Assembly (NCBI RefSeq): GCF_000018425.1
Contig: NC_010424.1
Coordinates: 372,001-436,000 of the forward strand
Direction of reading: 5' to 3'
From: Candidatus Desulforudis audaxviator MP104C
GTDB lineage: Bacteria; Bacillota; Desulfotomaculia; Desulfotomaculales; Desulforudaceae
Length of the DNA: 64,000 nucleotides
The notes under the pieces were generated by a model that searched no databases, was not told the DNA's origin, and saw only the letters and a program-made list of their open reading frames with translations. A program made the position numbers and the translations under genes. This document shows, one piece after another, positions 1-64,000 of this stretch. The first letter of the stretch is position 1. The number at the start of each line of letters is the position of its first letter.

Positions 1-1
1 C

Positions 2-967
2 GTGGCGGTGATCGGCACGGTGGAGCCGGCCTACCGCCTGGCCTTCGCCCTGGACCACACGCCCTACCTGGTACCAGTCGCCGTGTTCCGCGGGGAATTC
101 ACCCCGGACCAAGGCGAACCGCGGCCCTTCGCCGCCTACGTTTCGCTGCTGGAGTACCGGACCGGGCCCAACGCCGGCAACTTCGTCCTGGACGCGGCGC
201 TGCCGGAAGTGCCGGAAAGGGCGCGCGGCCTGCGCGAACGGCTGCTCGCGGCCACCGAAGCCGAACTGCCCGCATTGGCTTCCTTCTTCGGGTTGACCGG
301 GGCACCGGGGGATGACGGCGTGATCCGCGGTCCGCGGGGCGAGGAACTGGGGCCGACCTCCTGGGACGGGGGCTGGATTTATCGCGGTCCGGAGGCGTCC
401 ACCCACGCGCGCGACACCGCCCGAGTGGATGTCCCGGCGCTGGTGGAAGCGGCGCGCACCTTGGTGGCCGGCCTGCCCGCGCTGCCCGGGGAACCGGGGG
501 AGCCGCAGCTTGTGGAATCCGGAACCGGCGAGTGGGCGGGGGTCAGAATCCCACTGCTGTACGGCGGGTTGCCGGTGGTAAAACCCGACGACCGAAGTTA
601 CTTGTCCCACCTCTGGGTATGGCAGTTCGGCACCGACCGGGAGGTGTGGACGGTGAAGTGTTCGCACCCTATGGAGTTCACGGGGGAGGAAATTCCGCTG
701 ATCACACCGGGTGAGGCCTGGGAGAAACTGCTCGGAAATGAGTCCGTGGTTTACGTGGACGCGTTCTTTGGAGCAATTCCCGGCGCGCGGTTCGCCGTCC
801 CGCAATCCCGGGTTACCGACGTTAAGCTAGTCTACCTTCCGCGCCACCCGCAGCTGGTACGCAACGCGCAATACGACCTGATGTACCAGTTCGCCGGCGA
901 GGCCCAGGTGGGCAGCCGCCGGATCGAATTCGCAGCCTACGTAGAGGCACGGAAGCCAGCCTCCTGA
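2..967 (+). CDS. Hypothetical protein, possibly 5'-truncated by window edge
   Basis: The reading frame is open to the left edge. The first in-frame start is a GTG at base 2, so the true N-terminus may lie outside. The 321 visible residues show no signal peptide, no membrane segment and no motif I recognise. The protein is rich in Pro, Gly and Ala, with a Trp-rich patch at about residues 200-225. It ends just before a strong intrinsic terminator and converges on ppaC, so it is the last gene of a rightward unit. I assign no function. Confidence 0.6.
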   Translation: MAVIGTVEPAYRLAFALDHTPYLVPVAVFRGEFTPDQGEPRPFAAYVSLLEYRTGPNAGNFVLDAALPEVPERARGLRERLLAATEAELPALASFFGLTGAPGDDGVIRGPRGEELGPTSWDGGWIYRGPEASTHARDTARVDVPALVEAARTLVAGLPALPGEPGEPQLVESGTGEWAGVRIPLLYGGLPVVKPDDRSYLSHLWVWQFGTDREVWTVKCSHPMEFTGEEIPLITPGEAWEKLLGNESVVYVDAFFGAIPGARFAVPQSRVTDVKLVYLPRHPQLVRNAQYDLMYQFAGEAQVGSRRIEFAAYVEARKPAS

Positions 968-992
968 AATCAATTTGTGTACTTCCGAAGCG

Positions 993-1019
993 CCCCCGGG
1001 TCATCCGGGGGTCTTTTCT
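993..1019 (+). terminator. Intrinsic terminator
   Basis: CCCCCGG and CCGGGGG form a 7-bp GC stem around a short loop (GTCAT), followed by TCTTTTCT. It lies 25 bases after the stop of the preceding gene. Confidence 0.8.
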
Positions 1020-1244
1020 GTGCGGCCGGCATATTATTGAATATCGTGTACTTTCGGCACCTCCGCCCCAATCGCCCGCAATACGGCTTCAAGCTTTGCG
1101 TTTCGTAGTCTGACCCCATCAAGCCGGCAAGCTGACGGTCTTCCGGTGACATTACTCCGGCCGTTCCCGGCATATGGCTATTCTCTGGTAGCTGACAGTC
1201 GGGGGTTTTAGTTCTTAAGGCCCGACTCCCCTTGGTCTCGCGGC

Positions 1245-2891
1245 CTACCGTTCCCGCAGGGCCGTCGCGATCCGGGGGATGAAGTCCTTCTTCCGGGAGA
1301 GTACCCGGGGCACAAAGCATTTGCCGTCTTCGACCTTAACCCCGAAGGCCCGGCCGACAATTTCCTGCTCGGCGCCCTCGACCCAGATCTCCTCGCCTTT
1401 GCCCGAAAGCGGGTTGGTGATCAGGAGCGCCAGGAGGTCATAGCCCCCCGCCAGGCAGAGCTTCTCCATCTCGCCCTTGATCTCTGCCTCCCGGGACTTG
1501 ATCTCGGAGTCGTCCAGGACCATAATCTGGTTCACCCCGATTTTCTTCCCCGCCAGGTGGTATTCCTTAAAGTCCAGCGTGACGATTTCCTGGGCCGGGA
1601 TGCCCTCGGCGGTGACGCTGACCGCCAGGAGTTCCTTGCCGTAGTCCGCCAGGTTCAGCCCGGCCATCTCGCTTAGACGGTGCGCCATCACGTGGTCCTT
1701 GTCGGTGGTGGTGGAAAGGGTCAGGAGCAGGGTGTCCGACAGGATGCCCGAGAGGAGCGCGCCCGCGATCTCGGGGGGGACCTCCACCTGGTGCAGGCAA
1801 AGCTGCATGGCCACGATGGTGCAGGTGCTCCCGACCGGCTCGTTGTAGACGGTGATCGGCTTGATGGTCGAGATGTCCCCCAGGCGGTGGTGATCGATGA
1901 TCTCCAGAATGTCGGCCTGCTCGATGTCGGCCACGGCCTGGGAGATCTCGTTGTGGTCCACCAGGATCACCTGCTTCTGAACGGGGTCTAAAAGGTCGCT
2001 CCGGGTGATGATCCCGATCAGCCGGTCGTCCTCGTCCACCACCATGGCGCAGCGGCAGTCCGACTCCACGATCTGCCGCTTGACCTCGCTGATGGTGGTG
2101 TGTAACCCGGCCACCGGCACGTTGGACGACATGATGTAAGACACCGGCCGGCAGAGGTTCACCAACTGGGCCGTGGCGAAGGTGCGGTAGGGGGAGCTGA
2201 TCACCAGCACCTGGTGGCGCCGGGCCAACTCGAGGACCTCCTCGCTCACGGCATGGTCCCCGGTGACGATCAGGGCGGCGCACCCGCCCTTGATGAGGTC
2301 CTTCTGGATGTCCGTCCGGTCCCCCAGGATGGCGATGTCACCCTTCTTCATCCGGTTCAGCGTGCTGACCTTCTGGGAGGCGGCCACGAACACGTCCCCC
2401 CCGAGCGTGGTCACGCGGCCGGTATTCGCCAGCACCTTCCCCTGCAGGGCGGAAATCAGGAGGTGCAGTTGCACCGGACTGACCGAAAGCCCCTCGATGT
2501 CGAGCCGCTCCGCGAAGAACACCGCCAGGTGCAGCGTGTCCACGATCCCCAGCAACCGGCCGTCCTCGTCCACCACCGGCAGGCTCCGGATGCGCTTCTC
2601 CTTGATGAGGTTGGCGGCGTCGAGGATGGAGTCCCGGGGCGAGATGGAGATCGGCCGGTTCAGGTCCATGTCGGCGACTGTGGCCGCGACGCTTGCGACC
2701 TGCACCGGCGGTTCCAGGCCGAAACGCTCCAGAATGTATTCCGTCTCCGGGTTCAACGACCCGGCCGCGCAGGGCACGTAAACCTGAGTGTCGTCCAGGA
2801 TGTTCTTGAAATAGGCGTAACCGATCGCCGCGCAGACGCTGTCGCTGTCCGGTGAGCGGTGGCCGACGACTAAGACCCGCTTGCGTTTCAC
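1245..2891 (-). CDS. ppaC: Manganese-dependent inorganic pyrophosphatase with CBS and DRTGG regulatory domains
   Basis: Family II cytosolic pyrophosphatase, hydrolysing PPi to two phosphates. The 548-residue protein opens with the DHH-family metal motif GHRSPDSDSVCAA (about residues 10-22). The catalytic half is then interrupted by a CBS domain (about 75-125), a DRTGG domain (about 130-240) and a second CBS domain (about 245-300). The catalytic part resumes with LVDHNEISQ and EIIDHHRLGD, and the DHHA2 end carries SRKKDFIPR. This insertion and length match the clostridial CBS-DRTGG pyrophosphatases, which in that family are regulated by adenine nucleotides and diadenosine polyphosphates. The start is a GTG with AAAGGGGG about nine bases upstream. 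It is transcribed alone on the minus strand. Confidence 0.93.
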   Translation of the reverse strand: MKRKRVLVVGHRSPDSDSVCAAIGYAYFKNILDDTQVYVPCAAGSLNPETEYILERFGLEPPVQVASVAATVADMDLNRPISISPRDSILDAANLIKEKRIRSLPVVDEDGRLLGIVDTLHLAVFFAERLDIEGLSVSPVQLHLLISALQGKVLANTGRVTTLGGDVFVAASQKVSTLNRMKKGDIAILGDRTDIQKDLIKGGCAALIVTGDHAVSEEVLELARRHQVLVISSPYRTFATAQLVNLCRPVSYIMSSNVPVAGLHTTISEVKRQIVESDCRCAMVVDEDDRLIGIITRSDLLDPVQKQVILVDHNEISQAVADIEQADILEIIDHHRLGDISTIKPITVYNEPVGSTCTIVAMQLCLHQVEVPPEIAGALLSGILSDTLLLTLSTTTDKDHVMAHRLSEMAGLNLADYGKELLAVSVTAEGIPAQEIVTLDFKEYHLAGKKIGVNQIMVLDDSEIKSREAEIKGEMEKLCLAGGYDLLALLITNPLSGKGEEIWVEGAEQEIVGRAFGVKVEDGKCFVPRVLSRKKDFIPRIATALRER

Positions 2892-3162
2892 CGGCGAAAC
2901 CCCCTTTCCGGGAACGGTAGGTGAATCTGCCGGAAATACTTCTGGAGCCGCAGTGCTAAATCCTGCCGGGCGGCGGCGATAAAAAGCCCTGCCCCTTTAG
3001 GAACAGGCTGTTCTCACTGAGTCTCTACCAAGGGGCTGCTAAGTTCCCAAACCAACGCTTGCTTTGCTATCCCCGTTGGTGGTACACGGACTGCGACCGG
3101 TGGCATTTCTACGGCGGGAGAATGCCGCCTTGACCGGAGACATGAGGCCGTGGCCGGGCAGA

Positions 3163-3492
3163 TCAGCCCGGCATTACAGCCTGGAGCAAGATAGCGGCCG
3201 CCAGCCCGACGCCGACCGTGAAAAAGAGGTTCTTCGTCTTCACCGCCACCAGGAAACAGGGGACGGCGGCCAGCAGGAACTGGTTTCGCAGGCTCAAGTC
3301 GAAGGCCCCCTCATGCAGGAGCAGTTCCGGGGCCAGCAGGGCGGCCAGCACCGCCACCGGAACGAACCGCAGCCAACGGATGAAACCTTCCGGGATTTTC
3401 ATCTGGGCCAGCACCGCCAGGGGCAGGGCCCGCGGCAGGTAAGTGACCGCCCCCATGGCAACGATTATCCAGAGCTTTTCCATTTTTCCCAT
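3163..3492 (-). CDS. azlD: AzlD family branched-chain amino acid transport subunit
   Basis: Small membrane protein of 109 residues with the family-typical MGAVTYLPRALPL motif near the N-terminus and four hydrophobic segments. AzlD is the partner of the AzlC permease; the pair exports branched-chain amino acids. The gene overlaps the end of azlC by about 28 bases if the first ATG is used. A second ATG three codons in (3483) is an equally good start. Its position opposite the ilv-leu operon fits a role in branched-chain amino acid balance. Confidence 0.85.
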   Translation of the reverse strand: MGKMEKLWIIVAMGAVTYLPRALPLAVLAQMKIPEGFIRWLRFVPVAVLAALLAPELLLHEGAFDLSLRNQFLLAAVPCFLVAVKTKNLFFTVGVGLAAAILLQAVMPG

Positions 3493-4181
3493 CCCGAAGC
3501 AACCGTGGCCGTAATGACCGTGGCCAGAATGATGTTCCAGTTGCCCTCCAGGAGCTGCCCCAGAAGCAGGGAGAGGCCGCCGGCCAGCACGGCGGCGTAC
3601 AGGAGCAGCCGGTCACTCAACTGCATCACCAGCAGGCAGATGAACATGGCTGGCAGAGCGAAGCCCAGCGGCAGTTGTTCGATTCCCGGCACGATGCTCC
3701 CAAAGAACGCCCCGATCACGGTACCGGTGATCCAGGAGGCGTAGGCGGCGAAATTGGTGCCGTAGATGAACCAGTGGTGGCGGGGCTGCCGGCTGTACTC
3801 GGTGCTGTTCAAGGCGAAGGTTTCGTCGGTGACGCCCCAGCCGAGCAGAGCGTAGGAGTGAAACCGCAGGCCCCGCAGGTAGGGGGCGAGCGCGGCGCTC
3901 ATCAGGATGTGCCGCAGGTTCACCAGGAAAGTGGTCATGATGATGGCTGCCGGGCTCATGGCGGCGGCGAACATCCCGGCGGCGATGAACTGGGAGGCCC
4001 CGGCGAACACGATCACGGACATGGCGATGGTCTCCGGAATGGTCAGGCCGGCCTCCCGGGCCAGGATCCCGAAGGCTATGGCCAGGACGACGTAGCCGAG
4101 CATGATCGGTACGGCCCGGGTTACGCCCGCGGCGAGCTCCGCGGACGGGTGTGCGTTCCCTACGGTGGCGTCAGGCTGCAA
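3465..4181 (-). CDS. azlC: AzlC family branched-chain amino acid permease
   Basis: 238-residue polytopic membrane protein. Family features include PIMLGYVVLAIAFGILAREA near residues 27-46, a FAGASQFIA segment and a GWGVTDETFAL stretch in the middle. AzlC with AzlD exports branched-chain amino acids and analogues. The chosen start is a TTG with GAAGGGTGA about nine bases upstream. It is transcribed divergently from the ilv-leu operon, so the exporter and the biosynthetic genes share one intergenic region of about 550 bases. No repressor gene is adjacent. Confidence 0.87.
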   Translation of the reverse strand: MQPDATVGNAHPSAELAAGVTRAVPIMLGYVVLAIAFGILAREAGLTIPETIAMSVIVFAGASQFIAAGMFAAAMSPAAIIMTTFLVNLRHILMSAALAPYLRGLRFHSYALLGWGVTDETFALNSTEYSRQPRHHWFIYGTNFAAYASWITGTVIGAFFGSIVPGIEQLPLGFALPAMFICLLVMQLSDRLLLYAAVLAGGLSLLLGQLLEGNWNIILATVITATVASGWEKWKSSG

Positions 4182-4317
4182 AGGCCGATTTCACCCTTCT
4201 TGACGAGGTTGGACAATACATGTGCTATTCTAACACAATGAGAGGCTCTTTTCGATAACCAATCAATGTCGGGACCAAAAATGCTTACAACGCAAAACGC
4301 TGGACCGGCAAAAAATA

Positions 4318-4346
4318 TTGACAGCAGGTTCCGCATTCTGTATACT
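4318..4346 (+). promoter_or_regulatory. Sigma-A promoter of the ilv-leu operon
   Basis: TTGACA at 4318-4323 and TATACT at 4341-4346 are separated by exactly 17 bases, a near-consensus vegetative promoter. The predicted transcript start near 4353 leaves a leader of about 380 bases before ilvE, which holds the T-box. Confidence 0.8.
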
Positions 4347-4352
4347 GGACTA

Positions 4353-4670
4353 TAACTTTTTAGAGCGTCAAAAGGCGAGGAAAGGGACGAAGGATCTGGT
4401 CATCGTCCGCCACAGAGAGCCGGGGCAGCTGAAAACCGGCGCGGGAACCAGGTCCGAGATCACCCTGGAGCCGGGTGCTGAAAGCGCGCGAGGCCGGAAA
4501 GGGCCGTAGTGCGTCAGTAGGTTGCTTCCGGGTTGGTGACCCGTTATCCAAAGAACCCCGTGCTCCAATCGACACGGTAGAGCGGTCGACACCGGCGAAC
4601 GGTGCCGGCAACCAGGGTGGTACCGCGCGAGCGTAGCCTCTCGTCCCTGGCAGTTGTGGCTGCCACGGAC
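4353..4670 (+). promoter_or_regulatory. T-box riboswitch leader, ATC (isoleucine) specifier
   Basis: The conserved T-box AACCAGGGTGGTACCGCG lies at 4610-4627. Upstream, the stem I landmark AGAGAGCCGGGG is followed by GAGATCACCCTGGAG, where ATC at 4459-4461 sits in the specifier position, implying sensing of uncharged tRNA-Ile. The T-box CCAGGG (4612-4617) can pair with CCCTGG (4645-4650), with an inner CGAG/CTCG stem, as the 'off' hairpin. Unusually, no run of T follows that hairpin. A second hairpin TGGCAG/CTGCCA (4648-4653 with 4660-4665) overlaps it and is mutually exclusive. The leader controls ilvE and presumably the whole operon. Confidence 0.9.
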
Positions 4671-4731
4671 CAGAGGTGTATTTGTTTCCGGGATTTCGCT
4701 ACAATATGACGTTGGGGGAGATGAAGGAGAG

Positions 4732-5613
4732 ATGGGTCTGGTCATTTATGTCGACGGCGAATTCCTGCCCAAGGAAAAGGCCGTGGTCTCCGTATTCGAT
4801 CACGGGTTGCTGTACGGGGACGGCATCTTCGAAGGCATCCGCGCCTACCACAACCGCGTGTTCAAGCTCAAGGAACACATCGACCGTCTCTACGATTCGG
4901 CGAAGGTGATCTTACTGGAGATCCCCATGACCCGGGAAGAGATGACTGAAGTGGTCCTGGAAACGATGCGCAAAAACGGCCTGCGGGAAGGCTACATCCG
5001 GCTGGTTGTAACCCGTGGGGTGGGGGACCTGGGGCTGGACCCGAAGAAGTGCCCCCGGGCGTCCGTGATCTGCATCGGGGCCTCCATCCAGCTTTATCCC
5101 GAGGAGTTTTACGAGCGGGGTCTGGACATCGTCACGGTGCCCACCCGGCGGAACCTGGCCGAGGCGGTCAACCCGCGGATCAAATCCCTCAACTACCTGA
5201 ACAATGTTATGGCCAAGATCGAGGCGTCCCTGGCCGGAACGATCGAGGCCGTAATGCTCAATGCCGAAGGGTACGTCGCGGAGGCCACGGGGGACAATAT
5301 CTTCATCGTCAAGAACGGGGTCCTGATCACGCCGCCGCCCTACGTTGGCATCCTGGAAGGGATCACCCGCAACACGGTTATGGAACTGGCCCGGGCCCGC
5401 GGGATCCCGGTGGTGGAGACGCTCTTCACCCGTTACGACATTTACACCGCCGACGAGTGCTTCCTGACTGGGACCGCGGCCGAGGTGATCCCGGTGGTCA
5501 AGGTGGACGCCCGCGCTATCGGCGACGGGCAGCCCGGGGAAATGACCCGGACGCTGATCGCGGACTTCCGCGAACTGACCAAGACCGACGGCCCCCTGAT
5601 CTTCCCTGACTAA
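4732..5613 (+). CDS. ilvE: Branched-chain amino acid aminotransferase
   Basis: PLP-dependent fold-type IV (class IV) aminotransferase of 293 residues, interconverting Ile/Leu/Val with their 2-oxo acids. The N-terminal pattern VDGEFLP, then FDHGLLYGDGIFEGIRAY, is diagnostic. The PLP lysine is in PRIKSLNYLNNV, and EATGDNIFIV followed by LEGITRN marks the C-terminal half. The start is the ATG preceded by AAGGAGAG at ideal spacing; longer in-frame extensions run back into the T-box leader and are not credible. First gene of the ilv-leu operon. Confidence 0.94.
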   Translation: MGLVIYVDGEFLPKEKAVVSVFDHGLLYGDGIFEGIRAYHNRVFKLKEHIDRLYDSAKVILLEIPMTREEMTEVVLETMRKNGLREGYIRLVVTRGVGDLGLDPKKCPRASVICIGASIQLYPEEFYERGLDIVTVPTRRNLAEAVNPRIKSLNYLNNVMAKIEASLAGTIEAVMLNAEGYVAEATGDNIFIVKNGVLITPPPYVGILEGITRNTVMELARARGIPVVETLFTRYDIYTADECFLTGTAAEVIPVVKVDARAIGDGQPGEMTRTLIADFRELTKTDGPLIFPD

Positions 5614-5619
5614 AAGACT

Positions 5620-5643
5620 AAAAAGGTGTCAGACACCTTTTTT
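5620..5643. terminator. Symmetric palindrome / possible intrinsic terminator after ilvE
   Basis: AAAAAGGTGT, CAG, ACACCTTTTT: a near-perfect palindrome with A-run and T-run flanks, able to act as a terminator on either strand. It is one of three similar elements in this operon. It sits between ilvE and ilvB, so it would attenuate rather than end the operon if that is one transcript. Confidence 0.65.
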
Positions 5644-5747
5644 CACAATATCACTAGGGGTTACCTCGCCCGTTACGCCCGGCTCGTGAGCTCGGCGGCC
5701 GACGGGGCGATCATCAGGGAGTGATTCCCGGAATGAGGAGTGAGGAC

Positions 5748-7403
5748 ATGCTTACCGGCGGACAAATTCTTGTTGAGTGCCTGAAGAACGAGGGGGTCGA
5801 CGTCATCTTCGGCTATCCGGGGGGCGCCGTACTGCCGATTTACGACGCCCTGTACGATTCGGACATTCTCCACGTCCTGACCAGGCACGAACAGGCCGCG
5901 GCCCACGCCGCCGACGGCTACGCGCGCGCCACCGGGCGTCCGGGGGTGTGCATGGCCACGTCCGGCCCGGGGGCGACCAACCTGGTGACCGGGATCGCCA
6001 CGGCGGCCATGGACTCGGTGCCGATGGTGGCCATCACCGGCCAGGTTCCGACCACCCTGATCGGAAAGGACGCCTTCCAGGAGGCGGATATCACCGGCAT
6101 CACCATGCCGATCACCAAGCACAACTACCTGGTCCGGGACGTGAACGACCTGCCTCGGATCGTCAAGGAGGCTTTCTACATCGCCACCACCGGACGGCCG
6201 GGTCCGGTCCTGATCGACATCCCCCGGGACGTCTCCGCGGGGAAGACCGAGTACCGGGATCCCGGGCCGATCGGGCTGCGCGGCTACATGCCCCGCCTGG
6301 CGGGGGAGCCGGCTAAAGTCGCCGCCGCTGCCAAGTTGATCGCCCAGGCCCGGCGCCCCTTGATCTACGCCGGGGGCGGCGTGATCAACTCGGGTGCGGC
6401 TGAATACCTCCGGAAGCTGGCCGAGACCATCATGGCGCCGGTGGCGGTCACCCTGATGGGCATCGGCTGTTTCCCAGGCGACCACCCGCTGTTCCTGGGC
6501 ATGCTCGGCATGCACGGGGCGCGGTACACCAACTACGCGGTGAACGAATGCGACCTCCTGCTGGCCATCGGCGTGCGCTTTGACGACCGGGTCACCGGCA
6601 AGGTCGATAGCTTCGCGTCCCACGCCAAGGTGATCCACATCGACATCGACCCGGCCGAGTTCGGCAAGAACGTCCCGGTGGACATCTCCATCGCCGGCGA
6701 CGTACGCACCGTGCTGGTCGACCTGATCAAGAACCTGACCTGCAACCCCGACCCGGCCTGGCAGGAGAAGATCGCCCGCTGGAAAAAGGAGTACCCGCTG
6801 GACTACAGCCGCGAGGGATTGCGGCCGCAGGCGGTGATCCGGGAACTTTCGGACATGCTGCAGGGCCGGCAGTACCGGGTGACCACCGAGGTGGGCCAGA
6901 ACCAGATGTGGGCCGCCCAGCACTTCTGCATCACCCGGCCGCGGAGCTTCATCTCCTCGGGTGGGCTGGGCACCATGGGCTACGGCTTCCCGGCGGCCAT
7001 CGGCGTGCAGGTGGCCTGCCCCGACGAACTGGTGTTCGACATCGCCGGCGACGGCAGCATCCAGATGAACATCCAGGAGCTGACCACCGCCGTGAACTAC
7101 GAACTGCCCGTGAATGTGGCCATCCTGAACAACGGCTACCTGGGGATGGTCCGGCAGTGGCAGGAACTCTTCTACAACCGGCGCTATTCCCAGACCGAAC
7201 TCACGAACCCCGATTTCGTGAAGGTTGCCGAAGCCTTCGGCGCCGAGGGCCTCCGGGTGGAGAAAAGCGCGGAGATCCGGCCGGCGCTGGAACAGGCCAT
7301 CGCCTCCAGCAAGCCGGTGTTTCTGGACTTCATCGTCGAGCGCGAAGAGAACGTCATGCCGATTGTCCCGCCCGGGGAGGCTATCAGCCGGATGCTCGGC
7401 TAG
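5748..7403 (+). CDS. ilvB: Acetolactate synthase, large (catalytic) subunit
   Basis: ThDP-dependent acetohydroxyacid synthase joining pyruvate with pyruvate or 2-oxobutyrate, the first common step of Val/Leu/Ile synthesis. From the chosen ATG the protein has 551 residues. It carries [14 protein letters not shown], the catalytic-Glu region [18 protein letters not shown], and the ThDP/Mg motif around GDGSIQMN with [14 protein letters not shown] 5748 has GAGGAG seven bases upstream; ATG 5733 and GTG 5721 are in-frame alternatives adding five or nine residues. It is followed after about 40 bases by its regulatory subunit gene. Confidence 0.95.
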
Positions 7404-7445
7404 CCTTGAAACCCGGGGAAGGATAAGGTGAGGGGGTAAAAGAGA

Positions 7446-7943
7446 ATGCGCAGCACTTATTCGGTCCTGGTCGAAAACAATCCGGGGGTCCTGGCGCGGG
7501 TGGCTGGCCTTTTCAGCCGGCGGGGGTACAACATCGACAGCCTCTCGGTCAGCCGCACCGATGACCCTACCGTTTCCCGCATGACCATCGTCGTCGAGGG
7601 CGAGAAGGTCGTGCTGGAGCAGGTGACCAAGCAACTGCGCAAGCTGGTGGACGTCATCCGGGTGCGGGACATTACCGACGAACCCCACGTGGACCGGGAG
7701 CTGGTGCTGATCAAGGTGAACGCTGACTCCGGCACCCGCGGGGACATCATGCAGATCGTCGAGATCTTCCGGGGCCGCATCGTGGACGTGGGCGAGTACA
7801 CCAGCATCGTCGAGGTGACCGGGGACGAGGGCAAGATCAACGCCATCGAGAACGCCTTGAAACCCTTCGGGATCATCGAACTGGTGCGCACCGGCAAGGT
7901 CGCCATGCAGCGGGGGACCCGGACCGTGCTGGTGGAAGACTAG
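7446..7943 (+). CDS. ilvN: Acetolactate synthase, small (regulatory) subunit
   Basis: 165 residues, the usual length for the bacterial regulatory subunit. An ACT domain at the N-terminus ([20 protein letters not shown], then [11 protein letters not shown]) binds valine for feedback inhibition. The second half ([11 protein letters not shown] and onward) is the domain that activates the catalytic subunit. GAGGGGG precedes the ATG. It directly follows ilvB. Confidence 0.94.
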
Positions 7944-8068
7944 GGCCGGGGAGACTCTACCGGGAGGCTCTGCCGGGAACCCTATCGGGAGACTGTGCTC
8001 GGAGATCTTACGAGAAACTCTACTGGGAACCCTATCGGGAGACCCTAGCGGGGGGAGACTCACCTTTT
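7944..8068 (+). repeat. Degenerate tandem repeat between ilvN and ilvC
   Basis: The spacer is built of 12-26-base units of the type GGGAGACTCTAC / GGGAACCCTATC. GGGAACCCTATCGGGAGAC occurs twice, near 7976 and 8028. Stops lie in every frame and no hairpin with a T-run is obvious. It ends just before the ilvC ribosome binding site. Confidence 0.6.
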
Positions 8069-8089
8069 TGTTGCGGGAGGAAACAAGCT

Positions 8090-9115
8090 ATGGACAACGG
8101 ACACGAGGAACACTTGGAACATATGAAGGTCTACTACGACGAAGACGCCCGCCTGGAGCTTCTACAGGCTAAGACCGTGGCCGTGATCGGCTACGGCAGC
8201 CAGGGACACGCCCAGGCCCAGAACCTGCACGACAGCGGGGTGCCGGTGGTGGTGGGCCTGCGGCCGGGCAGCGCCAACTGGGCGCGGGCCGAGGGTGACG
8301 GTCTGCGGGTGCTGTCGGTGGCGGACGCCGCGCGCGCGGCCGACATCATCCAGATCCTGATCCCGGACGAACACCAAGCTGCGGTTTTCAAGGCCGACAT
8401 CGCGCCGCACCTGACCGCGGGCAAGGGGCTCATGTTCTCGCACGGCTTCAACATCCACTTTGGGCAGATCACGCCCCCGGCCGATGTGGACGTGTTCATG
8501 GTGGCGCCCAAGAGCCCGGGCCGCATGGTCCGCCGGCTGTACCAGGAGGGCAAGGGCGTTCCGGGCCTGATCGCGGTCCACCAGGACCCGAGCGGGCAGG
8601 CGAAAGAGCTGGCCCTGGCTTACGCCAAGGGCATCGGCTGCACCCGGGCCGGCGTGTTCGAGACCACCTTCGCGGAGGAGACCGAGACCGACCTGTTCGG
8701 CGAGCAGTGCGTGCTCTGCGGCGGGGTGAGTGAACTCATCAAGGCCGGGTTTGAGACCCTGGTGGAGGCGGGGTATTCCCCGGAAATCGCCTACTTCGAG
8801 TGCCTGCACGAACTGAAGCTGATTGTCGACCTGATCAACGAGGGCGGCCTGACCAAGATGCGCAGCAACGTCAGCAACACCGCCGAGTTCGGAGACTACG
8901 TCAGCGGCCCGCGGATCATCAACGAGGAAGTGCGCGAAGAGATGCGCGCCGTGCTGGCCGACATCCAAAACGGGATCTTCGCCAAAGAGTGGATCCTGGA
9001 GAACCAGGCCGGGCAGCCGTCCTTCAAGGCGATGCGCCGCAACGAGCGCGAGCACCTGATCGAGGAAGTTGGCGCCAGACTGCGCAGAATGATGCCCTGG
9101 CTCCAGGACGAATAA
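8090..9115 (+). CDS. ilvC: Ketol-acid reductoisomerase (NADP-dependent, class I)
   Basis: Second step of Val/Ile synthesis: alkyl migration and reduction of acetohydroxy acids. 341 residues. The Rossmann motif [16 protein letters not shown] is near residues 27-42, FSHGFNIHF follows, and the Mg-binding acidic residues lie in ETDLFGEQ and further on. The ATG at 8090 has GGGAGGA nine bases upstream; the conserved MKVYYDEDA start of most homologues is at residue 12, so there is a short N-terminal extension unless ATG 8123 is used. Confidence 0.95.
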
Positions 9116-9138
9116 ACCAAGGATCAGGACCCCGACTG

Positions 9139-9162
9139 AAAAAGGGGGTCAGACCCCTTTTT
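9139..9162. terminator. Symmetric palindrome / possible terminator after ilvC
   Basis: AAAAAGGGGG, TCAG, ACCCCTTTTT: the second palindrome of the ilv-leu series, followed by further GC-rich inverted sequence (CGGGGCCCC, CCGGGG). It lies about 23 bases after the ilvC stop and about 210 bases before leuA. Confidence 0.65.
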
Positions 9163-9373
9163 CGGGGCCCCTTTTCCGGGGTCCAGATTCCGTGGAAACG
9201 AGGTTGGGGACCGGCTCCCCCGGGGACTGGCTTCTTTTTCCGGAACACCAGGCTTTCGTTTTCCGGTACAACTTACTCCCGGAAAAAGGTGCCTGTCCTC
9301 CTTTCCCGCTCTTTCCGGGCTCCGGTGCCCGCGGCGTTAGTTTTAGTTATAGTATGTTTTGGGGGTAAGAAGT

Positions 9374-10903
9374 ATGAGCGAGCGCGTGTACATCTTTGAC
9401 ACCACCTTGAGGGACGGGGAGCAGTCCCCGGGGGTGAGCCTCAACATCCGCGAGAAACTCCAGATCGCCCACCAGTTGGTAAAGCTCAACGTCGACGTGA
9501 TCGAGGCTGGGTTCCCGTTCGCCTCGCCCGGTGACTTCAAGGGCGTCCAGGCGGTGGCCCGCGAGGTGCGGGGCGTCAGCGTGGCCGGGCTGGCCCGGGC
9601 CAACGCCGCGGACATCGACCGGGCGTGGGAAGCCCTGTGCGAAGCCGAACAACCCCGGATCCACACCTTCATCGCCACCTCGGACATTCACCTGCAGCAC
9701 AAGCTGCGGATGAGCCGGGAGGCGGTGCTGGAGACGGCGGTCGAGGCCGTGCGCCGCGCGAAGGGGTACACTTCCGATGTGGAGTTCTCGGCTGAGGACG
9801 CGTTCCGTTCAGACCCCGACTACCTTTGCCGGGTGCTGGCGGCTGTGATCGCCGCGGGGGCGACCACGGTCAACATTCCCGACACCGTGGGCTATGCCAT
9901 GCCGGACGAGTTCGGCGCGTTCATCGCGTACATAATGGATCACACGCCCGGGATAGAGAACGTGGTCGTGAGTGTGCACTGCCACAACGACCTCGGCCTG
10001 GCCGTGGCCAACTCCCTGGCCGCCGTTCGCAACGGTGCCCGCCAGGTGGAGTGCACTGTGAACGGCATCGGCGAGCGGGCCGGAAACGCCGCCCTCGAGG
10101 AGGTGGTGATGGGCCTCTTCACCCGCCGGGAGAAGTACGGCCTCATTACCGGCATCCAGTGCGAAGAGATCTACCGGACCTCCAAGCTCGTGAGCACGCT
10201 CACCGGCATGCCGGTCCAGTTCAACAAGGCCATCGTTGGCAAGAACGCCTTCCTGCACGAGTCCGGCATCCACCAGGACGGCGTGCTTAAAGAGCGGGCC
10301 ACCTACGAGATTATCTGCCCGACCATGGTCGGCATAACCCGGACCAACCTGGTGCTCGGCAAGCACTCCGGGCGCCACGCTTTTCGCCAGCGCCTGACCG
10401 AGTTGGGCTTTGAACTGCACGAGGAAGAACTGAACAGGGCCTTCGTCCGGTTCAAGGAGTTGGCCGACTCAAAGAAGCAGATCACCGACGAGGACCTGGA
10501 GGCGATCCTGGACGAGACCATCCGCCAGGTGCCGGCGACCTACGAACTCGACTACCTGCACGTGTTCAGCGGGACTACGGTCAAGCCGACGGCGGTGATC
10601 GGCCTTTTGATCGACGGCCAGTTCGTCCAGGAGGCGGCCTGCGGCAACGGTCCGGTGGACGCGACCTATAAGGCCATCGAGAAGGCCACCGGGCGTAAAT
10701 ACTCCCTGGTCAGCTACGTGATCGACGCTGTGACCGGCGGCACCGACGCCCTGGCGAACGTGACCCTGAAAATGCGCGACGATGACCACCGGGTGTACAC
10801 CGGCCGCGGCGTTTCCGCCGACGTGCTCGAAGCCAGCGCCCGGGCCTACGTCAACATAATGAACAAAATAGTGTACGATGAGAGGACGCGCAAACACGAA
10901 TAG
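9374..10903 (+). CDS. leuA: 2-isopropylmalate synthase
   Basis: Claisen condensation of acetyl-CoA with 2-oxoisovalerate, the committed step to leucine. 509 residues. The TIM-barrel begins [16 protein letters not shown] with the metal Asp and catalytic Arg. [19 protein letters not shown] and [17 protein letters not shown] complete the metal and substrate site. The C-terminal LeuA dimer domain (from about residue 390) is the allosteric leucine site. The ATG is preceded by GGGGGTAAGAAGT; an in-frame TTG five codons earlier is less likely. Confidence 0.95.
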
Positions 10904-10923
10904 CGATGAAAGTCAGGGAAAGT

Positions 10924-10946
10924 AAAAAGGGGCCTGGCCCCTTTTT
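10924..10946. terminator. Symmetric palindrome abutting the leuC ribosome binding site
   Basis: AAAAAGGGGCC, T, GGCCCCTTTTT: a perfect palindrome between leuA and leuC. The GGAGG of leuC begins at the next base (10947). It could be a terminator or, folded in mRNA, affect access to the leuC start. Confidence 0.6.
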
Positions 10947-10960
10947 GGAGGTTGTTGCTT

Positions 10961-12223
10961 TTGGGTATGACCATCACTGAAAAGATTCTGGCCCGCGCCG
11001 CCGGCCGCGACCGCGTGGCGCCCGGAGAACTGATCTCCGCCCGGGTGGACGCCGTCCTCGGCAACGACATCACCGCGCCGCTTGCCATCCGCGAATTCGA
11101 GAAGATCGGGGTCGAGCGGGTGTTCGACAAGGACCGGGTGTACCTGGTGCCCGACCACTTTACGCCCAACAAGGACATCAAGTCGGCCGAGCAGGCCAAG
11201 GAGATGCGGGAGTTCGCCCGCCGCCAGGGCCTGACCTACTACTTCGAGGTCGGGCGCATGGGCATCGAGCACTGCCTCCTGCCCGAACAGGGCCTGGTGG
11301 GCCCGGGCGACGTGATCATCGGGGCCGACTCGCACACCTGCACCTACGGCGCGCTGGGCGCCTTCGCCACCGGTGTCGGTTCCACCGATCTGGCCGCGGC
11401 CATGGCCCTGGGCGAGACCTGGTTCAAAGTGCCCGAGTCGGTCAAGTTCGTCTACGAGGGCGAGCTGCCCGAATGGGTGGGCGGCAAGGACCTGATCCTT
11501 TACACCATCGGCGACATCGGCGTGGAGGGCGCGCTCTACCAGGCCATGGAGTTCACCGGACCGGCCATCGCGAACCTTTCCATGGACGGGCGGTTCACCA
11601 TGGCGAACATGGCCATCGAGGCCGGGGCGAAGAACGGGATCATCGCGCCGGACATCCGGACCCTGGAGTATGTGCAGGGCCGGACCATCCGCCCCTTCGA
11701 GCTGTTTGCCAGCGATCCGGACGCCGTCTACGCGCGGACGATCACCTACGATGTTTCGAAAATCGAACCCCAGGTGGCCTTCCCGCACTCGCCGGACAAC
11801 ACCCGGCCGGTGACCGAGGCCGGCCGCGTGGAAATTGACCAGGTGGTCATCGGCTCATGCACCAACGGCCGCATGGAAGACCTGCGGCTCGCGGCCAGGG
11901 TGCTGGAGCGCCGCCGGGTGCACGCAGGCGTGCGCCTGATCGTCATCCCCGGCACCCAGGAGATCTACCGCCAGGCGATGGAGGAGGGCCTCCTGGCTAT
12001 ATTCATACAGGCGGGCGCGGCGGTGAGCACCCCCACCTGCGGCCCGTGCCTGGGCGGCCACATGGGCGTGCTGGCCCGCGGCGAGCGGGCGGTGGCCACC
12101 ACCAACCGTAACTTTGTGGGCCGCATGGGCCACCCCGAAAGCGAAGTGTACCTGACCAACCCGGCAGTGGCGGCCGCCTCGGCGGTTCTCGGCCGCATTG
12201 CCCATCCCGGAGAGGTGGTATAG
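10961..12223 (+). CDS. leuC: 3-isopropylmalate dehydratase, large subunit
   Basis: Aconitase-family [4Fe-4S] isomerase subunit converting 2- to 3-isopropylmalate. 420 residues from the TTG start. The TTG gives the standard [12 protein letters not shown]-terminus and is nine bases after GGAGG, so it is preferred over the ATG two codons later. [22 protein letters not shown] and [12 protein letters not shown] carry the cluster cysteines and substrate residues. The short HacA2/LeuC2-type length is common in clostridia and archaea. leuD follows after two bases. Confidence 0.94.
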
Positions 12224-12225
12224 AG

Positions 12226-12720
12226 ATGCATCTGGAGGGCAGCGCCTGGAAATTCGGCGACAACATCGACACCGACGTCATCATCCCGGCCCGCTACCTG
12301 AACACCTCCGACCCGGCCGAGCTGGCCAAGCACTGCATGGAGGGCGCCGACCCGGCGTTTGCCGGCAAGGTGCAGCCCGGCGACATCATCATCGGCGGCA
12401 ACAACTTCGGCTGCGGCAGCTCGCGCGAGCACGCGCCGCTGGCTATCAAGGGGGCCGGGGTGTCCTGCGTGATCGCCCGGACCTTCGCCCGCATTTTCTA
12501 CCGGAACGCCTTCAACATCGGCCTGCCGATCCTGGAGTGCCCGGCGGCCGTCGAGGGCATCCGGACCGGCGACCGGGTGGCGGTGGACGCCGCCGCCGGC
12601 AAGATCAAAAACCTGTCCACCGGCGCCGAGTTCGAAGCCAAGCCGATCCCCCCGTTCATGCGAGAAATTATCGCCGCCGGGGGACTGATCGAGCACGTGA
12701 AGCGGAAAGTCGCCAAGTAG
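12226..12720 (+). CDS. leuD: 3-isopropylmalate dehydratase, small subunit
   Basis: 164-residue swivelling-domain partner of LeuC. The N-terminal FGDNIDTDVIIPARYL and NNFGCGSSREHAP are the hallmark segments, and YRNAFNIGLPILECP follows. The gene starts two bases after the leuC stop, so the two are translationally coupled. The next gene is cimA rather than the expected leuB. Confidence 0.94.
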   Translation: MHLEGSAWKFGDNIDTDVIIPARYLNTSDPAELAKHCMEGADPAFAGKVQPGDIIIGGNNFGCGSSREHAPLAIKGAGVSCVIARTFARIFYRNAFNIGLPILECPAAVEGIRTGDRVAVDAAAGKIKNLSTGAEFEAKPIPPFMREIIAAGGLIEHVKRKVAK

Positions 12721-12754
12721 CATAAACTACCAGGAAGTAAGGAGCGTCACCGAC

Positions 12755-14347
12755 GTGAGCGCAATCCAGATCTACGATACCACCCTCCGCGACGGCACCC
12801 AGGGCGAGGGCGTCGCCTTCTCGGTGGAAGACAAGATCAAAATCACCCGCCGGCTGGACCGGATGGGCTTTCACTACGTGGAAGGGGGCTGGCCGGGCTC
12901 GAACCCCAAGGACCTGGAGTTCTTCCGGCAGATTAGAAACGAGCGTTTCCGCCAGGCCAAGGTCGCGGCCTTCGGCAGCACCCGCAAGGCGGGCCGCCCG
13001 GCCGACCAGGACGCCAACCTCCTGGCTATCCTGGAGTCCGGCGTCTGCACGGCAACCATTTTCGGCAAGAGCTGGGACTTTCACGTCTACCGGGCGCTCG
13101 GCACCACCCTGGAGGAGAATCTGGCCATGGTCGCCGACTCGGTGGCTTTCCTGAAGAGCCGCGGGCTGGAGGTGCTCTTCGACGCGGAGCACTTCTTCGA
13201 CGGCTACCGGGCGAACCCCCAGTACGCCATGGCCGTGCTGCGCGCCGCCCAGGACGCCGGGGCCGACATGGTGGTGCTCTGCGACACCAACGGGGGCACT
13301 CTGCCCACCGAACTCAAGGAAATCGTCACCTACGTCCGGGAGGCCCTGGAAGTGCCGCTCGGCATCCACGCCCACAACGACGGCGGCCTGGCGGCGGCCA
13401 ACTCCATCCTGGCCGTGGAGGCGGGCTGCATCCAGGTGCAGGGGACCATCAACGGCTACGGCGAGCGTTGCGGCAACGTCGACCTCTGTACCGTGATCCC
13501 GAACCTGGTCTTCAAAAAGCGGCTCGCCTGTATCCCCGAGGAGAACCTCGTCTACCTAACCGACCTCTCCCGGTACGTGTCGGAGCTGGCCAACAAGAGC
13601 CCGGAGTCCCGCCAGCCCTTCGTGGGCACCAGCGCCTTCGCGCACAAGGGCGGGATCCACGTGAACGCCCTTCTGAAGGACCGCCAGACCTACGAGCACA
13701 TCCCGCCCGAGAGCGTGGGCAACAAGCGGCGGGTCCTGGTTTCCGAGCTGTCCGGCCTGTCCAACCTGGTGTACAAGTATCGCGAGCTAAACCTGGGCCC
13801 GGAGCGGGACAGCGCCGAGTACCGCCGCATCCTGAACGAATTGAAAGACCTGGAGCACCAGGGGTTCCAGTTCGAGGGCGCCGAAGGTTCCTTCGAACTC
13901 CTCATGCGCAAGGCCTACAACGGCTACCAAAAGCCCTTCCGGCTGGAGACCATGCGCATCCTGACCGAACTCCGGGACGAAGGGCACGTGTACAGCGAGG
14001 CGATCATCAAGCTCCGCGTCAACGACGAGATCGTGCACACCGCCGCCGAGGGGAACGGCCCGGTGAACGCCCTCGACGCCGCCCTGCGCAAGGCTCTGGA
14101 GGAATTCTACCCGGTTATCAGGAACATGCGGCTCCACGACTACAAGGTGCGCGTCCTGAACGAGAAAGAAGGCACCGGCGCGGTGGTCCGGGTGCTGATC
14201 GAAACCGGCGACGGCCGGAAATCCTGGGGCACAGTGGGAGTTTCTTCCAACATCATCGAGGCCAGTTGGCAGGCCCTGGCAGACAGCTTCGCCTACGGGA
14301 TCCTGAAGCTCAAAGAGAACGGTGCACCCGACGCCCAGGCGCCGTGA
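12755..14347 (+). CDS. cimA: (R)-citramalate synthase
   Basis: Condenses pyruvate with acetyl-CoA to citramalate, giving 2-oxobutyrate for isoleucine without threonine. 530 residues, the usual length of the LeuA-like CimA family (TIGR00977). The start YDTTLRDGTQGEGVAFSVED, with GTQGEG in place of GEQSPG of LeuA, separates it from isopropylmalate synthase. LGIHAHNDGGLAAANSILA and GYGERCGNVDLCTVIPNL follow. The GTG start has AAGGAGCG upstream. LeuCD, encoded just upstream, can also process citramalate, so the operon serves both leucine and isoleucine. Confidence 0.93.
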   Translation: MSAIQIYDTTLRDGTQGEGVAFSVEDKIKITRRLDRMGFHYVEGGWPGSNPKDLEFFRQIRNERFRQAKVAAFGSTRKAGRPADQDANLLAILESGVCTATIFGKSWDFHVYRALGTTLEENLAMVADSVAFLKSRGLEVLFDAEHFFDGYRANPQYAMAVLRAAQDAGADMVVLCDTNGGTLPTELKEIVTYVREALEVPLGIHAHNDGGLAAANSILAVEAGCIQVQGTINGYGERCGNVDLCTVIPNLVFKKRLACIPEENLVYLTDLSRYVSELANKSPESRQPFVGTSAFAHKGGIHVNALLKDRQTYEHIPPESVGNKRRVLVSELSGLSNLVYKYRELNLGPERDSAEYRRILNELKDLEHQGFQFEGAEGSFELLMRKAYNGYQKPFRLETMRILTELRDEGHVYSEAIIKLRVNDEIVHTAAEGNGPVNALDAALRKALEEFYPVIRNMRLHDYKVRVLNEKEGTGAVVRVLIETGDGRKSWGTVGVSSNIIEASWQALADSFAYGILKLKENGAPDAQAP

Positions 14348-14359
14348 GGCGCCTTTTTT
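14337..14359 (+). terminator. Intrinsic terminator of the ilv-leu-cimA operon
   Basis: AGGCGCC, GTGA, GGCGCCT then TTTTT: a perfect 7-bp stem and tetraloop with a T-run. The cimA stop codon TGA is inside the loop. Confidence 0.9.
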
Positions 14360-14486
14360 CCATTTTTAGGCTTTGCCCAAAGCCGGACTCTCGGGCGCGC
14401 GTGTCCGCATACCATGTACCGTGTCTTGAAAGAGCCGGGAATGTATGATAAACATAGAGTGAGCTGACACTTTATGGGGGCTTTTC

Positions 14487-15845
14487 ATGCCGATGGGCGC
14501 GCTGTTTGGCACTGACGGGGTGCGCGGCCTTGCCAACGAGGAACTTTCGCCCGAACTGGCCTTCAAACTCGGCCGGGCGGGCGCCTTCGTGCTCCAGGAG
14601 GAGACCGGCGCGCGGGCGCTGGTTATCGGGCGGGACACCCGGCTCTCCGGGGATATGCTCGAGGCCGCCCTGGTCGCCGGCATCTGCTCGGTGGGCGTGG
14701 ACGTCATCCGGGTGGGGGTGCTGCCCACCCCGGCCATCGCCTACCTGTCGCGGGCCCCGGAGGCCGGCGGTGGCGTGGTCATCTCGGCGTCGCACAACCC
14801 GTACGAGGACAACGGCATCAAGTTTTTCGGGGCCAACGGCTACAAGCTGCCGGACCGGTTGGAGGACCGCATCGAGCACCTGGTCCTGACCGCCGGCGGT
14901 GCCCTGCCCACCCCCTCCGGGATCGGCGTGGGCCGGGTACGGGAGATGCCCGACGCCATGGAGCGCTACGTCCGGTTCGCCTGCGGGACCGGGCCGTCTG
15001 ACCTTGCGGGGCTGAAAATCGTGGTGGACTGCGCCAACGGCGCCGCCTACCAGGTGGCGCCCCAGGTGCTGGGCCGCCTCGGCGCGAGCGTCGTCCCGCT
15101 GTTTGATACCCCGGACGGCACCAACATCAACGCGGGCTGCGGCTCCACCCACCCGCACGTGCTGCAGCAGGCGGTGCCGGCTGAGGGGGCGGACCTGGGC
15201 CTCGCCTTCGATGGCGACGCCGACCGGCTGATCGCGGTCGACGAGCACGGCCGCCTGGTGGACGGCGACCACCTGCTGGTCATCTGCGGCCGGCACATGC
15301 GCCGGCACGGGCGCCTGGCGGGGAACACGATGGTGGTCACGGTGATGAGCAACCTCGGGTTGCACTTGGCCCTGCGCGAAGCCGGTATCCGGGTGCTGCA
15401 GACCAAGGTGGGCGACCGGTACGTCCTGGAGGAGATGCTCCGGTCGGGGTGCTGCCTGGGAGGGGAGCAGTCGGGCCACATCATCTTCACCGAGTACAAC
15501 ACCACCGGGGACGGGATCATCACCGCCCTGCAGCTCCTCAAGGTGATGCGGGAGACCGGCCGGCCCCTGTCGCAACTGGCCGCCCAGATGGAGCGGCTGC
15601 CCCAGCTCTTGGAGAACGTGCGCGTCCGGGACCGGAACGCGGTCATGTCGAGCCCGGCGCTGTGGGAGGCCATCGCCCGGTACGAGCACGGCTTAAACGG
15701 CGAGGGGCGCATCCTGGTCCGGCCCTCGGGCACCGAGCCCCTGGTGCGGGTTATGGCCGAGGCCCGGAACGAAACCCTCTTGACGAAGGTGGTGGAAGAG
15801 CTGGTCCGGGTCGTCACCGAGATCGACCGGCAGCAGGCGGGATAA
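14487..15845 (+). CDS. glmM: Phosphoglucosamine mutase
   Basis: Interconverts glucosamine-6-phosphate and glucosamine-1-phosphate on the way to UDP-GlcNAc. 452 residues. [18 protein letters not shown] at the N-terminus, the phosphoserine loop [19 protein letters not shown], the metal loop [13 protein letters not shown] and the C-terminal phosphate loop [12 protein letters not shown] are all present, with Ser in the active loop intact. ATG 14487 and ATG 14493 are both possible starts. glmS, the preceding pathway step, follows after its ribozyme leader. Confidence 0.95.
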
Positions 15846-15929
15846 ACGCGGACCAACGAACCGATTGACGGACAACTGGTGGACAGACGGACAGCCGGCG
15901 GACAACAGGCGGGCAATTGAATAAAAACC

Positions 15930-16100
15930 AGCGCCAGAACCCCCGTGCCGCGTTTGCGGTGTGTGCAGTGCGGGGGTTGACGAGGGGGAGGTTCATCGAA
16001 GGATTCGGCGGATGCCTCCCGGCTTGGGGTCACGGCCGAGAACGGCGCCACAAAACCGCGGGGTGACCCGCGGGACAAAAGCGCCCGGTGACCTGAAAGG
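15930..16100 (+). ncRNA. glmS ribozyme (glucosamine-6-phosphate-responsive, self-cleaving leader)
   Basis: The leader matches the glmS ribozyme block by block: the A-GCGCC cleavage region at 15930-15935, then GGTTGACGAGGGGGAGG, TTCATCGAAGGATTCGGCGG, ATGCCTCCCGGC, the GCGCC-complement AACGGCGCC, and the terminal GGGGTGACCCGCGGGACAAAA and CGGTGACC segments. By homology cleavage falls between A15930 and G15931, triggered by glucosamine-6-phosphate and lowering glmS mRNA. About 140 bases separate it from the glmS start. Confidence 0.93.
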
Positions 16101-16237
16101 CAATAATCCCGAGAGCGACCGACCGCTTGCGGGGAAGGGACCGTTTGGAACCGTTCTCCGGCGGGCGGCACGACTTTTTGGACCGCGCTTTGTTGCCGGT
16201 CCTTTCTATTTTTTAGAACAACAGGAGGACTTCACCT

Positions 16238-18067
16238 ATGTGCGGAATCGTGGGTTACACCGGTCACCAGCAGGCTGTGCCCGTACTGATCGACGGGCTC
16301 AGGCGCCTCGAGTACCGCGGTTACGACTCGGCGGGCATCGTCGTGCCCGAAAACGGGGGCCTGACCGTGCAAAAGCGGGCGGGCACCCTTGACGTGCTGG
16401 TGCAGGCCCTCTGCGACTGCCGTTTCACGGCCACGTCCGGAATCGGGCACACCCGCTGGGCCACGCACGGCGCGCCCACCGACGTCAACGCCCACCCCCA
16501 CACCGACTGCAGCGGGCGGCTCGCCGTGGTGCACAACGGGATCATCGAGAACTACCATCGCCTGCGGAGCTGGCTCAAAGCCGAGGGGCACGTGTTCCGT
16601 TCGGACACCGACACCGAGGTACTGCCCCACCTGATCGAGCAGTTCTACCGGGGCAACCTGTACCAGGCCGTGCTGGAGGCCCTGGAGCGGGTGGAGGGGA
16701 GCTTCGCGCTCCTGGCGCTGACCGTCGACGAGCCCGAACGGCTGGTCACCGCCCGCCAGGACAGCCCGCTGGTCATCGGCGTGGGCGAGCGGGAGAACTT
16801 CATCGCCTCCGACATCCCGGCGCTCCTCGCCCATACGCGGGACACCTACCTTTTAAACGACGGCGAACTCGCCGAGGTCACCCCGGACGGGGTTCGGATC
16901 TCCGACTTCCACGGCCGGCCGCTGGCCAGGGAGATCTTCCAGGTCCACTGGGAGGCCGAACAGGCCGAAAAGGCCGGCTACGACCACTTCATGCTGAAAG
17001 AAATCCACGAGCAGCCGCGGGCGCTCCGCGACACCCTGCGCGGCCGGATCGACGACGACTGCCGCCGCGCCGTCCTCGACGAACTGAATCTGGAGCCCGG
17101 TTTCGTCAAAAACCTGAACAAGATCTTCGTGACCGCGTGCGGCACCGCTTTCCACGCCGGCGTGGTCGGAAAATACATCATCGAGAAACTGGTCCGCCTG
17201 CCGGTGGAGGTGGACATCGCCTCCGAGTTCCGCTACCGCGATCCGCTCATCGGCCCGGGCGACCTGGTGGTCGTGGTTAGCCAATCCGGCGAGACCGCCG
17301 ACACCCGGGCGGCGCTGCGAGAGGCGAAAAGCCGCGGCGCCCGCGTCGTGGCGATCACCAACGTGGTCGGCAGCTCCATCGCCCGCGAGGCCGACAGCGT
17401 GCTTTACACCTGGGCCGGCCCCGAAATCGCCGTGGCCTCCACCAAGGCCTACGTCACCCAGCTCGCCGCCTTCTACCTGCTGGCCGTCTGGCTGGCCGGG
17501 GAGCGCGGCGCCCTGCCCGGCGAAGAGCGCGAGGACCTCCTGCGCGCCCTGCGCGAACTCCACCACGGCGTGGGCCAGATCCTGGCCGGCGCCGGCGAGA
17601 TCGCGGCCCTGGCCCGGCGCTACCACCAGCGGCACTGCCTGTTCTTCATCGGCCGCGGCCTGGACTACGCGGTGGCGATGGAGGGAAGCCTCAAACTCAA
17701 GGAAATCTCGTACATCCACGCCGAGGCCTACGCCGCCGGCGAATTAAAACACGGCACCCTGGCCCTGATCACCGAGGGTGTCCCGGTGATCGCCCTGGCT
17801 ACCCAGCCGGAACTGTTCGAGAAGACCCTGAGCAACATCAAGGAAGTGAAAGCCCGCGGCGCCGAGGTGGTCACCCTGACCTTCCAAGGCGACCACGACT
17901 CCGAGGAACTGGGTGACTTCCGCGTCTACCTGCCGCCCACCCACCCGTTCCTGGCGCCCATCCTGACGGTGGTCCCGCTCCAGCTCTTCGCCTACTACGC
18001 GGCCGTGTACCGGGGCTGCTCCGTCGACAAACCGCGCAACCTGGCCAAATCCGTGACGGTGGAGTAG
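16238..18067 (+). CDS. glmS: Glutamine--fructose-6-phosphate aminotransferase (isomerizing)
   Basis: Makes glucosamine-6-phosphate from fructose-6-phosphate and glutamine. 609 residues. The N-terminal Cys nucleophile follows the initiator Met (MCGIVGYTGH). The glutaminase half has GIGHTRWATHGAP and HNGIIENY. Two SIS domains follow, with VSQSGETADTRAALREAK and the C-terminal KPRNLAKSVTVE. AGGAGG sits upstream of the ATG. It is controlled by the glmS ribozyme in its leader. Confidence 0.96.
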   Translation: MCGIVGYTGHQQAVPVLIDGLRRLEYRGYDSAGIVVPENGGLTVQKRAGTLDVLVQALCDCRFTATSGIGHTRWATHGAPTDVNAHPHTDCSGRLAVVHNGIIENYHRLRSWLKAEGHVFRSDTDTEVLPHLIEQFYRGNLYQAVLEALERVEGSFALLALTVDEPERLVTARQDSPLVIGVGERENFIASDIPALLAHTRDTYLLNDGELAEVTPDGVRISDFHGRPLAREIFQVHWEAEQAEKAGYDHFMLKEIHEQPRALRDTLRGRIDDDCRRAVLDELNLEPGFVKNLNKIFVTACGTAFHAGVVGKYIIEKLVRLPVEVDIASEFRYRDPLIGPGDLVVVVSQSGETADTRAALREAKSRGARVVAITNVVGSSIAREADSVLYTWAGPEIAVASTKAYVTQLAAFYLLAVWLAGERGALPGEEREDLLRALRELHHGVGQILAGAGEIAALARRYHQRHCLFFIGRGLDYAVAMEGSLKLKEISYIHAEAYAAGELKHGTLALITEGVPVIALATQPELFEKTLSNIKEVKARGAEVVTLTFQGDHDSEELGDFRVYLPPTHPFLAPILTVVPLQLFAYYAAVYRGCSVDKPRNLAKSVTVE

Positions 18068-18182
18068 GGTTGTAGGTTCACATCGGTGTGGTGGTGGTGG
18101 TGGCTAGTGCGTGCATGATGGTGGTACGGGTGGTTGTCCATTGAAAAAGAATAAAGAGCCATAGTCGAAAACATGAGGTTAA

Positions 18183-18207
18183 GGGGCTACTCGGAGTGGC
18201 CCCTTTT
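18183..18207 (+). terminator. Intrinsic terminator after glmS
   Basis: GGGGCTAC, TCGGA, GTGGCCCC and TTTT: an 8-bp stem with one G-U pair. It closes the glmM-glmS unit; the preceding 100 bases are GTGG-rich low-complexity sequence. Confidence 0.75.
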
Positions 18208-18307
18208 CATTACTGCTGTGGGAGTACAGAGAAACATTTCCCTAGGGTGGCAGTAGAAGAAATCGATAGCGAGGTTTATATGGCAGGATATTAGGAAGGG
18301 CTTGCAA

Positions 18308-21169
18308 ATGGGCGAACTGAAACCCTGGTACGCGGTGGCCATACCCCACGAAGATATTCGTGAAGGACGGCTGGCCGAAGCGGTCTTCGCGGCGAACCTG
18401 TGGGCCGTCGTTCAGGGCACGGCGCCGGAGGTTTATCTCGATCCGGAGGAGTTCTTCCGCAAAACCTATCTCACCACCGGCCTTTCCACGGTGCTGAGTC
18501 GGGTGGCGGGGGCGTTGCGCGGCGACGGCGAAACCGGGGACCGGATCATCAGTCTGCAAACCGCCTTTGGCGGCGGTAAGACGCACACGCTCGTCGCCCT
18601 CTGGCATCTGGCCAAATACGCGGATCGGCTGAAGGCTTCCCCCCAAGGGGAGGGCCTGCGGCAGATCACGGGTGGGCGGTTCCCCGAAAAGGTAAAGGGC
18701 GTGGCGGTCTTTACGAACCAAACCTGCGATGCCACTCAAGGGCGCAGAACGCCGGATGGCGTGCATCTTAAGACCCTTTGGGGCGAACTGGCCTTCCAGT
18801 TGGGCGGGAAGACTCTTTACGAGCGGGTGCGGGCGAACGACGAGAGCCAGCGCGTTCCGCAGGGGATTTTCGTGGAGGTGTTGTGGGCCGCTTCTCCCTG
18901 CCTGATTCTGTTAGACGAACTGGCCGACTACTGTGTCGGTGCGGCGGCGGTGCCGGTCGGCGATACGAGCCTGGCGGATCAGACCATCTCTTTCATCCAG
19001 CAACTCACCGAGGCGGTACAACAGGTGCCGGATGCGGTTGTGGTGGCCACTCTCCCGGCGAGCAAGTACGAGGTTGCGCAGAGCGAAAAGGGACAGGAGG
19101 CCTTCGTCACTTTGGAGAAGCGTTTCCAGCGCCTCGGTGCCGATGTGAAGCCGGTTGCCGACGAGGAGATTTACGAAGTGGTGCGCGCCAGGCTGTTTGA
19201 GTCTATCGCCCCGGAGAACGAGCCCGATTATCCCAAGAAAGTGGCGCAGGTTTATCAGGGGATGTATGCGGTGCACTCCGGGGAGGTTCCCTCCGAGGCG
19301 GCGAAGAACACGTACCGCGAGTATATAGAGCGGGCCTATCCGTTCCATCCGCTGCTTATCGACGCCCTCTATACCCGCTGGGGCAGCCACCCCGACTTTC
19401 AACGGACCCGCGGCGTGCTGCGCCTATTGGCGAACATTGTCGGTGACCTGTGGAAACATCGCCAAGGGAACACCCAGACGCAGCATCTTATTCAGCCCTG
19501 CCATATCCGTTGGTCGGTTGACGCTTTACAGGCGGCGCTCACCCGCTTCTGGGGCCCGGCTTATCAATCCGTGGCCGCCGCCGACGTAACCGGAGAGCGA
19601 TCCAATGCCGGCATCTTCGACGAGGAGCGCAGCGGCGACTACCGCAGCGAGGCCATCGCACAGGGACTGGCTTCCGCCATTCTTCTCGGTTCCTTCGGTG
19701 GTCAGGGGGGACGCAGCGGATTCGGGGCAAAGGATTTGAAGCTGGCCTGTTCCCGGTACGGTCTCAACTGGAACTATACCGACGGAGCACTTCTGGAACT
19801 GGAAAACCGCTGCTTTTATCTGCACACGATCGCGGCCGGAAGTCTGGGCAAGCGTTACTGGTTCGGTACGAAGCCGACCCTCAACAAACTGGTTGTTCAG
19901 TACCGGCAACAGATCGCGAAGGAGAACTTTGAGGAAGAAATCCTCGAAGATCTCCGGGCCGAATCGCAGAAGAGCGCTCTCGCCGGCGCGACATGGAGGG
20001 TGATCGTCAACCCGGCGGAGGATCTGCCGGAACAGAAATCGCTGACCCTATTGGTTTTGCCGCCTTCATTGGCCTGGGACGAAAACGGAGGTGCCAGAGA
20101 AACGGTTCGGGAACGCGTCAAGTCCATCAGCGCCCGGTGCGGGGGAAAGGAGCGGATTTACCGCAACACGCTTCTGTTCCTTGCAGGTACCACCCGTGGG
20201 CTCACGAAGCTGCGGCAGGCCCACCGTGAGCGCGCCGCTTTGGAAGGTGTGCGCGCGGACTACTGGGAGCAGCTTGACGAGGAACAGCGGGAAGACCTGA
20301 AAAAACGCCTTGAGGCGGCCCGGCGGGCCGCCCTGGAGACTCTGGGTCCTGCCTACACGGTGGCGCTGCGGGTACGTGCCGAGGCTGCCGGCGGACAGGG
20401 GCAGGAGGTGGATGTGTGTACTCTCTCGGACGCGCGGCGGAGCTTCCAGGAACATCTCGGGTATCTGTGGACAGTACTCGTGGAGGACGAGGAGTGGATT
20501 CTCCGGCGTATCGGGTCGGTAACACTTGATAATACCGGCTTGATTCCCAAGCAAGACACACTGCGCCTGAAGGATGCGGTCGAGGCCTTTCTGCGCTTTA
20601 CGGACAAGCCCATGGTTGCTGCCAAGGAAGCGGTGACCGCTGGACTGGCCCAGGCCTGCTTGGATGGGCTGGTGGGCATCGGTCGAGGCGGAAGCCCCTC
20701 GGCGCTCCAGGTCCGTTATTGCAGACAAGCGGTGTCCCTGGACCCCAGCGAGGACGGACTCTGGATCATCCCGGCATTCATCCCTGAATCCGGTGGGGGT
20801 GCCGGTGATTCAGGGACTGCTACCACAGGTGTTGGTGCCGGGGGTTTGCCATCAACCTTTCAAGAGACGGGCGGCCCCACCACGGACACGACCCCGGAAA
20901 CCGGGGTGGTGACTCCGAAAGAGGCGGGAGCCGAAGACATAGTGCGGGGGTTTGTCGTCCGGGGCGCCGTGCCTGTGGAGAATTGGGGTGAGTTGTTCCG
21001 CTGCTTCGTCGGGCCTGCGGCGCGGATGAATCTCAAAAAGCTGCAGCTTGGAGTTCAGTTTGAAATGAAACTTTCCGAGGGGACAACAATGAGCAAGAAC
21101 GACCCGGCATTAAAGGCGATGAAAGAAGCAGCCCAGCAACTTGGGCTTACGTTGGAGATAGAGGAGTAG
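18308..21169 (+). CDS. DUF499 family ATPase (defence-associated)
   Basis: 953-residue P-loop protein. The family block ISLQTAFGGGKTHTLVALWH holds the Walker A (GGGKT, residues 88-92). LILLDELADY (around 200-209) is the Walker B-like segment. A Gly/Thr/Pro-rich linker at about 830-880 precedes a conserved C-terminal tail. The ATG 18308 has AGGAAGGG upstream; a TTG two codons earlier is the alternative. DUF499 proteins elsewhere sit in restriction/defence clusters with DUF1156 methylases and large helicases (family knowledge). Here no methylase or helicase is adjacent, so it looks like an orphan. A broken nuclease gene follows. Confidence 0.85.
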   Translation: MGELKPWYAVAIPHEDIREGRLAEAVFAANLWAVVQGTAPEVYLDPEEFFRKTYLTTGLSTVLSRVAGALRGDGETGDRIISLQTAFGGGKTHTLVALWHLAKYADRLKASPQGEGLRQITGGRFPEKVKGVAVFTNQTCDATQGRRTPDGVHLKTLWGELAFQLGGKTLYERVRANDESQRVPQGIFVEVLWAASPCLILLDELADYCVGAAAVPVGDTSLADQTISFIQQLTEAVQQVPDAVVVATLPASKYEVAQSEKGQEAFVTLEKRFQRLGADVKPVADEEIYEVVRARLFESIAPENEPDYPKKVAQVYQGMYAVHSGEVPSEAAKNTYREYIERAYPFHPLLIDALYTRWGSHPDFQRTRGVLRLLANIVGDLWKHRQGNTQTQHLIQPCHIRWSVDALQAALTRFWGPAYQSVAAADVTGERSNAGIFDEERSGDYRSEAIAQGLASAILLGSFGGQGGRSGFGAKDLKLACSRYGLNWNYTDGALLELENRCFYLHTIAAGSLGKRYWFGTKPTLNKLVVQYRQQIAKENFEEEILEDLRAESQKSALAGATWRVIVNPAEDLPEQKSLTLLVLPPSLAWDENGGARETVRERVKSISARCGGKERIYRNTLLFLAGTTRGLTKLRQAHRERAALEGVRADYWEQLDEEQREDLKKRLEAARRAALETLGPAYTVALRVRAEAAGGQGQEVDVCTLSDARRSFQEHLGYLWTVLVEDEEWILRRIGSVTLDNTGLIPKQDTLRLKDAVEAFLRFTDKPMVAAKEAVTAGLAQACLDGLVGIGRGGSPSALQVRYCRQAVSLDPSEDGLWIIPAFIPESGGGAGDSGTATTGVGAGGLPSTFQETGGPTTDTTPETGVVTPKEAGAEDIVRGFVVRGAVPVENWGELFRCFVGPAARMNLKKLQLGVQFEMKLSEGTTMSKNDPALKAMKEAAQQLGLTLEIEE

Positions 21170-21314
21170 TTCCTCAGCGCCAGTCCTTTGCGCGCACGCG
21201 TTCACCCGGGGAGTACGGGGTGCCACGACTGGCTGCAGGGCGCACTCCGCGCAAGCGGATACAACATCCTCCTTGCTCCAAAGCTTATGGACGGGTCAAA
21301 GAAATGAAGTGATT

Positions 21315-22018
21315 ATGATTGTCTCCAAGCGACAGTTGAGTGACGAAGAAAAGCGGGCGGTCATGGATCAGCACACCAGGCAGGGAAGCCTGCGGTGCTT
21401 TGTGGACGGCCATCCCATTGAGGATCCTGTCCAGGCGGAGTTCCACCACATTAAACCGTTTAGTGAAGGCGGTCCAACCAGCATTGATAACATTGCACCG
21501 GTTTGCAGAGAACACCACCGCCGGATCCGCACGCTGTCACTTCAAGAATTTAGGGACAAACTCAAACTGGACCGCTTCTTTCAGGAGGGTCACCAGCAGG
21601 CTGACGGAGTCCGGCTCGACGATGTCTTGGCGTATGTGCTGGGAGAAGGGGGCTATGGGAAAATAAATGTCGTATGGAGCGAGTTGGCAACCAAGTTACA
21701 ATGTACTGGAACAATGCCCCGTCCGAAACAGTTTTTCTCCACCAGTGTCCGGTGACGAAGTTCTCATATTTCTACGCCCTCGTGCCCGTCGCGCATCTAT
21801 TAAATGATCCTGATTTGCAGCCGCGTCCGCTGGAACCGACGCGGATGTGGGAACTCTATCGCCATTTCCTGCGTTACACGCAACTTGCTCCCGCCGTCTG
21901 CCGCCTGGTTGACGGCCAGATCTTGCTTTTCGATGGCCAGCACAAGACGGCGGCTCAGGTGTGGGCTGGACGGCGCCGGGCCGAGTGCAAGGTTTACCTT
22001 GATCCGGACGCCCTGTGA
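21315..22018 (+). pseudogene. HNH nuclease / ParB-like protein, frameshifted and 3'-truncated
   Basis: The first half (frame starting 21315) has an HNH fold: CFVDGHPI, EFHHIKPFSEGGPTSIDNIAPVC and REHHRRI. At about 21683 the sense moves to the -1 frame, where VGNQVTMYWNN and LVDGQILLFDGQHKTAAQVW (a ParB/Srx-like DGQHK motif) follow. Restoring one G (GAGTTGG to GAGGTTGG) joins the two halves. Homologues, as I remember them, continue beyond DPDAL; here the frame stops at 22018, inside the tail of the convergent hepT gene. Function unknown; lies directly downstream of the DUF499 gene. Confidence 0.7.
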
Positions 22019-22413
22019 TGGGCAAACTTGAGGAAGTCGTTCAGGTTGTTGTGCAGGGTTTGGTGGACTCGGGCGATGTCGAGCGAGGCATAGCCATGTA
22101 CCAACACGTTTCTGAAGCCGGCCATCCCTCGTATCTCTTCGGCGAATTCAGCGGGCAAAACGCCCATCTCCCCCAGCTTGTCGATGATCTCAGTATAGTC
22201 TCTCGCTTTGACGCCCAGATCTGCCAGCAGGTGATTGCCCACATCCAGCAGGATCTGAATCGACAGTTGGAGACCGTGAATTACCGACCAGAGCCGGGGC
22301 AGGTTCGTCCGCAGTTCGTCCAGCGTGTATGCCTGCAGGTTCTCCAGTTCACGCACGTACGTTTCCAACTCGGTCAGCTTGCCGCGGATCAGTTCGACAT
22401 CGGCGACCATCAT
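21994..22413 (-). CDS. hepT: HepT-like HEPN (DUF86) toxin/RNase
   Basis: 139 residues, mostly helical. The HEPN catalytic motif RNVLVHGYA (R-x4-H type, then Tyr, the residue AMPylated in known HepT) is at about residues 103-111. It overlaps the upstream nucleotidyltransferase gene by four bases (ATGA), the standard arrangement of the MntA/HepT toxin-antitoxin pair. Its 3' end overlaps the truncated HNH/ParB-like gene on the other strand by 25 bases. Confidence 0.85.
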   Translation of the reverse strand: MMVADVELIRGKLTELETYVRELENLQAYTLDELRTNLPRLWSVIHGLQLSIQILLDVGNHLLADLGVKARDYTEIIDKLGEMGVLPAEFAEEIRGMAGFRNVLVHGYASLDIARVHQTLHNNLNDFLKFAHHRASGSR

Positions 22414-22856
22414 TCCGCCTCCCTGGTGAACCGCCTGTTAAGGCGCTCGACCATGTATTTGTGCTGTACCGCCAACAGGGGGCGCATGTCCTGGTACTCG
22501 TTGAAGGCTTTAACGTGAAAGGCCAGTCTTTTCTTGTCTGAACGGGAAAAGAGCACTTCCCCGTGGTAAATGACCTGGAATTGCAGGAGCGGCGGGACCT
22601 CGTTCAAGATGATCAGGTCGATTTCGGTGCTTTTCAAGATGCTGATCAGCTCGGTAAGCAGGAAAGCCCTGTAACCATAAGGGTAAGTTCTCTGGCTTAT
22701 CAGGGTCGGTTCCACCAGAAAGGCCAAGTCGATATCACTCAAGGGGCCTGCGTTGCCCTTGACCTGGGACCCAAAAAGGTAAGCGGCGGTTACGGCCGGC
22801 TGGTTTTGGCAGAAGGCAACGATCTTTTGCCGCTGGTCCTCGGTGAACACGGACAT
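22410..22856 (-). CDS. mntA: MntA-like minimal nucleotidyltransferase antitoxin
   Basis: 148 residues with the MNT signature YLFGSQVKGNAGPLSDIDLA (G-S-x10-D-x-D) near residues 26-45. In the MntA/HepT module this enzyme AMPylates HepT to silence it. It is the first gene of a two-gene operon. A TATAAT box on the minus strand (22885-22880) lies about 25 bases upstream of the start, so the leader is short. Confidence 0.85.
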   Translation of the reverse strand: MSVFTEDQRQKIVAFCQNQPAVTAAYLFGSQVKGNAGPLSDIDLAFLVEPTLISQRTYPYGYRAFLLTELISILKSTEIDLIILNEVPPLLQFQVIYHGEVLFSRSDKKRLAFHVKAFNEYQDMRPLLAVQHKYMVERLNRRFTREAE

Positions 22857-23069
22857 CTCCGGTCTCCCTGTCGATGATCATTATACTACTGTTTATTGTA
22901 TCTTGGGCCTGCCGCTGCTGTCCACTGTTCATGGATCGCTCGATACTCATCCGCATGGCGTCAAACGGTTTCCCCATAAACACCCGTTCATCCGAGTAGA
23001 ATTGCTTACTGATGCTTCTGAAGCAGATGTGAAAGCCGTGCCCGCAGTTCCACGGAATGGCGACAATCT

Positions 23070-23222
23070 TGTAATTACGTTACAGATCCACTATCGCCCG
23101 CAAACAAGTACAGAAAGCTGCTTGTGGACAAGCGATATTTACTCATCTATCAGATCAAGGATGACGCAGTGTATATCGATTACATCGTGGATTGCCGTCA
23201 AGATTATGGCTGGCTTGTATAG
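23070..23222 (+). pseudogene. RelE/ParE-type toxin remnant (copy 1)
   Basis: The frame ending TAG at 23220-23222 reads NKYRKLLVDKRYLLIYQI, then KDDAVYIDYIV and DCRQDYGWL, the C-terminal strands typical of RelE-superfamily toxins. The N-terminal half is not readable in any single frame. Bases 23169-23216 recur at 24547-24594 with one mismatch. Confidence 0.55.
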
Positions 23223-23365
23223 TCGATTCAGCTCCAGTGATACTGAGCTTTAAAAGGCATAGGCAGCCCCCGGTCAGATTGTCTCGATCCCGTGTTTCAG
23301 GATTTCTTTAATGCGCCTTTCGATTCTATCGAGGTAAGGTTGGCCTTTTTTATGCTCTTACAGGC

Positions 23366-23872
23366 TCAGCCGTAAGTAGTGAGCTTCTGGTGTTGACGCA
23401 CTGCTTCCAGGAATGCCTCCGGGTCCGCCGGAGACAAGAGGTAAATCTCTTGCCGGGTTTTCACCCGCACCATCCGGTCCCAGCGGGTGGCGTACACCTT
23501 GGCCGAACCCCCGCCCCGGATGGCAAAAAGCCCGATCCAGCCGAAAAGCCCGCCGGAGCCGAACAGCCTGAGACCCGGCTTGACCTGCTCCACCACCTCC
23601 ACGGCCCCGATGTCCGCATAGGGGATGACTATCGGCCCGATTGGGCGACGTATGATTACGCCCTCGGGGGATACCCGGAATCCACGCGGTGCGAACAGGT
23701 AAGTCAGGCCAAACATGATCCAGACCGGAGAGAGAATAGCCAGGGTGAACCATACCCCCGATTCGTTTCGGAACAAGAGATCATATGATATGACGCCCAC
23801 CAGGATAAAAGCCCCCGGGGTAAAAACACGTGTTAATCGGTCCCAGGGCGCCATTTTGAAATCAGAAGTCAC
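23366..23872 (-). CDS. PH-domain (bPH-like) membrane-associated protein
   Basis: 168 residues from the GTG that overlaps the upstream gene's stop (GGTGACTTCTGA); longer starts run through that gene and are unlikely. Two hydrophobic segments (about residues 15-60) precede a beta-rich domain with FRVSPEGVIIRRP and VIPYADIGAVEVV, typical of bacterial pleckstrin-homology-like domains, and a short C-terminal helix. Its partner is the overlapping upstream gene of similar architecture. Function unknown. Confidence 0.6.
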   Translation of the reverse strand: MTSDFKMAPWDRLTRVFTPGAFILVGVISYDLLFRNESGVWFTLAILSPVWIMFGLTYLFAPRGFRVSPEGVIIRRPIGPIVIPYADIGAVEVVEQVKPGLRLFGSGGLFGWIGLFAIRGGGSAKVYATRWDRMVRVKTRQEIYLLSPADPEAFLEAVRQHQKLTTYG

Positions 23873-24416
23873 CCGGCCGCACCCCCCGGGACACCAAATG
23901 CTTATACAACTCCTCCACGCCAGGATGGGCCAGCACATAATACCGGCCTTCCGACTCCAGCACCAGCATCCGGGCCGTTCTCTGGTGGCGGAAGACCACC
24001 GCCTTTTCACCGTTGGCCAGCCGGCACCAGCCCGTGGTCATTCCCGGCACGCCGAACCCGTTGGTCCGCCGCACCGGCCGCCAGGGTCCTGAGTACTCCG
24101 TAAGAGCCGCTTTCGTTTCTGCCAGGTCCAGCGTCGCCGTGACCGGCGGGGCTTTAATGTTTAACTGCCCATCACCGCTCAACTGCCAGCCCGCCCCGGT
24201 TGTTGGCACACTTGCCCCAAGGGGAGCCGCAACGGCGATGACCAGGGCCAGTGCCAGGGGCCACAGGTGTCTGCGGTTCACGCCACCCTGTCTCCACAGC
24301 CATAACAGTACAATGATCAAGAAGAGCGGCACACCGATTACCGCCAAGTACAGTAAGAATTCCGGCGGGACGAAGGTCGCCTTTAAGACCTCCGCATAAG
24401 TCACCTGGTAAGACAA
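23862..24416 (-). CDS. Membrane protein with C-terminal bacterial PH-like domain
   Basis: 184 residues. Two hydrophobic helices (about 18-40 and 50-68) are followed by an exported or cytosolic beta domain with TNGFGVPGMTTGWCRLANG, EKAVVF and YYVLAHPGVEELYK, resembling the bPH_5 family (from memory of the pattern). It overlaps the next PH-domain gene by 11 bases. The two-gene block is bounded by near-identical 48-base RelE fragments, suggesting it was inserted or rearranged as a unit. Confidence 0.6.
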   Translation of the reverse strand: MSYQVTYAEVLKATFVPPEFLLYLAVIGVPLFLIIVLLWLWRQGGVNRRHLWPLALALVIAVAAPLGASVPTTGAGWQLSGDGQLNIKAPPVTATLDLAETKAALTEYSGPWRPVRRTNGFGVPGMTTGWCRLANGEKAVVFRHQRTARMLVLESEGRYYVLAHPGVEELYKHLVSRGVRPGDF

Positions 24417-24546
24417 ATCATCTCATCCCCGAATTCCAGGGCACCACGGTGCCCGCAATAACGAGACCAAGCACGCGCCGTTAGGGCTGCCGCAGCTTAG
24501 GCGAGTCAAGCCGGAAGCCCGAAAGCAGCCGGCAATCAGCGCGCCG

Positions 24547-24654
24547 GTGTATATCGATTACATCGTGGACTGCCGTCAAGATTATGGCTGGCTTACAGAA
24601 GAATACGCTCGTAAACGCCAAGAAATACCAGCAAATGCAATTGCAGAAAGATGA
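24547..24654 (+). pseudogene. RelE/ParE-type toxin remnant (copy 2)
   Basis: Begins with the same 48 bases as copy 1 (VYIDYIVDCRQDYGWL) but continues in frame to TEEYARKRQEIPANAIAER and a TGA. It therefore keeps the natural C-terminus that copy 1 lacks, but has no N-terminal part. The bases around it hold no other gene. Confidence 0.55.
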
Positions 24655-24913
24655 ACGAAAGAAGCAGGAAACACGTAAATAAAAAAGAACACTCCCGTTG
24701 CAGGGAATGGTCTGTTTCTGATGATAAGTTAAAAAAACTTGTGTGAAAGCGAGGTAGGCGGTGATTGCAGCGATGTTGATTGGGCCGCCGTTTCTCGTTG
24801 CCATAGTCGCTCTGATTGCCCTGATCGTTGCGGGTGGATGTCGCCGACTGAGTTTCGGGGTTGTTCCTGCTTTGTTTCCACAATATTTTTAGGGTTGAAA
24901 GGGGTGCCTCAAC

Positions 24914-25660
24914 TTGGAGCGAGGATCGGGGAACTTTTGCGGCGTGTGGTTCGAGACCCTCACCCGCCGGCGGTTTTTGTGGCTTGGAGTAAGCGCCGCC
25001 GCGGTGCTGGCGGGTTGTGGGGGCCGGGCCGATGCACCGCCTGCCGCCCCGGCGCCGGATGACCGGCGCTACGGGTTCTTTTTCGACAGCACCAGGTGCA
25101 CCGCGTGCGGCACCTGCCGGCAGGAATGCCAGCGGGAAAATGGGTTGGCCCCGGAACTGGCCCTGATCCGCTTTAACGTAGTTAAGGCCGGCGCCGAAAA
25201 CCGGCTCGTCTGGCGTCAAACCTGCCTGCACTGCACCTCGGCCGCCTGTGTCAAGGAGTGCCGGGATGGGGCCACCGTCCGGGGTGCTTCAGGGTTAACC
25301 AACTTTTACCGGGAAAAGTGTACCGCCTGCGGGGACTGCGCCGAGGTTTGCCCTTTCGGCGTGCCGGTCCTGGCCGGCAGCAGAGGCTCCAAGGGGCGGG
25401 ACCGGTTGCTCTTGCGCTGCACCGGCTGCCCGGACCGGGTGGGCAGCGGCCAGGACACGGCCTGTGTCACGTCCTGCCCGTACGGGGCCCTGCTGGGTGG
25501 GCCCCGGGCGGCCCTTTGGGTCACGGCCACCCAGCGGCTGGAAGAGGCCCGGCGGGAAATTGCCGGTGCCCGGTTGTACGGCCCGGGAATTTACGGTGGC
25601 CTGGGAGTGATATCCCTGCTGGCGGCCGAGTCCCGGCGTTACGGGCTGCCGGCCGGGTAG
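24914..25660 (+). CDS. Four-cluster [4Fe-4S] ferredoxin-type electron transfer subunit
   Basis: 248 residues of the FdnH/DmsB/HybA kind. The N-terminus has TRRRFLWLGVSAAAVLAGCG, a twin-Arg-like and lipobox-like export signal. The cluster motifs are CTACGTCRQEC, CLHCTSAACVKEC, CTACGDCAEVC, and CTGC with a distal C-x3-CPYG, enough for four clusters. Such subunits pass electrons between a catalytic molybdoenzyme or hydrogenase and the membrane, but no such partner is nearby. The start is TTG 24914 with AAAGGGGTG upstream; the region before it is AT-rich. Confidence 0.8.
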   Translation: MERGSGNFCGVWFETLTRRRFLWLGVSAAAVLAGCGGRADAPPAAPAPDDRRYGFFFDSTRCTACGTCRQECQRENGLAPELALIRFNVVKAGAENRLVWRQTCLHCTSAACVKECRDGATVRGASGLTNFYREKCTACGDCAEVCPFGVPVLAGSRGSKGRDRLLLRCTGCPDRVGSGQDTACVTSCPYGALLGGPRAALWVTATQRLEEARREIAGARLYGPGIYGGLGVISLLAAESRRYGLPAG

Positions 25661-25745
25661 CAGACGGGTGTGCGCTTACAAACAAAGCGCCGCGTCGAGT
25701 TTCTGATTCACACAAAATATGGTATTAGGAGGCATGACAAGAGCA

Positions 25746-26168
25746 ATGAAAGATGGTACGAATAACTGGGCCGTTTCGAAGGTCTACCTGCACCTTGTTG
25801 CCCTGATAACCTTTAGTGTATTGCTTTTTAACTTTGTCGAACTTGTCAGGGCGATTCCTGATTATATTGCCCCTCTCCCTGGTTGGACAATGGACCACCA
25901 AACAGCAAGAAACGAGTTGTTCCTGCAAAAATATGGCCAATATCCCGATCTTAGCCGGAAGGAGCACAGAGATAAAATGGCGGCTTTTACCAAGGAAGAA
26001 GTGGAAGCACTTATGGAAGAAAGATACCAGGCGGAAAAAGAAAGAATAAAAGCTTATAATCTGAGGACCATAATACGGCACGGCGTTTCTTTTATCATTT
26101 TGCTTCCCGTCCACATTTATTTTTTCAGACTGGCCAGGAAGAGCGAGTATTCTAACCCGAATCCATGA
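25746..26168 (+). CDS. Small two-helix membrane protein of unknown function
   Basis: About 140 residues with hydrophobic segments near the N-terminus (VYLHLVALITFSVLLF) and C-terminus (HGVSFIILLPVHIYFF), separated by a charged, probably coiled loop rich in Lys and Glu. AGGAGG at 25727-25732 is too close to ATG 25734, so ATG 25746 is preferred. The gene is AT-richer than its neighbours. It follows the Fe-S protein gene by about 85 bases and may or may not be co-transcribed. Confidence 0.5.
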   Translation: MKDGTNNWAVSKVYLHLVALITFSVLLFNFVELVRAIPDYIAPLPGWTMDHQTARNELFLQKYGQYPDLSRKEHRDKMAAFTKEEVEALMEERYQAEKERIKAYNLRTIIRHGVSFIILLPVHIYFFRLARKSEYSNPNP

Positions 26169-26359
26169 TCCCGTCAGCAAGTGACCTGAACGGCCCGCCA
26201 GAAAAATGGTTGTTGCCACCAAAAATAATTCCCGGTAACAGGTGGCTGGTCTGGTACAGACATGGCTGCGAATCCATCGTATTGTGGTAAGAGAGGCGCC
26301 GGTTCCGGGAACGATTACGATTGGGTGAACTTCGTGTTTTGTTCTATGGAAGTGAAAAA

Positions 26360-26929
26360 ATGGGTGTGACCGAAAAATACGCGCGTCTGGCATGGTTGCC
26401 GGAGGGTGTAATTGCCCGGCTGGAGAAACTGGCGGACCTGTGGCCGCGCCATGAGGTGCGTCTGGTTTACCTCTTTGGTTCGGCTGCCTGTGGGGAGCGG
26501 CCGCGCAACGACATTGACCTGGCCGTCTTGGCTGGCGCGGGTTTTTCCTATCCCGCTTTGTACGCTGATCTGTCGCTGGCTTTGAACACCGACCGCCTGG
26601 ATCTGGTGGATCTACGCGTGGCGCCGTCCTACTTACAGGCGGAGATTATTTCTACCGGCCGGTGTCTCTGGAGGAATCCGCAAGAAGACCGGTTTCGATT
26701 CGAACAGAAGGTCCGGATGCGGTGGCGGGACGATAGAATGATGTTGCTCAAGAGAGCGATAGCACGCCGGAAGGAGGGGCGGGCAATGGTTTTGCGCCGG
26801 GAATTCCTGGAGCAGGCTTTCAGCGAATTGGACCGGGTGGCGCAAGAATTGGGAAAATATCGGGATACCATGGCGGAGAAGATGGCCGCCGATCTCAGCC
26901 GGCGGTGGATTGTGGAGCAGGGCTGTTAG
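26360..26929 (+). CDS. MNT nucleotidyltransferase, reading in frame into a HEPN segment
   Basis: The first part has the minimal nucleotidyltransferase motif YLFGSAACGERPRNDIDLA (about residues 37-55). With no stop codon the frame continues through MVLRREFLEQAFSELDRV, which is the expected start of a HepT-like HEPN protein and has its own AAGGAGG and ATG (26786). The frame ends at 26929, midway through the HEPN fold, because of a -1 shift. In related modules these are two separate genes, so this is either a fusion or a lost stop. Confidence 0.65.
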   Translation: MGVTEKYARLAWLPEGVIARLEKLADLWPRHEVRLVYLFGSAACGERPRNDIDLAVLAGAGFSYPALYADLSLALNTDRLDLVDLRVAPSYLQAEIISTGRCLWRNPQEDRFRFEQKVRMRWRDDRMMLLKRAIARRKEGRAMVLRREFLEQAFSELDRVAQELGKYRDTMAEKMAADLSRRWIVEQGC

Positions 26930-27213
26930 CGGGGGTTAATCTGCTTCTACAGGTGGCCGACCATATTTTGACTCAACATTTTGGGCGACTGGTGGATACT
27001 TATGAGGGACTACTGGCCGAACTGCGCGGCAACGGAGTAATTTCCGCCGCTCTTTACGAGCGGCTGCGCGGTGCGGGTGGTTTCCGCAACGTTTTGGTAC
27101 ACGAATATCTGGATATTGATCTTCGGGAAGTGGCCAAGGCGTTGCGGCAGGCTCCGGATGCCTTCCGGGAATTTGTCCGGGAAGTCGCCGGCTGCCCAAG
27201 ATCGCGAGCGTAA
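26786..27213 (+). pseudogene. HepT-like HEPN protein, frameshifted
   Basis: The N-terminal part lies in the nucleotidyltransferase frame up to RRWIVEQ. The rest, GLLAGVNLLLQVADHILTQH through RNVLVHEYLDID with the HEPN R-x4-H motif, is in the -1 frame and ends at 27213. One extra G in CAGGGCTG (near 26920) restores a single HEPN protein of about 140 residues. Either the pair is dead, or expression needs a -1 slip, or the base is an assembly error. Confidence 0.65.
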
Positions 27214-27333
27214 TCAGCGCGATTTGCTTGAAGCTATCGACCGTAGAGACTTCCCATGTTGGAAAATGTCTAGGTATGATATAAGAAGGACTATCCGCTG
27301 ATTGAGGTTGGTTATTTTGAACTTAACCGCTTA
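27197..27333 (+). pseudogene. Catalase remnant
   Basis: Two fragments in different frames resemble consecutive parts of a monofunctional haem catalase: RNQRDLLEAIDRRDFPCWKM, then, about 30 bases on, KDYPLIEVGYFELNR. The segment normally between them is missing. It lies between the broken HEPN gene and the lactate permease. Confidence 0.5.
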
Positions 27334-27381
27334 TTAAAAGGCGCTAGCCTAAAATTTTGCTTGTTCCGTCTGCGAACCGCA

Positions 27382-28896
27382 CTAAAATACGCCAAATTTA
27401 CTAAGCATCAAAGCAAATAGTCCTGCGCCCGCCATGTATATCAAGCATGGACCGAGGGTGCGCTTCAATACTTCGCCCTCCTTGCCGACCAGCCCCACTG
27501 TGGCGCAACCGGCAACAATATTATGCGGCGCAATGAGATTGCCTGCCGCGGCGCCCGTATTCTGCGCGGCGGCTACAAGTGTGGTGGACAGCCCTGAATC
27601 CGCCGAAATCTTCGTGTGCAGATCCATGAAAAGGATATTTGAAGCCGTGGCCGATCCGGTAACAAACGCGCCTAACACGCCGACGGCCGGTGCAAGCAGA
27701 GGCCAGACATCATGAGTGGGTCCAATTGCGGCGGCGGTGGCTAGGGTATCAATCATGCCAGCGTGCAACATGATTCGGGCAAGTCCCAGCATCGCAACGA
27801 CGGGCACAGCCACCTTTGCTATGGTCCGCGCCGATTCCAGAACGGCGCCGCCTACGAGGTGCCCGGATGGACGCAGAATGATCCAGCTGGCCAGGAAGGC
27901 CACCATCATCAGCGTGCCCGGGTGAAACCACGGAAAAACATTGCCGGAAAATGGGCCGAGTGCCCAGGTCCATTGCACGGACTTCAGCGCCTCGGTCATC
28001 CACGGCACAAGACGGCTCGTCACGATCAGGGCGATCACCAGCAGATAAGGCATACCGGCTCGCCACAGGTGGGCGGAGGAGGTATGCGGCTCTGCTGCCT
28101 CACGTGAAGGTTGCGAGCCATAATATAGGCGCATAAGCCCGATAAATACGGTTGCTCCAATCAGTGCGCCCGCCAAAGTGGGCAATTCGGGCCCGACAAA
28201 CCAAGCAATCATAAATTGGGGCGCGATAAACGCAACGGCGGCCGCAATCGCCCAGGCCCAGCGATTCTTCAATTGTGATGGGAATAAACGTGCGATGAAA
28301 AGCGTCATCACAACGCCGAACACGGCGGGAAACACGCTGCTGGCCTGGCTGATGGATTGGGAAGCGAGACCTGTCGCGGCAACCAAAGGTATGATGGGTG
28401 TTCCGACTGCCCCGAACGATGTGCCCAATGCATGCCCGATGGCCGCAATCGCCACAGCCGGCACGGGTGAAACACCGCTCGCCACCAGCATAGGGGCCGC
28501 CAACGCCACCGGTGTGCCAAAGCCCGCTGCACCCTCCATGAAAAGGGAGAAAAACCACCCAATCAAAAACACGCGCAAAAGAGGATTGGGAGCGTGCCTG
28601 CCCAGTGTTTCCAGGATCACCGGGAAAGCGCCGGTAAGCCGTTGAAGGTGGTAAATGCAGAGTGCCGGAAAAATAATCCAAAGTATTGTGGTGGCGATGA
28701 AGCCGGCTTCCAGCATAGCTCCACCCAGCAGATAAGGCGTTGAAATTTCCGGTCGGTCCAAGAGCATCCAGACAGCACCGGCAGCTGCCAAGAACAGGGC
28801 TGCCACCCCGGCTTTCGCCGCCGACATCCGGCCTGCGGTCATTAACAGTAAAAGTACAAGCATCGGTGCCACGGAGATCAACAAGGAGAGCGCCAT
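27382..28896 (-). CDS. L-lactate permease (LctP/LldP family)
   Basis: 504 residues, almost wholly hydrophobic with about 12 membrane segments. The family blocks FFSLFMEGAAGFGTPVAL, GHALGTSFGAVGTPI and NTGAAAGNLIAPHNIVAG are present. This family imports lactate or glycolate with protons (or Na+). AGAGGTTTG precedes the ATG. It is a single-gene unit on the minus strand with no lactate dehydrogenase or LutABC genes nearby. Alternative: glycolate permease, which is indistinguishable here. Confidence 0.9.
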   Translation of the reverse strand: MALSLLISVAPMLVLLLLMTAGRMSAAKAGVAALFLAAAGAVWMLLDRPEISTPYLLGGAMLEAGFIATTILWIIFPALCIYHLQRLTGAFPVILETLGRHAPNPLLRVFLIGWFFSLFMEGAAGFGTPVALAAPMLVASGVSPVPAVAIAAIGHALGTSFGAVGTPIIPLVAATGLASQSISQASSVFPAVFGVVMTLFIARLFPSQLKNRWAWAIAAAVAFIAPQFMIAWFVGPELPTLAGALIGATVFIGLMRLYYGSQPSREAAEPHTSSAHLWRAGMPYLLVIALIVTSRLVPWMTEALKSVQWTWALGPFSGNVFPWFHPGTLMMVAFLASWIILRPSGHLVGGAVLESARTIAKVAVPVVAMLGLARIMLHAGMIDTLATAAAIGPTHDVWPLLAPAVGVLGAFVTGSATASNILFMDLHTKISADSGLSTTLVAAAQNTGAAAGNLIAPHNIVAGCATVGLVGKEGEVLKRTLGPCLIYMAGAGLFALMLSKFGVF

Positions 28897-29173
28897 ATTT
28901 CAAACCTCTGATTTGTCCAGTGAGCCCGCCCAAATCCACGCGAGCATAGACTCGTAGGGCACTGCCGGTATTGTAGCACGTTGGATGAACGGATGAAAGG
29001 CGTTAATGAGGCTGAATCACAAAAATACCAACCTGTGCAATGCTCATCGCCAAGCCGGCCGACCGGATGCGGGGGCCGGGTGCGGCGAAAGGGTAGGGAA
29101 AGGCAGCCGGGAGGTTGTGCTGAGTGGTAAGGCTGTGAAAAAGGTATGGGAACCGGGACGAGGCGGGTGACAC

Positions 29174-30156
29174 TCACTTTTGTTGGTTCAAACTTTTCTC
29201 GTGACGGTTATTCAAAACACGGGATTCCAACTCTACAAACGGCTTGGTTTTCGCCAGGGAGAAAATGGTCAGCGCCGTCCAGATCTAGAGAAAGGAAACC
29301 AGGTGAACGCCGGTGAAGGGCTCGTGATAAAGAAAAACGCCAATGAGTAACATTATGGTGGGTGCGATATACTGCATGAACCCGATTACCGATAACGGGA
29401 GCCGGTTGGCGGCGGCGGCAAACAGGATCAACGGCACCGCTGTCACGATGCCGGCGCCCATCAGCAGCCCGGTAATGACCAGGGGGGCCGCCCCAAAAGC
29501 CCCGCTGCCGCTGCTGTGCACGTAACCCAGGTAGGCAAGCATAAGCGGCGAAATGAGCAGGGTTTCCAAGGTGATTCCCGTGATTGCTCCCAGGTGGATC
29601 ACTTTCTTGATCAAACCGTATAGGGCGAAACTGACGGCCAGGATCAGCGCGATCCAGGGGACGGCACCGAAATGAAGCGTTATGTTCAAAACACCGGCCG
29701 TGGCTAGGGCGAAAGAGACCATCTGCCAGAATGAGAGCCTTTCCTTTAAGACAACGATAGCCAGCAGGACGCTCACCAGCGGGTTGATATAGTACCCCAG
29801 GCTGGACTCGACGATGCGGTCAGTGTTAACGGCCCAGATGTAGGTCAACCAGTTCACGGTGATTAGGACGGCCGCCAGTACAACACCCGCGGTTTGTTTC
29901 GGCTGCTGCCGCCCAGCTCACCCCGGAAGGATTGGAGTTTTCCGGACAGGAGCAGCATAAGCACCAGAAAAGCAAAGGACCAGACTAGCCGGTGGGCCAG
30001 TATCTCCTGTGGCGGGACGCTTTGGACGAGCTTCCAGTAAAGCGGCAGTATCCCCCACAGCAGGTACGCGCTCAGGGCGGCGGCAATGCCGGCCAACCGT
30101 TCATTGGTTTGGTCGTCCTTCACAATCACAGCTCCGGTTGTCAGAAGTTGATGCAA
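29174..30156 (-). pseudogene. rarD: RarD/EamA-type transporter, frameshift plus in-frame stop
   Basis: The N-terminal frame (AALSAYLLWGILPLYWKLV, EILAHRLVWSF) runs to ELG. The sense then continues in the -1 frame (QPKQTAGVVLAAVLITVNW, then TYIWAVNTDRIVESSLGYYI); one extra G in CTGGGCGG (near 29910) rejoins them. Near the end a TAG (29285-29287) interrupts HLVSFL, after which IWTALTIFSLAKTK continues in frame to a TGA at 29174. Two independent lesions make this a real pseudogene of the ten-helix drug/metabolite transporter family. Confidence 0.8.
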
Positions 30157-30308
30157 ACAAACCTAATTGTAAAGGCATTTGTCGAAAATGACAAAGGAGC
30201 CTTTGGGCAAGATTGTGCCGGCTCACAAGAGCGTTGCCCAGCCGGAAACGGCGGCATCGTCTCTCCGACAAGCCGCAAAGGTTTTGCGCCACCTGCGCGT
30301 CCGGCAGG

Positions 30309-30725
30309 TTACCCGTCTCCTGGAGGGGTAACCCATCTGACATTTAACTTTTCGAAATCATTGTCAAAAGAACAGATACTTTCTTCCTGTGCCCGGGCCA
30401 GTGCGGCAAGGTAAGCGTCTACGAAATCGACGTTTTTTTCTGCCATATCCTGCAGGGCCTGGATGAGCAACGCGGGGTTTTCGGCGTAAATTCCGTCGGC
30501 GCTGAGAAAGGAGTTCAGGGTTTCGGCGATCTGAGTTTTGTCATACTTGTAGAAAGAAGAAAGTACCCAGACGATTTCGGCTGCTACCAGATGAGATACC
30601 CGCAAGCCGATAGCTCCTTTTTCAGCGCGGCTCATTAGCTCCAGTGCTTTAGCAGCCATTGCCGGTGGGTCGCCGGTGAGAAAGCGTAAGACAACGTTGG
30701 CATCAACCCACAAATAAACCATCAC
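30309..30725 (-). CDS. vapC: PIN-domain toxin ribonuclease (VapC family)
   Basis: 138 residues. The PIN acidic residues are visible in YLWVDANVVLRFL (first Asp), AAEIVWVL (Glu), DFVDAYLAALA and ICSFDNDFEKL (later Asp). The ATG overlaps the stop of the AbrB-type antitoxin gene by four bases, the usual VapBC coupling. It would cleave RNA when free of the antitoxin. Confidence 0.85.
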   Translation of the reverse strand: MMVYLWVDANVVLRFLTGDPPAMAAKALELMSRAEKGAIGLRVSHLVAAEIVWVLSSFYKYDKTQIAETLNSFLSADGIYAENPALLIQALQDMAEKNVDFVDAYLAALARAQEESICSFDNDFEKLNVRWVTPPGDG

Positions 30726-30988
30726 GTTTCTTTCCCCTTACCCAGTATCTGCCGGGCCAGTCCGGTGGCTACCTCTTCGCGAACTTCTGTCTTGCCGGGG
30801 TAAGGTCTTTTGGGGGGCAAAGAGGCGTAGAGTTCGGTTAAGCGTTTGCGTTTTAAGGCCCTGACCTTAACCTCTCCGTCCGGGCCGAGATCGAACACGA
30901 GTTCGTCTCCCGGTTGCAAGTTGAGCTTACGGCGGACGATTACGGGTATTGTTATCTGCCCCTTACTTGTTAACCTTGCTCTTAACAT
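30722..30988 (-). CDS. vapB: AbrB/MazE-type antitoxin (VapB family)
   Basis: 88 residues. The swapped-hairpin AbrB DNA-binding fold is evident in RLTSKGQITIPVIVRRKLNL followed by GDELVF. The C-terminal 40 residues are the toxin-binding tail. AAGGAGGT precedes the ATG at optimal spacing. It forms an operon with vapC and likely represses its own promoter. Confidence 0.87.
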   Translation of the reverse strand: MLRARLTSKGQITIPVIVRRKLNLQPGDELVFDLGPDGEVKVRALKRKRLTELYASLPPKRPYPGKTEVREEVATGLARQILGKGKET

Positions 30989-31008
30989 TTAAATACCTCC
31001 TTACATCT

Positions 31009-31075
31009 AACATAAACCTTACATCACCTCCTGTCAAGGGTGATTGTCTGGACTTCCGGGAGGTATTACAATACC
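31009..31075 (-). promoter_or_regulatory. vapBC promoter and nearby inverted repeat
   Basis: On the minus strand TTGACA (31037-31032) and TATGTT (31014-31009) are separated by 17 bases, upstream of vapB. At 31062-31075 GGTATT, AC, AATACC is a perfect inverted repeat lying 25 bases further up, a candidate operator for VapB or for the divergent response regulator gene. Confidence 0.6.
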
Positions 31076-31177
31076 CATAGGAAGTGGAGAGTCCGAACGC
31101 AGAAGACTTATCATGCCGAATCGACAGTTCAAGCGAAATACAAGTCAGGACCGAACGGCAAAGGAGAATCTGCTGCA

Positions 31178-32122
31178 ATGAATAATGAGGGCGCCGCACC
31201 GGCGGATGCGGTTTACAAAATCCTGATGGTCGAAGACAGCCCGGTTGTCCGCGGCGTCATAAAAAAGCATTGCTCCCCCGAAGGGATCGAGGTGGTCGAA
31301 GCCGGGAGCGGCGCCTCAGCCAGGGAAACCCTGCGGGCGATGCAGCCCGACCTGGTGGTCCTCAACATGGTGCTGCCGGATGCGAACGGTCTGGACCTCT
31401 GCCGCGAGATCAGGACTGAAGAGCGTCTGAAATGGGTGCCGGTGATCATCCTGACGGCGCTTGGCGACCTGCGGTATTTACGGGAAGGATACGACTGCGG
31501 CGCCGACGACTACATCGTGAAGCCTTTCCAGCCGGAGGAGTTCGTGCTACGGGTCAAAAGCCGGATCAGGCGGGCGAGGGCCATGTCCTACGAAACCTTT
31601 CACGACGCGCTGACGGGATGCCACACCCGCGGTTACTTCGTGGCGCGCGTGGAGGAGGAAATCTTCCGCAGCCGCCGGGAAGGGACGCTGTTCAGCTTGC
31701 TGCTCGCCGACCTGGACGATTTTAAGCAGGTTAACGACACCCACGGCCACCTGGTCGGCGACCACGTGCTGCGCGAGTTCGGCGCGGTGTTGTGGGCTAG
31801 CTTCCGCCAGACCGACGTCGTGGCCCGTTACGGCGGCGAGGAGTTCGCGGTGCTGATGCCCAAAACCGACCTGGCGGCGGCGCTCGCCGCGGCGGAGCGC
31901 GCCAGGGAGGCGTGGCTGGCCCACCCTTTGACCGTGCCCGGAGACGGCGCAAGACTGCGCGTCACCTTCAGCGGCGGCGTGGTCGAGGGTGGTCGGGAGA
32001 CGGCCGGCGTCAACGAGATTCTTGCAGCCGCGGACCGCGCCCTCTATGCGGCGAAGGCGGCGGGCGAGGACCGCATCGTCGCCGGCGGGTACCTTTTGCC
32101 AAAAGCTGAGCGATCCCCGTGA
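31178..32122 (+). CDS. Response regulator with GGDEF diguanylate cyclase output domain
   Basis: 314 residues: REC (about 12-130) then GGDEF (about 145-305). The active site is GGEEF (219-223), with an inhibitory I-site RQTD (210-213) five residues upstream, so product feedback by c-di-GMP is expected. The acidic pocket (VEDS) and the Lys (VKPF) of REC are kept, but the phospho-acceptor position reads VVLNMVLP, with Asn63 instead of Asp. The start is the ATG with AAAGGAGA upstream. It is divergent from vapBC, and no sensor kinase is adjacent. Confidence 0.88.
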   Translation: MNNEGAAPADAVYKILMVEDSPVVRGVIKKHCSPEGIEVVEAGSGASARETLRAMQPDLVVLNMVLPDANGLDLCREIRTEERLKWVPVIILTALGDLRYLREGYDCGADDYIVKPFQPEEFVLRVKSRIRRARAMSYETFHDALTGCHTRGYFVARVEEEIFRSRREGTLFSLLLADLDDFKQVNDTHGHLVGDHVLREFGAVLWASFRQTDVVARYGGEEFAVLMPKTDLAAALAAAERAREAWLAHPLTVPGDGARLRVTFSGGVVEGGRETAGVNEILAAADRALYAAKAAGEDRIVAGGYLLPKAERSP

Positions 32123-32198
32123 TGTCTCAAGTATCCCGGCGCGAGGTGACCATAATCACGCTGCGCCAGGGCGGTTAAGCGTGATAACGAAGTCAGAC

Positions 32199-32486
32199 TC
32201 AATGAGCAGATTTATTGATGTTTTTGAATCCCAACAGCAGCCTGTAGGGGCCGGGAGTCCCGAAAGGCACAAACGCTACCCGGTCCCCGGGTTTCACCCG
32301 CGCATCGGCAATCGGTTTTGCGGTACCGTTGACAAACACCGCTTCAACTTTGTCGGCGGGAATCCCTAAGCGTTCAGTTAGTTCAATGGCACTAGATTCA
32401 CTGTCCAGTTCCAAGTAACACGGGAATCCCAGTCCTTTTTCATCGGCCAGTCTTTTCAAAAAGCTAAGGAAGCGGATTTCCACCCT
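32199..32486 (-). CDS. MoaD/ThiS-like ubiquitin-fold protein
   Basis: About 95 residues from a GTG start: VEIRFLSFLKRLADEKGL, then a helix SSAIELTERLGIP, then VEAVFVNGT and VKPGDRVAFVPFGTPG. This is the beta-grasp fold of sulfur-carrier-type proteins. It lacks the C-terminal Gly-Gly of true MoaD/ThiS (it ends GFKNINKSAH), so a thiocarboxylate role is unlikely. Longer in-frame starts run through the upstream terminator hairpin and are discounted. Confidence 0.65.
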   Translation of the reverse strand, partial: RVEIRFLSFLKRLADEKGLGFPCYLELDSESSAIELTERLGIPADKVEAVFVNGTAKPIADARVKPGDRVAFVPFGTPGPYRLLLGFKNINKSAH

Positions 32487-32600
32487 ATTTGTACATACAT
32501 CATTTGGACTTGGCGGATTCACACGCGGACACTCCCTCACCACGACTTTGTTCCGGCCGGCTCGTCCGGCCGTGTTGACCTGCCCAAGACGCTCAAACCC

Positions 32601-32631
32601 AAAACGCCTCCCTGAGCGCGGGAGGCGTTTT
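32601..32631. terminator. Strong symmetric intrinsic terminator
   Basis: AAAACGCCTCCC, TGAGCGC, GGGAGGCGTTTT: a 12-bp perfect stem with A- and T-runs, so it can work in both directions. It separates gatB from the MoaD-like gene on the minus strand. Confidence 0.85.
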
Positions 32632-32864
32632 CGATCGCCCATGGGGGTCGGCCGAGGCTACTCGACCGGTACGGCCTCTATCTCGTCATCCTCATCGCCT
32701 TCGCCCGCGTCATCGGCACCCGTCCAGGGCGGCTTGCCCTTGCCGGGTTTCTTCTTACCGTCGGGTAAAGGTGAGCGCGGACTTCGAATGATCAGCCGTG
32801 TATCCAGGCGGAATGAGATACAACGCCTTCCCGGGCGTTCCGCTTGTATTGGATCTTCCTTTGT

Positions 32865-34202
32865 CTATCCCTGCAGTTTTTCGCGCAAAAGCCGGTTCAC
32901 CAGCTGCGGGTTTGCCTTGCCCTTGGTTTCCTTCATCACCTGACCCACCAAGAACCCGAGTGCCTTCTCCTTGCCGCCCCTAAAGTCGGCCGCCGGCCCG
33001 GGGTTCGCGGTGATCACTCGGTCCGCGATTGCCCCCAGCTCGTCGGCGTCGGCGATCTGAACCAGGCCCTTTTCCTTCACAATGGCCTCGGGCTCGGCGC
33101 CGGTCTTGAACATCTCCTCAAACACGTCCTTGGCCATCTTGCCGCTGATTACACCCTTTTGCACCAGGCCCAACAGGTCTGCCAGCCGCCGCGGGGTCAG
33201 ATCGGTCTCCTCGATTTCCCGGCCGGATGCGTTCAGGCAGCGGCTCACCTCGCCCATGAGCCAGTTGCTCACCGTCTTGGGCTCGTTGAAGAGGGCCACC
33301 GTCTCCTCGTAGAAGTCAGCCATCGCGCGCGAGGCGGTGATCACCTCGGCGTCGTAGGCGGGGAGCCCGTGCTCGCCCACCAGGCGCGCGTAGCGGGCGT
33401 CCGGCATCTCCGGCATCGTCCGTTTCAGCTCCGCCACCCAGGCCGGGTCGATCTCCAGCGGGGGCACGTTCGGGTCCGGGAAGCAGCGGTAGTCCGTGGC
33501 CAGGTACTTGGTGCGCATCGCCCGGGTCACGCCCCGGGTCTCGTCCCAGTGCCTGGTCTCCGGAATCACCGGCTGCCCGTTTTGCACCAGTTCCATCTGC
33601 CGCGCCACCTCGTACTCGATGCCCCGGGCCACGGCGCGGAACGAGTTCATGTTTTTAATCTCGGTCTTCTGGCCGAACACCGCGCTGCCACGCGGCCGCA
33701 CCGACACGTTGGCGTCGGCGCGCATCGACCCCTCCTCCATCTTGCAGTCCGATACCCCGGTGTAGCGGATGAGTGAGCGGAGCTTCTGGAGAAACAGGCG
33801 CGCCTCCTCGGCGGTGCGCACGTCGGGCTGGGTGACGATCTCCACCAGCGGCACCCCGGCGCGATTGAAGTCCACCAGGCTGTACGGCGAGTCGGTGATG
33901 TTCCCCAGGTGCAGCAGCTTGCCCGTGTCCTCCTCCAGGTGGATCTGGCGGATGCGGACCCGCCGGGTCTCGCCGTTCACGCGCACGTCCACGTGCCCGT
34001 GCACGCCCATGGGGTGGAAGTACTGGGAGATCTGGTAGCCCTTCGGCAGGTCGGCGTAGAAATTTAGCGTCTCCCACTGCCGCTTCACGAAGGCGAACAG
34101 GGCGTTTACGGCCTCCAAAAAGCCCTCCTTCTCCTCCGCGGGGATCTCCATGCGGGCCGCCTCGGCGGCCTGCGCCAGCTCCTCGGCACTGATCATCGGC
34201 AA
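32865..34202 (-). CDS. gatB: GatC-GatB chimera (aspartyl/glutamyl-tRNA amidotransferase subunit B lacking its N-terminus)
   Basis: 445 residues. Residues 3-45 (MISAEELAQAAEAARMEIP, then EEKEGFLEAVNALFAFVKRQ) match the start of GatC. From FYADLPKGYQISQY onward the protein is GatB, with VDFNRAGVPLVEIVT, MRADANVSVRP and the C-terminal YqeY-like tail. The first 70-75 residues of a normal GatB, including the substrate channel start and Cys/zinc region, are absent, and no gatA is present. The simplest reading is one in-frame deletion from within gatC, through gatA, into gatB. GatB should transfer ammonia to Glu-tRNA-Gln or Asp-tRNA-Asn; this product probably cannot. Confidence 0.8.
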   Translation of the reverse strand: MPMISAEELAQAAEAARMEIPAEEKEGFLEAVNALFAFVKRQWETLNFYADLPKGYQISQYFHPMGVHGHVDVRVNGETRRVRIRQIHLEEDTGKLLHLGNITDSPYSLVDFNRAGVPLVEIVTQPDVRTAEEARLFLQKLRSLIRYTGVSDCKMEEGSMRADANVSVRPRGSAVFGQKTEIKNMNSFRAVARGIEYEVARQMELVQNGQPVIPETRHWDETRGVTRAMRTKYLATDYRCFPDPNVPPLEIDPAWVAELKRTMPEMPDARYARLVGEHGLPAYDAEVITASRAMADFYEETVALFNEPKTVSNWLMGEVSRCLNASGREIEETDLTPRRLADLLGLVQKGVISGKMAKDVFEEMFKTGAEPEAIVKEKGLVQIADADELGAIADRVITANPGPAADFRGGKEKALGFLVGQVMKETKGKANPQLVNRLLREKLQG

Positions 34203-34735
34203 AAAACACCGTCCTCAACCAGGATGTTACAGATTTGCCCTATTTTCGTATTATACCAGCACCGCGTCCGGCAAGGCAATGAATTCCGGAAAGAACGGGC
34301 GTGGTTTGGTTATCGAGAAGATTCCCTGGCTGGGCATGGCAAGAAGAAAGCATACCGTAACACGGGCCAATCCCCAATTGTGGATGGGTTTTAAGCATGC
34401 CTATCGAAAAATTTTGCTCCTGGACCGTTTAAGGCGCTTATTTGCGTGGTGGTACCAGCACGGCGGACACGGGGTACGGCCTTCGGCCACGCGGACACAA
34501 TCATCCGCCTGTGCATAGAACGACCGGGCCGAAACCGAGGTCGTACGCCGTACCGGGCACACTCCGCCGGCATGTGAATACGGCCCCGGGGCTTGAAAAG
34601 GACCAGAGTCCGGTGTGGCAGGACTATGGGATAACTGGCCGAATTGATATGACATGATGCTCTGCACTCCGGTCGACGATCTTCGACTTCGCCAAACCAA
34701 GCAGCCCGGGAGAACAGAAGGTCGGTGCCGCCAAA
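34203..34735. other. 533-base intergenic region between gatCB and the jet operon
   Basis: No credible gene. A minus-strand TATAAT (34255-34250) with TTGCCT 18 bases upstream could drive the gat gene. At about 34470-34490 GGCCTTCGGCC forms a small palindrome. No good promoter for the jet operon is evident, and the Shine-Dalgarno site before jetA is weak. Confidence 0.5.
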
Positions 34736-36358
34736 ATGGATGAACAAGTCCTGAAGCCCATCGCGGAAGTCTCTTATCTTACCGTCGGGAACGCCTGGCG
34801 TTACCGGGCCATCCTGCGCTATTTCTACGACCAGCACGAACGCCTGCGCCACTATCTCTTCCCCGAGGAGGTCCTGGAGCATCTCCGGCGAAGCCCGTAT
34901 TTTCACGATTACACCGAGGAGCAACTGCAGCAGGATCTGGCCCAGTTGGTGGAGTGGAAGAACCTGGTCCCTCGTCAGGACACCGGCAGGGTGACTTCCA
35001 TCGAGGAGTTCAAGAAAAAGAGGTTTCGTTACCAGGCGACCCCGTACACCATCGAGATCGAACGGATGGTACAGCAGCTGGAACAGATGGGGGAGTCGTT
35101 CGGCGGCTCCCTGGAGAAGACCCTTTTCGACCGCCTGCTGGCCTCGCTGAAGCGGCTGGTGGCGGAGGACGAGAGTGCCCGGCCGGCGCGCGCTGTTGAC
35201 GGCATCGCCGCCGGCGGAGCCCAGGCGCGTGACCTGGATTCCGGGCCGGGGCACGGCGGAGACGGTTCCGGCTCCTACCGGACGCACGGCCGCGACGGCT
35301 CCGGCCGGGCGTACGCCGCGGACGGCTTCACCGGCGAGGAACTGAACGCCCTGTGGCGCGACACCTACGAGAGCTTCCGCAAGCTGACCGAGAACGCCAC
35401 CGACTATCTGGCCCACCTGCAAAGCGAACGTGTCGAAGAGTTGATGATGACGGAAGCCTTTTTGACCTATAAAGAGGCTATCACCCAATACCTGCGCGAT
35501 TTCATGACCGTGCTGCAGCGGACCTCGCTGCAGATTGAGACGGTGCTGAGGGGGACCCCGCCCAGCCTGATCGAACGAGTGGCCGGGCGCCTGGCCGACT
35601 ACCACCTGAGCATTCCCCGCCTGGAGGAAACGCGGACCCGGGAAGAGCTGGCGCAAAGACACCTGGTCCAGTGGCAGGCCCTGCGGGACTGGTTCTTGGG
35701 CGGCGCCGGCCGGGAGAGTGACCTCGTCTACCTGCAGAACGCCACCAACGAGACCATCCGCCGAATCACCCGCTTCGCCCAGCGGCTGGGGGAGCGGCAC
35801 CACACCTTTCGCAGCCGCAAGCGGGACTACCTGCACATCGCCGGATGGTTCGCGGCCTGCGCCGACCTCCGGGCGGCGCACGAACTGTCGGCGGTCGTGT
35901 TCGGCGCCTTTCACACCCGCCACCTGTACGCCGCCCCCAAGGAGACCGAGGACATCTACGCGGAGATATGGGACCAGCCGTCCATGGAAATTACGCTGAG
36001 GCCCCGGGTGCGGGCGTACCGCGAGAAGACCAGGCCCAATGCCGCCGCCAGTCACACGGACGAAAAGGCCCGGGTGGCGGCCGAGTACCTGCGGGAAAGG
36101 GAGGCCGAGCGGGCGCTTATCGACCGGTTGATGAGCGGTGACCGGATTGTGGTGGGGGAACTGCCGGTGATCGAGCCCCACGTCCGCAAAACGCTTTTGT
36201 ACTGGATTACCAAGTGCATGGGCAGCCGGGACCGGGTGGGGAAGACGGAGACCGGCCGGTCCTTTCGCCTGGAAAAGATCGACGACCGCGAGATAGTCCT
36301 GCGTTCCCGGGACGGGAGTCTCACGATGCCCAACTACGTGCTGCAGTTCTATGGATAG
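34736..36358 (+). CDS. jetA: Wadjet JetA (DUF2397/TIGR02677 family, kleisin-like subunit)
   Basis: 540 residues. By family it is the MukF/kleisin-like subunit of the SMC-type anti-plasmid complex. The N-terminus has winged-helix character (YLTVGNAWRYRAILRYFYDQ). A Gly/Ser/Ala-rich low-complexity insert at about residues 155-190 divides it from a long helical middle. The C-terminal part includes GWFAACADLRAAHELSAVVF and ends NYVLQFYG. jetB begins at the base after its stop codon. Identification rests on the order and recognisable features of all four jet genes. Confidence 0.87.
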   Translation: MDEQVLKPIAEVSYLTVGNAWRYRAILRYFYDQHERLRHYLFPEEVLEHLRRSPYFHDYTEEQLQQDLAQLVEWKNLVPRQDTGRVTSIEEFKKKRFRYQATPYTIEIERMVQQLEQMGESFGGSLEKTLFDRLLASLKRLVAEDESARPARAVDGIAAGGAQARDLDSGPGHGGDGSGSYRTHGRDGSGRAYAADGFTGEELNALWRDTYESFRKLTENATDYLAHLQSERVEELMMTEAFLTYKEAITQYLRDFMTVLQRTSLQIETVLRGTPPSLIERVAGRLADYHLSIPRLEETRTREELAQRHLVQWQALRDWFLGGAGRESDLVYLQNATNETIRRITRFAQRLGERHHTFRSRKRDYLHIAGWFAACADLRAAHELSAVVFGAFHTRHLYAAPKETEDIYAEIWDQPSMEITLRPRVRAYREKTRPNAAASHTDEKARVAAEYLREREAERALIDRLMSGDRIVVGELPVIEPHVRKTLLYWITKCMGSRDRVGKTETGRSFRLEKIDDREIVLRSRDGSLTMPNYVLQFYG

Positions 36359-37579
36359 GTGAAGAGCGTGGGAAGAGAGCAAGAGCAGCCCAAAGCCGAT
36401 TTCGACCACCTGGCCCGGGAAGCCGCCGAGCACCTCCTGGAGCAGTTTTGGATCCTGCGTGACGAGGAGCCGGACAAGTACCAGGCGGTGCGGGAACGGG
36501 AGCAAGTCCTGCGCGCCTATTTCCTGGACAAGCCGGGGTTCCGTCTTATCTTGCACCGCCATTTCGCCAAACTGGAGAAAATTCCGGCGGAGCCCGAGCC
36601 CTGGATGGGGATCCAGGAGTTCCAGCAGCCCCGGGACTATGCCGTTTTCTGCTGCCTGCTGGCCTACCTGGAGGGTAAGGCCGTGGACGAGCAGTTCCTG
36701 CTGTCCGATCTGTGCGAGGAACTCCGCGCCGTCTACCCCGGTGAGGACGCCCTGGACTGGACCCACTATGAACACCGCAAGTCACTGGTACGGGTCCTGC
36801 GCAAAGCCGCCGAGTTGGGGATTGTCAAAGTGGTGGACGGCACCATCGAAGGGTTCAACCACGTCGAGGACAACGAGGTGCTCTACGAGGTGCCCGTCGT
36901 CTCCCGCTACTTCATGCGTTCCTATCCCAAGGACCTCTTCCAGTTCGCCGGCAAAGAGGAGATGTTGGCGGCGGATTGGCCGGAAGGGACCGACGAGGGC
37001 CTGCGGCGCCGCCACCGGGTGTACCGCCGGCTGCTGCTCTCGCCGGTGGTGTACGCAAAGGACGTGCCGGAGGCGGATTTCCAGTACCTGCGCAACTACC
37101 GGCACCGGATCCGCGAGGACGTGGAGAGGCACACCGGGTTTTGCTTCGAGCTGTACAAGAACGCGGCCCTGCTGACGCTGCCCGAGCAGCGGGCCCGCTT
37201 CACTCTCTTCCCCGACAGCAAGGCCGTCTCCGACATCGCCACCCAGTTCGCGGCTCTTGCGCGCGAGCGGCGGGCGAAGGACGATATCCCCCTGCAGTTC
37301 GACGGCAGTCTTTGCCTGACCGCCCCGCAGTTCCGGGACTGGGTGCGGATCTGCCGGGAGCGCTGGGGGACGGGATGGAGCAAGCAGTACCGCGAGGCCG
37401 GCATCGCCCAGACGGCCAGGGACTTACTGGCGTTTCTGGAGGAGTGGAAGATGGCGGAGCGCGATCCGGAGACGGGCGCCGTGTGCTTGAGGCCCCTTTT
37501 GGCCCGGACCACCGGCCGTTACCCGGCCGATTTTGACCCCGGTACGCTGCAGGAGGGAGAGAACGGTGTCGAGGAATAA
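36359..37579 (+). CDS. jetB: Wadjet JetB (DUF2398/TIGR02678 family, MukE-like subunit)
   Basis: 406 residues. FRLILHRHFAKLEKIPAEP and IQEFQQPRDYAVFCCLLAYL at the N-terminus and LDWTHYEHRKSLVRVLRKA in the middle give the winged-helix look of KITE-type subunits. The GTG start touches the jetA stop (GTG 36368 is an alternative), and its end overlaps jetC by 14 bases. It would bridge JetA and the JetC heads in the loop-extruding complex. Confidence 0.87.
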   Translation: MKSVGREQEQPKADFDHLAREAAEHLLEQFWILRDEEPDKYQAVREREQVLRAYFLDKPGFRLILHRHFAKLEKIPAEPEPWMGIQEFQQPRDYAVFCCLLAYLEGKAVDEQFLLSDLCEELRAVYPGEDALDWTHYEHRKSLVRVLRKAAELGIVKVVDGTIEGFNHVEDNEVLYEVPVVSRYFMRSYPKDLFQFAGKEEMLAADWPEGTDEGLRRRHRVYRRLLLSPVVYAKDVPEADFQYLRNYRHRIREDVERHTGFCFELYKNAALLTLPEQRARFTLFPDSKAVSDIATQFAALARERRAKDDIPLQFDGSLCLTAPQFRDWVRICRERWGTGWSKQYREAGIAQTARDLLAFLEEWKMAERDPETGAVCLRPLLARTTGRYPADFDPGTLQEGENGVEE

Positions 37580-40500
37580 GTGGCAACTACACCGGGCCGG
37601 CATCTTCAACTTCTGGTATTACGACGACGAGGAGCTGGACTTTGCGGGCGGCAAGCTGCTGCTCCGCGGCAGCAATGGGTCGGGCAAGTCGGTCACTATG
37701 CAAAGCCTCATTCCGCTGCTGCTGGACGGCAGAAAAAGCCCGGACCGCCTGGACCCGTTCGGTTCCCGGGCGCGGCGGATCGAAGACTACCTGCTCGGCG
37801 AGAAAGGGGTGGTCGACCGTGACGAGCGCACCGGCTATCTTTACCTGGAGTACAAGCGGCAGAGAACGGACCAATACCTGACCACGGGTATCGGGTTGCG
37901 GGCCAAGCGCGAGAGCAACCTGGAGTTCTGGGGTTTTCTCATCCTGGACAACCGGCGCATCGGACGCGACCTGACGCTGTACAAGACCGAATACAGCCTG
38001 CAAGACGGGAAAGAACAGAAGATTCCCCTGGTCAGGCGGGAGTTGGAGCACAGGCTGGGACCGGGCGGCCGGGTGGTGCGGACGCAGAAGGAGTATGTGG
38101 AACTGGTCAACAAGCACATTTTTGGCTTTGAATCGCTGGACGCCTTCGAGGACCTGATCAAGCTGCTGATCCAGCTGCGCAGCCCCAAACTCTCCAAAGA
38201 TTTCAAGCCCACCATCATTTACGAGATTCTGAACGATTCCCTGCCGGGCCTTTCGGACGACGAGTTACGGCCTCTTTCGGAGACCATTGAGAATATGGAC
38301 CAGACCAAGCAGCAGTTGGACCAGTTGTTGCGGGATCAGCGTTCCCTGAAGCGGCTTTGCCGGCAATACGACGTTTACAATCGGTTTGTCCGGTGGGAGA
38401 AGGCCGAGGGGTATCTGCGCGCGCACAGGAGAGGTGAGCGCCTGGAAAGCAGGGAGCGGGAACTGCGGCGGTTGCTGGAACAGCACCGCGAGGACCGTGC
38501 CCGGTTTTCCGCCGAATGGGAGCGGCTTAAGCGTGAACAGACGGTGCTCAAGGAGGAAGAGGCCGCCTTGAGGGAGCACGACGTATTCAAGGCCGAGGCC
38601 GAAAAGGTGCAGGTCGAAAGGACTATCGCGGCCCTTCAGGAGAGCATCCGCGCCAAGACCAAGGGGCTGGAGCAAAAGCGGCGGACCGAGGTCCGGCTGC
38701 GCCGGGAGATCGATGCGGAAGAAAACAAGACCACCGAGGCCGAGACCGTCATGAAAGGCCTGCTGGAGCGCCTGACCGCCGAGGCCGACCAGGCGCTGTT
38801 TGCCGGGCACCACGTGGCCGCGGCGGAGTTCCGCAAGAAGTACGCCGAGGAGTTCACGTTTGACCTCTGGCGGCTGGAGACCGGGGAGTACCTGGCCAGG
38901 CTGGACGGTGTCCTGAAGGTGTTGAAAGAGCAGACCCGGGCCAGGGAGAAATATGAGGATGCCGACCGGGACCGGGCGGAGGCGCAAAGGCTGCTGGACA
39001 GGGCCGAACACGAGGCGTCCAGGGCCGGCGTGTTCTTCGACGAGGAAAGGGACCGTTACCTCGGTGCCTTTCACGCCTGGGTCAAGCAAAACCGGGAACT
39101 GCTTCTGTCGGAGGACGAGATCCGGCGGACGTCTGAGCGGGCGTTGCAGATGTTCGAGCCCTACCGCCTGGAGGAGGTGCGGGAGCCGGCGGCGGAAGCC
39201 TACCACCGGCACTCCGAGAGGCTGCGCGAGGAACTGGCGGACCTGGGGCAGCAAATCAGGCAGAAAGAGCGGGCCATCCTCGAGAAGAACCGGGAGCTGG
39301 ACGACTGGAAGAAGAAAAAGGACCCGGAACCGGAGCGCCACCCGGACACGGAGGCGGCACGGGCGGGGCTTGACGCGGCCGGGATTCCCTATCTGCCTTT
39401 CTTCGCGGCCGTGGAGTTCCGCGAGGGGATCACCGAAGAGATGAGGGAGCGCATCGAGGCGGCGATCACCCAGATGGGGCTTCTGGACGCCCTGATCGTC
39501 CCGGAGCGTTTTCTGGCGCGGGTGGACCGGTATGACCGGGTGCTCGAGCCCGCGCCGCAGTTTTTTGCCCACACATTGGCCGACTTTCTTGTCCCGGCGC
39601 CGGCGGAGAACTCCGCCGTCACCGTCCAGGACATCGACAACGTGCTGCGCAGCGTGCTGATTGACGACACCGGGGAGCATCAGGCCCGGGCCTTGGTCCG
39701 CGAGGACGGGCGCTACCGGATGGCCCTGCTCAAGGGACACGCTCCCCGTCAGGACCGGTCGATTTATATCGGCCGGGAGACACGGCGCCGGTACCGCCGG
39801 GAGGTCATCAACGGGCTGAAAGCGGAACTGGAGACGCTGGAGGAGGAGCGCGCCGCCCTGCAACAGGCGGAGCGGCAGCTGCAGGGCCGGCTGCGCCGGC
39901 TCCGGGAAGAGTATCAAAGCTTTCCCGCCGATGCCGACGTGGCCGAGGCGCACCGCATGCGGGAGGAGGCCCGCCAACAGGTCAAGCTGCGGGGCCGGGA
40001 GGTGCAGAAGAAGGACGAATTGCTCAAAAAGGCCATGGAGCGGCTTCAAGACGTGCGCGCTCAACTGCGCGGCCTGACTGAAGGACTGGCGCTGCCCGGC
40101 ACGGAGGAAGCCTACGATACGGCCCTCAGGCACATGCGTGGGTACCGCGATTACCTGCACAAACTGGAATTGATTCACAAGGACTTTGCCAACTGCCGGA
40201 GCCGGATCGTTCATTACCGCCTGAGCCTTGACGAGGCGGTGGCCGACGCCGGCGTTTTGCAGGGGGAGCTTGCCGCTTTCAGCGGGGAACTCGATACCAA
40301 CAAGCTGCGCCTGGTGCAGATCGCGCGGCGGTTGGAAGAGTTGGGCGCAGACGAGATACGGGCGCGGATCGAGGATGTTTTGCGGCGCCTGGCGGGTCTG
40401 CCGGAGGCGATCGATGCGGCGAAGACGAAGATAATGGAGGCTGAGCATAAGATCGAAAGCACCGGGAAGGAGATCAGGGACACGCTCGGGAAGCGGGAAA

Positions 40501-41780
40501 CGGCGCGTTTCCTGCAAGGACTTTGGAAGAGGACCTTTTTGGACGACCTCAAACTCGGGTTGCCCGGTTCGGTGGAGGTCGGCGCCGACCCGGCGGATGA
40601 CGAGGTGGCCGGAATCGCCCGCGCCATCCTGCGGCAGGACGGCCCGGCTTCCGGGGAACAGCTTGATCGGGCGAAAGTGACCGACCGGCTGAACGAGGCT
40701 TTCTACCGGGAACAGGCGGTGCTGGTCGAGTACCGACCGGCGCAGGAGACAGTGCTGGCGCTGGAGGACAGCGCCGTACGGGAAGTGGAACAAGGGGACG
40801 AGGAGCCGGCTGTTCTGCTGGATGAACTGAGGCAAAAGGCCCGCCGGGTGCAGTTGCTCATGGAGTACGACGGCAAGCGGGTCAGCCCGTTTTACGTGCT
40901 GGACCGCATGGAAAAGGACATTGAAACCCAGCGGGCGATCCTGACCGAAAAGGACCGGGAGCTTTACGAAGAGGTCATCATGCACAGTGTCGGCCGCATC
41001 ATCCGCGGCCGGATCAACCGTGCCGAACGGTGGGTGGAGAAGATCAACCGGCTGATGGAGGACAGGAACACCTCCAGCGGGCTGACCTTCTCCATCCGCT
41101 GGCGGCCGCGGACGGCGGAGCACGAAAACGAGATGGACACGAAGGACTTGGTGGAATTACTGCAGCGTGATCCCCGGCTTTACAAAGACGAGGACGTGCG
41201 GCGGGTCACCGAGCACTTCCGGTCGCGGGTGGACCGGGCCAGGGCGGCGTTGGAGGATAAGGGCTATGGCGAGACCTTTCACCAAATTGTCAAGGAGATC
41301 CTGGACTACCGGAAGTGGTTCGCTTTCACCCTGTACTACCGGCGGGCCGGGGAACAGCGCAAGGAACTGACCAACAACGTGTTCTATAAGTTCAGCGGCG
41401 GGGAGAAGGCCATGGCCATGTACATCCCCCTTTTCTCGGCGGCCTATTCCCGCTACCTGGACGCCCGGGACGACGCCCCCTACATCATCTCCCTGGATGA
41501 GGCCTTCGCCGGGGTTGACGAACACAACGTCCGGGACATGTTTGACCTGATGGAAAACCTGGGGTTCAACTATATCATCAACTCCCAGGTTTTATGGGGC
41601 GACTACGACACTGTGTCCGCCCTCTCCATCTGTGAGCTGGTCCGGCCCCGGAACGAGCCCTACGTGACCGTGATCCACTACCGTTGGGACGGGAAGGTTA
41701 GGCGTCTTTTAAGCTGGGAGGGGGGTGACCGGCGATTCGGCGCGGAAGAGGACAAAGAGGCGCGGACCGGGACACCGTAA
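37566..41780 (+). CDS. jetC: Wadjet JetC (TIGR02680, MukB/SbcC-like SMC ATPase)
   Basis: 1,404 residues. Walker A GSNGSGKSVTMQSL is at about residues 35-48. Long charged coiled-coil stretches at about 270-620 and 750-1000 flank a central hinge-like segment. The ABC signature FSGGEKAMAMY is near 1276 and Walker B YIISLDEAFAGVDEHN near 1308. This is the motor that extrudes plasmid DNA. GTG 37566 is chosen because GGAGGGAGA precedes it and SRNKWQLHRAGIFNFWYYD is the conserved beginning. Confidence 0.92.
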   Translation: MSRNKWQLHRAGIFNFWYYDDEELDFAGGKLLLRGSNGSGKSVTMQSLIPLLLDGRKSPDRLDPFGSRARRIEDYLLGEKGVVDRDERTGYLYLEYKRQRTDQYLTTGIGLRAKRESNLEFWGFLILDNRRIGRDLTLYKTEYSLQDGKEQKIPLVRRELEHRLGPGGRVVRTQKEYVELVNKHIFGFESLDAFEDLIKLLIQLRSPKLSKDFKPTIIYEILNDSLPGLSDDELRPLSETIENMDQTKQQLDQLLRDQRSLKRLCRQYDVYNRFVRWEKAEGYLRAHRRGERLESRERELRRLLEQHREDRARFSAEWERLKREQTVLKEEEAALREHDVFKAEAEKVQVERTIAALQESIRAKTKGLEQKRRTEVRLRREIDAEENKTTEAETVMKGLLERLTAEADQALFAGHHVAAAEFRKKYAEEFTFDLWRLETGEYLARLDGVLKVLKEQTRAREKYEDADRDRAEAQRLLDRAEHEASRAGVFFDEERDRYLGAFHAWVKQNRELLLSEDEIRRTSERALQMFEPYRLEEVREPAAEAYHRHSERLREELADLGQQIRQKERAILEKNRELDDWKKKKDPEPERHPDTEAARAGLDAAGIPYLPFFAAVEFREGITEEMRERIEAAITQMGLLDALIVPERFLARVDRYDRVLEPAPQFFAHTLADFLVPAPAENSAVTVQDIDNVLRSVLIDDTGEHQARALVREDGRYRMALLKGHAPRQDRSIYIGRETRRRYRREVINGLKAELETLEEERAALQQAERQLQGRLRRLREEYQSFPADADVAEAHRMREEARQQVKLRGREVQKKDELLKKAMERLQDVRAQLRGLTEGLALPGTEEAYDTALRHMRGYRDYLHKLELIHKDFANCRSRIVHYRLSLDEAVADAGVLQGELAAFSGELDTNKLRLVQIARRLEELGADEIRARIEDVLRRLAGLPEAIDAAKTKIMEAEHKIESTGKEIRDTLGKRETARFLQGLWKRTFLDDLKLGLPGSVEVGADPADDEVAGIARAILRQDGPASGEQLDRAKVTDRLNEAFYREQAVLVEYRPAQETVLALEDSAVREVEQGDEEPAVLLDELRQKARRVQLLMEYDGKRVSPFYVLDRMEKDIETQRAILTEKDRELYEEVIMHSVGRIIRGRINRAERWVEKINRLMEDRNTSSGLTFSIRWRPRTAEHENEMDTKDLVELLQRDPRLYKDEDVRRVTEHFRSRVDRARAALEDKGYGETFHQIVKEILDYRKWFAFTLYYRRAGEQRKELTNNVFYKFSGGEKAMAMYIPLFSAAYSRYLDARDDAPYIISLDEAFAGVDEHNVRDMFDLMENLGFNYIINSQVLWGDYDTVSALSICELVRPRNEPYVTVIHYRWDGKVRRLLSWEGGDRRFGAEEDKEARTGTP

Positions 41781-41932
41781 AGGCGGGGTCTGAAGCTTCG
41801 GAATCTGCCCCGTGGTCTGAAACCCCGCGGTCTCAAGTTGGTCGGAAAACCCGGCGCACCGAACCGCCGCGGCCGCAGGCTCCGGAAGAGCAAACCCCGC
41901 GTTCGCAAGGCGATCAGCACCCCCGGCGTCTT

Positions 41933-43294
41933 ATGCTCAGGGATGAGGCTGTGCGCTACTTCCGGGAGAACCGGGGTTTCCACCGACTCTTCTCCCTCAT
42001 GATCAAGAAGTACCAGGGGTTGGGGCGAGCCGGTGGGAGCGTCACCCTCAAGAACCTGACCGCCCAGGAGCAGGAGGCGCTCTCCCTGTTTCTGGGCCGA
42101 GACTGCACGGGGCGGGCGTCGGTCACGGTGTCCCTGTCGGCCTTCATCGAGGCCATGAACAAGACGAAGTACGCGGGAATCGGGTTCAAGGAACTGCTGG
42201 ACGGCTATGTGGGGCGGGACGTCCTGACGCGTTCGGAGGAACTGGAAGACCGTCGCAACCGGAAAGCCTTGTTCTTCCGGAACCTGGCCGAGAAGCACGA
42301 CAGCCCGTACGGACGCCTGTGGCTTGAGCACATAAGGAGGGCGGGTCCGGGCACGCGGGGGATTCACCTGGCTTTTGAGAAGCACCCCGATGTCCTGGCG
42401 GGACAGCTGAAGAACGTTCTGGCCGCACTCTGCCGGCTGACGCGGATGCGCCGGGCCGGGAAGACGGCGGCCTACGTGAGACTGCCGGTGTTCGCCGACC
42501 GGACGGTCCACGACCCGCACGGATTCGACCTGGACACCGAACAGGGCCGATACCTGATCTCGGCTCTGCAGCTGATCCGGAGCCATGAGGACCAAGGGTA
42601 CACGGTCAGCAGCCGCCTGGCCGCCGAGGAAGTGACTGAACTGCTCGGCCACTTTGGGATCATCCGGGATGATCTGCTGAACTTCGTTACCTGCGCGGGT
42701 CTTCTGGCGGTAAGGGAAGACGGCACGCCCGTGGCGTGGTGGCGGGCGGCCTGGGATGACGGTGCGGTGCTTAATGTTCCCCTGAGAGAGATGGCCGGAG
42801 TGGGGGCTGTTGTTCCGGCCGCCTCGTTCGGCCGTGTTGACCGGCCCAAAGTGGTGTTTGTTGTTGAGAACTCCGGTGTGTTTTCGGAAATCCTGGACGG
42901 CTTCGGCTGGACGCGCCTCCCGCCGCTGGTGTGCACCAACGGCCAGCTCAAGCTGGCCTGCCTCCTGCTTCTGGATAAACTCGTCGCTGATAATACTACC
43001 GTCCACTACTCCGGCGATTTTGACCCGGAGGGCTTGCAGTTGGCCCACCGCCTTCTGCAACGCTATCCGGACCGGCTGGTTCCCTGGTGTTACACGGTCA
43101 ACGACTACGAGCGGTGTGTCTCCGAGGTTGCACTTCCCGAGTCCCGCCTGAGGAAACTGGACGCCGTCGGCCATCCGCTCCTGGCCCCTGTACGGGAGAA
43201 GATGCGGTCGGTGCGCAAGGCGGGTTATCAGGAGGGTCTGGTCAAAACCCTGGTGGACGATATCAAACGCATACTGCCAGATATGAATGACTGA
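41933..43294 (+). CDS. jetD: Wadjet JetD (DUF3323 plus DUF2399, Toprim-like nuclease)
   Basis: 453 residues. The C-terminal Toprim-like domain shows VVFVVENSGVF (catalytic Glu, about residue 311) and HYSGDFDPEGLQLA (Asp pair, about 361-363), the features of the topoisomerase VI-like nuclease that cuts extruded circular DNA. The N-terminal part is the DUF3323 helical region. ATG 41933 is the only start after the in-frame stop at 41726, and its Shine-Dalgarno is poor. A 152-base gap with GGTCTGAA-type repeats separates it from jetC, unlike the tight jetA-B-C spacing. Confidence 0.9.
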   Translation: MLRDEAVRYFRENRGFHRLFSLMIKKYQGLGRAGGSVTLKNLTAQEQEALSLFLGRDCTGRASVTVSLSAFIEAMNKTKYAGIGFKELLDGYVGRDVLTRSEELEDRRNRKALFFRNLAEKHDSPYGRLWLEHIRRAGPGTRGIHLAFEKHPDVLAGQLKNVLAALCRLTRMRRAGKTAAYVRLPVFADRTVHDPHGFDLDTEQGRYLISALQLIRSHEDQGYTVSSRLAAEEVTELLGHFGIIRDDLLNFVTCAGLLAVREDGTPVAWWRAAWDDGAVLNVPLREMAGVGAVVPAASFGRVDRPKVVFVVENSGVFSEILDGFGWTRLPPLVCTNGQLKLACLLLLDKLVADNTTVHYSGDFDPEGLQLAHRLLQRYPDRLVPWCYTVNDYERCVSEVALPESRLRKLDAVGHPLLAPVREKMRSVRKAGYQEGLVKTLVDDIKRILPDMND

Positions 43295-43415
43295 ACATGA
43301 TTATTGACTTAGCCGGCTCGGGTTTGAAGGAAATTGCATTACCAGGGTCCGGGATTGAGGTTGGACCAGCTTGTTTGACGGCCGCGCCGCTTGCCGGCCA
43401 AGGAGAAGGGAGAGC

Positions 43416-43908
43416 ATGGCGAAGCAGCTTTCTATTTTTGACGTTTGCTTCCCGGAGCCGGAGGGCGCGGATTCGAAGCAGGACGGGCCGGACGAGGGAC
43501 CGGGACGGGGTTCGGGATCGGGATCGGGAGGCGGAACGGGGGAGAACGGTGTCCCGCGGGTTGTGTGGCGGTTCATCCGGGACGCGCCGCAACTCGCCGG
43601 CGGGGCGGCGCTGGCCGACGTGTTCTGTACGGTCCGGCCCTGGCCGCATCAAGTGGAGGTGGCGGAGGATTTTGCGTGGGCGCCTGGAAAAAGACGTCCC
43701 GCCTTACACAACTCTGACCGCGCTCAGCGGGATCGGCCCCGAGGATGTCCGTTTTCTTCCCGCCGACCGGGTCCGGAGCCTGCGCGCCACGGGTACACCG
43801 CGGAAAGCGGGGCGCCTGGAGTCGGATTTGCGTCGGCGGGCCGAACAGCTTGAGAGGGAATACCGCGTTTGGGAACAGGCCCTGCGGAACACGGCGGGAG
43901 AGCCCTGA
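43416..43908 (+). pseudogene. Unrecognised jet-adjacent gene, frameshifted
   Basis: AAGGAGAAGGGAGAGC precedes an ATG giving MAKQLSIFDVCFPEPEG, a low-complexity Gly/Ser linker (the DNA repeats GGGATCG), then VVWRFIRDAPQLAGGAALAD and WPHQVEVAEDFAW. At about 43678 the sense shifts by +1 to RLEKDVPPYTTLTALSGIG, ending RVWEQALRNTAGEP at 43908. One G fewer in TGGGCG restores about 163 residues. I do not recognise the family. Its position right after jetD suggests a Wadjet accessory. Confidence 0.5.
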
Positions 43909-43946
43909 ATGGAGATCATGTTATCAACGACTGAGAACAAGTGATA

Positions 43947-43985
43947 CAACGAGACACCTCCCGTTGCCCGGAAGGTGTCTCGTTG
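43947..43985. terminator. Inverted repeat between converging genes, possible terminator
   Basis: CAACGAGACACCT and AGGTGTCTCGTTG form a perfect 13-bp stem around a 13-base loop. No long T-run follows. It lies between the rightward jet cluster and the leftward copper-amine-oxidase-domain gene. Confidence 0.6.
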
Positions 43986-44007
43986 ATGGTGCCGGATTCA
44001 GGTTAGT

Positions 44008-44628
44008 CTACTCTTCCTCTTTGTTCTTATCATTGCCCGCTCGGGACGGCTTACCCTGGCCGGCCCAGTCCGGCTTGCCTTGACCGGCCCGATCCGGCTT
44101 ACTCCGGTCCGCCCAGGCTGGCTTGTTCCGATCGGCGAGCCGCACTTGATTACGCTCGGCATCAAAATCCACCGTGAGCCCGAAAACCTCGGCGATAAAA
44201 CGCAGGGGCAGCACGATCCGTCCGTTGATGCTCTTGGGCGGCACGTCCGGGCCGTCGATCTTGACGTCGTTAAAGTAGAAGGCCGGCATGCCGTTTTCGT
44301 CCAGAGCACCGAAATCGATCTCCAGAATGCTGTCGTTCAGTTCGATGGTCACCATCTTGTCTTCCGCGTTCCAATCCACCTTGGCCCCCAGAGCGGCCAT
44401 CATGCCCCGAATGGGGATCAGCACGCGACCCTCCTTGATCACCGGGGGTACGTCACCCCAGGGTCTCTCCTCACCGTCCACCGTCAGTCCCAACGCTTTG
44501 TCTTTTCCGGGCTTCCCGTCTTCCTCCCTGATCTTTGCCGCTTCCGGGCCGGGAGGCGCCGCCCCGGCGCTCACCGTCAGCGAGAGGACAAACAACACCG
44601 CCAAGACCGCCACCGCAAACCGTTTCAC
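44008..44628 (-). CDS. Secreted protein with copper amine oxidase N-terminal (stalk) domain
   Basis: 206 residues. The signal peptide KRFAVAVLAVLFVLSL ends near SAGAA. The body holds the two repeats of the 'Cu amine oxidase N-terminal' fold, VIKEGRVLIPIRGMMAALGA and INGRIVLPLRFIAEVFGL, common in clostridial cell-surface proteins and not catalytic. The C-terminal tail is a run of short repeats around (K/G)PxWAxQGKP, ending in Lys/Glu. It may be a wall- or membrane-associated protein; its target is unknown. Confidence 0.8.
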   Translation of the reverse strand: MKRFAVAVLAVLFVLSLTVSAGAAPPGPEAAKIREEDGKPGKDKALGLTVDGEERPWGDVPPVIKEGRVLIPIRGMMAALGAKVDWNAEDKMVTIELNDSILEIDFGALDENGMPAFYFNDVKIDGPDVPPKSINGRIVLPLRFIAEVFGLTVDFDAERNQVRLADRNKPAWADRSKPDRAGQGKPDWAGQGKPSRAGNDKNKEEE

Positions 44629-44761
44629 CTTGCTGTCAGCCTCCTTAATTTGGTCTTTGCCATGGTATTCGTCACCGGCTTCCGGTTTGGGGGGTAGCGG
44701 CGCTACATCCGGTTGAAAAACCCCTTCACTGCACCTCGGCGGCGATGCGCCCCTCCTTACA

Positions 44762-45073
44762 TTAGGAAACCATCTGGTACGAAAGATCCTCCAAGTTACC
44801 CCCCAGGTTTTCGCTTAAGCCCCCGACCTGACGGGCCAGATCCTGTACCGCCTTCTCCGTTCTTTTCTGCGCCCGGGCCAGGTCTTTCTGCGCCTCGGCT
44901 AGTTGCTCCACCCTCTTCTCGGTGCGCGCCTGCGCCTGCGCCACTTCTGCAACAATCATCTTGAGTTCCGAGAAGTCCTCCTTGGTCGGGTATCTGCCGT
45001 GGAGACACGCCTCCACGATTTCTCGAACCGCAAGCCGCTGCTCCGTGGTGAGAACATCCTCCGGCACGCCCAT
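44762..45073 (-). pseudogene. Truncated coiled-coil (DUF3782-like) protein
   Basis: 103 residues. A helical start (LTTEQRLAVREIVEACLHG) leads into coiled-coil heptads RTEKRVEQLAEAQKDLARAQ and ends at GLSENLGGNLEDLSYQMVS. In family members I know, this region is followed by a PD-(D/E)XK-like nuclease domain, which is missing here. It is either a remnant or a standalone coiled coil. Confidence 0.55.
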
Positions 45074-45120
45074 TGATCAGGTAGTGTACATTTTTAGTAG
45101 GTAACCGAGGGTCATGAGGG

Positions 45121-45326
45121 TTTACAGACCGGCGGAGCAGGGTTTATAATTGCGCTATCCGGCGGCTGAAGCCGCCGAAGACCATTCGGCTTCGATTCCG
45201 GAACGTGCCACGAAGGCATGAGCCCGGCCGAAGACCCAGGCCGAGGCCCAGCGGTTTTGTTTTCAAAAGACATCTAAAACAGAGTGGAAAAAAGAAGGCC
45301 ACGGAGGTGCTTCCTCCGTGGCTTTT
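45121..45326 (+). promoter_or_regulatory. Promoter and structured leader with terminator before the ABC transporter operon
   Basis: TTTACA (45121-45126) and TATAAT (45145-45150) are separated by 18 bases. The predicted transcript opens with CGGCGGC-TGAA-GCCGCCG (45160-45177), then GTGCC/GGCAT-type short stems and GGCCGA repeats. It then reaches GCCACGGAGG-TGCTT-CCTCCGTGGC-TTTT (45298-45326), a 10-bp terminator hairpin 35 bases before the first permease start. The layout is that of an attenuator or riboswitch. I cannot match it to a known class. Confidence 0.55.
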
Positions 45327-45360
45327 CCCATTCTTTTGCTCTCTCAAGGATCGGTGATCG

Positions 45361-46299
45361 ATGAAGAGTTATCTCTTTAGGCGCATTTTGTACCTGCTTC
45401 CCGTAATGCTTGGAGTGTCCATCATTACTTTCGCGTTGATCAATCTTGCGCCGGGGGACCCGGCCGAGATAATCCTGAGGGCCGACGGGATGGAGCCTAC
45501 CGCGGAGGCGGTGGCGGTTCTGCGGGAGGAGCTGGGCTTGAACGATCCGCTTTACATCCAGTATGGGCGCTGGCTGTGGGGTGTGCTCCACCTGGACCTG
45601 GGCGAGTCGTTTCGCACGGGGCGTCCCGTGGCCGAAGAGTTGTTCTCACGTCTTCCGGCCACTCTGGAACTGACATGCGCGGCTCTGGTATTCATGGTGA
45701 TCCTTGCGGTACCGGCCGGCATCCTGTCCGCCCTCTACCGGCACACCCTGGTCGATCACCTGGGCCGTCTGGGTGCCCTTGCGGGGGCCTCGCTCCCCGG
45801 TTTTTGGCTGGGGCTCGTGCTCATCTACCTTTTTTCGGTGAAGCTCGGAATCTTGCCGGTGATGGGGCGGGGAGGACTTGAACACCTGGTGCTGCCCGCT
45901 GTTACCCTGGGCTTCGGGATGGCTGCCGTTTACGCCCGGGTCCTGCGGACCGGAATGCTGGATGTGCTGGGTCAGGACTACATCAAGGTCGCCCGGGCCA
46001 AGGGGTTGAAGGAAAAGTGGGTGATCGGGCGCCACGCCTTGAAGAACGCCCTTTTGCCCGCGGTGACGTTACTGGGCATGAGCTTCGGGCACCTTTTGGG
46101 GGGAGCGGTAATTGTGGAAACCATCTTTGCCTGGCCGGGCGTGGGAAAGTTTGCCGTGGAGTCCATCTTCAACCGGGACTACCCGGTGATCCAGGGATAC
46201 GCCCTTTTCATGGCCGTGGTCTTTGTGCTGGCCAACCTTCTGGTGGACATATCCTACGTTTTCCTTGACCCGCGCATCCGCCTGGAAAGGGGGGAGTAG
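45361..46299 (+). CDS. nikB: Nickel/peptide ABC transporter permease (NikB/DppB type)
   Basis: 312 residues, six membrane segments. The N-terminus is typical of DppB/NikB (RRILYLLPVMLGVSIITFAL, then LAPGDPAEI), and the EAA loop is DYIKVARAKGLKEKWVIGRH followed by ALKNALLP. First gene of a six-gene transporter operon. The substrate could be nickel (free or chelated) or oligopeptide; sequence alone does not decide. The terminator-bearing leader directly upstream suggests ligand control. Confidence 0.88.
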   Translation: MKSYLFRRILYLLPVMLGVSIITFALINLAPGDPAEIILRADGMEPTAEAVAVLREELGLNDPLYIQYGRWLWGVLHLDLGESFRTGRPVAEELFSRLPATLELTCAALVFMVILAVPAGILSALYRHTLVDHLGRLGALAGASLPGFWLGLVLIYLFSVKLGILPVMGRGGLEHLVLPAVTLGFGMAAVYARVLRTGMLDVLGQDYIKVARAKGLKEKWVIGRHALKNALLPAVTLLGMSFGHLLGGAVIVETIFAWPGVGKFAVESIFNRDYPVIQGYALFMAVVFVLANLLVDISYVFLDPRIRLERGE

Positions 46300-46302
46300 C
46301 CG

Positions 46303-47232
46303 GTGAGCATCTCGAAAAACTTCGGCGCTGGGGTTGCCGGTTACTCTGCCGCCGGGAAACCGGCGGGCCGGGCAAGGGCCGGACCGCGCGGGCTGCCGGG
46401 TGAGGCGCTGGCAAGACTCTGGCAGGATAAACTGGCTCTTTTGGGGCTGGTGATCATCCTGGCCGTGGTGGCCGTGGCGGTCTTTGCGCCCTATATTGCG
46501 CCCAACGACCCCGTAAAGGTGGATCTGGCGCAGCGTCTTGCACCGCCCGGCGCGCAGTACCCCCTGGGCACCGACCACCTGGGGCGCTGCCTTTTGTCGC
46601 GGTTGATCTATGGCACGAGGGTGTCCCTGGCCACGGCGGCTTTGGCCCTGACGGCAATCATGCTCATCAGCATTCCCCTGGGCACCCTGGCGGGCTACTG
46701 CGGGGGGCGGGTGGACAACGCCGTCATGCGGGTAGTTGACGTGTTGCTGGCCTTCCCGGGCCTGGTGCTGGCTCTGGTCATTGCCGGGATGCTGGGGCCG
46801 GGGCTTTTAAACGTGATGCTGGCCCTGGCCGCCGTCTGGTGGGTGGGGTACGCCCGGGTCATCCGGGGGATGGTTCTTTCGGTGAAAGAGAAGGAATTCG
46901 TCTTGGCGGCCCGGGCCTGCGGCACTCGTGAGTTGGGCATCATCACCCGGCACATCCTGCCCAACGTACTCTCCCCGGTGATCGTCCTGGCCACGCTGGA
47001 TATGGGCAAGCTGATCCTGGCCATCTCCGGGCTTTCCTTCCTGGGCCTCGGCGCCCAGCCGCCCACGCCGGAGTGGGGGGCCATGCTGAACGACGGCCGC
47101 CCTTACATGCAGGTGGCGCCGCAGCTCATGGTCTACCCGGGTCTTTGCATCATGACGGTGGTGCTGGCCTTCAACCTGCTGGGCGACGGCTTAAGGGACG
47201 CCCTGGACCCGCGGGGGATTACCAGGTTTTAA
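46303..47232 (+). CDS. nikC: Nickel/peptide ABC transporter permease (NikC/DppC type)
   Basis: 309 residues from a GTG three bases after the nikB stop. PLGTDHLGRCLLSRLIYGTR and GYCGGRVDNAVMRVVDVLLA are family hallmarks, with the EAA loop EFVLAARACGTRELGIITRH and LPNVLSPVIV. It pairs with the preceding permease to form the membrane pore. Confidence 0.9.
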   Translation: MSISKNFGAGVAGYSAAGKPAGRARAGPRGLPGEALARLWQDKLALLGLVIILAVVAVAVFAPYIAPNDPVKVDLAQRLAPPGAQYPLGTDHLGRCLLSRLIYGTRVSLATAALALTAIMLISIPLGTLAGYCGGRVDNAVMRVVDVLLAFPGLVLALVIAGMLGPGLLNVMLALAAVWWVGYARVIRGMVLSVKEKEFVLAARACGTRELGIITRHILPNVLSPVIVLATLDMGKLILAISGLSFLGLGAQPPTPEWGAMLNDGRPYMQVAPQLMVYPGLCIMTVVLAFNLLGDGLRDALDPRGITRF

Positions 47233-47251
47233 AAAATAGGGGGAGAACCGG

Positions 47252-48226
47252 ATGTCCCTTGTTCCTGTTTTAAAGGTGAATAATTTATCCACTCACTTTC
47301 ATACCCGGCACGGTGTCATCAAGGCCGCAGACAGAGTTAGCTTCACGGTGGCGGCCGGGAAAACCCTGGGCCTGGTGGGGGAGAGCGGCTGCGGCAAGAG
47401 CGTTACGGCCCTGTCCATCCTGCGCCTGATTGAGCCGCCGGGAAGAATTCTCTCCGGGGAAGTCTGGTTAAACGGCTGCAACCTGCTCAAGCTTCCCCCA
47501 GGGCAGTTGCGGCAGGTGCGGGGCAGGGAAATAGCGCTGGTTTTCCAGGACCCGCTGACCTCCCTGAACCCGGTTTTAACCATCGGCACGCAGCTTGCGG
47601 AAACCATTGTCTCCCATGAAGAGGTATCCCGGGCGGAAGCGCGGCGGCGGGTGGCGGAGCTTCTTTTGCGCGTGGGCCTGCCCGACCCGGAAAGGCTCAT
47701 GCGCCTGTATCCTTTTCAGCTTTCCGGGGGCATGCGCCAGCGGGTGATGATGGCCATGGCGCTCTCGCTGCGCCCGAAAGTTTTGATTGCCGATGAGCCC
47801 ACCACCGCCCTGGACGTTACCGTCCAGGCCCAGATCCTGGCGGAGCTGAAGCGGCTGCAGGAAGAGCTGGGGATGGCGATCATCCTCATCACCCACGACC
47901 TGGGGGTGGTCGCGGCCATGGCCGACGAAGTGGCGGTGATGTACGCCGGATCGATTGTGGAGCGCGGCCCGGTGGCGCAAGTATTTGACCGTCCCGCCCA
48001 CCCCTACACCCGGGCTTTGCTCCGTTCCGTGCCGCGCCTGGGCAGGGAAGAACTGGTGCCGGTGGTGGGACAGCCGCCGTTGCTTCTAAATCTCCCGGCC
48101 CATTGCGCCTTCCTCCCCCGCTGCCCGCAGGCGGGCGCGGCGTGCTGGGGGGAGAAGCCAGAATTGCGGGAGATCGGGCCGGGCCACGCGGCAGCCTGCC
48201 ACCGTTTATTCCCCCGGGCCAGCTGA
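47252..48226 (+). CDS. nikD: ABC transporter ATP-binding protein (NikD/DppD type)
   Basis: 324 residues: Walker [11 protein letters not shown]-loop [14 protein letters not shown], signature [12 protein letters not shown], Walker [16 protein letters not shown] and H-loop THDLG. The C-terminal oligopeptide/dipeptide extension carries a Cys-rich [15 protein letters not shown] motif, which in relatives binds an iron-sulfur cluster. GGGGGAG precedes the ATG. Confidence 0.92.
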
Positions 48227-48242
48227 GAGAGGAGGGATGCGG

Positions 48243-49202
48243 GTGAGCCTCCTGGAGGTAAGGGATCTGGTTAAGCACTACCCGGGGAAAGGAGGGATTC
48301 TGGCTGGCCGCCGGGAAAAGGTGCGGGCGGTGGACGGCGTATCTTTCTCCTTGGCCCGGGGAGAGACCCTTGGCCTGGTGGGGGAGAGCGGCTGCGGCAA
48401 GAGCACCCTGGGGCGGCTGGTGGTACGGCTCGAAGAACCAACGGCCGGAAAAATCCTTTTTGCCGGCGAGGAGACCACCGGCCGGACGGAGGGAAAGCTG
48501 CGGGAACTGCGCCGCCACTTCCAGATCATCTTCCAGGACTCTTCTTCCTCTCTCAATCCGCGCCGCACGGTGGGAGCGACCATAGAGGAACCCCTGGCCA
48601 ATTTCGGCGTGGCGAAAGAAGAGCGCCGGGAGCGGGTGGCTGAACTATTAACGCTTGTCGGCCTGGAATCGGAGCACGCCTCGCATTACCCGCACGAATT
48701 CAGCGGGGGGCAGCGCCAGCGCATAAACATCGCCCGGGCCCTGGCCCTGCAGCCGGAACTGGTGGTCTGCGACGAGCCGGTTTCCAGCCTGGACGTCTCC
48801 ATCCGGGCGCAAGTTCTAAACCTTTTGCGGGAACTGAAAAGGCGGCTCAATCTTTCGTACCTCTTTATCTCGCATGACCTGGCCGCGGTGAATTATCTTG
48901 CCGACCGGGTGGCGGTGATGTACCTGGGCAAAATCGTGGAGATTCTGCCGGCAGAAGGCCTCGTATCACAGGCCCGCCACCCCTACACCCGGGCGCTCCT
49001 GCGGGCGGTGCCGGAGCCCGACCCGCGGCAAAAAACCGGCCAAAAACCGGTGGTGCGGGGCGAGCCGCCCGACCCGGGAAGGCCTCCTGCAGGCTGCCGC
49101 TTTCACCCCCGCTGCCCCGAGGCCCGCGACCTTTGCCGGCAGGAGGAGCCTGCTTTAAAGGAGGTGAGAGAGGCGCATTTGGTGGCGTGTCATTTAATTT
49201 GA
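48243..49202 (+). CDS. nikE: ABC transporter ATP-binding protein (NikE/DppF type)
   Basis: 319 residues: Walker [10 protein letters not shown], signature [12 protein letters not shown], Walker [16 protein letters not shown], and a C-terminal [14 protein letters not shown] motif as in NikD. GTG 48243 is seven bases after AGGAGG and is preferred; ATG 48237 is only one base from it. The spacing to nikD is 16 bases. It forms the second nucleotide-binding subunit. Confidence 0.92.
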
Positions 49203-49236
49203 CGGAAAGATTAGGGGAAAGTGAGGGGGGTCAATA

Positions 49237-49986
49237 ATGCATGGGAAAAAAGATATATTGCTCCTTGCTACTTACGGAATGGAAATAGTGGAGTGCGGCG
49301 GAACCCTGGCCAAACAAGTGAAAGCTGGTGGAAGCGTTCAGGCAGCAGTTTCCCTGGTAAGACCCGAGAACAGGGAGCAGGTCGAGAAGGCGGCCGGGGT
49401 ACTGGGTGTTAAGGTAAGCTTTCTGGATTTCAAGAGCGGGGAAGTGCAGGCTGATGTAGCCTCAAAAAGTAAAATCGTGCGCCTGATCAGGGAAATTCGC
49501 CCGGAGATTATTATTACCCAGGATCCAGAGCATTCCTTTCTCGATCTTGACCCTGATCGCCGGGAAGCAATGGTGCTTTACCTCGAGGCTATTAGCCTGG
49601 CCGCAAGAGATTGGAAAGTTGAGGAATGCGGTAACTTGAAGCCACACCTGGTAAAAAGTATCTATTTCATGACCCCGGAACGGCCGAACTGCGTTATTGA
49701 TATTGCTGAAGTTTTTCGCCTCAAGGAGCAAGCTATGGCTGAACTAACCGGTCAGCTGGCCTTTACCGCGGAGATGCTGGGTAAAATGGTATCGGCGGCC
49801 GCCATGCGCTGTCTGCTGACAGATTACGAACAGATTAAGGACGTACCAGTAGAGCTTGGCCGGGCCCTACACCGGGAGATGAATAGAGCTTTTCATCTTT
49901 ACCACGGTCTTTTGAGCCATTCCAGCTTTGTACTTGCCGAGCCTTTCCGTCGCCTGGGTCGGTTCGAGTTGGAATACCTATTATAA
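49237..49986 (+). CDS. PIG-L/LmbE-like protein with altered metal motif
   Basis: 249 residues. The fold is suggested by the start KKDILLLATYGMEIVECGGT and LAKQVKAGGSVQAAVSLV, which aligns with the LmbE block 'PHPDDE-x-GCGGTLA'. Here HPDDE is replaced by TYGME, so the usual zinc His and Asp are missing. IRPEIIITQDPEH and DPDRREAMVLYLEAI correspond to the next motifs. The gene is inside the transporter operon between the ATPases and the binding protein, with GAGGGGGG before the ATG. It may be a non-hydrolytic or altered-specificity relative that handles the transported ligand. Confidence 0.7.
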   Translation: MHGKKDILLLATYGMEIVECGGTLAKQVKAGGSVQAAVSLVRPENREQVEKAAGVLGVKVSFLDFKSGEVQADVASKSKIVRLIREIRPEIIITQDPEHSFLDLDPDRREAMVLYLEAISLAARDWKVEECGNLKPHLVKSIYFMTPERPNCVIDIAEVFRLKEQAMAELTGQLAFTAEMLGKMVSAAAMRCLLTDYEQIKDVPVELGRALHREMNRAFHLYHGLLSHSSFVLAEPFRRLGRFELEYLL

Positions 49987-50028
49987 AATGTAAAACAGTG
50001 CTAAAAACATGTTGGGGGTGTAAATAAA

Positions 50029-51597
50029 GTGAGGCATATAAAGCAAAGTATATCTATCCTGTTGATTATTATGTTGATTGCCGGGTTAGCCGGGTGTGGT
50101 GAGCAACAAAAAGAAGTACAGGAAGCCAGGCAAGAGCTTGTGGTCGGGTTGGCGGCCGACGCCAATGAACTCAAGTTCAAAGAAGTGGGTATCGGGTCGC
50201 CGAATGCCAATATCTACGAAAGTCTCGTCAAGCTGGACGCCGACTACCAGGTTCAACCGCTCTTAGCCACCAGGTGGGAGTACAGAGGCGACAACACCTG
50301 GAGGTTTTACCTAAGGGAAGGCGTCAAGTTTCATAACGGAGAAGAGTTGACGGCGGAGGCGGTCAAGCGGTCCCTGGAAGAGGAAATACGTCCCAGCGGT
50401 AGGGCCGTCCTGAAAATCGAGAAGGGCTCCGTCAAGGTTGTCGATAAATATACGGTCGATATCGTCACCACAGAGCCCAACATGCGCGTCCCGGAGATCC
50501 TGGCGCATCCCCTCAACGGAATCCGAGCGCCGGGTGTCGATCCTGTTGCCAATCCGACCGGCACAGGCCCGTTCCGTTTCGTCCGCTACGAAAAAGATAA
50601 AGAACTCGTCGTGGAGCGCAATCCCGACTACTGGGGTACACCGCCCAAGCTGGATAAGGTGACTTTTAAATACATTCCCGATCACAACACGCGCCTGATG
50701 GCCCTTCAAGCCGGAGAAATAGACGTGGCGAGGGAGATCCCCCGCGAAATGCTCGGGCAGGTCAAGGCGATGGACGGTGTCAGATTGGCAACCGCGCCGC
50801 AGGGCCCGTATGTGGCACTGTCCCTCATGGTCAACGGGAAACCGCCGCACGACATTTTGCGGGATAAGACAGTACGGCAGGCCATCGGGTGGGCTATCGA
50901 CCGCGAAGCCATTATTCAAAAGGTGTGGGAAGGCAACGCGGACGAGAGTCAAACGGTTATTCCCGCGGGGATTCTGGGAGAGCACAAAAACCTGGTACAA
51001 GGATTTGGCTATGACCCGGCAAAAGCCGGACAGCTGCTTGATGACGCCGGCTGGAAGCCCGGGCCCGACGGTATCAGGACCAAAAACGGCAGGCGGCTTG
51101 AGCTTACGCTGGTTTCCGGTTTTCCTTCGGCCAGCGTGTTGAAACCTTTGCCCGAAGTCCTGCAGCAGCAGCTTCGTGACGTCGGCATTGATGTCCGTAT
51201 TGTGGAGGTGGCTGATGACGGCCTGTACTACGGCAGGCTGGAAAAGGGTGAAGGCGACCTCTGGTTGGAGCGGGGGAATCAGAATAACGGCGACCCGACC
51301 TTCCTTCCGGAACTCCTATACCACAGCCGGGGATACCAGGGGTCTACTTACAACAAGCCGTTCTGGCCGGGGGAAGAGTTCGACCGCCTTATTGACGAGG
51401 CCAGGAACACCCCGGATATCCGCGAGGCCACCCGGCTTGTGGCGGAGGCTATGCACATTCTGATTGATAAGGAAAGCACCGTCGTGCCTATTGCCGCCCT
51501 TTACAATGTCTATGCCGTAAAAGAAAAGGTCCAGGGACTCAGCCCTCATCCCGCGCCTATCCACACCAGATGGGATACCGCTTACATCAAAGGATAG
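50029..51597 (+). CDS. nikA: Nickel/peptide ABC transporter substrate-binding lipoprotein
   Basis: 522 residues. The lipoprotein signal (ILLIIMLIAGLAGCGEQQ) has its lipobox Cys near residue 24. SBP_bac_5 family blocks YRGDNTWRFYLREGVKFHNG, NPTGTGPFRFVRYEKDKEL and YIPDHNTRLMALQAGEIDV are clear. GGGGGTG precedes the GTG start. It completes the transporter. Whether it binds nickel, a metal chelate or a peptide is undecided. Confidence 0.9.
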   Translation: MRHIKQSISILLIIMLIAGLAGCGEQQKEVQEARQELVVGLAADANELKFKEVGIGSPNANIYESLVKLDADYQVQPLLATRWEYRGDNTWRFYLREGVKFHNGEELTAEAVKRSLEEEIRPSGRAVLKIEKGSVKVVDKYTVDIVTTEPNMRVPEILAHPLNGIRAPGVDPVANPTGTGPFRFVRYEKDKELVVERNPDYWGTPPKLDKVTFKYIPDHNTRLMALQAGEIDVAREIPREMLGQVKAMDGVRLATAPQGPYVALSLMVNGKPPHDILRDKTVRQAIGWAIDREAIIQKVWEGNADESQTVIPAGILGEHKNLVQGFGYDPAKAGQLLDDAGWKPGPDGIRTKNGRRLELTLVSGFPSASVLKPLPEVLQQQLRDVGIDVRIVEVADDGLYYGRLEKGEGDLWLERGNQNNGDPTFLPELLYHSRGYQGSTYNKPFWPGEEFDRLIDEARNTPDIREATRLVAEAMHILIDKESTVVPIAALYNVYAVKEKVQGLSPHPAPIHTRWDTAYIKG

Positions 51598-51607
51598 CGG
51601 AAACAGT

Positions 51608-52133
51608 ATGCGTGTGCCGAAGAGTGCAGAGGTGAGAATTCCTTCCGAGGGCACCGTCCTTACGGGCACGCTTCTTATGCCCGCCGGTGAGGGGCCGTTT
51701 CCGTGCGTTGTGATCGCCGGGGGAACAATGTCGCACACCCGTGACGGCCGGCTCATTGATCCCGACAGGGTTGTCCCAGAACGGGACGCCCTCAAACGGC
51801 TGGCAACGAGGCTGGCGGCGGCGGGGTACGCTTCCTCATACGCTGGGATAAGCGCGGCTTCGGCGGTACTCCGCCGGGGCCGCGGCCTGCTACGTACAGG
51901 GATGAGACCGCTGATCTGATTGCCGTTATGCACTTCGCCCGCCGCCACCCCGCTGTCTCGCGGGTGGCGAGCCGCCGCACGAACAGTTCCGGTATATCGC
52001 CGGGCCGGTACTGATCCTGCACGGCGAGCGGGACATGAACGTCCCTGTGGAGTACGCGGCTAGAATTGTGCCAGGTGTTTGTTTCTGCCGAAAGTCGAAA
52101 TGTGTCGAATTGTGCCAAAAGAAGGAAATTTAA
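51608..52133 (+). pseudogene. Alpha/beta hydrolase, frameshifted with internal deletion
   Basis: Starts well: EVRIPSEGTVLTGTLLMPAG, FPCVVIAGGTMSHTRDG, then LATRLAAAGYAS. A -1 shift near 51836 moves to LIRWDKRGFGGTPPGP and ADLIAVMHFARRHPAVSRV. A second shift near 51966 leads to GPVLILHGERDMNVPVEYAA, which holds the catalytic Asp region. The nucleophile-elbow segment (about 100 residues) is deleted. It lies 11 bases after the transporter operon and may once have belonged to it. Confidence 0.75.
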
Positions 52134-52318
52134 AAGTGATGGCGAAGGGCATTATCAAGGCCAAATTTTTGCAGCAATTATTTGGCAGCAGATGTCAGTT
52201 CCATTGATGTTGCACACCTTGATCTGTTTGCGCCCCGTCTGCACACAACGCCCGTCTGCGCGCCTCGCGCAAGCAGGTGCGGGATCGCACAGGCAGGAGG
52301 ACCCCTGGAGGTGATCTC

Positions 52319-52876
52319 TTGGCGTCCGACGGTTTGCGTCCCGGTCTAATTGTCACGGGGCCGCTGTTGCCGGAGCCCGTGGAGATCATTGCCGTCGTTC
52401 CTCTGGGTGATGCGCTGAAGCTTGTCGGCAAGGGGCTTAAGACCAATCAGGTGCATGATCCGATTCTCACCGCCGCTCAACTCGCCCAGCTCGATGTTTC
52501 TCCCGCAAGTCGGCCTTTCGACGGCGATGCGGTCTTGTTCCGCTTGGGAATAGAGGCCGAACGCCTTGGCCTCGCTTACGAATATGATCCTTACTTTTCG
52601 CTTTCCATCGCCCGGGTTGATCCACTGCCGCACCAACTGGAGGCGGTCTATGACTATTTTCTCAAGCTGCCGCGTATCCGCTTTCTGCTGGCCGACGACC
52701 CAGGGGCCGGGAAAACGATCATGGCCGGCCTCCTGCTCAAGGAACTCAAGGCCCGCGGGCTGGTTGCCGTTCTGCGCCCTGTAGATCAGCGCGAAGTATG
52801 TTATCCATACCCTGGGTGGACGTGTGTGCCTCATTCCAGCATCGAAGAACTGTCCGGTTGGAGCCTGGAGATCTAA
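52319..52876 (+). pseudogene. Large SNF2-type helicase, N-terminal remnant
   Basis: A TTG start follows a perfect GGAGGTGATCT. LIVTGPLLPEPVEIIAVVPL, SIARVDPLPHQLEAVYDYF and IRFLLADDPGAGKTIMAGLL (Walker A GAGKT) are those of a large helicase found in other genomes beside DUF1156 methylases and DUF499 proteins (family memory). After about 150 residues the sequence becomes unrelated (VDQREVCYPYPGW) and stops. It lies about 200 bases before the drmD-like gene and is not part of it. Confidence 0.65.
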
Positions 52877-53072
52877 CCAAGAGAATGTGCAGCAAGTCTA
52901 AAAGGACAATGACCATTCTTGTTGAAATTTGCTAAACAATAACTTGTAGGTTTATCCAGAAGCAGGGATAAGGTGTTTTTGCGTTAGTTTGCCTTTTTGC
53001 GGCGGTACGGAATTATTCCGTTTGAGCATAGAAGCAATATGATCGATTGACTTGAAACTGGGGAGCATTAGC

Positions 53073-54659
53073 GTGGCCAATCATTTATCTGTTAATGTGG
53101 GGGATCGTATCAAACTGCGCCAAAGGGCGTGGCGTATACGAGGTCGGCGTTCTTTGCCTCCACATATAGTAATTTTTGAACTCGAATCCCTGGACACCGA
53201 AAAGCCACGTTCTATTTCTGTTGTGGTTCCCCCGGATGAGTTTTTTGTTCTTCCGACGGAGTCCTTGTATTTCGATGTGAAGGGGTTAAACGCTTTTGCT
53301 TCATGGGCGAATGACCACCGTCTCATCGCTGCGACTTTGATGCGTGAAACAGCCGTGTTGTCGGGAGCCCGATTCGGCCGTGTTTGCCTGGAAGCCTATC
53401 AACTTGCCCCGACACTGAGACTATTGAATAAGCCTCGTCCCAGCCTCCTGATTGCAGATGACGTTGGCTTGGGCAAGACCATTGAAGCAGGTTTGGCGCT
53501 CCTTGAATTGGCTGCTCGAGGACGAGCCCGTCGCGTTTTGGTGGTTACGCCCCCAGGTCTCCTCCTGCAATGGAAGGACGAACTTGAGGAGAAGTTCGGC
53601 ATGCAGTTCACGTTAATCGAGAATGCAGCAGGACTTGCCCGGGTCCAGACTCAGCTTCCGGCCGGCATCAGTCCATGGGAGGCGCTGCCCAGAGTCCTTA
53701 CATCCATTGATTTTCTGAAGAAGGAGACGGTTCGCGATCGAGCGCTTCGAAAGCAGTGGGATCTCATTATTGTAGACGAGGTGCATGGGCTTGCTGAAGC
53801 CGGGACACCTGCAAATCCATACCGTACGCAACGCACTCGCCTCGGTCTTGCCCTTCGGGATTCCGCCAAGGGCCTGATTCTGTTGAGCGCGACACCTCAT
53901 AACGGGTACCCTCACTCTTTTCGCTCACTTATAAATCTGGTTGAGCCCACGGCGGCAACGTTTCACGGCAAACCGGAGACTATCGCCCGCAGAGTCCAGA
54001 GAGCGATGATACGGCGTATGAAACCCCAAATTGTGCACAAACTTCCCAACGGCACAGAGGAACCGGTTTTCCCGCGCCGAGATGTCCAAGGCATTCCGGT
54101 AGAGGTCAAAGGCGCTGAACGGGAACTCCTTAAGAAGGTTGCGGCATACTGTTCTCGGACCGCTCGTTCGGCCAAGGAGGCGGAAAATGCTGAACAGGTC
54201 ACGTTTGCGATGCAAATTATTAAGAAGCGTTCCCTCTCCAGCAGGAATGCTTTGGGAAAGACGATAGAGAACCGGCTAAACGCGCTTCGAAAGAAGGACG
54301 AAGAAGAAGTTCCCCCCACAAATGCAGAAATCCGCGACCTGCAGGCAGACCTCCCGCTCGATGAGGCGACTGCGGAGCGAACCGCCATCCGCATTATTAA
54401 GTCAGCCCTTCCAAAGGAAGAGAAGCAGCGCAAAGCGGAGATTCGAGCCCTGAATGATATTCGGAAGACACTGCGCAGCCTTCCTGAACGCGATCCCACG
54501 ACGTTCTTCTGCGAGAAATACGCGCGGTGTTTGGGCGGAATCCGAATGATAAGATCATCGTGTTTACTGAATACCTGGATACGCTGGAGGCCATCCGGGA
54601 AGCTCTCGAAAAATCACAGGATCTCGCGGGGCGATTTGTTATCCTCCGTGGGGGTTTGA
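53073..54659 (+). CDS. drmD: DrmD-like SNF2 helicase, N-terminal half (frameshifted)
   Basis: The GTG start follows GGGGAG by seven bases. Helicase motifs of the first RecA domain are intact: LLIADDVGLGKTIEAGLALL (GKT about residues 134-136), DLIIVDEVHGLAEAG (DEVH about 235-238) and LILLSATPHNGY. After about residue 485 the correct sense leaves this frame at CGGTGTTTGG (near 54527), and the last 44 residues are out of frame. Restoring one G (CGGGTGTTT) gives ARVFGRNPNDKIIVFTEYL and a full protein of about 1,002 residues. DrmD is the SNF2 helicase of class 1 DISARM. Confidence 0.78.
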   Translation: MANHLSVNVGDRIKLRQRAWRIRGRRSLPPHIVIFELESLDTEKPRSISVVVPPDEFFVLPTESLYFDVKGLNAFASWANDHRLIAATLMRETAVLSGARFGRVCLEAYQLAPTLRLLNKPRPSLLIADDVGLGKTIEAGLALLELAARGRARRVLVVTPPGLLLQWKDELEEKFGMQFTLIENAAGLARVQTQLPAGISPWEALPRVLTSIDFLKKETVRDRALRKQWDLIIVDEVHGLAEAGTPANPYRTQRTRLGLALRDSAKGLILLSATPHNGYPHSFRSLINLVEPTAATFHGKPETIARRVQRAMIRRMKPQIVHKLPNGTEEPVFPRRDVQGIPVEVKGAERELLKKVAAYCSRTARSAKEAENAEQVTFAMQIIKKRSLSSRNALGKTIENRLNALRKKDEEEVPPTNAEIRDLQADLPLDEATAERTAIRIIKSALPKEEKQRKAEIRALNDIRKTLRSLPERDPTTFFCEKYARCLGGIRMIRSSCLLNTWIRWRPSGKLSKNHRISRGDLLSSVGV

Positions 54660-56083
54660 GCGGTCGTCAGCGGGCGCGGGTTCAGGAAAAGTTCGAGGAG
54701 ATAGAAACGCGCTTGCTCCTGGCGACGGATGCGGCAAGCGAAGGACTGAATCTCCAGCGTTCTTGCCACCGTGTTTTCCATTTCGAACTTCCCTGGAATC
54801 CAAACCGGATGGAGCAGCGCAATGGTCGGGTGGACCGGTATGGTCAGACGCAAACCCCGGTAATTCGGTACCTTTACTACCCGGACAGTCCCGAAGACGA
54901 CGTTCTCCATCGCCTCGTTGGAAAAATCGAGCGAATGCAAGATGACCGGGTTTCTACGCCGGATATTCTGGGAACCTTGCAAGGGACGGCTGAACTGGAT
55001 CAGGGTCTTGTGTATTTTGACCCTGAAGCCGGGGATATTGACGCGCGGAAGGAATCACTCGTTCGTCTGTTCGATGACCGCACGGCTGATTTTGTGCGTA
55101 ATGTTTATCCCCTGGTAGCGGCGGGAGGGCCGGATGAATCCGAAAACAGGAAGCTTCTGGACTTACTCAACACTGCTCATCCACTACTTCCGGATGATGA
55201 GGAACTAGAACGGATAGTCGCTGATCTGATCGGACCTTCATCCTTTAAGCCGACCGATCAAAAACACATCTTCCGAGTTCAAGTTCCGATCCGTTATCGT
55301 GGTCCAGATGTTAAGGCGATCTATCCTCGGGTCACATTTCGGCGTTCCATTGCCGTCAAATATCGGGCGGCTGATGTTGAGTTCATCACCCCTCTGCATC
55401 CGCTGGTCCAAACTATGGCGGCAGAGGCACGCCGCCATCTCCTGCAGGTGTATCCCGACGAACGGAGCTTGCCTCCGCGCAGACTGGCGGCCCGGCGGGT
55501 TCCGGATTCCGAAGCTGCATCGGTTGTCTTTACGTATTTTGGGAGCATTACCGGCGGGGGTAGTCTGCTTGAGGAACACCTAATGGCAATTCGGGTCACA
55601 CCGGATCTGCAGGTGATTGGATCGTCTGGGGAAGCGCTACGATGGCTCCAGTTAGAGGCGAACGCGGGAGAGGTGCCGGCCGACCTCCTCGAGCGCCTGT
55701 TCAAAACTCAGTTTGATGCTATGATGCAAAAAGCTTTAAAGTCTGCACAACTTGACTTGAAAGAACACGTTGTAGCGGTTAAAGAGCATCGGCGGCGCCA
55801 GGCGGAGATACTCCGGCACGACTTGGAGCGGGATCTGGCGGACCGCCTGCAGGAAATCGAAAACGAGGAACGACAAGCTAAAGGTCTGGTTGAAGCCGGA
55901 GGCCAATTGCGGCTTTTCTCCTTCGAAGAAGTGAAAACAACCGGCTTCGAGTCTAAACGTGCGGTTGCAAAGGCGCAGGCAGAGAAACGACGTGGAGAGA
56001 TTGCCCAGTTCGAGCAAGTGGACGACCCGGATGAGCCGCGACCGCTGGGTGCGCTGTTCCTGGTGCCGGAGGAATGCTTGTGA
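54527..56083 (+). CDS. drmD: DrmD-like SNF2 helicase, C-terminal half
   Basis: Continues the preceding gene in the -1 frame. The second RecA domain is complete: KIIVFTEYLDTLEAIREAL (motif IV), RLLLATDAASEGLNLQ (motif V) and NRMEQRNGRVDRYGQ (motif VI, arginine fingers). A long helical tail rich in Arg and Glu (about residues 390-480 of this half) follows. It overlaps the methylase start by ten bases, so translation of the methylase depends on ribosomes finishing this frame. Confidence 0.8.
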   Translation: MFGRNPNDKIIVFTEYLDTLEAIREALEKSQDLAGRFVILRGGLSGRQRARVQEKFEEIETRLLLATDAASEGLNLQRSCHRVFHFELPWNPNRMEQRNGRVDRYGQTQTPVIRYLYYPDSPEDDVLHRLVGKIERMQDDRVSTPDILGTLQGTAELDQGLVYFDPEAGDIDARKESLVRLFDDRTADFVRNVYPLVAAGGPDESENRKLLDLLNTAHPLLPDDEELERIVADLIGPSSFKPTDQKHIFRVQVPIRYRGPDVKAIYPRVTFRRSIAVKYRAADVEFITPLHPLVQTMAAEARRHLLQVYPDERSLPPRRLAARRVPDSEAASVVFTYFGSITGGGSLLEEHLMAIRVTPDLQVIGSSGEALRWLQLEANAGEVPADLLERLFKTQFDAMMQKALKSAQLDLKEHVVAVKEHRRRQAEILRHDLERDLADRLQEIENEERQAKGLVEAGGQLRLFSFEEVKTTGFESKRAVAKAQAEKRRGEIAQFEQVDDPDEPRPLGALFLVPEECL

Positions 56084-59000
56084 TCTTTCGCCACCTAAGA
56101 AACGTCCGCGGCTTCTTCTCCGACTATTACCTGGGGAGCGTATTTGGTCGGGGACGGGGCAGAAGGAAGCAGATTTCAGACCGGGAGACTGGTATTGCTT
56201 ACCGCCGCTTTTTGCGTATTTACGAACGGGCCGAAGGACGTGCCTTTGACGCTTCGCTCTGCCGGGAACAATTCATCCGTCCACTCCTCCGTGACGTCCT
56301 CGGATTTCATCTGGGAGCGGGGGAAAACCGCATTCACTATCTCTTTCGTTCGGCTGAGGACGAGGCCAACGATGCCAAGCCGCTCCTGCCGGTCTATTGC
56401 GGGTCCTGGGACGAGGACCTGGACAGCGGTCGCGGTAGCGCCGTTCCTATGCGCCGGTTGGAAAGAGCATTGACGGGAGCCGATCTGAGTTACGGTTTCC
56501 TAATCACCGGAGAATGCATCCGGTTGGTGCGCGCACCTGGCGACGGCCCGCGCGGTGCCTATCTCGAGGTGGATCTCGCGGGGTTGGCGACCGATGAAGA
56601 CCCGGAATCGTTTGCTGTTTTTTACCGTCTCTTCACCTTTTCTCAATATCAGCCCGATGATCAGGGGCGTCTCCCCATACGCCAGGTCGAGGCGGAAAGC
56701 AGAGAACATGCCGAGAAAGTCTCGGAGGATCTTAAGCGCACAGTTTTCACGGCGGCCGAGTCACTGACCGGTGGTTTGTTGCAAGATGCCGTACGGAGGG
56801 GAAGTGTCGCCGACCCCGCCACGATTACTGAAACGGAGCGTATGGCGTACCGCGACGCCGCCCTAACCGCCCTTTACCGTATCCTTTTTATCCTCTATGC
56901 CGAGGCGCGGGATCCGAGATTGGACGAGCACAAGTTGTACCGGGAGGCGTATTCGATCCTCGGACTGGTCGATGATCTCTTGCGCGACCCCACCCGTGAC
57001 TGGCCGGAGAACAGTGCCGGCCTCTGGATGCGCCTTAAAGCCTTGTTCCGCATTTACGACCAGGGCCTGCCGCGGATTACCCCCTGGGAACACATCCCAC
57101 CGCGAGGCGGCGATCTTTTCAAAGCCGACACGCCGGATGGTCGCCTGCTTGATGCCGCGGAACTGCCCGACAGGATCATTGTCCGGGTTCTCCTCGACCT
57201 TACCACCACTGCTCCTCGCCGCGGTATCGGGCGCGAACGGGTTTCCTTCCGTGAGCTTGACATCGAGCAGCTGGGTGCTGTGTACGAGGGTCTGCTGGAG
57301 TATGAGCCGCAGGTTGCTCAAAATACTACCATCGAGGTGCGGGTGCAGGGCAGGATTTATGCTTTGCCGCCGGGCGAAATCGCCCGCCTCTATGAAGAAA
57401 AAGCCCTGATTTTAAAGGGCGATTTTGCCGTTGTCGCCGGGACGGAGGCGGAATACCTGCATCCCGAAGCACCCGAAGAGGATGACGGGGAAGCGGATGT
57501 TGAGGACGAATTGGTTCAAGACGAAGATGCGGAGAATGCGCAGACGGACATAGAAGGCGAGGAACCGGAGGACAAAGGAGTCAAAAAAGGTGCCGCCGCC
57601 CGCCTTGTGCGCCGCCTGGAGCGCGGGGATTTCCACTTCGTCCCGGGGTCAGCGCGCAAAGGTACTGGTTCCTTTTATACCCCGCTTCCCCTGGTGCGGG
57701 ATCTTGTCTATCACGCGCTTGGGCCGCTGGCTGAAGGGAAGAGTCCTGCTGAAATTGAAAGCCTGCGTGTCCTTGACCCCGCTTGCGGTAGTGCACACTT
57801 CCTGGTCGAGGCCATGCGTTTCTTGGGCCGTGAGTTACATCGCGCCTATGCAGAAGGGTACGGCGCCAAGGGTCCCCCGCAATTCCGCAGTACCACAGGC
57901 CAACGTTGGGACAGCGACTGGCAGGTGTCGGATGAGGAAGCGCGCGCCACCAACTCCGAAGCCCGGGCATGGTGCAAGCGCCGGATCGCCGAACGCTGCC
58001 TTTTCGGCGTAGACCTAAACCCCACCGCCGTCAATCTGGCACGGGTGGCGCTGTGGATCGAGTCCTTGGCCGGCGACCGGCCGCTCACCTATTTTGAACA
58101 CCATGTTCGTTGCGGCAACTCCCTGTTGGGCACCTGGCTCAAACGCCTCGACGACCCGCCGTTGCCGTCCATGGAGAAGCGGCAGCCCAATGGCCAGATA
58201 AGCCTGTACACCACCTTCGCCGATCACGTACGAAAAGTTGTTCACGAAGCCGCGGAAACACGCCGGTTGATTGACCGTGCCGCTGACGGTGGTGATGTTG
58301 AACCGGAAACCATTGAGGAACAGGAATTCAAACAGTACCAACTGAGGGAGGCCGAAAGGATCCTTGGTGCGGCCCGGCTTCTTTTTGATCTCCGTTCATC
58401 TTCGGCATTCATCCCGGAGATCTGGGGCGAATGGACTGTACTATGCGGGTATGTGACGAAGCCTGGGCAACTGGAGGCCTACGCCCGCTCCCGCCCTTGG
58501 TGGGATGCATTCGAACAGGTCCGCCGTCGCGAGCGTTTCCTGCACTGGGAGTTAGAGTTTCCCGAAGTTTTTCTCGATCCGGCAAGGCCGGGGTTTGATG
58601 TCGTGCTCGGTAATCCTCCGTGGGACAAGATCAAACCGGACAAGAAGGAATTTTATGGCAAGTACGATATTTTCATCCGGGCGTTTGTGGGAGGCGAGTT
58701 GGACCGGCGGATCGCCGAACTTCACGCTGCAATTCCTGGGCTTACGGACGAGTTCAGGGCATATGAAGACCGTGTAAAAACCGTCGCTGCCTGTCTTAAG
58801 AAGGGCGGTGATTATGAATTTCAAGACTGGAAGGTTGACGGCAGGAACACGGGTGGTGACCCGGACAAGTTTAAGTTTTTTGTTGAGCGTGCCCACCAGG
58901 TGGTTTACGCGGGTGGCCGCGTAGGTTTAGTTGTTCCCTCGGCCATTTACAATAACGAAGGCTGCACTGGTTTGCGCTATATGTTATTAGACGACTCCCA

Positions 59001-60825
59001 GGTCGAACGCTTTTACGCCTTCGAGAACCGCAAAAAAATCTTTGACATAGACTCCCGCTATAAATTTGTTAACCTGGTCTTTCGCAAGGGCAAGCCGGAG
59101 GCTGACGGTTTTGAGGCTGCCTTTATGCGTCATGAGTTGGACGAATTGATCAGCACCAATTGGAAGCCGTGGATGGTACCGGTCAAAAAGAGCGAACTCA
59201 AGTACCTCTCGTCCGGCACACTGGCGTTCCTGGAGTACCGTAATCCACGCGACCGGGAAATCGTTCTCAGGATGTACGAGGGCCGCCCGCTCCTCGGCGA
59301 CCAGGGCTCCGGCACCTGGAACGCGCGGTTCTATACAGAATTCCATATGACCAACGACCGGGAGCTGTGGACCGATCCGCGTACGGGCAAACTGTGGAAC
59401 CCACGCCAGATCCTGGGCAATGTGCCGGGCACCACCGACCGGCCGCCGTACTACGACCCCGCTGCCTGGCCCGAAATCCGGGAACGGATGGCTGAGAAAG
59501 GCTTCTGGCCGCTTTATGAAGGCAAACATATCGAACAGTTCCTGGTGGATATCAAACCCATTGAGCGCTGGGTGAGGCTGGAAGCGGCGATGAAGAAGTA
59601 CGACCAAGTGCCCGACCCGGGCCCAAAGGTGGTCTTCCGCGACATTGCCAGTAACACCAATGAACGAACCTGCATCGCGGCAGTGCTACCGGAGAAGTCG
59701 TGTGCCGGACACACGCTTGCACGTTTAGTCACAGATGAAGCGCCCAACGTAGCAACTACGGTCCTAAACGCCATCGTAGTAGATTTCACTATCAGACTAC
59801 GTACTGCAGCGACTCATCTCAGCTTTACGTACATGTCTCGGGTGGCAGTTCCTCAGTCTGCCGTTGTTCAACGTCTACCGTCAGTTGGGACAATGAGTGC
59901 CCTTACATCCGGAGCGCAGCATGTTTCCGATTTAATGACGATATGGGATTGCGTGTGGTCTGCCAACCGCGCCGTGGCTGAAGCTTATGGTCTGACACCG
60001 GACGACTTTGAGTACATTCTCAGCACTTTCCTCGTTTTCGCGCGTAAGTGTCCGGAATTCTACGCCTATTTGCGGGAACGCGTATCCGAATGGAAGCGAC
60101 AGACGGTAGAAATAAAAAGGGAAGTAAGAACTCGTGTCTTTCCAAAGCACACGGGGGTGACAGAAGCAGCGGAAGCATCGGTCCCATATGGGATCAAAGC
60201 ACGTCGCTCGGCCAGCAGCACAAAGTCTCGCGAAGCTCCGACACAGTTCAAACAGGCCGTGATTTTCGCCTGGGTGGTATACCAGCTTTATTCGCCCGGT
60301 TACCCCGTCAGCCGCTACCGCGCCGGCAAGATGATCTACCTCATCGAGCGGGCTGTGCAGCTTGGGCTCTTCCGGAACTACCTGAAGCAGGCGGCCGGGC
60401 CTTATGACCCGAATCTCCGCTATCGCGGACCGGAGGGCATTGCCACCCATCAGCGACAGTGGCTGGTTGCAGTGGATGACACCCACTTCGAACCGGGGCC
60501 AAGGATAGACGAGGCACTTAATTACGCTGAACGTTATATTCATATTTCACGGGCACAAGCCTCAGCCGTGATCAAACAGTTCCGAACTTACCAGGATGAC
60601 ACCCTGGGCCGCTGGACCACCGTAGACTTAGCGGCGCGTGAACTAATTGCTCAGGGCAGCGTTGTGACTGTTGAGAGCATTCTTGCGCACCTGAGCGCAT
60701 CAGAAGAATGGGCGCACAAGCTGGACCAGAAGGAGTTCACGCTCGAGTTAATTACCGGAACACTTTCTGGTTTGCGCAACTTCGGCTTTTTGTCCGGCGA
60801 AAGAGAGGGCAAGAACCGTGGTTAA
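56074..60825 (+). CDS. drmMI: DrmMI-like adenine-specific DNA methyltransferase
   Basis: 1,583 residues. The SAM motif LDPACGSAHFLVEAMRFL is at 567-584 and the catalytic NPPW is at 847-850 (VLGNPPWDKIKPD), both typical of Eco57I/DISARM class 1 N6-adenine methylases. An acidic low-complexity segment lies at about 465-510. The C-terminal third (from about 1080) is the target-recognition part, with TFLVFARKCPEFYAYLRERV. AAGGAGG-like CCGGAGGA precedes the ATG. It overlaps the helicase stop and, at the other end, the reverse transcriptase start. In DISARM it marks self DNA. Confidence 0.88.
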   Translation: MLVIFRHLRNVRGFFSDYYLGSVFGRGRGRRKQISDRETGIAYRRFLRIYERAEGRAFDASLCREQFIRPLLRDVLGFHLGAGENRIHYLFRSAEDEANDAKPLLPVYCGSWDEDLDSGRGSAVPMRRLERALTGADLSYGFLITGECIRLVRAPGDGPRGAYLEVDLAGLATDEDPESFAVFYRLFTFSQYQPDDQGRLPIRQVEAESREHAEKVSEDLKRTVFTAAESLTGGLLQDAVRRGSVADPATITETERMAYRDAALTALYRILFILYAEARDPRLDEHKLYREAYSILGLVDDLLRDPTRDWPENSAGLWMRLKALFRIYDQGLPRITPWEHIPPRGGDLFKADTPDGRLLDAAELPDRIIVRVLLDLTTTAPRRGIGRERVSFRELDIEQLGAVYEGLLEYEPQVAQNTTIEVRVQGRIYALPPGEIARLYEEKALILKGDFAVVAGTEAEYLHPEAPEEDDGEADVEDELVQDEDAENAQTDIEGEEPEDKGVKKGAAARLVRRLERGDFHFVPGSARKGTGSFYTPLPLVRDLVYHALGPLAEGKSPAEIESLRVLDPACGSAHFLVEAMRFLGRELHRAYAEGYGAKGPPQFRSTTGQRWDSDWQVSDEEARATNSEARAWCKRRIAERCLFGVDLNPTAVNLARVALWIESLAGDRPLTYFEHHVRCGNSLLGTWLKRLDDPPLPSMEKRQPNGQISLYTTFADHVRKVVHEAAETRRLIDRAADGGDVEPETIEEQEFKQYQLREAERILGAARLLFDLRSSSAFIPEIWGEWTVLCGYVTKPGQLEAYARSRPWWDAFEQVRRRERFLHWELEFPEVFLDPARPGFDVVLGNPPWDKIKPDKKEFYGKYDIFIRAFVGGELDRRIAELHAAIPGLTDEFRAYEDRVKTVAACLKKGGDYEFQDWKVDGRNTGGDPDKFKFFVERAHQVVYAGGRVGLVVPSAIYNNEGCTGLRYMLLDDSQVERFYAFENRKKIFDIDSRYKFVNLVFRKGKPEADGFEAAFMRHELDELISTNWKPWMVPVKKSELKYLSSGTLAFLEYRNPRDREIVLRMYEGRPLLGDQGSGTWNARFYTEFHMTNDRELWTDPRTGKLWNPRQILGNVPGTTDRPPYYDPAAWPEIRERMAEKGFWPLYEGKHIEQFLVDIKPIERWVRLEAAMKKYDQVPDPGPKVVFRDIASNTNERTCIAAVLPEKSCAGHTLARLVTDEAPNVATTVLNAIVVDFTIRLRTAATHLSFTYMSRVAVPQSAVVQRLPSVGTMSALTSGAQHVSDLMTIWDCVWSANRAVAEAYGLTPDDFEYILSTFLVFARKCPEFYAYLRERVSEWKRQTVEIKREVRTRVFPKHTGVTEAAEASVPYGIKARRSASSTKSREAPTQFKQAVIFAWVVYQLYSPGYPVSRYRAGKMIYLIERAVQLGLFRNYLKQAAGPYDPNLRYRGPEGIATHQRQWLVAVDDTHFEPGPRIDEALNYAERYIHISRAQASAVIKQFRTYQDDTLGRWTTVDLAARELIAQGSVVTVESILAHLSASEEWAHKLDQKEFTLELITGTLSGLRNFGFLSGEREGKNRG

Positions 60826-62698
60826 GGATTTCTATGACCAACTTGGGGACCTCAATCTTCTTCGGCGGGCGTGGCACTTGGCCCGGAATGACGCTCGTAC
60901 AGATTTTATGTTTGACCCTTATCGGTATTCCGATTTTGCGTTTCGGCTCGATAATTATCTACAAGGCATTGCACACAGCTTGAGGACTTACACCTATCAC
61001 CCAAGATCTCTACTGACCATGGATATTCCAAAGTCGAGCCTTTCTGTGCGTCCAGGGACAGTTTTATCTATTGAAGACAAAATCGTGTTATTTGCCATTG
61101 CTTGTCTTATCGCGCCACCGCTTGACAATAAGCTTCCTGATTTTGTTTATTCGTGGCGTGTTAAGAAAGGAAAAAGTAAAAAAGAACTCTTCCGTGACCA
61201 CGAAATCCTCAAATTCCCGTTCTTGAAGAAATCAACCATTATTAAACAGGTTGATTTCATCGAACCCTGGTACGAAGCATGGCCACTATTCATACAAGAG
61301 GTGAAAATTGCTTACGAAGAGCAGGGCTTCAAGTACATGGTTGTCTCTGATATTGTAGCCTACTTTGAAAACATTGATCTCAGATTATTGCGTGATCTAT
61401 TATTGCATTACCTCCCGCGTCAACCCCGTATCATTAATTTTCTTATCAGTTTGCTTGAACATTGGACTTGGCCAGTTGTCCTTGGTGGTGCATCAGCAAG
61501 GGGCATCCCCCAGGGGAATGGCGTAAGCAGTTTTTTGGGGAATATTTACCTGTTGCCCTTGGATACTGCGTTTCAAACCTTTGCTAAGCGGCGGGATGTC
61601 AAATACCTCCGCTATATAGATGATGTCAAGGTTCTGACAAAAGATCTTCCTACGGCTCGCGATGCTTTATTCTTAATGAATGAAAAACTTCGGGAACTTC
61701 GTCTTAATATCCAAGGAGCGAAAACACGCATTCTCGAAGAAGATAAAGAGATTCGCCAGGAATTCTTTGATCCCCGATTGGAGGCAGTAAATGACGTCAT
61801 CGAACAGATCAAAAAGAAATCCACATTGACTGCTCAGGAACGAAAAGATTTCGCTGAGGAGCTTAACAGACAACTGAAAAAGGTGAAAGGCCGCAAGAGC
61901 CTTATCCAAAAGAACGAGTTGCGCCTATTCAGACGATTGATAACCGGATACACGCTTCTCAAGTGTGGTCGTATGGTTGATATCGTGCTGAAACAGATGG
62001 AGAAGAACCCGGACGCGAGGTTACTAAACAGCGCGGTCCGCTATTTTCGTTTTCAAGAACGCAACTTCAAAAAGATTGCGGGGACATTATTTGACTTTAT
62101 AAGCCAGGACAAGCTTCTTTTCCCATATCAGAAAGCACACTGCTTTATGGCGTTACGGTATCAGCGTGATCTTCCCTCCGAGGTGTGGAAAGAGGCAAAA
62201 CAAAGGCTTCGATCAAAGAAGGAGCATTGGTACGTTCGCCAGCAAGCAGCGATTCTTGTGGGTTTGAAACAGTTAAGTAAGCGAGAACTCAGGTCTCTAC
62301 GGAAACTTTACAACGAAGTGGATAACAGAGAAGTTAAGAGGACCTTGATGCAAAGCCTTGCTCAATTACCATGCGAGGATTTGACCAAGTTGGCGAATGA
62401 ACTTTTGTATGATAGTGATGCAAAAATGCAGCGACTTGGCCGCTTTTATTTCGGCCTTTTACATGATGATGAAGTCGGTACCCAAAAACAAATTAATTCA
62501 CTTTTCGACGATTTTCAGGAAGAGATCCTGATCGACAGAATCTTTGAAGTGGAAGTTATTTCAAAAGCAGGAAAGCGAACTACAAGACAATATCTTCTGC
62601 AAAAACTCAAGAACGTGCAAAATAATATCCGCCGTCCTCTTTTGAAGACAAGAGTTGATTCAATTATCTCACGGTTGGAGAAGGAGATCGAAGCATGA
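60818..62698 (+). CDS. Reverse transcriptase with helical-repeat C-terminus, embedded in DISARM-like operon
   Basis: 626 residues. RT palm motifs: VSDIVAYFENIDL (first Asp, residue 178), RGIPQGNGVSSFLGNIYLLP (228-247) and RYIDDVKVLT (YIDD 266-269), then LNIQGAKTRIL. There is no maturase X, endonuclease or protease domain and no intron RNA around it. From about residue 330 the protein is helical with HEAT-like repeats (WYVRQQAAILVGLKQLSKRE, NREVKRTLMQSLAQLPCED), as in abortive-infection and other 'unknown group' RTs. GTG start with GAGAGG upstream, eight-base overlap with the methylase and ATGA overlap with the next helicase. It is visibly AT-richer than its neighbours. Confidence 0.88.
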   Translation: MVKDFYDQLGDLNLLRRAWHLARNDARTDFMFDPYRYSDFAFRLDNYLQGIAHSLRTYTYHPRSLLTMDIPKSSLSVRPGTVLSIEDKIVLFAIACLIAPPLDNKLPDFVYSWRVKKGKSKKELFRDHEILKFPFLKKSTIIKQVDFIEPWYEAWPLFIQEVKIAYEEQGFKYMVVSDIVAYFENIDLRLLRDLLLHYLPRQPRIINFLISLLEHWTWPVVLGGASARGIPQGNGVSSFLGNIYLLPLDTAFQTFAKRRDVKYLRYIDDVKVLTKDLPTARDALFLMNEKLRELRLNIQGAKTRILEEDKEIRQEFFDPRLEAVNDVIEQIKKKSTLTAQERKDFAEELNRQLKKVKGRKSLIQKNELRLFRRLITGYTLLKCGRMVDIVLKQMEKNPDARLLNSAVRYFRFQERNFKKIAGTLFDFISQDKLLFPYQKAHCFMALRYQRDLPSEVWKEAKQRLRSKKEHWYVRQQAAILVGLKQLSKRELRSLRKLYNEVDNREVKRTLMQSLAQLPCEDLTKLANELLYDSDAKMQRLGRFYFGLLHDDEVGTQKQINSLFDDFQEEILIDRIFEVEVISKAGKRTTRQYLLQKLKNVQNNIRRPLLKTRVDSIISRLEKEIEA

Positions 62699-64000
62699 AA
62701 ACATCCGCCGTGGCTTGCGTTCGCCACGTGGTCGATGAATACCGCCGCTTTCTGCGAACGTCATATCGATTTCTTGATGATCATCTGCGCCAGCAATTCG
62801 AACAGCACTTGTCCCGAGTGGATGTGGTTGTCAAGGGGCCTTATGTGACCCTCTCGCGGGACTTTGAGCGCGGTGCGACCTTGGATGAACTCGTGGAAGC
62901 GGGCCGGGCCGAGCCGGACCTACTCAAAGCGCGCTGGCCGTTTGGTGATGAGCGGTTGTATCGCCATCAGGAAGTGGCCTTTGAGGCCGGTCGGGCCGGT
63001 CGGCCGTTTGTGGTTACCACCGGCACCGGCTCTGGTAAAACGGAGGCGTTTCTGCTGCCGGTATTGGACGGGATCACGCGCCGCAAGCGCGAGGGCATTA
63101 GTGGTGTTCAGGCCGTACTTCTGTACCCCATGAACGCTCTGGCCAACGACCAACTGGAACGACTGAGGCGCTTGTTGCGCGGAACAGGCCTGGATCTCTC
63201 CTTTGCTCTTTACACCGGCGACAGCGACACGGCCTCCCAAAACTTGACCGAGCAACCCGCTGAGACCGAACGTCTAACCCGGGTCCATATCCGCCGTGCT
63301 CCGCCGGATATCCTCCTCACCAACTACAAACAACTGGAGTTTCTCTTGATCCGTACCGGGGATCGTGCTCTATTTACGCCTTCCCTTCGTTTCCTCGTGC
63401 TGGACGAGTTGCACTCGTACCGGGGAGCATTGGCCACGGAGATCGCCTGCCTTATTCGTCGCTTGAAGACACATGCCGGGTTGAAACCGGGGGAACTGAT
63501 CGGAATCGGCACGTCGGCGACGGTGGCTAGCGGTGCCGGTGGCGCTCAAGCCTTGGCGGATTTCGCTACTATCCTTTTTGGTGAAGTATTTCAAGAAGAG
63601 GACATCATTGCCGAAACCACGGTTCCTCCGGCGCGGTATGACAATCTCTGGACACCCCCGTCACCCGCGTTGAATGAGGATTTCCTTCGTTCCCTCGACT
63701 ATGAAGACACAGACGCAGTCATTGCTCTGGCTGAGCAACTTACGGGCCGGGCGTGCGCAACGGATGGTCCGGTTGCAGAGCGTATTGGAGCCGTACTCAG
63801 GAGCAATGCCGTTGTGCAAACCATCGAAGAAGTCTTTGCCAAGCCAGCATCCCTGGCAGACGCCGTTATGACATTGCGTAAGCGTTTTCCAGATCGGGCG
63901 AACCAGCCGGAGGAAACCGTCCGCCTCGAGGTGGAGGCCTACCTGCTGGTAGGAAGCATAGGCGAAGAGGAACACCCTCCCCGCCTCCGTCTAAAATTGC
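62695..64000 (+). CDS. DEAD/DEAH-box helicase (DUF1998-type), 3' end beyond window
   Basis: The ATG overlaps the reverse transcriptase stop (ATGA), and the frame stays open to the right edge (435 codons). The N-terminal region DEYRRFLRTSYRFLDDHLR leads to LYRHQEVAFEAGRAGRPFVV, Walker A TTGTGSGKTEAFLLPVLDG (Lys115), DELHSYRGALATEIACLIRR (DELH 237-240) and GIGTSATVASG. The pattern is that of Lhr/MrfA/DruE-like helicases, which usually end in a DUF1998 domain; that part is not visible. It could fill the DrmA plus DrmB role of DISARM. Confidence 0.82.
   Translation, partial: MKTSAVACVRHVVDEYRRFLRTSYRFLDDHLRQQFEQHLSRVDVVVKGPYVTLSRDFERGATLDELVEAGRAEPDLLKARWPFGDERLYRHQEVAFEAGRAGRPFVVTTGTGSGKTEAFLLPVLDGITRRKREGISGVQAVLLYPMNALANDQLERLRRLLRGTGLDLSFALYTGDSDTASQNLTEQPAETERLTRVHIRRAPPDILLTNYKQLEFLLIRTGDRALFTPSLRFLVLDELHSYRGALATEIACLIRRLKTHAGLKPGELIGIGTSATVASGAGGAQALADFATILFGEVFQEEDIIAETTVPPARYDNLWTPPSPALNEDFLRSLDYEDTDAVIALAEQLTGRACATDGPVAERIGAVLRSNAVVQTIEEVFAKPASLADAVMTLRKRFPDRANQPEETVRLEVEAYLLVGSIGEEEHPPRLRLKL

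Follow-up and report, generated by a model that had tools for sequence, protein, structure and literature searches.

A predicted attenuator leader before a nickel-type transporter operon of Candidatus Desulforudis audaxviator, one copy of an uncatalogued RNA family

The transporter operon and its leader

The window, that is, the whole stretch of 64,000 nucleotides that was analysed, comes from the genome of Candidatus Desulforudis audaxviator, which consists of one contig of 2,349,476 bases. It carries a nickel-type ABC transporter operon, which is preceded by a structured leader spanning 45121-45335; the features of the locus are as follows.

45121..45150, + strand: sigma-70-type promoter by motif match, with the -35 box TTTACA at 45121-45126 and the -10 box TATAAT at 45145-45150
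45160..45177, + strand: hairpin H1, CGGCGGC-TGAA-GCCGCCG, 7-bp stem of seven G-C pairs with a YGRA-type loop, -13.6 kcal/mol
45204..45220, + strand: hairpin H2, CGTGCC-ACGAA-GGCATG, with an AYGRA loop, the proposed antiterminator hairpin
45222..45247, + strand: inner hairpin GCCCGGCC/GGCCGAGGC, which caps the first terminator in the family
45248..45263, + strand: decayed 3' arm of the first terminator and its T-run TTTTGTTTT, from the alignment with the copies of a relative, genome G005
45294..45326, + strand: second, intact intrinsic terminator, 14 pairs, -24.8 kcal/mol
45361..46299, + strand: first gene, encoding a NikB/Opp2B-type permease of a nickel ABC transporter, which scores 449.9 bits against a cut-off of 350
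46303..51597, + strand: rest of the operon, namely a NikC-type permease, two ATPases, a PIG-L/BshB-like deacetylase and a NikA-related family 5 binding protein

The initial annotation had placed before the transporter operon a promoter, a GC-perfect tetraloop hairpin, several nested short stems and a 10-bp terminator hairpin ending 35 bases before the first gene, and each of these parts was recovered. The arrangement TTTACA-18-TATAAT matches the promoter consensus at 11 of 12 positions, with one such match in 44600-45500 against a shuffle mean of 0.3, and similar boxes were read 5' of the element match in several relatives. The tetraloop hairpin is H1; the terminator hairpin has 14 pairs, of which a 10-pair core is formed by GCCACGGAGG/CCTCCGTGGC, and ends 35 nt 5' of the ATG at 45361; and the nested stem that matters is H2, whose bases double as the 5' arm of the family's terminator. 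As a whole, 45151-45335 folds at -82.1 kcal/mol, a stability that none of 200 dinucleotide shuffles reached (z -5.7).

As judged by alignment, the window copy has a decayed first terminator and an intact second one. The family's first terminator would be expected at approximately 45206-45263; its T-run is present at 45255-45263, the window has CCAGCGG where relatives carry CCTTCGTGG as the 3' arm, and none of the nine arm pairs forms in the predicted fold. The 5' arm of the second terminator contains a weak H2-like copy (GCC-ACGGA-GGT, 45298-45308, -1.1 kcal/mol), and the H2 arm of the window is also able to pair with the 3' arm of this second terminator.

The leader had been annotated as an unassigned attenuation leader without resemblance to the riboswitch consensuses compared by eye, and a search of Rfam 15 at the gathering score supports this view, as no family, the cobalamin riboswitch RF00174 included, is matched in the leader; when the threshold was relaxed to E<=10, the five matches obtained were sub-threshold and confined to the terminator hairpin. 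A leader peptide, judged by eye, was set aside as an alternative. Elsewhere in the window, the sole Rfam match is a glmS ribozyme at 15919-16097 (99.8 bits).

Within the operon, the family 5 binding protein is nearest to NikA models, with a score below their cut-offs. The deacetylase at 49237-49986 is PIG-L/BshB1-like, scores below the BshB1 cut-off and lies inside a nickel-type transporter operon; relatives of this enzyme adjoin transporter genes in many bacteria, and a search for its orthologues yielded 48 loci, mostly with different operon orders. A metallophore or thiol link of the deacetylase is possible.

Relatives of the leader and their two competing structures

A BLAST search with the leader returned a match at E<=1 in 121 of 150 relatives; among the matches listed, only two places, both in G005, exceeded 60 nt. 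The first lies upstream of the orthologous operon, where the structure is conserved; the conservation check and the Rfam check, which the initial annotation had named as possible refuters, thus leave its proposal standing, with the structure kept and covarying. The second is an orphan (L054:3690-3870) that has a promoter-like box and a terminator of its own and is followed by no gene on the same strand; by eye, the next gene there is a convergent nrdD. In both G005 copies, the H2 sequence CCACGRAGG pairs with CCTTCGTGG to make the terminator. On reading, the G005 operon leader has its first terminator intact and its second without a 5' arm, the reverse of the window. Beside this copy lies a divergent ORF (L053:7660-8400) that by eye resembles REP-associated (RAYT) transposases.

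Three covariance models were used. R1 was built from three copies, those of the window and the two of G005, and gave matches, many of them weak, in 56 of 150 relatives at E<=1; loci L057, L060, L090, L102 and L103, scanned with R1 only, contained no convincing copy. R2 was rebuilt from 33 rows and R3 from 91 rows, the former being used in the tests of top CbiM loci and recA loci and the latter in the test of lower-scoring CbiM loci. With the two rebuilt models, 78 of 113 genomes of the order matched at E<=0.1, against about 11 expected by chance from E-values alone, and 112 of 398 sampled genomes of the phylum matched at E<=0.01, against about 4 on the same basis; these large searches apply stricter filters. 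Many matches were found in some genomes (20 in G030, 13 in G099, 12 each in G022, G018 and G057, and 10 each in G086 and G041), although some of these 10-20 matches represent the two strands of a single place. Among the members, the window copy is divergent: it reached only E 0.003 with R3 in its own genome though it was in the training set; an unfiltered R3 search over the window gave E 6e-6, with the H2 arm paired with the 3' arm of the second terminator across a 73-nt insert. Two elements in close tandem were observed at L150:4320-4652, L169:6593-6792 and L112:1407-1612, an arrangement comparable to the two-terminator layout of the window.

Alignment A4 comprises 33 rows from 31 chosen sources out of 40, leaving out L117, L121, L122, L126, L143, L144, L151, L004 and L054, which were weak, duplicates or apparently coding, and taking L147 in place of L105, which is the same place. 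Alignment A6 comprises 91 rows at E<=1e-4 from 68 sources, includes near-identical loci of related genomes and contains at least one match on the strand opposite a stronger one (L178:2764). A set of 113 hits was derived from 133 rows by removing duplicates and overlaps, and together with 25 further rows it gave 137 anchored hits, one unanchored hit being dropped.

From these alignments, the leader is a member of an uncatalogued multi-copy family of predicted RNA switches, in which a putative antiterminator hairpin overlaps a transcription terminator. Its anatomy consists of H1, often with a YGRA-type loop, and of H2, with an AYGRA loop, overlapping the 5' arm of the predicted intrinsic terminator. 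Rfam returned nothing on the element in 20 relative loci, in 20 of the 30 top CbiM loci or in 20 of 24 further loci, and no published description of it was found in the portion of the open-licence PMC literature that was accessible; the accessible portion of PMC2965389 contains neither the term Desulfotomaculum nor the term cobalt.

The terminator and the antiterminator are mutually exclusive at the family level, both being supported by covariation, with the first terminator of the window a decayed case. When H1 and the terminator were mapped onto the 91 sequences of A6, 91.3% of 1904 cells were paired, in comparison to 33-53% for slid versions, and double-change cells numbered 375, where shuffles gave a mean of 121; H1 by itself covaries, with 94.4% of its cells paired. 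Similarly, H2, which played no part in building A6, was paired in 88.9% of 449 cells (24-44% for slid versions), with 50 double-change cells against 24.2 in shuffles. On the same 5' arm that the terminator uses, H2 forms by pairing of CC to a GG five bases further along and of the flanks to each other. At its second flanking position, 35 rows have U-A, 24 have A-U, 7 have G-C and 20 have no standard pair, and the U-A form (GUACC/GGUAC, AUACC/GGUAU) cannot derive from pairing with the T-run. For 127 of the 137 hits, the predicted fold of a transcript that stops ahead of the 3' arm contains H2; for 126 of them, the predicted fold of the complete transcript contains the terminator, with a median gain of 11.7 kcal/mol, so that the default should be termination.

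The loop of H2 has A, G and A at positions 1, 3 and 5 in all 91 rows of A6, an invariance that is partly ascertainment, as the rows were found with models already containing the loop letters. Position 2 is C or T and position 4 is A or G, the changes occurring mostly jointly with the terminator partners; for instance, base 2 and its partner are C-G in 61 rows and U-A in 30. Position 5 is still A in the 13 rows whose terminator partner mismatches. Since pairing alone would permit more change in the loop, these letters suggest that the H2 loop is recognised by something.

Among the 137 hits, for which the shuffles used in pattern counts and fold tests preserve base composition only, the H2 core is CCACGAAGG or CCACGGAGG in 82, and a hairpin with an (N)HGNA loop, the H1 pattern, lies 5' of H2 in 90 against 2.8 expected. 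Where the best upstream hairpin with 6 bp or more is considered, its loop is (N)HGRA in 60 of 125 cases, as opposed to 23 of 1981 shuffled ones, and a different one in the remaining 65 of 125. This enrichment is partly circular, as the models contain H1; independently of the model, 27 of the 74 hits without H1 inside the match carry it in the 75-nt 5' flank, against 1.3 expected. The spacing from H1 to H2 in the pattern search is 4-87 nt, and the H1 loops, mostly of four or five bases, are YGRA or NYGRA where matched.

Genes behind the element

The main downstream ORFs of 115 hits were assigned by Pfam to SBP_bac_5 (16), CbiM (14), ZnuA (9), FmdE (8), DUF3842 (7), Fe-only hydrogenase, methyltransferase and oligo_HPY (5 each), CbiA-type proteins (4), and PDGLE and Peripla_BP_2 (3 each), a tally that is approximate, drawn from the top 25 of 90 families, with ORFs picked mechanically and close relatives counted separately. 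In its own genome, the element gave ten matches at E<=1, of which 417259 and 417288(-) both fall within the window leader. Eight places at E<=0.155 precede genes for DUF3842, ZnuA, a hydrogenase region, an FlpD-type protein, nikB (in the window), DUF4198, CobN and CbiM; at 178247 an ORF is followed by an Fe-only hydrogenase 755 nt behind, at 177992(-) an FlpD/NADH_4Fe-4S protein lies behind the element, and the CbiM copy reaches only E 0.155 but is directly upstream of CbiM.

A further 24 loci, obtained from 27 newly found places minus three seen before and picked for high score, comprise 22 from outside the order and two, L283 and L293, from the order itself. On reading, all 24 have the H2 core and the terminator arm, and the patterned H1 is absent from some. 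The genes behind them are, by eye, CbiM (L272, L282), NikA-type (L279, L288), ZnuA-type (L285, L289), CooC-like (L277), CobN-like (L283) and DUF3842 (L293); LarC, assigned as Ni_insertion by Pfam, lies behind the element at L292, and no metal gene is evident behind it at L271, L284 and L291. An ECF S component with the motif GQIP..PMH.PVL was seen behind the element at L295 (PF12822) and, by eye, at L270, L278, L286 and L294.

CbiM loci of the order provide a direct comparison. Among the 30 top loci, one per genome, 19 have a same-strand upstream element at E<=0.1, in one case separated from CbiM by DUF3842 and in another with E 0.098, and 11 have no upstream match at that threshold; once four R2 training loci are excluded, the element is found at 15 of 26. 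None of 30 recA loci has the element at E<=0.1, the only stray match being at 0.37. Likewise, none of 15 lower-scoring CbiM loci, hand-chosen from the same CbiM list, has the element at E<=1. The cobalamin riboswitch RF00174, which is also a CbiM leader RNA in the same genomes, differs in its placement, as it occurs at 11 of these 15 loci (one cut off), where the element is absent, and at none of the 20 top loci scanned with Rfam. The two groups of CbiM may represent a nickel-type and a cobalt-type. What counts against the nickel reading is that the targets include non-nickel genes, such as ZnuA, FmdE, Peripla_BP_2, FeoA-like, DUF3842 and others.

Proposed control, rival explanations and meaning

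Building on what the sequences contain, namely a family with two mutually exclusive covarying hairpins, a conserved loop and a consistent gene context, the leader is probably (about 0.6) a transcription attenuator that acts in cis within a nickel-centred metal regulon, and one copy of an undescribed family. Beyond the initial annotation, this reading adds the multi-copy family and identifies the small AYGRA-loop hairpin overlapping the terminator as the likely switching element. RNA polymerase would start behind 45121-45150 and make H1, then H2. If H2 is left unheld, its bases CCACGAAGG would be captured by the complementary arm emerging behind them, an intrinsic terminator would form and the transporter genes would stay untranscribed. 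When nickel is scarce, a factor would read the YGRA-type loops of H2 (and H1) and stabilise H2 as an antiterminator, resulting in read-through. In the window copy, the second terminator at 45294-45326 would do the stopping, since the first is without its 3' arm. The direction of control and nickel as the signal are suggested by gene context: uptake genes and nickel-free hydrogenases as targets imply that H2 is held when nickel is short. A loop-reading factor presumably exists and is more likely a protein. Counted against the attenuator reading are the broken first terminator of the window, the weakness of the H2-like hairpin in its second terminator and the G005 orphan copy with no same-strand gene behind it.

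Alternatively, the hairpins could form a riboswitch that binds a small ligand, such as a metal ion or complex, or a metabolite raised by nickel starvation, with no protein involved. A multi-copy cis element before functionally linked genes is in line with this, as are the H2 core recurring in 82 of 137 hits and an H1 that, where found, often has related loop letters. Guanidine-II (mini-ykkC), a riboswitch of two hairpins with ACGR-type loops, demonstrates that so small a motif can be an aptamer; it has those hairpins in common with the element and differs in that the H2 loop is five-base, has C/U at position 2 and overlaps a terminator, and that the element is without an Rfam match and precedes other genes. 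The NiCo (czcD) riboswitch (Rfam RF02683) is built as a four-way junction and serves export genes; it shares with the element the control of nickel- and cobalt-linked genes by leader RNA, yet no NiCo match was obtained on the element. A riboswitch is rendered rather unlikely by the few conserved positions, by the H1-H2 spacing of 4-87 nt, by the lack of any matching Rfam riboswitch family and by the expected sign of the response, as Ni2+ stabilising H2 would presumably switch uptake on with the metal. As direct binding of nickel to H2 would act on uptake in the opposite sense to that expected, the more likely agent is a ligand raised by starvation or an antiterminator acting in trans.

As one form of the attenuator reading, a nickel-starvation antitermination system of its own kind, in which YGRA-type-loop hairpins are read by a putative novel RNA-binding factor, is offered as a tentative and somewhat doubtful proposal; if true, such a system would replace NikR in this order, perhaps beyond. 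In other bacteria, NikR controls nickel transporters, nikABCDE among them; published comparative genomics detected it in less than half of the NikABCDE-bearing organisms and inferred NikR-independent regulation (PMC2667541). NikR has nickel transporter control in common with the proposed system and differs in being a DNA-binding protein, with a strong match in one of 113 genomes of the order: at E<=0.001, NikR_C is matched in 21 of these genomes, and 14 are above the Pfam cut-off, with one at 84.7 bits and the remaining 20 at 20-27 bits. The weak NikR_C match of the own genome is a TM1266-family protein (TIGR03959, 116.6 bits, cut-off 60.8), which could be the metal sensor of such a system. 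This protein of 84 aa is encoded at L350:13462-13713, about 7 kb from the elements at 177992 and 178247 and 12 kb from that at 172953. DUF3842, itself a target, is a candidate part of such a system. Of 112 element-positive genomes, 104 carry it, as do 77 of 286 element-negative ones (Fisher p 2e-35, ignoring phylogeny), a distribution that fits either a regulator or merely a shared regulon, and a comparison of DUF3842 with PDB sequences gave nothing, the best E being 0.41.

It is highly improbable that the element is an antitermination site bound by an ANTAR protein of these genomes, even though ANTAR genes are found in all 14 chosen carriers and the layout resembles theirs. In ANTAR sites, the second of two small hairpins precedes a terminator and competes with it; on the element H2 competes with the terminator and a patterned H1 is present in 90 of 137 hits. 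According to PMC3369931, the dual-hairpin antiterminators of EutV, NasR and AmiR have in common with it conserved loop letters and multi-copy regulons. However, ANTAR loops are hexanucleotides with A1 and G4 and the sites reported for D. acetoxidans serve nitrogen metabolism (PMC3369931), whereas the element has a five-base AYGRA loop with G at position 3 in H2, YGRA or NYGRA loops of four or five bases in matching H1, variable spacing and a metal-uptake regulon. A role for the ANTAR proteins is thus unlikely.

The slimmest chance is given to a reading without switching, in which the elements are plain intrinsic terminators, or a separate small RNA gene, with a stem shared by descent. The G005 orphan, which has both a promoter-like box and a terminator, would speak for it; against it stand the covariation of the competing hairpin H2, its conserved loop letters and the placement of the element before CbiM genes and not before recA or the second CbiM group. 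The stand-alone small RNA that the orphan had brought up was dropped, as its relatives lie before metal genes.

As a predicted attenuator, the family is a concrete candidate for NikR-independent nickel regulation. It would join nickel-type uptake, nickel cofactor assembly (LarC, CooC-like) and Fe-only hydrogenases in one regulon, and it suggests, by association, roles for DUF3842, FmdE-like, ECF S-component and methyltransferase genes. Moreover, it provides a hairpin loop from which a search for the reader can start.
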